DNA from: Acidiferrobacteraceae bacterium
GTDB lineage: Bacteria; Pseudomonadota; Gammaproteobacteria; Acidiferrobacterales; Sulfurifustaceae
Assembly (NCBI GenBank): GCA_021323795.1
Contig: JAJPKH010000115.1
Span: 1 to 37,021 of the forward strand
DNA: 37,021 nt
Direction: 5' to 3'
The notes under the pieces: generated by a model
Databases searched by the model: none
What the model saw: only the letters and a program-made list of their open reading frames with translations
What the model was told of the DNA's origin: nothing
Shown: one piece after another, positions 1 through 37,021 of the stretch
How the letters are laid out: each line of letters opens with the position of its first letter
Numbering within the stretch: the first letter of the stretch is position 1
Made by a program: the position numbers and the translations under genes

Positions 1-155
1 ACTTCGCCGGCGAATCGGCCGGCCTCGTCAATGATCGTCTGTACGACATCGGGAGACATCTCTTCCAGTCCCGGCAGCTTGGCAATTTCATCGAGCCCGG
101 CCAGCTCCTGCATTACAAAAAGCATGTCTTTCGCGGGAGCCACATACGTCGTCAT
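1..155 (-). CDS. Acyl-CoA dehydrogenase, N-terminal fragment (runs off left edge)
   Basis: Reverse complement from ATG at 155 reads MTTYVAPAKDMLFVMQELAGLDEIAKLPGLEEMSPDVVQTIIDEAGRFAGEV, typical of the acyl-CoA dehydrogenase N-terminal extension; open to the window edge, so absent from the ORF track. Confidence 0.75.
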   Translation of the reverse strand, partial: MTTYVAPAKDMLFVMQELAGLDEIAKLPGLEEMSPDVVQTIIDEAGRFAGE

Positions 156-429
156 GCCACAAACCTCCGGAAGCAAATACCGCCCAATGTGTCGCTCATC
201 TTGCGCGCCGAGCGTCAGTTCCCCACCGCGAGCACCCGCGCTTGAAACGTCTGCCATAGCAACGCGCGGGGCGCCGCTAACGCCATTAATATGAGGCGAC
301 GACGTTCGCGCGTGACACACAACATGCTTTTCGCCATGCGGAACTGCATTTCGCGGCTTGAGTCAACATGGTATCGTCCACGAGCGGTTAATAAAATACC
401 TCTCCTGTATCGCTACGAATCGAGCTCCC

Positions 430-1866
430 ATGATCACTCGCGACAAATTTTTCCTGGACGGCCGTTGGGTCGGACCGGCCGGCCGCGGTTTCATCGACGT
501 TCATTCCCCCGCCACCGAAGAAGTCATTGCGCGCATCCCGCAGGGAAACGCGACGGATGTGGAAGCGGCGGTTTCCGCCGCTCGCCGCGCCTTCGATGCC
601 TGGTCGACGACTCCTGTCTCAAAACGGGCCGAGTACGTGCAGAAGATCCACGACGGCTTGAAAGCCCGCGCCGCGGAAATCGCCGAAACGATTTCGCGCG
701 AGATGGGCATGCCGCTCAAGTTGTCCCAGCGCATTCAAGCCGGGTCGCCGGTCGCGGTGTTCGGTTACTACGCCAAAGCGATCGCCGAATTTCCCTTCGA
801 GGAGCGCGTCGGAAATTCGCTCGTGGTACGCGAGCCGATCGGCGTCGTGGCGGCGATCACGCCCTGGAATTACCCGCTGCATCAAATATCGCTCAAGGTG
901 GCTCCCGCGCTCGCGGCCGGCTGCACGGTGGTACTGAAACCGTCCGAAGTTGCGCCGCTCAACGCGTTCATTCTCGCGGAAGTCATCGAAGCGGCGGGCC
1001 TGCCCGCCGGCGTTTTCAATCTGGTGACCGGTTACGGCCCCGTCGTCGGCGAAGCCATGGTGGCGCATCCCCAAGTAGATATGGTGTCGTTCACCGGTTC
1101 GACCGCCGCCGGCAAACGCGTGTCCGAAATTGCGGCGAAGACCGTCAAACGCGTGGCGCTCGAGCTCGGCGGAAAATCGGCGGCGGTGATTCTGGACGAC
1201 GCCGATCTCGCAAGCGCCGTTAAAGGCGTCGTCACCAACTGCTATCTCAATTCCGGCCAGACGTGCACCGCGCATACGCGCATGCTGGTGCCGGAGTCGA
1301 AGTATCAGGAAGCGGCGAAGATCGCCGCGGAAGTCGCGAAGCACTTCCGCATCGGCGACCCGCTGACCGAGGGCACGACCCTCGGGCCGCTCGCGTCGGC
1401 GGCGCAGCGCGAGCGCGTGGTGAAATACATTCGCAAAGGCATCGAAGAAGGCGCGCAACTGCTCACGGGCGGCGCCGAACGTCCGGCGGGTCTCGCCAAG
1501 GGCTACTACGTACAGCCGACCGTATTCGGCGACGTGAAGCCCGGCAGCACTATCGAGCAGGAGGAGATCTTCGGCCCGGTGCTCGCCATCATTACTTATA
1601 AAGACGAAGACGAGGCCGTGCGCATCGCCAACGGCACGCCGTACGGCCTCGCCGGCGGCGTGTGGTCGGCGAGCGAAGAGCGGGCGCAGAAAGTTGCGCG
1701 GCGCCTGCGCACCGGCCAGGTGGATATCAACGGCGGACCGTTCAACATCCAGGCGCCGTTCGGCGGCTACAAGCAATCCGGCAACGGACGCGAGCTCGGA
1801 CGCTACGGTCTCGAGGAATTCCTCGAGTACAAGGCGATGCAGTTCAAGCCGGCGAAAACCGGCTGA
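430..1866 (+). CDS. Aldehyde dehydrogenase family protein (NAD(P)+-dependent)
   Basis: ALDH motifs [23 protein letters not shown] and [10 protein letters not shown] (catalytic Cys); likely start is the internal ATG at 430 ([14 protein letters not shown]). Confidence 0.95.
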
Positions 1867-2039
1867 TATCCACGCGCGGCGCGAAAGCCGCGCCACGACG
1901 ACCGGACGAAAACCGGGAATAGCGGTTTTATCATCCGGTTTCTCTCTTCGTCCGCCGGGTATTATTAAGGAAGCACGCCCGCTGATTGTCGGGCGACATG
2001 CCGGTAGACTAGCGCGTTCCGACTCCACACGAGGCGTGT

Positions 2040-3140
2040 ATGCGTAAACACCGCCGGCTTTTTTTCGCGATCCTCTGTGTCGCCGCCCTTCCCTGCAACG
2101 CCGCCCCACGCCTCGGCGAGCTTCGGCTTCCGCCGGGATTCACCGTCTCCGTTTATGCCGATAAGGTGCCGAACGCGCGCTCGCTCGCGCTCGGCCCGGA
2201 CGGCACCGTGTACGTCGGCACCAACGCGGACAAGGTTTATGCCCTGGTGGGCCGTGGCGCCGGCCAACCCGCGGAGGTCGTGACGATCGCCGAGGGCCTG
2301 CGCGGACCGAACGGGGTCGCCGTACACGCCGGTGCGCTCTACGCGGCGGAAACTCAGCGCGTGATCCGGTTTCCCGATATCGCCCGCCATTTACGCGAGA
2401 AGCCGAAGTACGAGGTGATCTACGACCAGCTGCCGGCCACCCGCTCGCACGGCCGGCGTTTCGCGCGCTTCGGCCCCGACGGCAAGCTCTACGTCGGCGT
2501 CGGCGCGCCGTGCAACATCTGCGAGCCCGATCCTGAAAAGTTCGCCGTCATCCGCCGCCTCGACGCCGACGGCGGCGCCGCGGAAGTCTACGCGCGCGGA
2601 ATTCGCAATACCGTCGGCTTCGATTGGCACCCCCAAACGAAAGAACTATGGTTCACGGACAACGGGCGTGATTGGCTCGGCGACGACAGTCCGCCGGATG
2701 AGCTCAACCACGCGCCTAAGGCTGGTTTGCATTTCGGCTACCCGTACTGTCACGCCGGCGATATCCCCGATCCAGAATACGGCAAGAAAAAGTCGTGCGA
2801 GGCATTTACTCCGCCGGCGCTCAAGCTGGCGCCGCATGCGGCCGCCCTCGGGATGCGCTTTTATACGGGTGCGCGGTTCCCCGCGCGCTACCGCAACGGA
2901 ATTTTCATCGCCGAACACGGTTCCTGGAACCGGCGCAATCCGATCGGTTATCGCGTGATGTTCGTGCCATTTCAAAACGGAAAGCCGGCCGGCTATGACA
3001 TGTTCGCCGAAGGCTGGTTGCAACGCGGGCGTCCGTGGGGCAGGCCGGTCGATGTGCTCGTCACGCCGGATGGGGCGCTCCTCGTCTCGGATGATCACGC
3101 GGGAGTCGTTTATCGAATCACGTACAGCGAAAATAAGTGA
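2040..3140 (+). CDS. Exported PQQ-dependent/sorbosone-type sugar dehydrogenase (beta-propeller)
   Basis: N-terminal signal peptide; LPPGFTVSVYADKVPNARSLALGPDGTVYVGT, GIRNTVGFDWHP, FTDNGRDWLGDD and AEHGSWNR are typical of the glucose/sorbosone dehydrogenase family. Confidence 0.9.
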   Translation: MRKHRRLFFAILCVAALPCNAAPRLGELRLPPGFTVSVYADKVPNARSLALGPDGTVYVGTNADKVYALVGRGAGQPAEVVTIAEGLRGPNGVAVHAGALYAAETQRVIRFPDIARHLREKPKYEVIYDQLPATRSHGRRFARFGPDGKLYVGVGAPCNICEPDPEKFAVIRRLDADGGAAEVYARGIRNTVGFDWHPQTKELWFTDNGRDWLGDDSPPDELNHAPKAGLHFGYPYCHAGDIPDPEYGKKKSCEAFTPPALKLAPHAAALGMRFYTGARFPARYRNGIFIAEHGSWNRRNPIGYRVMFVPFQNGKPAGYDMFAEGWLQRGRPWGRPVDVLVTPDGALLVSDDHAGVVYRITYSENK

Positions 3141-3292
3141 GCGTTGCGGTCGGGAACTTATCGTCCGCTTGCGGACCGCATTGCAAAACGCCCGCCTGGG
3201 CTGCGGATTGCATCGTCTACGGGCCCAGTGTAGCGTACCCCGCGTTGGCAATGCGCAATCGAGAGTAATAACAATCCGCTTTTGCCATGTTG

Positions 3293-3310
3293 TTCTGCCG
3301 TACGGCAGAA
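3293..3310. promoter_or_regulatory. Perfect 18-bp palindrome upstream of the ABC substrate-binding protein gene (possible operator)
   Basis: TTCTGCCGTACGGCAGAA equals its own reverse complement; 66 bp before the ATG at 3377. Confidence 0.45.
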
Positions 3311-3376
3311 TCGGTTACGTCGATCGTTGGGGTGCAGTTAACCGGTTCAACGTTAATAACCTGGAGGTTCACAAAA

Positions 3377-4651
3377 ATGCGACGCCGAATGCGGGCGGTC
3401 CTCGTTGCTGTGTCAGCCGCGGCCGCTTTGATGGTCACGACAACGCAAGCCGCCGAAAAACCCATAAAAATCGGAATCATCGGGCCGATGGCCTTTGTCC
3501 AGGGCGAAAACCATTGGGCGGGCGCCGAGCTTGCCAGGGACGAAATCAACAAAGCGGGCGGTATTAAGGTCGGAAGCCAAAAGCACCCGATCGAGATAGT
3601 CAAAGTGGATTCGAACGAAATACAAAGCGTGCCGGATGCGACCAACGCCATGGAACGCGCGCTGACGCAGGACAAGGTGGATTTCGTCATCGGCGGATTC
3701 CGTACCGAAGCCGTGCTCGCGATGCAAGACGTCGCCATGGACTACAAGAAGATCTTCCTCGGCGTCGGCGCGGCGCATGAGCAACTCGGGCTGCGCGTGC
3801 AGCAAAACTACGATCGCTACAAGTATTGGTTCCGCATCGCGCCGATCAAGTCCGGCGATCTCGGCAAAGTGCTTTTTGCGGGGCTCGGCGCCATCGCGGC
3901 ACAAATCCGCAACGACCTCGGCAAACCCGTCCCGAAAGTCGCGATCGTGGCGGAAAAGGCCGTATGGGTGGAAAGCATCGTCAAAGCGGCGCAGGACAAC
4001 CTGCCGAAAATGAAGATGGAGGTGGTCGGCGTGTGGCAGCCTTCGCCGGTCGCGACCGATGTCACGGCCGAGCTCTCCGCCATTCGCCGCGCCGGCGCGG
4101 ATCTGGTCTTCACCGCGATCTCGGGCCCGGTCGGCATCGTCATGGGCCGCCAGATGGGCGAGTTGCAAATCCCGGCGATTCCATTCGGCATCAACGTCGA
4201 AGCGCAGAAAGAAGGCTTCTGGCAGGCGACCGCCGGCAAGGGCAATTACGTCTCGACGCTCGATACGTACGGTGAGGGCGTGGAAATCACTCCACAGACG
4301 CTTCCGTTCGTAAACGCCTTCAAGAAACGCTTCGGCAAGCCGCCGACGTATACCGCCTCGACCTACGACGCGATGTATGCATTAAGAGCCGCCGTCGAAA
4401 CGGCCGGCACGATCGACGCCGACAAGCTCGTACCGGTACTCGAAAAGACGGATCTCGTCGGCGCCGCCGGGCGCTTGGTGTTCGATAAGCTGCACGATCC
4501 GGTGTTCGGCCCCGGCTACGTCACGGGGCTCGCCGTGCAATGGCAGGACGGAAAGAAAGTCGCCTTCTGGCCGAACAACTGGAACGGCGTCACGTACAAA
4601 GGCGTACAGACTTTCAAGATACCGCCGCAGATGATGCAAAAGAAAAACTGA
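3377..4651 (+). CDS. Branched-chain amino acid-type ABC transporter periplasmic substrate-binding protein
   Basis: GGAGGT ribosome-binding site then ATG at 3377; signal peptide; Peripla_BP_6-like (KIGIIGPMAFVQGENHWAGAELARDEINKAGG, TASTYDAMYALRAAVETAG); followed by LivH/LivM-like permeases. Confidence 0.92.
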   Translation: MRRRMRAVLVAVSAAAALMVTTTQAAEKPIKIGIIGPMAFVQGENHWAGAELARDEINKAGGIKVGSQKHPIEIVKVDSNEIQSVPDATNAMERALTQDKVDFVIGGFRTEAVLAMQDVAMDYKKIFLGVGAAHEQLGLRVQQNYDRYKYWFRIAPIKSGDLGKVLFAGLGAIAAQIRNDLGKPVPKVAIVAEKAVWVESIVKAAQDNLPKMKMEVVGVWQPSPVATDVTAELSAIRRAGADLVFTAISGPVGIVMGRQMGELQIPAIPFGINVEAQKEGFWQATAGKGNYVSTLDTYGEGVEITPQTLPFVNAFKKRFGKPPTYTASTYDAMYALRAAVETAGTIDADKLVPVLEKTDLVGAAGRLVFDKLHDPVFGPGYVTGLAVQWQDGKKVAFWPNNWNGVTYKGVQTFKIPPQMMQKKN

Positions 4652-4668
4652 AGCGCTGAGCGGCTCGG

Positions 4669-4699
4669 GCGCCCTTGGTCCCGCCGGGACCAAGGGCGC
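4669..4699 (+). terminator. Strong intercistronic hairpin between the substrate-binding protein and LivH-like permease genes
   Basis: GCGCCCTTGGTCCC-GCC-GGGACCAAGGGCGC, perfect 14-bp stem with 3-nt loop, followed by only a weak T-rich tract (ATTTGTG). Confidence 0.6.
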
Positions 4700-4750
4700 A
4701 TTTGTGTCCGGCCTGCTCACCGCCATCGTAATCGCCGCGAAGCGTTAATC

Positions 4751-5620
4751 ATGTTTCAAGACATCCTGATCACCGGGCTGGTAAATGGAGGCGTGTACGC
4801 GCTCCTGGCCGTAGGCTTCTCGCTCATCTTCGGCGTGGCGCGCATCGTCAACATCGCGCACACCGCGTTTTACATGCTCGCCGCTTACCTCGTGTATGCG
4901 TTTCTCAACATCGCCGGCCTGCCCCTGCTGGTTTCCGTCATCCTCGCCGTCGGATTGGTAACCGCCTTGAGCATGGTTTGTTACAAACTGGTCATCGAGC
5001 CGGTGCGCGAGTACGAGTCGGCCGTGCTGATCGCCACCATCGCGCTGGCGCTGATCTTTCAAGAATCCCTGCTGCTCACGTTCGGCGGAAACTTTCTCGG
5101 CAGCCCGACCTTGATCGCCGGCAACATGGACGTGGCCGGCGTGCGCGTCACCTACCAGCAGTTGTTGACGATCGTCGTCGTCGCGCTGGTGCTCGCCGGC
5201 ACGTGGTTCTTGCTGCACAAGACGCGCCTCGGGCTCGCGATTCGCGCCACCGCGAATGATCTCGAGGTCGCCAATTTGATGGGCATGAACGTCGGGCGCA
5301 TCGCCATGTACACGGTCGCCATTTCCGTCGCCTTGGCCGCGATCGCGGGCGTCGTCGTCGCGCCGCTCTTTGTCGTCGATCCGCTGATGTGGCTGGCGCC
5401 GCTGGTTACGATGTTGGCCATCGTCGTTCTCGGCGGGCTGGGCAGCCTGAAAGGCAGCCTCATCGGCGCTTTTATCATCGCTTACGTGGAGGCCATCACG
5501 GTATTCACCGTGCCGGCGGGATCGTTCTTAAAGGGGGCGGTGGCGTTGTCCATTATGGTCGTGGTTTTGCTCATCCGGCCCGAGGGTTTGTTCGGGGTCG
5601 CTTTCGAAGAAGAGAGATAA
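4751..5620 (+). CDS. livH: Branched-chain amino acid ABC transporter permease (LivH-like)
   Basis: LITGLVNGGVYALLAVGFSLIFGVARIVNIAHTAFYMLAAYL and GGLGSLKGSLIGAFIIAYVE; hydrophobic throughout. Confidence 0.92.
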   Translation: MFQDILITGLVNGGVYALLAVGFSLIFGVARIVNIAHTAFYMLAAYLVYAFLNIAGLPLLVSVILAVGLVTALSMVCYKLVIEPVREYESAVLIATIALALIFQESLLLTFGGNFLGSPTLIAGNMDVAGVRVTYQQLLTIVVVALVLAGTWFLLHKTRLGLAIRATANDLEVANLMGMNVGRIAMYTVAISVALAAIAGVVVAPLFVVDPLMWLAPLVTMLAIVVLGGLGSLKGSLIGAFIIAYVEAITVFTVPAGSFLKGAVALSIMVVVLLIRPEGLFGVAFEEER

Positions 5621-6669
5621 TGCGCGCCCTCATTTATCCGATACGGCGCGCTTATATCCTGCTGCGCACCGAGGTCTTCGCGCTGCCGAGCCGGGCCGTG
5701 GTTTTTCTGTTCAGCCTCGCGCTGCTGCTGCTGCCGCTTTACTCGACCGATCCCTACGTGCTGCGCATCGTCATCATGACCTGCGTGTTCGCGATTTTCG
5801 CCGCCAGCTGGGATCTGCTCGCCGGCTACACCGGGCAGGTCAATTTCGGACACGCGCTGTTCTTCGGCATCGGCGCGTATGCCTCGTCGCTGCTTAACTA
5901 TCACTTTCAGTTGAGCCCCTGGATCACGATACCGATCGGCGCGATCTCCGCGATGCTCGGCGGTATTCTCGTCGGTATTCCGTGCCTGCGCCTGCGCGGA
6001 TCGTATTTGAGCCTGGCCACGCTCGCGTTTCCGCTGATTCTCATCGGCCTCCTGTTCGCGTTCCCCGGCTTCTCCGGCGGCGAGCTCGGCATTTCCGGAA
6101 TCCAGCGGCTCTTTACCTATCCGGTGCACAATTACTACGCCGCGGTGATCCTGATGCTGGTGCTGTGCTTCGCCATGTGGAAGATCGGCGATTCCAACAC
6201 CGGGCTGATCTTTCACGCGATCCGCGAAGATGAAGTCGCGGCGCGCGCGTCCGGCATCAACACCAAGCGCTACAAGCTGCTGGCGTTCGGCTTGAGCGGC
6301 TTGTTCGCCGGCATCGCGGGCGCCTTCTTCGCGCATTTCATCCGCATCGCCGGCCCGTCGACGCTGGAGGTGGCGCTGTCGTTCCAGGCGGTGATCTGGG
6401 GCATCTTCGGCGGCGTCGCGACGATCTACGGTCCCGTCGTCGCCGTCTTCATTCTCTATCCGCTGACGGAAGCCGTCGCGGTATTTCCCGCGCTGCGGGA
6501 ATACCGGCTGCTGATACTGGCGATCGTGGTATTGCTGGTGCTGCTCTTCATGCCGCAAGGATTGACGCCGTGGCTGCGCAACAAAATCGAAACCGTGTGC
6601 CGCCGCTGCAAGAACCGCAACGTGTTCTGGCGGCGCGAGTGCCGGGTGTGCGGCACGGAGTTGCACTAG
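5620..6669 (+). CDS. livM: Branched-chain amino acid ABC transporter permease (LivM-like) with C-terminal four-Cys tail
   Basis: ATG at 5620 overlaps the upstream TAA (TAATG); AASWDLLAGYTGQVNFGHALFFGIGAYASSLL and GGVATIYGPVVAVF; C-terminus CRRCKNRNVFWRRECRVCGTELH. Confidence 0.92.
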   Translation: MRALIYPIRRAYILLRTEVFALPSRAVVFLFSLALLLLPLYSTDPYVLRIVIMTCVFAIFAASWDLLAGYTGQVNFGHALFFGIGAYASSLLNYHFQLSPWITIPIGAISAMLGGILVGIPCLRLRGSYLSLATLAFPLILIGLLFAFPGFSGGELGISGIQRLFTYPVHNYYAAVILMLVLCFAMWKIGDSNTGLIFHAIREDEVAARASGINTKRYKLLAFGLSGLFAGIAGAFFAHFIRIAGPSTLEVALSFQAVIWGIFGGVATIYGPVVAVFILYPLTEAVAVFPALREYRLLILAIVVLLVLLFMPQGLTPWLRNKIETVCRRCKNRNVFWRRECRVCGTELH

Positions 6670-6671
6670 CC

Positions 6672-6693
6672 GAACGCGCTCTTTCGCGCGTTC
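6672..6693 (+). terminator. Hairpin just after livM-like stop
   Basis: GAACGCGC-TCTTTC-GCGCGTTC perfect 8-bp stem followed by TTCTCGG. Confidence 0.4.
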
Positions 6694-6713
6694 TTCTCGG
6701 CATTGGGACCCTT

Positions 6714-6745
6714 CGAGCCACAGGACTTCCTTGTCCGGTGGCTCG
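6714..6745. other. Second intergenic hairpin between livM-like gene and cnoX-like gene
   Basis: CGAGCCACAGGAC-TTCCTT-GTCCGGTGGCTCG, 13-bp stem with one mismatch. Confidence 0.4.
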
Positions 6746-6862
6746 GGAGCGACCCTGCGACGTGCGCGCCGAGCGGCGCTCGACCGTCAAGCGCAAAATC
6801 CAACCCTTCAAACCCCGTGGCGATACTTGATCGCCCGGAACCGAGCCCCCATAACATGGCAC

Positions 6863-7747
6863 ATGGCCGATTCACCCCACATTGCCGACGTCAGCCGTGC
6901 CGATTTCGCCGCGCGCGTCGTCGCGCGCTCGCATCAAGTACCGGTGCTCGTCGATTTCTGGGCGCCGTGGTGCGGCCCCTGCCGCATGCTCACTCCGGTT
7001 CTAACTCGGCTCGCCGACGAGTACGGCGGCAAGTTTTTCCTCGCCAAAGTAAATACCGACGACGAGCAGGAGCTCGCGATGGAGTACGGGATACGCGGTA
7101 TTCCCGCGGTCAAGCTCTTTCGCGACGGTAGAGTAGCGGGCGAATTCGTCGGCGTGCAGCCCGAATCCGCCGTGCGCGCCCTGATCGATCGCTTCGTTCC
7201 GCGCGAGGCCGACGCGGTTATCGAACGGGCGCAGGCGCTCGCGCGCGCGGGCAATATCACCGAAGCGATCGCGTTGCTGCGAGAAACGGCAAATCGCGAT
7301 CCGCGCCACGACAAAGTGAAAATCGAGCTTGCGCGGTTGCTGTCTTCGTCAGCCGACGGCAAGGACGTAAAGGCTCGGGTCGAAGAAGCCCAGCGCCTGC
7401 TCGATTCGCTCTCGGTCCGAACCGGCGCCGATCCCGACGTCGAGGCGCTGCGCGCGCGCCTCGATTTCCTGCGCATCGTCGCCGACGCGCCGCCTATCGA
7501 CGCGCTCAAGCGTTCCCTCCAGGCGAATTCGGGCGACCTCGATGCGCGCTATGCGCTGGCGGCGCGCCTGGCGCTCCAGGGGAAATATGAAGATGCGATG
7601 GAAGAGTTTCTCGAGCTGGTCCGGCGCGATCGCCGCTTCCGCGACGACGCCGGCCGTAAGGGGTTGCTTGCCGTTTTTAATCTCGTCGGCAGCCGCGACC
7701 CGCGCGTCGCGAAATACCGCGCCGTCCTGGCGCGCGCGCTGAATTAA
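6863..7747 (+). CDS. cnoX: Thioredoxin-domain co-chaperone, CnoX/YbbN-like
   Basis: N-terminal thioredoxin fold with WCGPC, cis-Pro region GIRGIPAVKLF, followed by TPR-like C-terminal region; start chosen at MADSPHIADV. Confidence 0.88.
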   Translation: MADSPHIADVSRADFAARVVARSHQVPVLVDFWAPWCGPCRMLTPVLTRLADEYGGKFFLAKVNTDDEQELAMEYGIRGIPAVKLFRDGRVAGEFVGVQPESAVRALIDRFVPREADAVIERAQALARAGNITEAIALLRETANRDPRHDKVKIELARLLSSSADGKDVKARVEEAQRLLDSLSVRTGADPDVEALRARLDFLRIVADAPPIDALKRSLQANSGDLDARYALAARLALQGKYEDAMEEFLELVRRDRRFRDDAGRKGLLAVFNLVGSRDPRVAKYRAVLARALN

Positions 7748-7949
7748 TCCGTCCCGCCACTGCCCGGCGCACTCGGCTTTGAGAGCCTGAGGCGCGCGGG
7801 TAAAAGCGCCGCGCTCGGCCAGCTAGCGCTGTCGCCGCGCGCATCCCGTGCCTCGATGTCGGCGTCGTTTTTCGATAAGCAACGGCGAAACAACCGGCGT
7901 AACCTTATCTTCAACCGAAACGGACGCCGAAACCCTCCTCTCGGATCGG

Positions 7950-8633
7950 TCACCCGAGTACTTTGACGAGGAAACGGCCGATGTCCCTCATCTCTTCGAG
8001 ATTCACGCTGTGCTCCATACTATAGGCATGCCACTCGACCGAGCGATGGTGGGCAAGCAGTTGCGCGCGAGCGCGCTCGCCATAGGCGAAGGGCACCATC
8101 TGATCGTATAAGCCGTGGGCCAAAAATATCGGCAGAGCGGCATTCGCGGGCGCCGCTTCGCGCAGCAGCTCCTCTATATAAGGTGTAGGCGCGGATAGCG
8201 CGACTACGCCCGCCAACGGCTGCGCGAAACGAAGCGCTCCGTGCAGCGCAATCGCCCCTCCTTGGGAGAAGCCGGCAACCACGATGCGCGACGTCGCCAC
8301 CCCGCGCTCATGCTCGCGTGCAATCAATTCATGAAGGATCTCGACGGATTCGGCGATATGGCCCGGGTTCTGCGCGAATCCGCGCTCCGTATTCGCGATG
8401 TCGTACCACGCGCGCATGACATACCCGCCGTTGATCGTTACCGGCCGCATCGGCGCATGCGGAAATACGAACCGGACCGGCAATGTTCGAGGCAATCCAA
8501 GCTCGGGCACGATCGGGACAAAATCATTTCCGTCGGCGCCAAGCCCGTGCAGCCATATCACGACCGCCGAAGGATTCGGCGCGGTTTCAACGACCACGGG
8601 GACATCCGGCAAAGCGGCCATGCTATGGCTCAC
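7950..8633 (-). CDS. Alpha/beta hydrolase, phospholipase/carboxylesterase family
   Basis: [14 protein letters not shown], nucleophile elbow [17 protein letters not shown] (Asp), MEHSVNLEE (His). Confidence 0.92.
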
Positions 8634-8982
8634 CGCGGTAGGTACAGCCTGCCGTGCAGGTCTCGCGCACCGTTACCTCGGCGAGCGTGGGCAGGCGCGG
8701 GCGCAGGCGCTGCCAAACCCACGCGGCGAGATTCTCGCTGGTGGGGTTTTCGAGCCCCGGAATTTCGTTCAGGTAGTTGTGGTCGAGTTGCCGAAATAAC
8801 GGATCGAACGCCGCGCCGAGGTCGGCGAAATCCTGCACCCAGCCGCTCTGCGCGCCGACGGGGCCTCTTACCCGCACCTCGATCCGGAAGGAGTGGCCGT
8901 GAAGACGCCGGCACTTGTGTCCTTCCGGCACGTTCGGCAGACGATGCGCCGCTTCGATGGTGAAAACCTTGAATATTTCCAC
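8623..8982 (-). CDS. queD: 6-carboxy-5,6,7,8-tetrahydropterin synthase (QueD/PTPS family)
   Basis: [47 protein letters not shown], zinc-binding His and Cys residues present. Confidence 0.92.
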
Positions 8983-9092
8983 GCGCTACAGACTAGGACC
9001 GATCGGCGGTAGTTTACTCTTTTTTGGCGACGTCGCGAGTTTATCTTGTCACGGCGACGCGGCTACAATATGCGCTTTCGTAAGCACGAATC

Positions 9093-9908
9093 ATGACTTC
9101 GACGCCGCTAGCGTTACTCATCGAACCCGCCGACCTTGCCGCGCTCCTTGGCGCGCCTGATCTGCGCATCGTCGACCTGAACCAACCGCACGTGTATCTG
9201 CGCGCGCATATCCCGGGTGCGGTCTCGCTCGACTACGGCCGCATCGTGGCACCCCGGCCGCCGGCCGCCGCGGTGCTGCCCACCGCGGAGCATCTCGCGG
9301 ATGTTCTCGGTTCGATCGGCCTCGGCCCGAACCACCAGGTGGTCGCCTACGATGACGAGGGAAACGGCCGGGCCAGCCGCTTTCTCTGGACGCTCGCGGC
9401 CGTCGGGCACGCCAAGGCATCGCTCCTCAACGGCGGACTCCGGGGATGGATGAGCGAAAACCGGCCGACGGAAAGCGGAGCGCCCACGACTACGCGCACC
9501 AGCTATCCCGTGAGGATCGGCGGCGATGTTATCGCCGATAAGGAATACATTCTCGCGCACCTCAAGGATCCGGCCGTCGTGCTGGTCGATACGCGCTCGC
9601 CCGAGGAATACACCGGAACGATGGTGCGTGCCGAACGGGCCGGACATATTCCCGGCGCGGTGAACTTCAACTGGACCGATGCGATGGACCCGGCGCGGCT
9701 ATTGCGGTTAAAAGATGCCGCCGAGATCAAGAAGGCCTTGGAGGCGAAGGGCATCACGCCCGATAAGGAGATCATTACGTATTGCCAAACTCACCACCGC
9801 TCGGCTCACACGTACATGGTCCTGAAGATCCTCGGTTACCCGAGGGTAAAGTCCTACCCCGGCTCCTGGTCGGAGTGGGGTAACCTGCCCGATACGCCTA
9901 TCGAATAA
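9093..9908 (+). CDS. Thiosulfate sulfurtransferase with tandem rhodanese domains (RhdA-like)
   Basis: Two rhodanese domains; active-site loop ITYCQTHHRSAHTY; GSWSEWGN C-terminus. Confidence 0.92.
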   Translation: MTSTPLALLIEPADLAALLGAPDLRIVDLNQPHVYLRAHIPGAVSLDYGRIVAPRPPAAAVLPTAEHLADVLGSIGLGPNHQVVAYDDEGNGRASRFLWTLAAVGHAKASLLNGGLRGWMSENRPTESGAPTTTRTSYPVRIGGDVIADKEYILAHLKDPAVVLVDTRSPEEYTGTMVRAERAGHIPGAVNFNWTDAMDPARLLRLKDAAEIKKALEAKGITPDKEIITYCQTHHRSAHTYMVLKILGYPRVKSYPGSWSEWGNLPDTPIE

Positions 9909-10119
9909 ACGGAGACACTCGGTCGTCCGTAGGCACTACATCCATTTCTGTTTGATCGCGGTTCAATGCTTCCCCGTGACAAACGTGCAGTGCGTAGACA
10001 TCTCCCACCAGCACCATCGCCGCGGCATCGCCGATTTCATCCGGATCGTTCGCCGCGCACTCGTTTTCGACCTCGCGTATCAGGGCTTTTGAAAAGTCGT
10101 CTAGAAAGTTATGGTTCAT
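9898..10119 (-). CDS. Small acidic hypothetical protein (73 aa)
   Basis: MNHNFLDDFSKALIREVENECAANDPDEIGDAAAMVLVGDVYALHVCHGEALNRDQTEMDVVPTDDRVSPFIR; protein-like composition, fills the gap after the sulfurtransferase; family not recognised. Confidence 0.45.
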   Translation of the reverse strand: MNHNFLDDFSKALIREVENECAANDPDEIGDAAAMVLVGDVYALHVCHGEALNRDQTEMDVVPTDDRVSPFIR

Positions 10120-10250
10120 GGTACATGCACCCTGTTCTGTACACCCATACAGGGAGCAAGGAGCATGCCACGCGCCAAAAGCATGCCGCGCCGCCGGGCG
10201 AGGGACGCTGGTATCATGTATTTCGGCATTAGCACTTGAGGGAATGGACG

Positions 10251-10694
10251 ATGGCTAAAACGTGGATCCTGGTAGCGCACCGCAGCGGCGCCCGTCTCTT
10301 CGAGAACAGCGGCCCCGGCAAAGGCCTGGAATTGCTGCAAAACATCGATAACCCGGCCGGGAAATTGAAAAACCAAGAAATCAACAGCGACAAGCCCGGG
10401 CGCTCCTTCGATCGTCGCGGCGGCGGTCGCCACGCCTATTCCGCCGAGCAGGACCCAACCACCCACGTCGCCGAGCACTTCGCAAAGCAGTTGGGCGCGC
10501 TGCTCGAGGATGGGCGCACGGAACAACGCTATTCCCGGCTCGTGCTCGTCGCCGACCCGCGTTTTCTCGGCCTCTTGCGCGGTTCGCTCCCCGCGCAAAC
10601 GGCGGCGCTGGTCAGCGCGACATTGGACAAGGATTTGGGGGGAATCGAGCCGCGCGATCTGCCGCGACATCTGGAAAACGTCGTCTACGTATAG
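10251..10694 (+). CDS. Host attachment protein family (PF10116-like)
   Basis: MAKTWILVAHRSGARLFENSGPGKGLELLQNIDNPAGK, DRRGGGRHAYSAEQDP and LVLVADPRFLGLLR resemble the host attachment protein family. Confidence 0.8.
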   Translation: MAKTWILVAHRSGARLFENSGPGKGLELLQNIDNPAGKLKNQEINSDKPGRSFDRRGGGRHAYSAEQDPTTHVAEHFAKQLGALLEDGRTEQRYSRLVLVADPRFLGLLRGSLPAQTAALVSATLDKDLGGIEPRDLPRHLENVVYV

Positions 10695-10739
10695 CGCGCC
10701 GGAAAACCGCCGCGTGGCGGCGCGACTGACGAGAAACGG

Positions 10740-11891
10740 CTATCCGACCGCCGCCGCCAGGCGCCGCACGCCTTCCCCGAGCTTTTCCTGCGCCGTGGCA
10801 TAAGAGAAGCGCAGGTATTCCCCGCTTCGGTGACGGCCGAAGTCGATGCCCGGCGTCACGGCAACGCCCGCGCGCGTGAGCAAATCGAGCGCGAATGCGC
10901 GGCTGTCGGACGCAAACCGTCCGCAGCCCGCGTATATGTAGAACGCCCCGTCCGGTGTAATGGGAATATCGAAACCGAGTGCCCGCAGGGCGGGTAGCAG
11001 ATAATCCCGCCGGTCCTGGAACGTGCGCCGACGTCGTTCGAGCTCCGCGCGAACCTGGGGATCGAAGGCGACGAGCGCCGCGTACTGAGCCGGAGTGCTG
11101 GCGGCGATAAAAATATTCTGCGCCAGCTTTTCGATCGCCGACAGGTACTCATCGGGCACCACGAGCCAGCCGAGCCGCCAACCCGTCATACCATAATACT
11201 TAGAAAAGCTGTTCACGATGAAGACGTCGGGCGAATGCGCAAGCGCGCTTCTCGCTTCCACGCCATAAGTCAGGCCGTGATAGATTTCATCGACGATCAA
11301 CACACCGCCGAGCTCGGCCACGGTGTGAACGATGCGCGCCATTTCTTCGTCGGGCACCAGCGTCCCCGTCGGGTTGGATGGCGAGCTGAGCAAAACCGCG
11401 ACCGTGTTGCGCGTCCAATGGGCACGGATAAGGTCGGCGGTAAGCTGGAAGCGTGTTTGCGGACCGACGGGAATTGCAACCGGTTCGCCTTCGAACAAAC
11501 GCACGAAGTGGCGATTGCACGGGTAGCCGGGATCGGCCACGAGCACGCGCTCGCCCGGGTTGAGGATGGCCGCCAGCGCAAGCGTGAGGGCGCCCGACGC
11601 GCCGGGCGTGATCACCACGCGCGCGGGATCCGGCCGCTCGCCGCCCGGATAGCTCCCGGCGACAGCCCCGCGCAACGGATCGAGCCCGAGCGCCGGCAGA
11701 TAATGGGTGCGGCCGGCGGCAAGCGCCTCGGTGCCGGCCCGCACGATCGCCTCCGGCGTCGGAAAATCGGGCTCGCCGATCTCCATGTGAATAATCGAGC
11801 GGCCCTGCGTCTCGAGGGCGCGCGCCCGGGCGAGTACGTCCATGACGTGGAACGGTTCGATGCCCTGCAGGCGGCGCGCGAGGTGGGTCAT
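10740..11891 (-). CDS. Pyridoxal phosphate-dependent aminotransferase (class I/II)
   Basis: HMEIGEPDFPTPEAIV, SPSNPTGTL, NSFSKYYGMTGWRLGW (PLP Lys), RFSYA; start chosen at MTHLARRLQGIEPFHVMDVL. Confidence 0.93.
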   Translation of the reverse strand: MTHLARRLQGIEPFHVMDVLARARALETQGRSIIHMEIGEPDFPTPEAIVRAGTEALAAGRTHYLPALGLDPLRGAVAGSYPGGERPDPARVVITPGASGALTLALAAILNPGERVLVADPGYPCNRHFVRLFEGEPVAIPVGPQTRFQLTADLIRAHWTRNTVAVLLSSPSNPTGTLVPDEEMARIVHTVAELGGVLIVDEIYHGLTYGVEARSALAHSPDVFIVNSFSKYYGMTGWRLGWLVVPDEYLSAIEKLAQNIFIAASTPAQYAALVAFDPQVRAELERRRRTFQDRRDYLLPALRALGFDIPITPDGAFYIYAGCGRFASDSRAFALDLLTRAGVAVTPGIDFGRHRSGEYLRFSYATAQEKLGEGVRRLAAAVG

Positions 11892-12125
11892 GGCAAGGAC
11901 GGCAAAGCCGCCCGCCCTCCCCCCGCCTCCCCGCATAGCCGCGCCGCCGGGATGGGCCGAGGTTGCCACTGCGTCATAAGAACGTCATCTCCGGCACCGG
12001 CTGTCCGGCCGATCGCCCGGACCCCATATCCGCGGTTGCGACCCCAGACCCTTTCTGGTACAAATTCGCGCTCATTTTTACAGCCCCACCCGTTTCAGCC
12101 TTATTATTGCAGGAGTTAACAACGA

Positions 12126-12569
12126 ATGCCTGCCACTAGGAAAAGGAAAGATCTGTCGGTGCCCGCCGCCGGCATCAAGCCCTACGTCGTCAAGAAGGGC
12201 GAGAAGTACATGAACAAGAAGCAGCTCGAGCACTTCCGCGTGAAGCTGCTCGCATGGCGCGAGGAGCTGTTGGGGGAGCTGACGCGCACGGTGCACCAGA
12301 TGCGCGATGAGCCGGACAATCCCCCGGACCCGAACGACCGCGCGAGTCAGGAGACCGACATGTCGATCGAGCTGCGTAACCGCGATCGCGAACGCAAGTT
12401 GATCAAGAAAATCGACGAGGCGCTTGGCCGTATCGAGACCTCCGATTACGGCTATTGCGACGTGTGCGGCGTCGAGATCGGCCTGGAACGCCTCGAAGCA
12501 CGTCCGACCGCCGAGCTTTGCATCGACTGCAAGACGCTCGACGAGTTGCGCGAGAAACAGATGGGTTGA
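12126..12569 (+). CDS. dksA: RNA polymerase-binding transcription factor DksA
   Basis: Coiled-coil then Cys4 zinc finger CDVC...CIDC; DRASQETDMSIELRNRDRERKLIKKIDEALGRIE. Confidence 0.95.
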   Translation: MPATRKRKDLSVPAAGIKPYVVKKGEKYMNKKQLEHFRVKLLAWREELLGELTRTVHQMRDEPDNPPDPNDRASQETDMSIELRNRDRERKLIKKIDEALGRIETSDYGYCDVCGVEIGLERLEARPTAELCIDCKTLDELREKQMG

Positions 12570-12618
12570 TGTCCCGTCGCAAAGTAAAAAACGGTAAACC
12601 TTCCGTCCGCTAAACCGC

Positions 12619-13929
12619 TTGCCGACTCTCCTGATCCGCAACGCCCGTGTCGCCCGTGAGGACGGCACGGTATTCGGCGGAGACGTGTATTGCGAGAACG
12701 GTCTCATCGCGCGGATCGAGGGACAGCTCGATATCGAAGCCGACGAGTCGATCGACGCGAGCGGCTTGCTGCTGCTCCCCGGGGTTATCGATCCTCAAGT
12801 CCACTTCCGCGAGCCGGGCAAGGAATACAAGGAAGACCTCGGCTCCGGCTCGCGCGCGGCGGCCAAGGGCGGCGTCACCAGTTTTCTCGAAATGCCCAAC
12901 ACCGATCCGCCGACGACGAACCAGGCGGCGCTCGACGACAAGCTCGCGCGCGCCGCGCAAAAGTGCGTCGTCAACTACGGATTCTTCATCGGCGCGACGG
13001 CGGACAACCTCGCCGAGATCAACGGGTCGAGCCCGGCGTGCGGCATCAAGATTTTCATGGGCTCGAGCACCGGCAGCCTGCTGGTCGACCGCGAGGAGGA
13101 TCTCGAGCGAATTTTCGCCAATGGCACGCGGCTCATCGCCGTGCATGCCGAAGACGAGGCTCGCATTCGCGAGCGCCAGCGGAAATTCGCCGGACGCACC
13201 GACCCGCCGGTTCACTCCGAGATACGCGACAACGAATGCGCGCTTCGTGCCACCGAGCGCGCGCTCGCGCTTTCGCGAAAATACCGCCGGCGCCTGCATA
13301 TCCTGCATATGTCGACGCGCGAGGAGGTCGAGCTGCTTCGGCGCAATAAACCCGCCTGGGTAACGGCGGAAGTCGTTCCGAATCACCTCCTGCTGAACGT
13401 CGACGATTACCAAACGCTCGGCACGCTGGCGCAGATGAACCCGCCGATCCGCACGAGCGCGGATAACGAGGCGCTATGGCAGGGGCTGCACGACGGCGTC
13501 GTCGATTTGATCGCCACGGATCACGCGCCGCATACGTTGCAGGAGAAGCAGGCGGGCTATCCGAAGTCGCCCTCGGGCATGCCGGGCGTCGAGACGTCTT
13601 TGCCGCTCATGCTCACCGAAATGGTCAACGACCGCTGCACGCTCGCCGAGGTACAACGGTGGATGTGTCGCGGACCGGCCGAGGCGTATCGAATCGTCAA
13701 CAAAGGACGCCTCGTTAGCGGGTACGACGCCGACCTGACGCTCGTCGACATCGAGAGCTATCGCCCGGTACGGAACGAAGACATGGAGACCCGTGTACAC
13801 TGGTCTCCTTACGCCGGTAAACCATTGACCGGGTGGCCGCAGTACACCATCGTTGGCGGCCAAGTCGTCTACGAACGCGGGCGCATCCGCGAACACGTGC
13901 GCGGCAAGGCGCTTCGATACGCGGCGTAA
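12619..13929 (+). CDS. pyrC: Dihydroorotase / amidohydrolase
   Basis: DPQVHFREPGKEYKEDL, FLEMPNTDPPTT, ATDHAPHT, GMPGVETSLPLML; apparent TTG start. Confidence 0.92.
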   Translation: MPTLLIRNARVAREDGTVFGGDVYCENGLIARIEGQLDIEADESIDASGLLLLPGVIDPQVHFREPGKEYKEDLGSGSRAAAKGGVTSFLEMPNTDPPTTNQAALDDKLARAAQKCVVNYGFFIGATADNLAEINGSSPACGIKIFMGSSTGSLLVDREEDLERIFANGTRLIAVHAEDEARIRERQRKFAGRTDPPVHSEIRDNECALRATERALALSRKYRRRLHILHMSTREEVELLRRNKPAWVTAEVVPNHLLLNVDDYQTLGTLAQMNPPIRTSADNEALWQGLHDGVVDLIATDHAPHTLQEKQAGYPKSPSGMPGVETSLPLMLTEMVNDRCTLAEVQRWMCRGPAEAYRIVNKGRLVSGYDADLTLVDIESYRPVRNEDMETRVHWSPYAGKPLTGWPQYTIVGGQVVYERGRIREHVRGKALRYAA

Positions 13930-13956
13930 TACCGAGAATTGGCATACTAAGACACA

Positions 13957-14784
13957 ATGGAATTAATGCTCTTAGTGAAAGCGGCCGTTCTCGGCGTTGT
14001 CGAAGGCCTCACCGAGTTCCTGCCGATCTCGAGTACCGGTCATCTCATCCTGGTCGGCGACCTGCTGAATTTCAACGACGCTAAAGGCAAGCTGTTTGAA
14101 ATCGTGATCCAGGCCGCCGCGATCCTGGCCGTGTGCTGGGAGTATCGCGGCAAAATCGCGAGCGTCGTCGGCGCATTACCCCGCGATCGGAACGCCTGGC
14201 GTTTCGTCCTCAATATCGGTATCGCGTTCGTGCCGCTCGCCGCGCTGGGCCTGAAGTTCGGCGAGCAGATCAAGGCGCATCTGTTCAATGCGCCCTTCGT
14301 CGCGACGACGTTCATCCTCGGCGGCCTCATCATCCTGTGGGCGGAGAAGCGCACGCACTCGGTTCGCGTCGAGTCCGTCGATGACGTGCGGCCGCTCGAT
14401 GCGCTGAAGCTCGGGATCGCACAGGCCTTTGCGCTGCTGCCGGGCACTTCCCGCGCCGGGGCGACCATTATCGGCGGCCTGCTGTTCGGCCTGTCGCGGC
14501 GCGCCGCTACCGAGTTTTCGTTCTTCCTCGCCATACCAACGTTGATCCTCGCGTCGGCATACCAGTTGTATAAGGAACGTGAGCTCCTCGCGCTGGACGA
14601 CATCGGCCTGTTCGCCGTCGGCGCCATCGCCGCCTTCATCAGCGCGTTTTGGGCGGTGCGCGGGCTGCTGCGCTACATCAGCACGCATGACTTCACGGTC
14701 TTCGCCTGGTACCGGATTTTTTTCGGCGTAATCGTCATCGTCACCTGGTATTGGGGCATCGTCGACTGGTCGGCCCCGGCATGA
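13957..14784 (+). CDS. uppP: Undecaprenyl-diphosphate phosphatase UppP (BacA family)
   Basis: [25 protein letters not shown] and [35 protein letters not shown]. Confidence 0.96.
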
Positions 14785-15395
14785 TCCAATCTCTCCTGTC
14801 GGCGCTGGCCGCCTTTGTCATCGGCACGATCTCGCGCATGGGCTACGGCGGCATCGTGCTGCTGATGGCGATCGAGAGCGCCTGCATTCCTCTGCCCTCG
14901 GAGATCATCATGCCGTTCTCCGGGTACCTCGTGCACCGCGGCCAGTTGAGCCTACAGCTGGTCGCGCTCGCGGGCTCCGTCGGCTGCGTGCTCGGCTCCG
15001 TTGTCGCCTATGGTGCCGGCGCGTGGGGCGGGCGGCCGCTGGTGGAGAAATACGGCAAGTACGTACTGATCTCGCATCATGATCTGGCCTTGGCGGACCG
15101 CTGGTTCGCGCGCCACGGTGACATCACGGTATTCGTCGGGCGCCTGCTGCCGGTAATTCGCACCTTCATCGCCTTTCCCGCGGGCGTCGCGCGCATGCCG
15201 CTCTGGCGCTTCAATTTATACACCTTCATCGGCTCGTATCTCTGGTGCCTCGGCCTCGCCTGGGTCGGCATGAAGCTCGGCGAGCACTGGAATACGCTGG
15301 GGGTATATTTTCACCGCTTCGACGCCGTCATCGCGCTGATCATTCTCGCCGCCGTTATTTGGTACGTGCACCGCCATTTGCGGCACAGCCGCTAG
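14781..15395 (+). CDS. DedA family membrane protein (SNARE-associated/VTT domain)
   Basis: [70 protein letters not shown] overlaps uppP stop (ATGA). Confidence 0.93.
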
Positions 15396-15438
15396 GCACA
15401 ATTCGTGCTTTGAATGTCCCCGAACCCTGGACTATCGT

Positions 15439-16671
15439 TTGGGGGAAACGGGTGCAATCCACGTACCAGGCATGCAGCAGATGATCCCCAGCGACGTCGC
15501 ACCGGCGCCGCACGACGCTCCGAGCGCAAGCTCGGAAAAGCCGGTGATTCTCGTCATCGACGACTCGCGCGTGATCCGTCGCGCGATCACGAAAATACTC
15601 GCCAACGAGTTCACCCTGGTTGAGGCGGAAAACGGCGAGGCCGGCTGGCAACAGTTGGCGGCGGACGAGCGCGTGCAAGTCGTCATCACCGACGTCGAAA
15701 TGCCGAAACTCGACGGCTACGCGCTCATTTGTCGTATCCGCGCGGCGGACGTGCAACACCTGCGCGACATCCCCGTCATCGTGATCACCGGCGCCCAAGA
15801 CGATCAAACCCGCGAGCGCGCCTTCGCCTGCGGCGCCACCGACTTCGTGATCAAGCCGATCGATGGCGTGCAACTGCTGGCGCGCGCACGCGCGCACGCG
15901 CGTCTCGACCAGACGACGCGCAAGCTCAACGAAACGGCGAAGTCGCTCGAAGAGCAGACCGCGGTCGATCCCCTGACGGAATTGCACAGCCGCCGCTACT
16001 TCGCGCAACGCGCCGCGCAGGACATCGCCTTCGCCAAGCGCCACGGACAGGACCTCGGGGTTATTCGTATCGACTTCGACAACTTCCGCAATATCTACAA
16101 ACATTACGGCGACGACGCCTGCGATCAAATGTTCCTATGGCTGGCGAGCTTGATGCGCGCGAATACGCGCGCGGAGGATACGCCGGCGCGCATCCGCGGC
16201 GGCGAATTCGCCATCCTGGCTCCGTCGTCGGATGTTTCCGAAGCTTCGGTGGTATGCGAACGGCTGCGCGCCGCGGTCGCCGATGCCGTCTTTGAACACG
16301 ACGGCGCGCGCGTGCCGCTCACGGTGAGCGTCGGACTCGCCACCCTCAACGGCGATCGGCTCGACACCATCGAGGACTTGCTGGCGCGCGCGGAACAGCG
16401 GCTGACGCTCGCCAAAGCCGCGGGCGGCAACCAGCTCGGCGTGGGATACGAACAGGAAGTCCCTGCTCCTGAAGAGGCGATCATCGAGCAACCGGACATC
16501 GAGACGGCTTTGCGGATGCTCTCGAACGGCGAGGGCGGAAAGCTGGCGCCGTACTTGCCCGAATTGATCGCGCGCGTAGTGCCGTTGATCGAGCTGTGCG
16601 ACAAGCAACTCGAGCTCGACATCGGCGTCACGTTACAGAACCTTCGGGAGCGCCTCGGCATTGTGAAATAA
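15439..16671 (+). CDS. REC-GGDEF response regulator with degenerate GGDEF motif (RGGEF) and C-terminal extension
   Basis: REC: ILVIDDSRVIRR, ITDVEMPKLDGY, VIKPIDG; GGDEF domain: DPLTELHSRRYF, RAED-TPARI-RGGEF, LTVSVGLATL; start may be the internal ATG at MQQMIPSD. Confidence 0.9.
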   Translation: MGETGAIHVPGMQQMIPSDVAPAPHDAPSASSEKPVILVIDDSRVIRRAITKILANEFTLVEAENGEAGWQQLAADERVQVVITDVEMPKLDGYALICRIRAADVQHLRDIPVIVITGAQDDQTRERAFACGATDFVIKPIDGVQLLARARAHARLDQTTRKLNETAKSLEEQTAVDPLTELHSRRYFAQRAAQDIAFAKRHGQDLGVIRIDFDNFRNIYKHYGDDACDQMFLWLASLMRANTRAEDTPARIRGGEFAILAPSSDVSEASVVCERLRAAVADAVFEHDGARVPLTVSVGLATLNGDRLDTIEDLLARAEQRLTLAKAAGGNQLGVGYEQEVPAPEEAIIEQPDIETALRMLSNGEGGKLAPYLPELIARVVPLIELCDKQLELDIGVTLQNLRERLGIVK

Positions 16672-16672
16672 T

Positions 16673-16688
16673 GGCGTCCATGGACGCC
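16673..16688. terminator. Perfect 16-bp palindrome/hairpin right after the REC-GGDEF stop codon
   Basis: GGCGTCCATGGACGCC, one base after TAA at 16669-16671; followed by CTATTCC (no real U-tract). Confidence 0.4.
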
Positions 16689-16738
16689 CTATTCCTCCGC
16701 TGCGCGCGACCGCGCGCCGCCGTGCGGGCGCGCATCGC

Positions 16739-17749
16739 ATGATCGCGCCGTTCACGCCCGCCTGGTGGTGCCGCAACCCCCACCTGCAGACGATTCTTCC
16801 CAATCGGCTGCGGCCCTCGCCCGCCGTACGGCTGCGACGCGAGCGCGTGGAACTGCCGGACGGCGACTTCGTCGATATCGACTGGACCCCGCGCGCGACC
16901 GGCCCGATCGTACTGCTGTTGCACGGCCTGCAAGGTTCATCGCGCTCGCGCTATGCGCGCGGGCTCGCCCGCGCCTTCGACCGCGCGGGCTGGCGCGGCG
17001 CGGTGATTCATTTTCGCGGATGCAGCGGCGAGCCGAACCGCCTGCCGCGCGGCTACCACTCGGGCGAAACCGGCGATATCGCTTATCTGGCACGGCTGCT
17101 GAAAGAGCGCGAGCCGGCGACGCCGCTCGCCGCGGTCGGCGTTTCTCTCGGTGGGAACGTCTTGCTCAAGTGGCTGGGAGAAAACGGAACCGCGTCACCG
17201 CTCGCCGCGGCGGTCGCCGTCTCCGTGCCGTTCCTGCTCGATCGCGCCGCCGATCGCCTGGAAACCGGTTTCGCACGCCTCTACCAATGGGAATTGTTGT
17301 ATTCGCTGCGCCGCGCCCTGGAAGTGAAACGCCGCGCCGTGCCATTGCCGATCGCCGCCGATCTCGGACGCTTCAAGCGCATGCGGGAATTCGACGATCA
17401 CGTCACCGCACCGCTGCACGGCTTTCGCGACTCGACGCATTATTACGCCGAGTGCAGCTCGCGCAAGTTCCTCGCTGGAATTCGCGTGCCGACGTTACTG
17501 ATACAGGCGCAAGACGATCCGTTCATGTCCGCGGACGTCATTCCGCGAGCGCACGAGCTGCCGGCCTGCGTCACGCTCGAGGTTCATCCGCACGGCGGAC
17601 ATGTCGGCTTCGTCGGCGGCGCGTGGCCGTGGCGCCCGCGCTATTATCTCGAAGAACGTGTGCCGGATTTCATCGGCGCGCAGTTGCGCCGCGGCGAGAC
17701 GTCCTGGCCGGACCGCGCGGCGAATCAAACGGCGGAGCAGGCGGGTTAG
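16739..17749 (+). CDS. Alpha/beta hydrolase, YheT family
   Basis: WCRNPHLQTILPN, VLLLHGLQGSSRSRYARGLA, HFRGCSGEPNRLPRGYHSGETGD, GVSLGGNVLLKWLGE, HGGHVGFVGG. Confidence 0.93.
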   Translation: MIAPFTPAWWCRNPHLQTILPNRLRPSPAVRLRRERVELPDGDFVDIDWTPRATGPIVLLLHGLQGSSRSRYARGLARAFDRAGWRGAVIHFRGCSGEPNRLPRGYHSGETGDIAYLARLLKEREPATPLAAVGVSLGGNVLLKWLGENGTASPLAAAVAVSVPFLLDRAADRLETGFARLYQWELLYSLRRALEVKRRAVPLPIAADLGRFKRMREFDDHVTAPLHGFRDSTHYYAECSSRKFLAGIRVPTLLIQAQDDPFMSADVIPRAHELPACVTLEVHPHGGHVGFVGGAWPWRPRYYLEERVPDFIGAQLRRGETSWPDRAANQTAEQAG

Positions 17750-20244
17750 ACGCGGCGCTTGCGCACGGTTCGCGCCGTGGCCGGCGCGGTCAGCGGATCA
17801 TCGGGCCAGGGGTGCTTCGGGTAGCGTCCCTTGAGTTCCTTGCGCACCTCCGGGTACGTGCGCTCCCAAAATCCGCGCAGGTCCTGCGTCACCTGAATCG
17901 GACGACGCGCCGGCGACAACAAATGCAACACCACGGGAATGCGCCCGAACCCGACCCGCGGCGTGTCCGTGCAACCGAACATCTCCTGCAACTTGACCGC
18001 GAGCACCGGCGGCTCGCCCGGGCGATACGCGAGCGGCAGCCGCGAACCGCTCGGCACCGCGAGATGCGGCGGCGCACCCTCGCGCAGGCGTTGCGACTGC
18101 GCGGGACTCAGCCGCAGTTGCAGTATCGCGAGCAGATCGAGCTTGGCGAGTTGATCGCGCCGCGTATAGCCGTCGAGATGCGGAGCGAGCCAATGCTCGA
18201 GCGTCGCGCCGAGCGCGGCGTCCGTCACGTCGGGCCACTCCTCTTCCGGAAACCAGGCGCGCATCGAAAGCACGCGCGCCCGCCACCCACGCGCCTCGTC
18301 CGTCCACGGAAGCGCCGCGACGCCCAGGCGACGCACGCCCTCCAGCATGGCCGCGCGCACCCGTTCCGCCGGCACTTCCGCCGAAGCCCCGGAACGCAGC
18401 AGCAGCTTTCCCAATCGCTCTTCGCGCCGCGTCACCACGGCGGCGCTTTGATCGTCCCAACGCACCACGTCCACGGTCTCGACGCGCGCCGCCAAAATAT
18501 CGCGGATATCGGCGAGCCCGACGGACGCCGCAAGATGGATCACGCCTTCCGCTTCGCCGGCGTCCACATTCGCCGCGACGAGGTACGGCGCGCGCAAATG
18601 AACGTCGTAGCTCGGCAGCCGCGCGCCACGGCCGTTGGCGAGGAGATAATGCGTGTCGTTCGGGCGTCGCTGCGCGGCCACGCGATCGGGATACGCGGCG
18701 GCGAGCAGCACGCCTGCCTCGACGGCCGGCGCGTCGAGCGTCGATGCCTTCAGCAGGCGGCGCCATTGGCGCGCCGCGCGATCGACGCGCGCGCACGCAT
18801 CCGGGTCGGCGCCGAGCGCTTGCGCGCCTGCCCGCCCGCTCCGGCGGAAGCCGACCAGCGCGTCCAAACGCGCCGCGATATCAACCGTCTGCCGCTCCGC
18901 GCCGGTGTAAAGATCGCGCTCGCTCAAAAGCGCCGCGATGTCGCACGCCGCGGCTCCCGCGCCGCGCGCCTCGCCGCAACGTATCAGGTGCGCGAGGCGC
19001 GGATGCAGCGGCAACGCCGCCATCTCGCGCCCGACGGGCGTGATGCGATTCGCCGCATCGAGCGCGCCGAGGTCGCGCAGCAGATCGCGCGCCTGGGCGA
19101 GCGCCGCTCTCGGAGGCGGGTCGAGCCACGTGAGCGCTTCGGCTTCCGTACCCCAGAGCGCCAGGTCGAGCGCGAGCCCGGCGAGGTCGGCCGTCTTGAT
19201 CTCCGGCAACGGCTGCGCGAGCAGGCCGCGATGCACGCTCTCCGTCCACAGCCGGTAACAAACGCCGGGGCCGAGCCGGCCGGCTCGACCGGCGCGTTGG
19301 TCGGCCGAGGCGCGCGCCACGCGCACCGTCGCCAGCCGCGTGAGCCCGGTGGCCGGGTCGAACTGAGGCACGCGCGTGTAACCCGCGTCCACGACGATGC
19401 GGACGCCTTCGATCGTGAGGCTCGTCTCCGCGATGGGCGTGGCCAATACGACTTTGCGCCGTGGGCCGGGTCGCAGCGCCCGGTCCTGCTGCTCCCAGCC
19501 GAGGTCGCCGTATAAAGGAAGAACATCCGCTTGCGGCGCAAGATCGGCGAGCAACGCTTGCGCGCGGCGGATTTCACCGCCGCCGGGAAGAAATACGAGC
19601 ACGTCCCCTTCGTGAGCGCTTAGCGCCGCGCGTACGGCGCTCACCGCGCTCGCGGCGAGCGGGCCCTCCGGCTCGCGCGCGGCGTAATGCGTCTGCACGG
19701 GAAACATGCGCCCTTCGCTGATTACGAGCGGTGCGTCCAAAAGCCGGGCGATGCCTTCGCCGTCGAGGGTCGCCGACATCACCAGGATCTTCAGGTCGGG
19801 GCGCAGCAGCCGCTGGGCGTCGCGCACCAAGGCGAGCGCGAGATCGGTTTCGAGGTGGCGCTCGTGAAATTCATCGAAGATCACCAACCCGACGCCCTCG
19901 AGCGCCGGATCGGACTGCAGGCGCCGCGTCAGTATCCCTTCGGTGACCACTTCAATGCGCGTGCGCGCCGAGACTTTTGAATCGAATCGCACGCGGTATC
20001 CGACGGTATCGCCGACCGCCTCGCCGTAACCGCGCGCCATGTAAGCGGCGGCCGCGCGGGCCGCCAACCGGCGCGGCTCGAGCATCAACACGCGCCGGCC
20101 GGCCAGCCACGGCGCATCGAGCAGCGCCGGTGGCACGCCGGTAGTTTTGCCGGCTCCCGGCGGCGCCTGCAACACGACGGCCGAATGCGCCGCCAGGTGC
20201 GCGCGCAACGCCGGCAATACCTCCGCGATCGGCAACCTATTCAA
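17746..20244 (-). CDS. hrpB: ATP-dependent helicase HrpB
   Basis: APPGAGKTTGVPPALL, DEFHERHLETDLALAL, MSATLDG, QRAGRAGRLGPGVCYRLW, C-terminal HrpB region. Confidence 0.96.
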   Translation of the reverse strand: MNRLPIAEVLPALRAHLAAHSAVVLQAPPGAGKTTGVPPALLDAPWLAGRRVLMLEPRRLAARAAAAYMARGYGEAVGDTVGYRVRFDSKVSARTRIEVVTEGILTRRLQSDPALEGVGLVIFDEFHERHLETDLALALVRDAQRLLRPDLKILVMSATLDGEGIARLLDAPLVISEGRMFPVQTHYAAREPEGPLAASAVSAVRAALSAHEGDVLVFLPGGGEIRRAQALLADLAPQADVLPLYGDLGWEQQDRALRPGPRRKVVLATPIAETSLTIEGVRIVVDAGYTRVPQFDPATGLTRLATVRVARASADQRAGRAGRLGPGVCYRLWTESVHRGLLAQPLPEIKTADLAGLALDLALWGTEAEALTWLDPPPRAALAQARDLLRDLGALDAANRITPVGREMAALPLHPRLAHLIRCGEARGAGAAACDIAALLSERDLYTGAERQTVDIAARLDALVGFRRSGRAGAQALGADPDACARVDRAARQWRRLLKASTLDAPAVEAGVLLAAAYPDRVAAQRRPNDTHYLLANGRGARLPSYDVHLRAPYLVAANVDAGEAEGVIHLAASVGLADIRDILAARVETVDVVRWDDQSAAVVTRREERLGKLLLRSGASAEVPAERVRAAMLEGVRRLGVAALPWTDEARGWRARVLSMRAWFPEEEWPDVTDAALGATLEHWLAPHLDGYTRRDQLAKLDLLAILQLRLSPAQSQRLREGAPPHLAVPSGSRLPLAYRPGEPPVLAVKLQEMFGCTDTPRVGFGRIPVVLHLLSPARRPIQVTQDLRGFWERTYPEVRKELKGRYPKHPWPDDPLTAPATARTVRKRRV

Positions 20245-20471
20245 AAGGAACGCTCGATGAAGTGGCGAGCGAGCGGCTCAATCAGTAACATTGCGGGCGG
20301 ATCTCCTTTGGCGCCCGATTCTAACATCGCCCATCGGAAACGCATCGCACGTGCAAAAGCGTTGCGCTCGATTCGCACCTCGATTATCGCCGTCCGTTTT
20401 CCCGGCGCTCTATTCCGGGTGGACGGCCGTCGCAGACAAGATCCACTGCGCGCCTGAAAACCGATAGCGAC

Positions 20472-21380
20472 ATGCGCGCCGGTCCGATTGACGTCAAACC
20501 GATGGAAAAGTCGAAAATTCACCTCCTGCTCGACGGTACTCCGCTGCACTATTGCCTCTGGCGTGCCGAACGCCGGTCGCGCGGCATGATCGTCCTGCTC
20601 CACGGCATGGCGAGCAACCTCACGCGCTGGTCGGAATTCCTCGAGCACACCGCGCTGAAAGACGAGTGGGACATCTTGCGGCCGGACTTGCGCGGCCATG
20701 GCGAGTCGATGCTGCGCGGCAAGATCGGCATGCAGATATGGGCGGACGACCTGATTAATCTGCTCGACGCGGAAGGAGCCGAGCGCGCCGTCCTGGTCGG
20801 CCACAGTCTCGGCGCGCATCTGGCGCTGCATTTCGCCGCGCGTTACCCGGCGCGCACGCGAGGCATCGTGATGATCGACCCGGTGTTCCCGCAGGCGTTG
20901 CACGGCTACCGGCGTCTACTCAGCCGGATTTGGCCGCTGCTGTCGCTCGCCGCCGCGGCGGTGCGCCTGCTGAACGCGCTCGGCTTGCGCCGCCGTGCTT
21001 TTCCCCGCCGCGACCTGCGCGCCCTCGACGAGCAGGTGCGCGTCGAGCTGCTCGAGGCCGGCAACGCGAAGGAGTTCGTGCGCCGCTATTCCTCGCCGCT
21101 CGCCGACATGAAGTATTTTCCGGTGAGTCACTACATCCAGGAAATGGCCGAGATGCTCCGGCCGTTGCCCGCGCCGTCGCGCGTCGCGGTTCCGATGCTG
21201 GTGCTTTTGTCGCGCGGCCTCACGTACACCGACCCGATCGCGACGGCGCGCATTCTCGCCGAGGCCCCGGACGCGGTATGCGAGACGATCGACGCCTACC
21301 ACTGGCCGCTCACCGAACGTCCGGCCGAGGTCCGGCGGGCTATCGAGACGTGGATCGGCGAGCGCCTGTCCGAGCGTTAG
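20472..21380 (+). CDS. Alpha/beta hydrolase fold protein
   Basis: IVLLHGMASNLTRWSEFLEH, LRPDLRGHGES, LVGHSLGAHLALHFAARYP; start may be MEKSKIHL at 20502. Confidence 0.88.
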   Translation: MRAGPIDVKPMEKSKIHLLLDGTPLHYCLWRAERRSRGMIVLLHGMASNLTRWSEFLEHTALKDEWDILRPDLRGHGESMLRGKIGMQIWADDLINLLDAEGAERAVLVGHSLGAHLALHFAARYPARTRGIVMIDPVFPQALHGYRRLLSRIWPLLSLAAAAVRLLNALGLRRRAFPRRDLRALDEQVRVELLEAGNAKEFVRRYSSPLADMKYFPVSHYIQEMAEMLRPLPAPSRVAVPMLVLLSRGLTYTDPIATARILAEAPDAVCETIDAYHWPLTERPAEVRRAIETWIGERLSER

Positions 21381-21383
21381 CCA

Positions 21384-23666
21384 TCAGCGCTTGCGCGCGG
21401 ATCGCACGAGCGGACCCGACGAGTTGACTTTGGACGATCCGGTGCGGGCGCGAAACCACCGGTGCGAGGCGAAGAACCCGGGGTCGGGCAGCGCCTCGGC
21501 GGGGCGGGCGATGGCGTGGCCTTGGGCGAAGCTGACGCCAAGCTCCGCGATGCGTTGCAACGTCTCCCGATCCTCCACCGACTCGGCCACGGTCTGCATG
21601 CCCAAGGCATTTGCGATCTGAACGATCGAGCGCACCATGACTTCGTCGAGCGCGTCGGACATCATGTTGTGCACGAAAGTGCCCGAAATTTTGATGAACG
21701 CGGCCGGCAGGTGCTTCAGGTAATTGAGCGAGCTGAAGCCCGAGCCGAAGTCGTCGAGCGCAAAACGGCAACCGAGCTTCCCTATTCCCTCGACGACGGC
21801 GCGTGCCCGATCCAACTGACGTATCGCCGCCTGCTCGGTGATTTCGAAAACGAGATGCTCGCCGGGCAGCTTGTGCCGTGCGAGTTCCTCGCCGACGATG
21901 CGCATGAGCACCTCGCCTTCCTCGAATACATGCCCGGAGAGATTCACGAAAAACGTCGCTGACCGCCCGCCGGCGCGCACGCGCGCAAGCTCTTCGCAGG
22001 CCCGCCGTATGACCCAATGATCCAGTTCCGCCAGCAGACCGAAACGATCGGCCACCGGAAGAAACGCGGTGGGCGAAACGAGCTCGCCGCCCGGCGCGAC
22101 CAGGCGCAACAGCAATTCATACATTTCGCCGGCGTCGTCGTGCAGGCCGAGTATCGGCTGGTACACGAACTTCAAGGCGTTGTCCTGGATCGCCGTCTGG
22201 ATATAACGCGACCAGGCGGGACTGTTCGAATCGGGCGAGAGCTTGGCCTCGTCGCCGTCATGCACCTGGTGCCGGTTGCCGCCCCGCGTTTTTGCCAGCG
22301 CGCAGGCGGCCGCCGCTTGCGCGAGCGCCACTTCCGCGGTCGGCTGCGACGCGTCGAGCATGGCGATGCCGATGCTGACGGTGACGGGAAAGCGCTCCTC
22401 GCCGGCGGCGAATTGAAACTCCTGCACGACGTGGTTGATCGAGCGCGCGACTTTCACCGCGCCGTCGCGATTCACGCCGCGGATCAGCGCGATGAATTCG
22501 TCGCCTTCGAAACGCGCGAGCAGGTCATTGTCGCGGATGCGCGCGCGCAACAGGCCGGCGACCTGGATGAGCAGCCGATCGCCGGCCGCGTCTCCGACGA
22601 CATCGTTCACGGCGCGAAAGCGGTCGAGGTCGATACACAACACCGCGCTGGTTTCGCCGTCGCGCTCGACGTGGCTGCGCTCCAGCGCCAGCTGGCGCTT
22701 GAAGTAGCGCTGGTTCACCAAGCCCGTGAGCGCGTCGCACTCGGCGCGGCGCAGGGCATCCGCGCGCTCCTTGAGCGCGGTAATCGTCACGTTGAGCGCT
22801 TCGCGGATCGCCGCGATCTCCCGGTCTCCGCCGCCTTTGCTCATATCGACGTCGATGTCGCCGCGCGCCAGCCGCGCGAGCGGCTCCTGCAACTCCGTGA
22901 GCGGCGCCATCGCCCGCCGTATCTTGCGCCGGCCGAGCACCACCGCGACGCCGAACACGAGCGCGAGCGCCAGGCTGCCGCCGATCAGGCTGCGTTCGAA
23001 CTGCGCCTGCTGCGCGCCGGCGTCGAAGACAAAATCGAGAAAACCGATGACTTTCATCGACTCCCGCGCCGGCCCGTGGGCAAGATCGAGCAGTGCGTCC
23101 GGCGCGAGCACGCGTACCTGCACCGGCGCGGTCACGCGCACGCGCGCGCCGTCGAGCTCGGCCAGTTGATAGGGGCGGTTGCCCGGCTTCGCCGGCGCCG
23201 TGGAAAGCGTTTCCGCCGTCAACGCGAGCCGCGGCTCGCGGGCGCGCGCGGTATATTCGCCGAGCACACGGCCGCCGGAAGCGTCGTAATAGCGTACATA
23301 GATGATCTCGGGAACGTTCTTAAGGCGGGCGCTCAAGGCGCGCATCGCCGGCTCGGGCCGGCGCGTGGCATAGATCGGCGTGCCGAGCTCATCGAGCTCG
23401 GCGAGCCACTGCACGGCCTGCTTGCGCGCGCTGTCCTCGATCAGGCGTCCGCCGCTCCACCAAAGACCGGCAACCGCAGCGACATAGATACACAAGCTGG
23501 TCACGACGAGCGCGGCGAGCAGGCGTCCGACCAGGCTGCGATTGCCGCCGCCCGGCGCGCGGGTGGCGAAGAGTTCTCCGCGACGCCAACGATGCTGCTG
23601 CGACGCCAGTCGATCGACACCGGCGCGGAGCCAGCGGTTCATCCGTTTGCCGAAATCAGAAGACAT
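21384..23666 (-). CDS. Membrane GGDEF-EAL protein (periplasmic sensor region, HAMP-like linker, GGDEF with EGDEF motif, EAL)
   Basis: Two hydrophobic helices flank a periplasmic region; DALTGLVNQRYFKRQL, RDND-LLARF-EGDEF, VTVSIGIA; EAL: FVYQPILG...YELLLRL, FEITEQAAI, FALDDFGSGFSSLNYL, FIKISGTFV, VAESVED. Confidence 0.94.
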   Translation of the reverse strand: MSSDFGKRMNRWLRAGVDRLASQQHRWRRGELFATRAPGGGNRSLVGRLLAALVVTSLCIYVAAVAGLWWSGGRLIEDSARKQAVQWLAELDELGTPIYATRRPEPAMRALSARLKNVPEIIYVRYYDASGGRVLGEYTARAREPRLALTAETLSTAPAKPGNRPYQLAELDGARVRVTAPVQVRVLAPDALLDLAHGPARESMKVIGFLDFVFDAGAQQAQFERSLIGGSLALALVFGVAVVLGRRKIRRAMAPLTELQEPLARLARGDIDVDMSKGGGDREIAAIREALNVTITALKERADALRRAECDALTGLVNQRYFKRQLALERSHVERDGETSAVLCIDLDRFRAVNDVVGDAAGDRLLIQVAGLLRARIRDNDLLARFEGDEFIALIRGVNRDGAVKVARSINHVVQEFQFAAGEERFPVTVSIGIAMLDASQPTAEVALAQAAAACALAKTRGGNRHQVHDGDEAKLSPDSNSPAWSRYIQTAIQDNALKFVYQPILGLHDDAGEMYELLLRLVAPGGELVSPTAFLPVADRFGLLAELDHWVIRRACEELARVRAGGRSATFFVNLSGHVFEEGEVLMRIVGEELARHKLPGEHLVFEITEQAAIRQLDRARAVVEGIGKLGCRFALDDFGSGFSSLNYLKHLPAAFIKISGTFVHNMMSDALDEVMVRSIVQIANALGMQTVAESVEDRETLQRIAELGVSFAQGHAIARPAEALPDPGFFASHRWFRARTGSSKVNSSGPLVRSARKR

Positions 23667-24588
23667 AGGTCCCCGCTTGCATCGGCGGGGGAACGACGAG
23701 CCCCAGCTGTTTGGCCACTTCGATATTTATGCTGGCGCGCGCCCGCTGCAACGGAGCCAAGACCGGCGCGCCGCCGGCCGGATGCAATTGCTCGATGACG
23801 CGCGCGGCAACGTCGTGCGGATCGCCCTCCACGCTGAGCAGAGCGCCGAGACCGAGCAACTGCGCGCTGAACACCAGCGTCTGCTTGCCCTGGCGCACGT
23901 TGTAGGCAAGCACCTCGCGCAGGACCTCCGTGCTCAACACGCGGTTATCGGGAGTAAACCACACGCCCTGCACGTCGGCGTCGGTTCGCTTCGCCGCGTA
24001 CAACAGTTCCCGGTCCGACTGAACCTCGACATGCTGGAGGCGAATCCCGAGTTGACGCGCACCCGCGGCCGCTTCGCGGGCGAATTCCCCCATGCCCGCC
24101 CCGCTGATCATGGTGACGCGTTTCAGGCGCGGATCGAGCGTTTTCCACGCCTGCAATTGCTTGAGCGCCGCCGGCATCGCGCGCACGCCCCGGACCGCGA
24201 CGCGTGCGGCACGGATATCCTCGGGGTTGAAATCCTGGCAGAAAACGATCGGTCGCCCGGAAGCCTTGATGGCGATACGCGTAGCGAGCGAGCCGACGGC
24301 GATGACCGCGCCCGCCTCCTCGTCACGCAACTTCACCATCACCGCCTGGGCCTTGCGCGGATCGCCGTCGAGCTCGTAAATGCGGGCGCGCGGCAAACGC
24401 GCGCGCAACGCGTCGGCGACTTGCTGATAAGCCGCCAGGCGATCGCTGACGAGAATGGCGACGGGCGTTGAACCAGCATCAAACGTCGCACAACTGGCGA
24501 GAAAACCGCTAATGACAACGAGGAAAATAAAGCGGACAACAAAGACGCGGCGACTTGTGTCGCCCCCCCACTGACAGTTTTTCCCCAA
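23656..24588 (-). CDS. Putative substrate-binding lipoprotein (ABC_sub_bind-like, PF04392-type)
   Basis: Signal peptide with lipobox FLASC; AILVSDRLAAYQQVADALRARLP, AVGSLATRIAI, GVWFTPDNRVLSTEVLREVLAYNVRQGKQTLVFSAQLLGLGALLSVEGDP, INIEVAKQLGLVVPP; TTG start preceded by GGAAGGA. Confidence 0.85.
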   Translation of the reverse strand: MGKNCQWGGDTSRRVFVVRFIFLVVISGFLASCATFDAGSTPVAILVSDRLAAYQQVADALRARLPRARIYELDGDPRKAQAVMVKLRDEEAGAVIAVGSLATRIAIKASGRPIVFCQDFNPEDIRAARVAVRGVRAMPAALKQLQAWKTLDPRLKRVTMISGAGMGEFAREAAAGARQLGIRLQHVEVQSDRELLYAAKRTDADVQGVWFTPDNRVLSTEVLREVLAYNVRQGKQTLVFSAQLLGLGALLSVEGDPHDVAARVIEQLHPAGGAPVLAPLQRARASINIEVAKQLGLVVPPPMQAGTYVF

Positions 24589-24701
24589 GTTCCTTCCCCT
24601 CCCGTAATTCCTGCGGCGTCCTGCCGCTCGGGACCAAGGTGCGCCCCGTCAGCTGCTAAGTCTAAACCGAAGGCGGCCCTTGGCAACCGCCATGCCCGCG
24701 C

Positions 24702-25385
24702 TTATCGCGCGGCTAAATCGCGTAACCCGTTGAGATCAGCGACAAACAATGCGTATTCCCGCGTGCGCTCCGGTTCGCGTAAGCGCACGACGGCGGACGG
24801 GTGAATGGTAACAAATGTATTGGGCGAGAGCGGGGTCGCGGTGAGTTTTCCTCTATGGTCCTTCAGCCGTACCGAATGCCCGAACGCCGCGCGCGCCGCC
24901 GTGACGCCGAGACAAACAAGGAACCGTGGTTCGATCAGACGAAGCTCCGCGGCCAGCCAGGGAGTGCACGCGTCGATCTCGCCTTCGCGCGGACGCTGAT
25001 GAAGCCGGCGCTTGCCGCGCGCGACCCACTTGAAATGCTTCACGGCATTCGTGATATACACGGCGTGGCGCGGTATCCCCGCTTCCGTCAGCGCGCGCTC
25101 GAGCACGCGACCCGCCGGACCGACAAAGGGATGGCCGCTTCGATCTTCCTGGTCGCCGGGCTGCTCTCCGACCAACACGATCGTCGCGTTGCTGGGGCCT
25201 TCGCCGAACACCGTCTGCGTCGCTCGCTTATAAAGGTCGCAACCGGTACATCCGGCGGCGGCGGTGCGCAGCGATTTTATACTGAGTCGCGCCGGCACAA
25301 AATCCGCCGCCGATCGTGCGGGCGATTCGCCGCCGCCCCGCTTCGGCGCTCTTTTTTCGGTGTCGATTCGCGCGCGTTCATTCAT
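24702..25385 (-). CDS. Uracil-DNA glycosylase, UdgX-like (family 4/5 superfamily with KRRLH loop)
   Basis: CTGCDLY, VGEQPGDQEDRSGHPFVGPAGRVL, TNAVKHFKWVARGKRRLHQRP, TIHPSAVVR; Cys residues compatible with a 4Fe-4S cluster. Confidence 0.9.
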   Translation of the reverse strand: MNERARIDTEKRAPKRGGGESPARSAADFVPARLSIKSLRTAAAGCTGCDLYKRATQTVFGEGPSNATIVLVGEQPGDQEDRSGHPFVGPAGRVLERALTEAGIPRHAVYITNAVKHFKWVARGKRRLHQRPREGEIDACTPWLAAELRLIEPRFLVCLGVTAARAAFGHSVRLKDHRGKLTATPLSPNTFVTIHPSAVVRLREPERTREYALFVADLNGLRDLAAR

Positions 25386-25475
25386 GACGTTTCCTTCGTA
25401 CCCCGGTGACGCGCACAAGCCAATCGTGGAAACACCTGTTTGCATTTCTTCCGGAGCCGACGGTTAAATACCGCG

Positions 25476-26246
25476 ATGCGGCTTGCCTCCCCCGAATTGC
25501 GCCTCCCGGCGCACGAGTTCCAGGTGCTGTTGGACCAACTCGGTCCGTCGCTCGGCGTCTGGCGGGCGGCGGAAATTGCCGCGCTCCGTACCGAGATATA
25601 CGAACCGCCGATTCTGGATCTCGGCTGCGGCGACGGCTTGGTCGCGTCGTTTGTCCTGCCGCGCGTGGATATCGGGGTGGATCCGTCCCCGCTCGCCATC
25701 CGGCGCGCCGCGCAGAGCCGGCTCTACGCGCGGCTCGAAGCCAGGCCCATCGAGGCCGTCGCGCTCGAGGCGAGGAGCGTCGGCACCGTCCTCAGCAATT
25801 CCGTGCTCGAGCATGTGGCAAATCTGCGCTCGGCATTGGACGCCACCGCGCGCCTGCTGCGCCCCGGCGGCCGCCTGATCTTCACCGTTCCGACCGAAGC
25901 CTTCAGCCGTTGGCTGGCGCTGCCGAGCGCCGGTTATCGCAACTGGCGTAATCGTCACTATGAGCACCGGAACTTATGGCCTATCGAACGCTGGCAGCAG
26001 GAGCTCGAGCGTAGCGGATTTGCTATCGTGGCGGTCCGCCCCTATCTGCGCCGCGAAATCGTCACGTTGTGGGACGCGGTCGAGTTGCTGCAACGCGTGT
26101 GGATCGGGCGCCATCGGCTCTTCAGCGCGTGCTGGCGCCGCTTACCCCGCTTCGTGCTGGCGCGCCTCGCGCGAGGCGCGTCGCGCCTCGACCTCTCCGC
26201 CCCGGCGCCGGGCGGCGGCCGGCTCGTGGTCGCGGTTCGGCGTTAA
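25476..26246 (+). CDS. Class I SAM-dependent methyltransferase
   Basis: ILDLGCGDGLVASF, GVDPSPLAIRRA, SNSVLEHVANLRSALDATARLLRPGGRLIFTVP. Confidence 0.88.
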   Translation: MRLASPELRLPAHEFQVLLDQLGPSLGVWRAAEIAALRTEIYEPPILDLGCGDGLVASFVLPRVDIGVDPSPLAIRRAAQSRLYARLEARPIEAVALEARSVGTVLSNSVLEHVANLRSALDATARLLRPGGRLIFTVPTEAFSRWLALPSAGYRNWRNRHYEHRNLWPIERWQQELERSGFAIVAVRPYLRREIVTLWDAVELLQRVWIGRHRLFSACWRRLPRFVLARLARGASRLDLSAPAPGGGRLVVAVRR

Positions 26247-26254
26247 CGCCGAAC
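26235..26254. terminator. Perfect 20-bp palindrome spanning the methyltransferase stop codon (possible terminator hairpin or binding site)
   Basis: GTTCGGCGTTAACGCCGAAC is self-complementary; TAA stop at 26244-26246 is inside it. Confidence 0.4.
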
Positions 26255-26352
26255 GCGCGCGTCATCGCGATGAGCGCCGGCGACGCGGCAGCTCGAACTG
26301 CGATGCGATCGCTTCGCGTTGCGCTCGCACGGAAGGTTGTTGGAATCGCCGA

Positions 26353-27009
26353 TCAGGCGGTGGCGTTGAAGGAAAGCGGTTCGGCCGCCTCTTTGTTATT
26401 GCGCGCGCGCAGCATGCTCCAGTAACCGAAAAGGTTCACCGGCTGCTTGTCCACGACCTCCAACTTGGTGTCGCGTACGAAAGTTTCGAGGCAAAAATCG
26501 GGGTGAAAGCCGACGAGACGCGACAGCGGCGCGAGCAGGCTCTCGGCGGTGCCGACGATCGGATTCGGACTGTGGAAGTGATTGACGATGAAAATTTCGC
26601 CGTTGGGCTTGCAGACGCGGCGCATTTCATCGACCAGTCGTTTGGGGTGAGGAACGACCGACACCACGTACATGGCGACGACTTTATCGAAACTGTCGGA
26701 AGGAAACGACGTGCGCTCCGCGTCCATGACGTGAAGCTCGATCCTGCGATCGATGCTCTCGCGCGCCAGCCGGGCGCGGGCGCGGTCCAGCATTTCCGGC
26801 GAGATGTCGATGCCGGTGACGCGTACGCCGTCGGGATAGAGAGGGAGCGAAAGACCGGTCCCGACGCCGACTTCGAGCACGCGCTGCCCGGCCCGACAGT
26901 CCATGCGCTGGATGACGGCCTTGCGCCCCGGCTGAAATACGGCGCCGAAATAGAGATCGTACAGTCGCGCGTACCGCCGGTAAGCCTTTTTTATTGCTTC
27001 GAGTTCCAT
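26353..27009 (-). CDS. SAM-dependent methyltransferase, PmtA-like (possible phosphatidylethanolamine N-methyltransferase)
   Basis: RYARLYDLYFGAVFQPGRKAVI, VLEVGVGTGLSLPLYP, GIDISPEMLDRAR, FIVNHFHS, HPDFCLETFV; start chosen at MELEAIKKAY. Confidence 0.85.
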   Translation of the reverse strand: MELEAIKKAYRRYARLYDLYFGAVFQPGRKAVIQRMDCRAGQRVLEVGVGTGLSLPLYPDGVRVTGIDISPEMLDRARARLARESIDRRIELHVMDAERTSFPSDSFDKVVAMYVVSVVPHPKRLVDEMRRVCKPNGEIFIVNHFHSPNPIVGTAESLLAPLSRLVGFHPDFCLETFVRDTKLEVVDKQPVNLFGYWSMLRARNNKEAAEPLSFNATA

Positions 27010-27147
27010 CCTTCGTCTCCCATTACGGACGCCCGCCGGCCGAACAGCGACCGGGACATGCCGGTTGGCGTGGAAAAATAACGCATCGTCGGCTCCGGCG
27101 CAAAGGTACAATTATCGTTGTGGCCGGCAACCTTCTAAGGTCTTCGC

Positions 27148-27477
27148 CTAGTCCGCGTCGCAGGAGGGCGGCGGCGGCGAAAAGTAGCGGCGCAAGCGTG
27201 CGTGCAGCTCGGTTTCCGATAGTCCTTCCACTTCGATGACCTTGCGCGCATGGGTTTCCCCGTTCACCAGGCGGACATTCTCCCGCGGTAACTGCAGAGC
27301 GAAGGCCACCGTTTTCAACGCCGCTTCATTGGCTTTACCTCGTTCCGGAGGTGCGGTCACGCGAACTTTGAGCGCGGCGCCGATCCAGCCGGCGATTTCG
27401 TTCTTCGACGCCTTGGGAATGACCTTGAGCTGCAATCGAAGGCTCACAGCTTTTCTGGTCGGCACCGCTATGCGCAA
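27148..27477 (-). CDS. DUF167 (YggU) family protein
   Basis: LKVIPKASKNEIAGWIGAALKVRVTAPPERGKANEAALKTVAFALQLPRENVRLVNGETHARKVIEVEGL. Confidence 0.9.
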   Translation of the reverse strand: MRIAVPTRKAVSLRLQLKVIPKASKNEIAGWIGAALKVRVTAPPERGKANEAALKTVAFALQLPRENVRLVNGETHARKVIEVEGLSETELHARLRRYFSPPPPSCDAD

Positions 27478-27523
27478 GCGTGCGGCCGGGCGGCGCCATC
27501 ACCACGGCGCCGCCCGATCGGGC

Positions 27524-29038
27524 TTAAGGTTTAATCGCGAGGAATAACTTACCGCCGCGACGGTTAATGAGCAGCAGCGCGCCGTCTTTCTTCGAAAGCT
27601 TGCTGCTGATGCGCCTGAGATCCGCCACCGAGCGAACCGGCTGACGATTGATTTCGAGGATAACGTCGCCCGGTTCCACTCCCGCGGACGCCGCCGAGCT
27701 ATCGGGGGCGAGACCCGTGACCACGACCCCCTTGGTTCCGGGGTTAAGACCGAGTTGACGGGCGGTGTCGGGCGTAAGATTGCGCACTTCAAGACCGCCC
27801 AACACGGATTTCGCGCCGCTCTCATCCTGCTCGCTCCCGAGCGTTTCCTCCTCGCCGGCGCGCGCGATGTCCTTCGGCTGCTCGGCGATCTTCACGCTGA
27901 TCGTTTGGCGTTTGTTCTCGCGCAGCACTTCCACTTTCGCGGTCTTTCCAACGGCCGTTTGCGCCACCATGTTGCGCAAGATAGCGGGGCTCTCGACCGG
28001 TTTGCCGTCGAAGCTGATGATGACGTCACCCGACTTGACCCCCGCCGCGGCCGCCGGACTGTCCGGAAGCACTTCGCTGACCAGCGCTCCCTTGGTCTCG
28101 CTCAGCCCGAACTGCTTCGCCAGGTCTTGGTTGACTTCCTGGATGGAAACACCGAGCCAGCCGCGCGTGACCTTGCCGGTCTTCACCAGGCTGTCCATCA
28201 CCGCGCGCGTCATGTTCGCCGGTACCGCGAAACCGATGCCCATGTAACCTCCGCTGCGCGAGAAAATCGCCGTGTTGATGCCGACCAGCTCGCCGCGCGA
28301 ATTGACCAGCGCGCCGCCGGAATTTCCCGGGTTGATCGCCGCGTCGGTTTGAATGAAATCCTCGTAGTCGGCGATACCGACATTGGCGCGGCCGACGGCG
28401 CTCACGATGCCCATCGTAACCGTCGAGTTCAGCGCGAACGGATTGCCGATGGCGAGGATGAATTCACCCACCTCGAGCTTGTCGGAGTCGCCCCACGGGA
28501 TGGTCGGCAGATCCTTGGCGTTGATCTTGACGACCGCGACGTCGGTTTTCGGATCGGTGCCGACGACTTTGCCGGTGAATTCGCGCTTATCATTGAGCAG
28601 CACTTTGATCTCGTCCGCCTTGGCGATGACATGATTGTTGGTGACGATATAACCGTCGCTCGTGACGATCACGCCGCTGCCGAGGCTGCTCTCTTTGCGC
28701 TCGCGCGGCGCCTGGAAACGGCGGAAAAACTCGTCGCCGAAGAATTGGCGGAAAAACGGATCGTCCATGAACGGCGCCATTTGTTCGCCGCCGCCGGGGG
28801 AGCGCACCACGCGCGTCGTGGAGATGTTCACCACCGCAGGGGTGGCGGCTTTGACGATCGGGACGAAATTCGGCGGGCCGACGTTGGTCGACAGCGGAAG
28901 TCTTGGCTGGTTTTCGGCGCTTCCGGCGACCGGCATCCAGCCGAGGCGCGAGCTCAACACGACGCCTCCGATGACACCCGCAAAGAGGAACAGCCCGGCC
29001 ACGAGACCGGCCCGGAACGAACGACGATCAATAGTCAT
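27524..29038 (-). CDS. Periplasmic serine endoprotease, DegP/MucD-like (S1C, two PDZ domains)
   Basis: Catalytic triad motifs TNNHV, TDVAVVKI, GNSGGAL; two PDZ domains (GALVSEVLPDSPAAAAGVKSGDVI; GVVVTGLAPDSSAASAGVEPGDVI); start chosen at MTIDRRSFRAG. Confidence 0.95.
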   Translation of the reverse strand: MTIDRRSFRAGLVAGLFLFAGVIGGVVLSSRLGWMPVAGSAENQPRLPLSTNVGPPNFVPIVKAATPAVVNISTTRVVRSPGGGEQMAPFMDDPFFRQFFGDEFFRRFQAPRERKESSLGSGVIVTSDGYIVTNNHVIAKADEIKVLLNDKREFTGKVVGTDPKTDVAVVKINAKDLPTIPWGDSDKLEVGEFILAIGNPFALNSTVTMGIVSAVGRANVGIADYEDFIQTDAAINPGNSGGALVNSRGELVGINTAIFSRSGGYMGIGFAVPANMTRAVMDSLVKTGKVTRGWLGVSIQEVNQDLAKQFGLSETKGALVSEVLPDSPAAAAGVKSGDVIISFDGKPVESPAILRNMVAQTAVGKTAKVEVLRENKRQTISVKIAEQPKDIARAGEEETLGSEQDESGAKSVLGGLEVRNLTPDTARQLGLNPGTKGVVVTGLAPDSSAASAGVEPGDVILEINRQPVRSVADLRRISSKLSKKDGALLLINRRGGKLFLAIKP

Positions 29039-29113
29039 TTTTATGAACTCCCAATCGCGAAGCACGATAGTCCCATGGATCGGTAAAACCCGGAAAAGTT
29101 TCGAGGCTACCGG

Positions 29114-31723
<2,610 letters not shown>

Positions 31724-31757
31724 AAGAGATCTTTCCTGAGCAGGTCGCTTTGGCTTT

Positions 31758-31786
31758 AAATTGGGTTAATCCGGACCTTTTTCAAG
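31758..31786 (-). promoter_or_regulatory. Putative heat-shock sigma32 (RpoH) promoter for clpB
   Basis: Minus strand: CTTGAAA - 14 nt - CCCAATTT, close to the sigma32 consensus CTTGAAA/CCCCATnT, about 35 bp upstream of the clpB start. Confidence 0.75.
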
Positions 31787-31799
31787 GAGAACGCGCCAT

Positions 31800-32141
31800 T
31801 CATTTCCTCCCGCGCGGCAACGGATCGCCGTTCTTTTTATAGGCGGGAGGCGCGTAGAAATTCACGGTTCGGAGCGGGACGCGGCCGTTGTTACGTATCT
31901 CGTGTTGGTCGCCGCGCTCGATGAGCATCAGCGTGCCGGGACGCAGCCGGTAGGACTGCTTGCCGACGCGGGCTTGCCCGGTCCCTTCCACCACGTAGAG
32001 CCATTGGTCGCTCCCGCGATGGCGGTTCTTGGGCCCGCCCTCGCTGTCGCCGGGCGGAATCACCATTTCCGCCGCCTGCGCGCGGCGATTGCCGAATACC
32101 ACGCGAAAGCCCTTACCGAGCCCGAGTCTCTTGCGCTTCAT
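31800..32141 (-). CDS. Cupin-domain protein
   Basis: RHRGSDQWLYVVEGTGQARVGKQSYRLRPGTLMLIERGDQHEIRNNGRVPLRTVNFYAPPAY, cupin motif pattern. Confidence 0.88.
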   Translation of the reverse strand: MKRKRLGLGKGFRVVFGNRRAQAAEMVIPPGDSEGGPKNRHRGSDQWLYVVEGTGQARVGKQSYRLRPGTLMLIERGDQHEIRNNGRVPLRTVNFYAPPAYKKNGDPLPRGRK

Positions 32142-32278
32142 CGGCCTGCTCCATGGCCCGAAAAATCAAGCGTACCACGCTCTCGCTTCCGCCCGCAGCC
32201 ACAGCGCAGGGGTCGCAAAGCTATTGCGAAAACGGGATACCGCTGTTCCCGTCAGGGAACCTCTCGAAATTGCTTCTC

Positions 32279-32414
32279 ATGTAGGTTGGTCAAGCCGCGC
32301 AAGCGCGCGGACCGACAAAATCATATGGTTCGGCGGCATCGCTCCGCCCATCCGTGTGCTCACGCGAAATTGGCACATCCTGTGCGGCATCGCGGCGCTC
32401 AACCCACCCTACAT
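32279..32414. repeat. 136-bp inverted-repeat-bounded intergenic element (REP/MITE-like)
   Basis: Left end ATGTAGGTTGGTCAAGC; right end in reverse complement ATGTAGGGTGGGTTGAGC; internal hairpins CCGCGC-AAGC-GCGCGG and GGCGG-CATCGCT-CCGCC. Confidence 0.55.
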
Positions 32415-32439
32415 TTGAATTATTGGAGGTTCCCATTAG

Positions 32440-32919
32440 TTAGTCCGCCGTGCGCTCGTGGTGCGTGGCGAGCGCCTGGATATACCGGACGAACTCGGGG
32501 TCTTCCCCTTTCAGGAGCTGCGGTAGGGCGGTGCGGAAATCTTCCCGGCTGCACCACTCGTGCATGTAATCTTCCCACGAACGCCAGCGACGCAGCTCGT
32601 TCTTCGACATCGTATGATCGTGCAGCAGCAGGTACGCGCGCTCGAACAGCGACACGAGCATGCCGAAGATCACCATCATGCGCTCGCGCTGCTCGTCCGA
32701 GAGGTTCGGCGTGCTCGGCGTGGAAAACAGGCGCAAGTCGGGATTCTCCAGCACGACTTTGAGGAACTCCTGGTAGTTGTCGGACAATGCCTGATAGACC
32801 TCGTTCTCTTCGTTGGCGCGCTCTTTGCGCTGTTCGAAAAGAAACACGAAGATGGCAACGGGCAGACCGATGACCGTGACGACGTAACTCAACATCTCCC
32901 ATATCTCAAGCACCGTCAT
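32440..32919 (-). CDS. Hypothetical protein with one N-terminal transmembrane helix
   Basis: MTVLEIWEMLSYVVTVIGLPVAIFVFLFEQRKERANEENEVYQALSDNYQEFLKVVLENPDLRLF...; protein-like, better than the overlapping alternative-frame ORFs. Confidence 0.75.
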   Translation of the reverse strand: MTVLEIWEMLSYVVTVIGLPVAIFVFLFEQRKERANEENEVYQALSDNYQEFLKVVLENPDLRLFSTPSTPNLSDEQRERMMVIFGMLVSLFERAYLLLHDHTMSKNELRRWRSWEDYMHEWCSREDFRTALPQLLKGEDPEFVRYIQALATHHERTAD

Positions 32920-32946
32920 GCCTCCGTCCACCGCGATGTCTCCCTC

Positions 32947-33627
32947 TTACGAATGCAGCGCGCGACTCAACTCTTCCAAACACCATTCGGCCGTACGATT
33001 TTCGCAGATCAGCGGCGGGCGCGCCTCAAGCCGCGCGGCGCTGCGCATGAACACCGCGGCGACGGTGAAGCCCTGCCCGCGCACCCCGCGGATGCGCACG
33101 GGAATAATCGGCGCGCCGGTCATTTGCGACAGCAGCACGATGCCGCGGCGCAGCGGAGCCGGCGGCTCGTGGTCGAGGCGAATGCGGCCTTGGGGAAACA
33201 ATGCCACCACTTCTCCGGCGGCCAAGGCGCGGCGCGCGGCGTAAAGGGCCGTGCGCGGATCGCGTTCACGGTCGATCGGTATGCAGCCGATGGCCCGGAA
33301 CAACCACTTGAGGTACCAGCGCTCGTACTGTTCGCGCGCGATGATGAAGCGCAGCGGCCGCTTCATCGCGGCGATCAGTAACAGCGGATCGAGACCCGAA
33401 ACGTGATTGCTCGCCACCAGCGCCGGCCCGCTGCGCGGGAGGCGCAGCCGATCGTGCGCGAGCCCGTGAAACCGCCGGCAGAAGAGCCGGTTCAGGCCAT
33501 CGAGGCGGTTCAGCCACGGACCGCCCCAATCCGCTTCGTTCGCCGCCTCACATATGCGAACAAACCGGCGCAGGAACCACCCCGCCAGCACGATCAACAA
33601 GATCAAGCCGAGCCACGCGCCGTTCAT
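32947..33627 (-). CDS. 1-acyl-sn-glycerol-3-phosphate acyltransferase family (PlsC-like)
   Basis: NHVSGLDPLLL (NHx4D), GCIPIDRERD, ALFPQGRI, PIIPVRIRG; N-terminal TM helix. Confidence 0.9.
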   Translation of the reverse strand: MNGAWLGLILLIVLAGWFLRRFVRICEAANEADWGGPWLNRLDGLNRLFCRRFHGLAHDRLRLPRSGPALVASNHVSGLDPLLLIAAMKRPLRFIIAREQYERWYLKWLFRAIGCIPIDRERDPRTALYAARRALAAGEVVALFPQGRIRLDHEPPAPLRRGIVLLSQMTGAPIIPVRIRGVRGQGFTVAAVFMRSAARLEARPPLICENRTAEWCLEELSRALHS

Positions 33628-34967
33628 GGCGCCGCCAGCGCGGCGGCGCGGCCGCGACGTTCATCGACGGTCAAGAGCAGCAGCAGGCCGAGCACGAAGT
33701 ACGCGGACGTCGCGAGCAGCGCCAGCCGATGATTTCCGTGCGAGACATAGCCGACCACGCCGTAGGTGAGAGGACCGACGACGGCGGCGAGCTTGCCGAA
33801 CAGGCCCCACAGTCCGAAAAATTCGGCGGTACGTTCGCGCGGCGAAAACTGTCCGACCAGGGCCCGCCCGGCCGACTGGCACGAACCGAGCGCCAGCCCG
33901 ACGAGGTTGGCCACCACCCAAAAACCGGCGCGGCTTTCGGTGAAGTACGCCAATACCAGGGCGGCGATCCAAACGACCAGCGTGACGGCGAGCGTACGCA
34001 CCGATCCCAACCGGTCCTGCACCACCCCGAAACCGAAGGCGCCGACGGCGGCGGTAATATTCACCACGAGAATGAGCACGATGTTCTCGCTCATGCCGAA
34101 ACTCATTTCTTCCGTCGCATAAACCGCCGCGAGGACGACCACCGTGTTTACGCCGCAGTAATAAACCGCGAGCGTCACCAGAAACCGAAATAGATCCCGA
34201 TAGTGTCGCGCGTGCACCAGCGTATGGCGCACGCGCGCGAAGCCGGCGCTGACATAGCGCGCTTTCGACGCCGCCGCCCGCGGCACGGCGCGTTCCCGCA
34301 GCCACAGGAACGTCGGCAAGGCCGCAATGCCGAAGAGCGCCGCCGTGATCCACATCGTCACGGGGACGTACTGCGCGGCGCCGGCCCCGTGGGCCTGCGC
34401 CCACTGGATGTAGGCGAGACACAGTCCGAGCACGAACACCCCGCCCACATAGCCGAGCGACCATCCGTAACCCGAGATGCGCCCGATGTTCTTCTCGGTG
34501 GCGATTTCCGTCAGGAAAGCGGCGATGAAGTTTTCACCGCTCGCGAACATGAAGTACGAGAACATGATGAGCAGCATGCCGAGCATCACGTCTCCCGGGC
34601 CGACCCAGCCGAGCGCGGCGGTGAACAGCACGCAACCGACGGTGGTAAACGCGAGAAAGCGCTTCTTGTGCGCTCCATGATCGGCGATGGCGCCGAGCAC
34701 CGGCGCGCTCGCGAGCACGAAGACGTTGGCGATCGCGGTCGCGAGCGTCCAGAGCAAGGTCGCCGTCCCTTTGGCGCCGGTGTCGGCGGCGACGACGGCG
34801 ACGAAGTAAGCGTTGAAGATCGCGGTCAGAACGACCGTGGTGTAGCCGGAATTGGCGAAGTCGTACATCGCCCACGCGAGGATCTCGCGCCGCGTGACCG
34901 GGGGCGTCGCGGCCGTGGACTTAGTCACACATTCGTTCCGCGTTACCCGACCGCGCGTGCACGTCAT
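33624..34967 (-). CDS. MFS transporter, UMF1/Atg22-like
   Basis: WAMYDFANSGYTTVVLTAIFNAYF, GAIADHGAHKKRFLAF, SGYGWSLGYVGGVFVL; many TM helices; true start uncertain. Confidence 0.9.
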   Translation of the reverse strand: MTCTRGRVTRNECVTKSTAATPPVTRREILAWAMYDFANSGYTTVVLTAIFNAYFVAVVAADTGAKGTATLLWTLATAIANVFVLASAPVLGAIADHGAHKKRFLAFTTVGCVLFTAALGWVGPGDVMLGMLLIMFSYFMFASGENFIAAFLTEIATEKNIGRISGYGWSLGYVGGVFVLGLCLAYIQWAQAHGAGAAQYVPVTMWITAALFGIAALPTFLWLRERAVPRAAASKARYVSAGFARVRHTLVHARHYRDLFRFLVTLAVYYCGVNTVVVLAAVYATEEMSFGMSENIVLILVVNITAAVGAFGFGVVQDRLGSVRTLAVTLVVWIAALVLAYFTESRAGFWVVANLVGLALGSCQSAGRALVGQFSPRERTAEFFGLWGLFGKLAAVVGPLTYGVVGYVSHGNHRLALLATSAYFVLGLLLLLTVDERRGRAAALAAP

Positions 34968-35159
34968 ATCGAGGCACGCCGCTCGACATTTTACGCGTAG
35001 GCCGTATCCGCGTTACCCGCACGATGCTCACGCTAAATCGTTGCACGCGCGCGCAGAATAGCGGGGATGACCGGCAAGTCAATACGAGGTGACGAAAAAG
35101 AGCGACACGTGGTGCACAACGCCACACGCTCTGGTTAAATCGTCCTGCCATTCAGCCCG

Positions 35160-36389
35160 GTGGAGCGCGTGGAAGCACATACCTTCTTTTTGATTCTGCT
35201 CACGATACTGCTGGCGGCGCGCCTCTTGGGAGAGCTGGCCGCCCGCTTGGGCGCGCCCGCCGTCATCGGCGAGCTGCTCGCCGGCGTGCTGATCGGCCCG
35301 AGCGCGCTCGGTTGGGTCGAGCCGACGCAAACCATTCTGCTGCTCGCCGAAATCGGCATCATTCTGCTGTTGTTCGAGGTCGGACTCGAAACCGATGTGA
35401 TGCGCCTGGTGCGCACGGGAATGAAGCCGATCCTCGTCGCGATAGCGGGCGTGGTGTTGCCGTTCCTGCTCGGGTTCGCCGCGAGCCGGTATCTCTTCGG
35501 CCAGACGCTGCTGACCGCGCTCTTTGTCGGCGGTACGCTGACCGCGACCAGCATCGGCATCACCGTGCGCGTGCTGACCGATCTCGGCCGGAGCCAATCG
35601 AGCGAAGCGCGCATCGTGCTCGGCGCGGCGGTGCTCGATGACGTGATCGGCGTGGTGCTGCTCGCGCTGCTGTACGAGTTTTCGACCGGCGGCGGCATCA
35701 ACCTCGCCAACACCGGAAGGGTCGGCCTGTTCATAGCGCTTTTCATGCTGCTCGCGCCGTTCGCCGCCAAGATCATCGCCGAACAGATCGAGCGGCTGGA
35801 TCGCACGAGCAAAATCCCCGGCCTTCTTCCGACCACGGTGGTGTCGCTCGTCCTGTTCTTCGCCTGGCTTGCGCATGTCGTCGGCGCCCCGGAATTGCTC
35901 GGCGGGTTCGCCGCCGGCCTTGCGTTGTCGCGCTGTCTATACGTCCCTTTCGGCTTCACCATTCGCACGGACCCCGACTTTTCTCACCGCATCGAAGCGC
36001 AATTGCGCCCTGTCGTTCACCTGTTCACGCCGATCTTCTTCGTCGCGGTCGGATTGATGCTCAACTTCCGGACGATCGACTGGAGCTCGCCCTTCATATG
36101 GATGTTCTCCGTTTCGCTCCTGCTGCTCGCCGTTATCGGCAAGCTCGCGAGCGGCTTCATGGCCACTGCGGAGAATCGCCATGCCCGAATGCTTATCGGC
36201 CTTGCGATGGTGCCGCGCGGCGAAGTGGGACTGATCTTTGCGCAGCTCGGGCAGTCCTCCGGAATCTTCAATAACGAGGTATATGCAGCCATGGTTATCG
36301 TGATTGCGGCGACGACGTTGTTGCCGCCGTTCGCCCTGAAATGGTATTACCATAAATTCGGCGGGCGACTCGCCGGGCCCCAGGAGTAA
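35160..36389 (+). CDS. Cation/proton antiporter (CPA2, Kef/NhaS-like membrane domain)
   Basis: [71 protein letters not shown]; apparent GTG start. Confidence 0.93.
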
Positions 36390-36394
36390 TCATC

Positions 36395-37021
36395 ATGCCG
36401 GACACACCAGCTCTTCCAGCGGAAATCATTGCGGACAGCGTGCGCCGCGCGCTCGCCGAAGACGTCGGCCCCGGTGATCTCACGGCCGCGCTCGTCCCCG
36501 CCACCGAGCCGGCGCAGGCGCGCGTTATCACGCGCGAAGACGCGGTGATATGCGGAACCGCCTGGTTCAGCGAGACGTTCCGGCAGGTCGACGCGCGTAT
36601 CCACGTCGAATGGAAAGTCCGTGACGGCGATTCCGTCCGCGGCGGCCAGGAGCTGTGCCGGATTCGCGGACTCGCGCGCGGCATCTTGACCGCGGAGCGC
36701 ACCGCGCTCAATTTCCTGCAAACGCTGTCGGGCACCGCGACGGCGGCGCGGCGCTATGTCGACGCCGCACGCGGCACCCGCGCCGTGATCCTCGACACGC
36801 GCAAAACCGTGCCGGGGTTGCGTCTCGAGCAGAAGTACGCCGTCCTTTGCGGCGGCGCGCAGAACCACCGCATCGGCCTGTATGACGGCATCCTGATAAA
36901 GGAAAACCACATCGCGGCGGCCAAATCGATCGAAGCGGCCGTGCGCGCGGCCAAGGCGACGGCGCCCGCGGGCGTCTTCGTCGAGATCGAGGTGGAGAAC
37001 CTGGCGCAGCTGCGCGAGGCC
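36395..37021 (+). CDS. nadC: Nicotinate-nucleotide pyrophosphorylase (carboxylating), partial at right edge
   Basis: ATG at 36395 after [36 protein letters not shown]..., [61 protein letters not shown]; open to edge, so absent from the ORF track. Confidence 0.96.

Follow-up and report, generated by a model that had tools for sequence, protein, structure and literature searches.

The sensor of autoinducer-2 in Vibrio harveyi, LuxP-LuxQ, is built of a type I binding protein and a receptor with a Cache/PAS-like periplasmic domain, the same two elements that are predicted for the gene pair described below, and together with NspS-MbaA it was taken as the working model for that pair; the output of LuxQ is however a histidine kinase, whereas that of the present receptor is GGDEF-EAL. 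In NspS-MbaA, the polyamine receptor of Vibrio cholerae, the GGDEF-EAL protein sits in the inner membrane and is controlled by a binding protein of the periplasm, and MbaA has been shown to be bifunctional (PMC8967002). Activation of receptors by ligand-loaded binding proteins is widespread, and PF04392 is among the binding-protein signatures (PMC9602780). Within the PBP clan, SBP_bac_3 is the only family given as studied in c-di-GMP networks in the searched part of one review, in which PF04392 is not discussed (PMC8846402), and no description of a PF04392/GGDEF-EAL pair was found in the open-licence literature.

Such a pair lies in the window, that is, the whole stretch of 37,021 nucleotides analysed here (Table 1). 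As in NspS-MbaA, the gene of the binding protein adjoins that of a two-TM GGDEF-EAL receptor, and the EVL motif of MbaA is also the commonest EAL motif in the family of the window receptor. The initial annotation had compared the two systems, which is justified for the logic but not for the protein family. NspS is of the PotD/NspS (SBP_bac) type, whereas the window protein is a PF04392 lipoprotein with a predicted type I fold nearest to TrpX; PF04392 was matched by 47 of 47 lipoprotein relatives (E <= 0.1), and NspS-type and SBP_bac families were absent among the 21 Pfam families matched by these 47 proteins. A further difference from NspS-MbaA is the eroded GGDEF domain of the window receptor.

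Table 1. Features of the lipoprotein-receptor gene pair (positions in the window)
Feature	Position	Strand	Description
Lipoprotein gene	23656..24588	-	310 aa, PF04392 (ABC_sub_bind) solute-binding protein, TTG start
Predicted lipobox LASC (FLASC), predicted lipidated Cys33	24490..24501	-	read from sequence; Ala after Cys
Predicted type I periplasmic-binding-protein fold, aa 43-304	23677..24462	-	AlphaFold, Foldseek, family-specific invariant residues
Predicted cleft motifs of the lipoprotein	within 23677..24462	-	FCQ(V)FN-like, W148, D192, W-x-x-PDNR
Overlap of the two reading frames	23656..23666	-	11 bp, shared sequence ATGTCTTCTGA
Receptor gene	21384..23666	-	760 aa, ATG; TM - periplasmic Cache-like domain - TM - HAMP - GGDEF - EAL
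Periplasmic domain between TM helices, about aa 75-225	22992..23444	-	predicted single-Cache/PAS-like alpha/beta fold; candidate docking surface
HAMP domain, aa 249-299	22770..22922	-	profile match
GGDEF domain, aa 309-465	22272..22742	-	motif EGDEF; 6/40 family-invariant residues changed
EAL domain, aa 489-722	21501..22202	-	active-site set kept; KID -> KIS

The lipoprotein gene comes first and its 3' end lies inside the start of the receptor gene. Both the lipobox-bearing, ABC_sub_bind-like protein and its 11-bp overlap with a GGDEF-EAL gene on the same strand, as initially annotated, were borne out, the former by a PF04392 profile match (E 3.8e-7, 30.1 bits against a cut-off of 25.9) which is the single one in a profile search of the genome of this organism, the latter by the sequence common to both frames. 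TTG is the sole in-frame option for the start of the lipoprotein and is preceded by purine-rich GGGAGGGGAAGGAAC. Of 46 related loci, 12 would allow an overlap of 11 bp and nine one of 4 bp, the remainder having other overlaps or short gaps, and this recurrence suggests translational coupling of the two genes. A c-di-GMP riboswitch upstream of the pair was rejected, as the window gave no Rfam match, and the scan for promoters and terminators gave a signal at chance level.

The AlphaFold model of the lipoprotein (47 sequences) reached a pLDDT of 92, and the top Foldseek match was TrpX of Streptococcus pneumoniae with L-Trp (3lft_A, E 8.1e-17, TM 0.66), followed among the nearest folds by the V. 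cholerae protein VC1101 (3lkv) and CD0873 of Clostridioides difficile (6hni, 6hnj), whose open form 6hnj gave a TM of 0.75. The structures 3lft and 3lkv were also found by a profile search and belong by sequence to the same family, PF04392. Ten residues (F116, Q118, N121, W148, D192, W210, N215, R216, L218 and S219, window numbering) are conserved in at least 90% of the lipoprotein family and are mostly replaced in 23 other PF04392 proteins, which suggests that one ligand, or one partner, has been kept throughout the family; D214, G99 and G248 are common to both groups. From the topology of type I binding proteins we infer that the conserved residues line the cleft. TrpX differs from the window lipoprotein at the aligned FCQ, W148 and PDNR positions except for the common DN, and an amino-acid-like ligand may be no more than guessed from the likeness to TrpX.

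In the receptor, profile matches were obtained for GGDEF (E 4e-36) and EAL (E 1.5e-62), while HAMP scored 22.8 against a cut-off of 25 on the whole protein and passed with 26.1 on the N-terminal piece; HAMP was matched in 42 of 45 receptor relatives. The periplasmic segment between two TM helices, proposed from the start, is supported by the AlphaFold model of residues 30-310 (pLDDT 87), in which a small alpha/beta domain lies between two long helices, the second being followed by HAMP. Foldseek related this piece to Cache-type sensors such as WalK, whose structure is an integrative model, and KinD; LuxQ (1zhh_B) stood far down the list, of which the first match alone passed E 0.001, and weak Cache and CHASE8 matches were returned by Pfam for some of the relatives. 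The closest solved structure to the GGDEF-EAL part is RbdA (PA0861, 5xgb), which matches residues 307-723 only; the RbdA construct has other N-terminal domains than the window receptor.

Conservation of the pair was followed in two sets of genomes which overlap in part. Among 60 related genomes, a full lipoprotein orthologue (E < 1e-40) is present in 14 besides the window's own, the N-terminal region of the receptor is present in the same 14, and in each related locus that was fetched the receptor comes directly after the lipoprotein (Blast); no orphan orthologue of either was found in this set. A fragment of the lipoprotein lies at a contig edge in G034, and the weaker matches in the remaining genomes belong to PF04392 or HAMP proteins of other kinds. 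When 84,980 genomes were searched with an alignment of 15 lipoproteins, 48 loci were obtained, almost all from metagenome-assembled genomes and most labelled Gammaproteobacteria (Acidiferrobacterales, Muproteobacteria, Chromatiales, Woeseiaceae and others). The receptor is directly downstream on the same strand in 46 of these, and L062 and L097, the two exceptions, stop at the edge of their contig, so the co-occurrence initially proposed as a check is found in all 46 informative loci, at pairwise lipoprotein identities from 23% to 90% (median 32%). Chance adjacency was rejected on the co-occurrence in both sets.

When neighbouring genes were grouped by homology, the genes at +1 fell into a single group at 44 of 45 loci, and in the remaining one, L067, a wrong-frame ORF had been picked, a separate check having found the receptor there; the largest groups at -2, -1, +2 and +3 had 9, 10, 5 and 5 members. 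Flanking genes form groups of five or fewer outside one subgroup of about ten loci, which has upstream genes for an FGGY kinase, GDPD and DAO in common. A third conserved operon gene was rejected, these genes being common to that subgroup only, and they give no general clue to the ligand. Because the receptor is constant at +1 while the flanks vary, the pair moves as one block from one genomic context to another. Distances between lipoproteins correlate with those between receptor N-termini at 0.90 and with those between output domains at 0.81; the higher value for the N-terminus fits an interaction, but it also fits plain co-inheritance, from which the co-conservation of the pair follows as well.

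The wider family was surveyed in Gammaproteobacteria: of 276 genomes sampled from this class, 110 have PF04392 matches. The neighbours were taken from 40 PF04392 regions spread down the match list, which is a non-random sample. Same-strand downstream neighbours (n=29) comprised 18 HisKA/HATPase and five GGDEF/EAL proteins, one ABC ATPase and one BPD_transp_2 permease, and 11 of the 24 upstream neighbours were TonB-dependent receptors. Among the sampled regions, L125 holds an orthologue of the window pair, whereas L107, L126, L131 and L136 have GGDEF-EAL proteins with unrelated N-termini, and since this applies to four of the five GGDEF-EAL neighbours, the pairing of PF04392 with GGDEF-EAL has, judging by these N-termini, arisen more than once. 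Fusions with a PF04392 domain in a single protein were also met, to PAS-GGDEF-EAL (L100), GGDEF-EAL (L102) and HisKA-HATPase (L103). Domain fusions are a classic support for a functional link.

The description of the receptor as a GGDEF-EAL protein was right as to the domains, but the loss of family-invariant GGDEF residues had been overlooked. The GGDEF motif is present in 43 of the 44 receptors having that region, the exception being the window receptor with EGDEF; in the RxxD I-site of the 44, R and D are each kept in 37. Of 40 family-invariant GGDEF positions, 6 are changed in the window receptor, against 2 in the next worst receptor and a median of 0. Residues K332, K442 and R446 of PleD are in the list of substrate and transition-state contacts (PMC12943098). 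In the window receptor the transition-state Lys K332 is replaced by R351 and the substrate-binding Arg R446 by G463, the equivalent of K442 is kept (K459), and the first Gly of GGDEF has become E387; with EGDEF, R351 and G463 the receptor lacks the residue set of an active diguanylate cyclase. It can be said that this GGDEF domain is probably catalytically dead. The nearest relative, G004, has R351, G463 and KIS in common with the window receptor and an intact GGDEF motif, whereas E387 and D359 are found in the window receptor only. Given the residues shared with G004, the erosion appears as a trait of the lineage, and an assembly error is an unlikely source of R351 and G463, which recur in this single-contig genome.

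In the EAL domain none of the 29 family-invariant positions is changed. The residues near-invariant across the receptor family (E517, N575, E608, E611, D638, K659 and Q715) are all kept in the window receptor together with D639 and E695, so that ExL, N, ExxE, DDFGSG, K, the E352 equivalent E695 and Q are in place and loop 6 is present; the residues of an active EAL phosphodiesterase are there, with KIS in place of KID. Loss of the second Glu of the ExxE at E352 in many relatives was considered as a sign of inactivity and dropped, as the equivalent Glu of TBD1265 is reported to be dispensable on mutation (PMC12943098). With the GGDEF site eroded and the EAL site kept in both the window receptor and its nearest relative, the window copy is probably a phosphodiesterase or a c-di-GMP receptor and not a cyclase. 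A symmetric switch between synthesis and degradation is unlikely in this organism, since the family-invariant residues lost from GGDEF include two or three which matter in PleD. In most other receptors both sites look intact, and these are probably bifunctional on paper, as synthesis/degradation switches.

The best reading of the locus, and one that we consider probable, is that a ligand-binding lipoprotein controls a c-di-GMP receptor in the manner of NspS-MbaA or LuxP-LuxQ, with proteins of different families. The lipoprotein would be exported and then lipid-anchored, would take up a small molecule in its interlobe cleft, and would dock with the receptor at the Cache-like domain in the periplasm. 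Occupancy by the ligand may alter the docked state, and the signal would then pass through TM2 and HAMP to GGDEF-EAL, the putative output being altered local c-di-GMP. As to its direction, the ligand would most likely tune c-di-GMP breakdown, or c-di-GMP binding by EAL, in this organism and in G004, the nearest relative, since the window GGDEF is eroded and its EAL kept. The likely location of the lipoprotein counts against this reading. A signal peptide precedes the lipobox, and 40 of the 48 family members have a lipobox by simple pattern, several of the others having a variant such as LHGC or a start downstream of it; Asp follows the lipid Cys in none of the 40. By the E. coli sorting rule a residue other than Asp after the lipid Cys directs a lipoprotein to the outer membrane, which is thus the predicted site for these lipoproteins. 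The linker between lipid Cys and fold has 9 residues in the window lipoprotein (9 to 79 across the family), and the reach from the outer membrane to an inner-membrane receptor would need explaining.

It could also be supposed that the lipoprotein is the orphan binding protein of an ABC transporter whose permease and ATPase are encoded elsewhere, and that its position next to the receptor is a matter of history alone. In favour of this, PF04392 takes its name from ABC transporters, and TrpX, the best structural match, is a tryptophan-binding protein for import; the genome of this organism also has 21 BPD_transp_2 and 66 ABC ATPase matches, which could in principle accept the lipoprotein. TrpX is, however, an ABC-import binding protein, and the window lipoprotein has no linked permease or ATPase genes such as an importer of this type would show. 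A uracil-DNA glycosylase gene lies upstream of the pair and an alpha/beta hydrolase gene downstream on the opposite strand, so the claim that no permease or ATPase is nearby is right locally. A branched-chain-amino-acid-type permease pair (4766-6543, plus strand) about 17 kb away was rejected as a distant partner because it has its own binding-protein gene upstream, and a search of the contig for an ABC ATPase found none. An ABC-ATPase-like gene occurs in the flanks of only two of the 48 related loci, both times on the opposite strand; a clear permease or ATPase partner, which the initial annotation had named as grounds for giving up the pair, is therefore linked neither on the contig nor in these flanks. 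Moreover, the lipoprotein and receptor genes are present or absent together and stay adjacent while their flanks change. An orphan importer component is very unlikely on these grounds. In all the gammaproteobacterial genomes that were checked and have the two genes, these are neighbours, which is a strong indication that the lipoprotein serves as the sensor of the receptor and not as part of a nutrient importer.

Two further readings keep the signalling role. The lipoprotein might have lost ligand binding and be a constitutive envelope adaptor or repressor which acts as YfiR does on YfiN and responds to redox or envelope stress. The Cache/PAS-like periplasmic domain, a weak match of one relative to CHASE8, the sensor of YfiN, and the Cys in the FCQ motif of the window lipoprotein, invariant in the first 15 members, agree with such a role; it is nevertheless unlikely, because the predicted cleft motifs, among them an Asp common to other PF04392 proteins, show strong conservation even between deeply diverged members, and the receptor fits the NCBIfam YfiN/DgcN equivalog poorly (114 bits against a cut-off of 325). 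The other reading turns the direction of the signal: a LapD-like receptor would bind c-di-GMP through a degenerate EAL domain and signal inside-out to the lipoprotein by way of the periplasmic domain, the lipoprotein being the effector and not the sensor. The topology is alike, the window GGDEF is eroded and KID has become KIS, but the NCBIfam LapD equivalog gave 176 bits against a cut-off of 1020, the catalytic set and all family-invariant positions of EAL are kept in the window receptor, GGDEF is canonical in nearly all family members, and the partner has a predicted ligand-binding fold, not that of a protease. This makes a LapD-like system quite unlikely, and control of the receptor by a ligand-binding lipoprotein is preferred.

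A wider picture can be offered tentatively, as a possibility. PF04392 in Gammaproteobacteria may be mainly a signalling class, common to c-di-GMP receptors and sensor kinases, often encoded behind a TonB-dependent receptor gene and sometimes fused to its output; the window subfamily would be a c-di-GMP module of two genes, conserved together with its one ligand, and would in the window lineage have become a phosphodiesterase under ligand control whose cyclase domain is dead. To our knowledge, few external signals controlling c-di-GMP are known, and a new one could be sought directly with a two-gene module such as this, which is conserved and isolated and whose putative sensor is soluble and purifiable. 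If it is true that gammaproteobacterial PF04392 proteins are mainly sensors, many annotations as "ABC transporter component" would be misnamed.

Among 44 relatives compared, the EGDEF form of the GGDEF motif was found in the window receptor only, while R351 and G463, which replace PleD K332 and R446 in its GGDEF domain, are also present in the nearest relative (G004, locus L139). A response-regulator-GGDEF protein of the contig carries RGGEF (ARIRGGEF) in the motif position, therefore its cyclase site looks degenerate as in the receptor. No ABC ATPase gene to accompany the two permease genes was found on the contig.

In other genomes PF04392 is joined with PAS-GGDEF-EAL (L100), GGDEF-EAL (L102) or HisKA-HATPase (L103) in one protein. 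In one subgroup (L081, L082, L087-L090, L092, L094-L096) the lipoprotein-receptor pair is preceded by FGGY kinase, GDPD phosphodiesterase and DAO oxidoreductase genes, described as glycerol-3-phosphate-like metabolism, which possibly hint at the lipoprotein ligand for that subgroup only. A three-gene arrangement recurs at L018, L020, L024, L026, L111, L121-L123, L126, L127 and L132-L135: the PF04392 gene comes after a gene for a TonB-dependent receptor or a barrel-like protein and before one for a sensor kinase or a GGDEF-EAL protein, which looks like a broader relay from the outer membrane to a sensor.

Coordinates of the features
Feature	Location	Strand
PF04392 fusion	L100:530-3340	
PF04392 fusion	L102:1488-3839	
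PF04392 fusion	L103:1413-3329	minus
Response-regulator-GGDEF protein	window 15439-16671	plus
Receptor EGDEF	window 22494-22508	minus
Binding-protein gene (branched-chain-amino-acid-type), two BPD_transp_2 permease genes	window 3287-6669	plus
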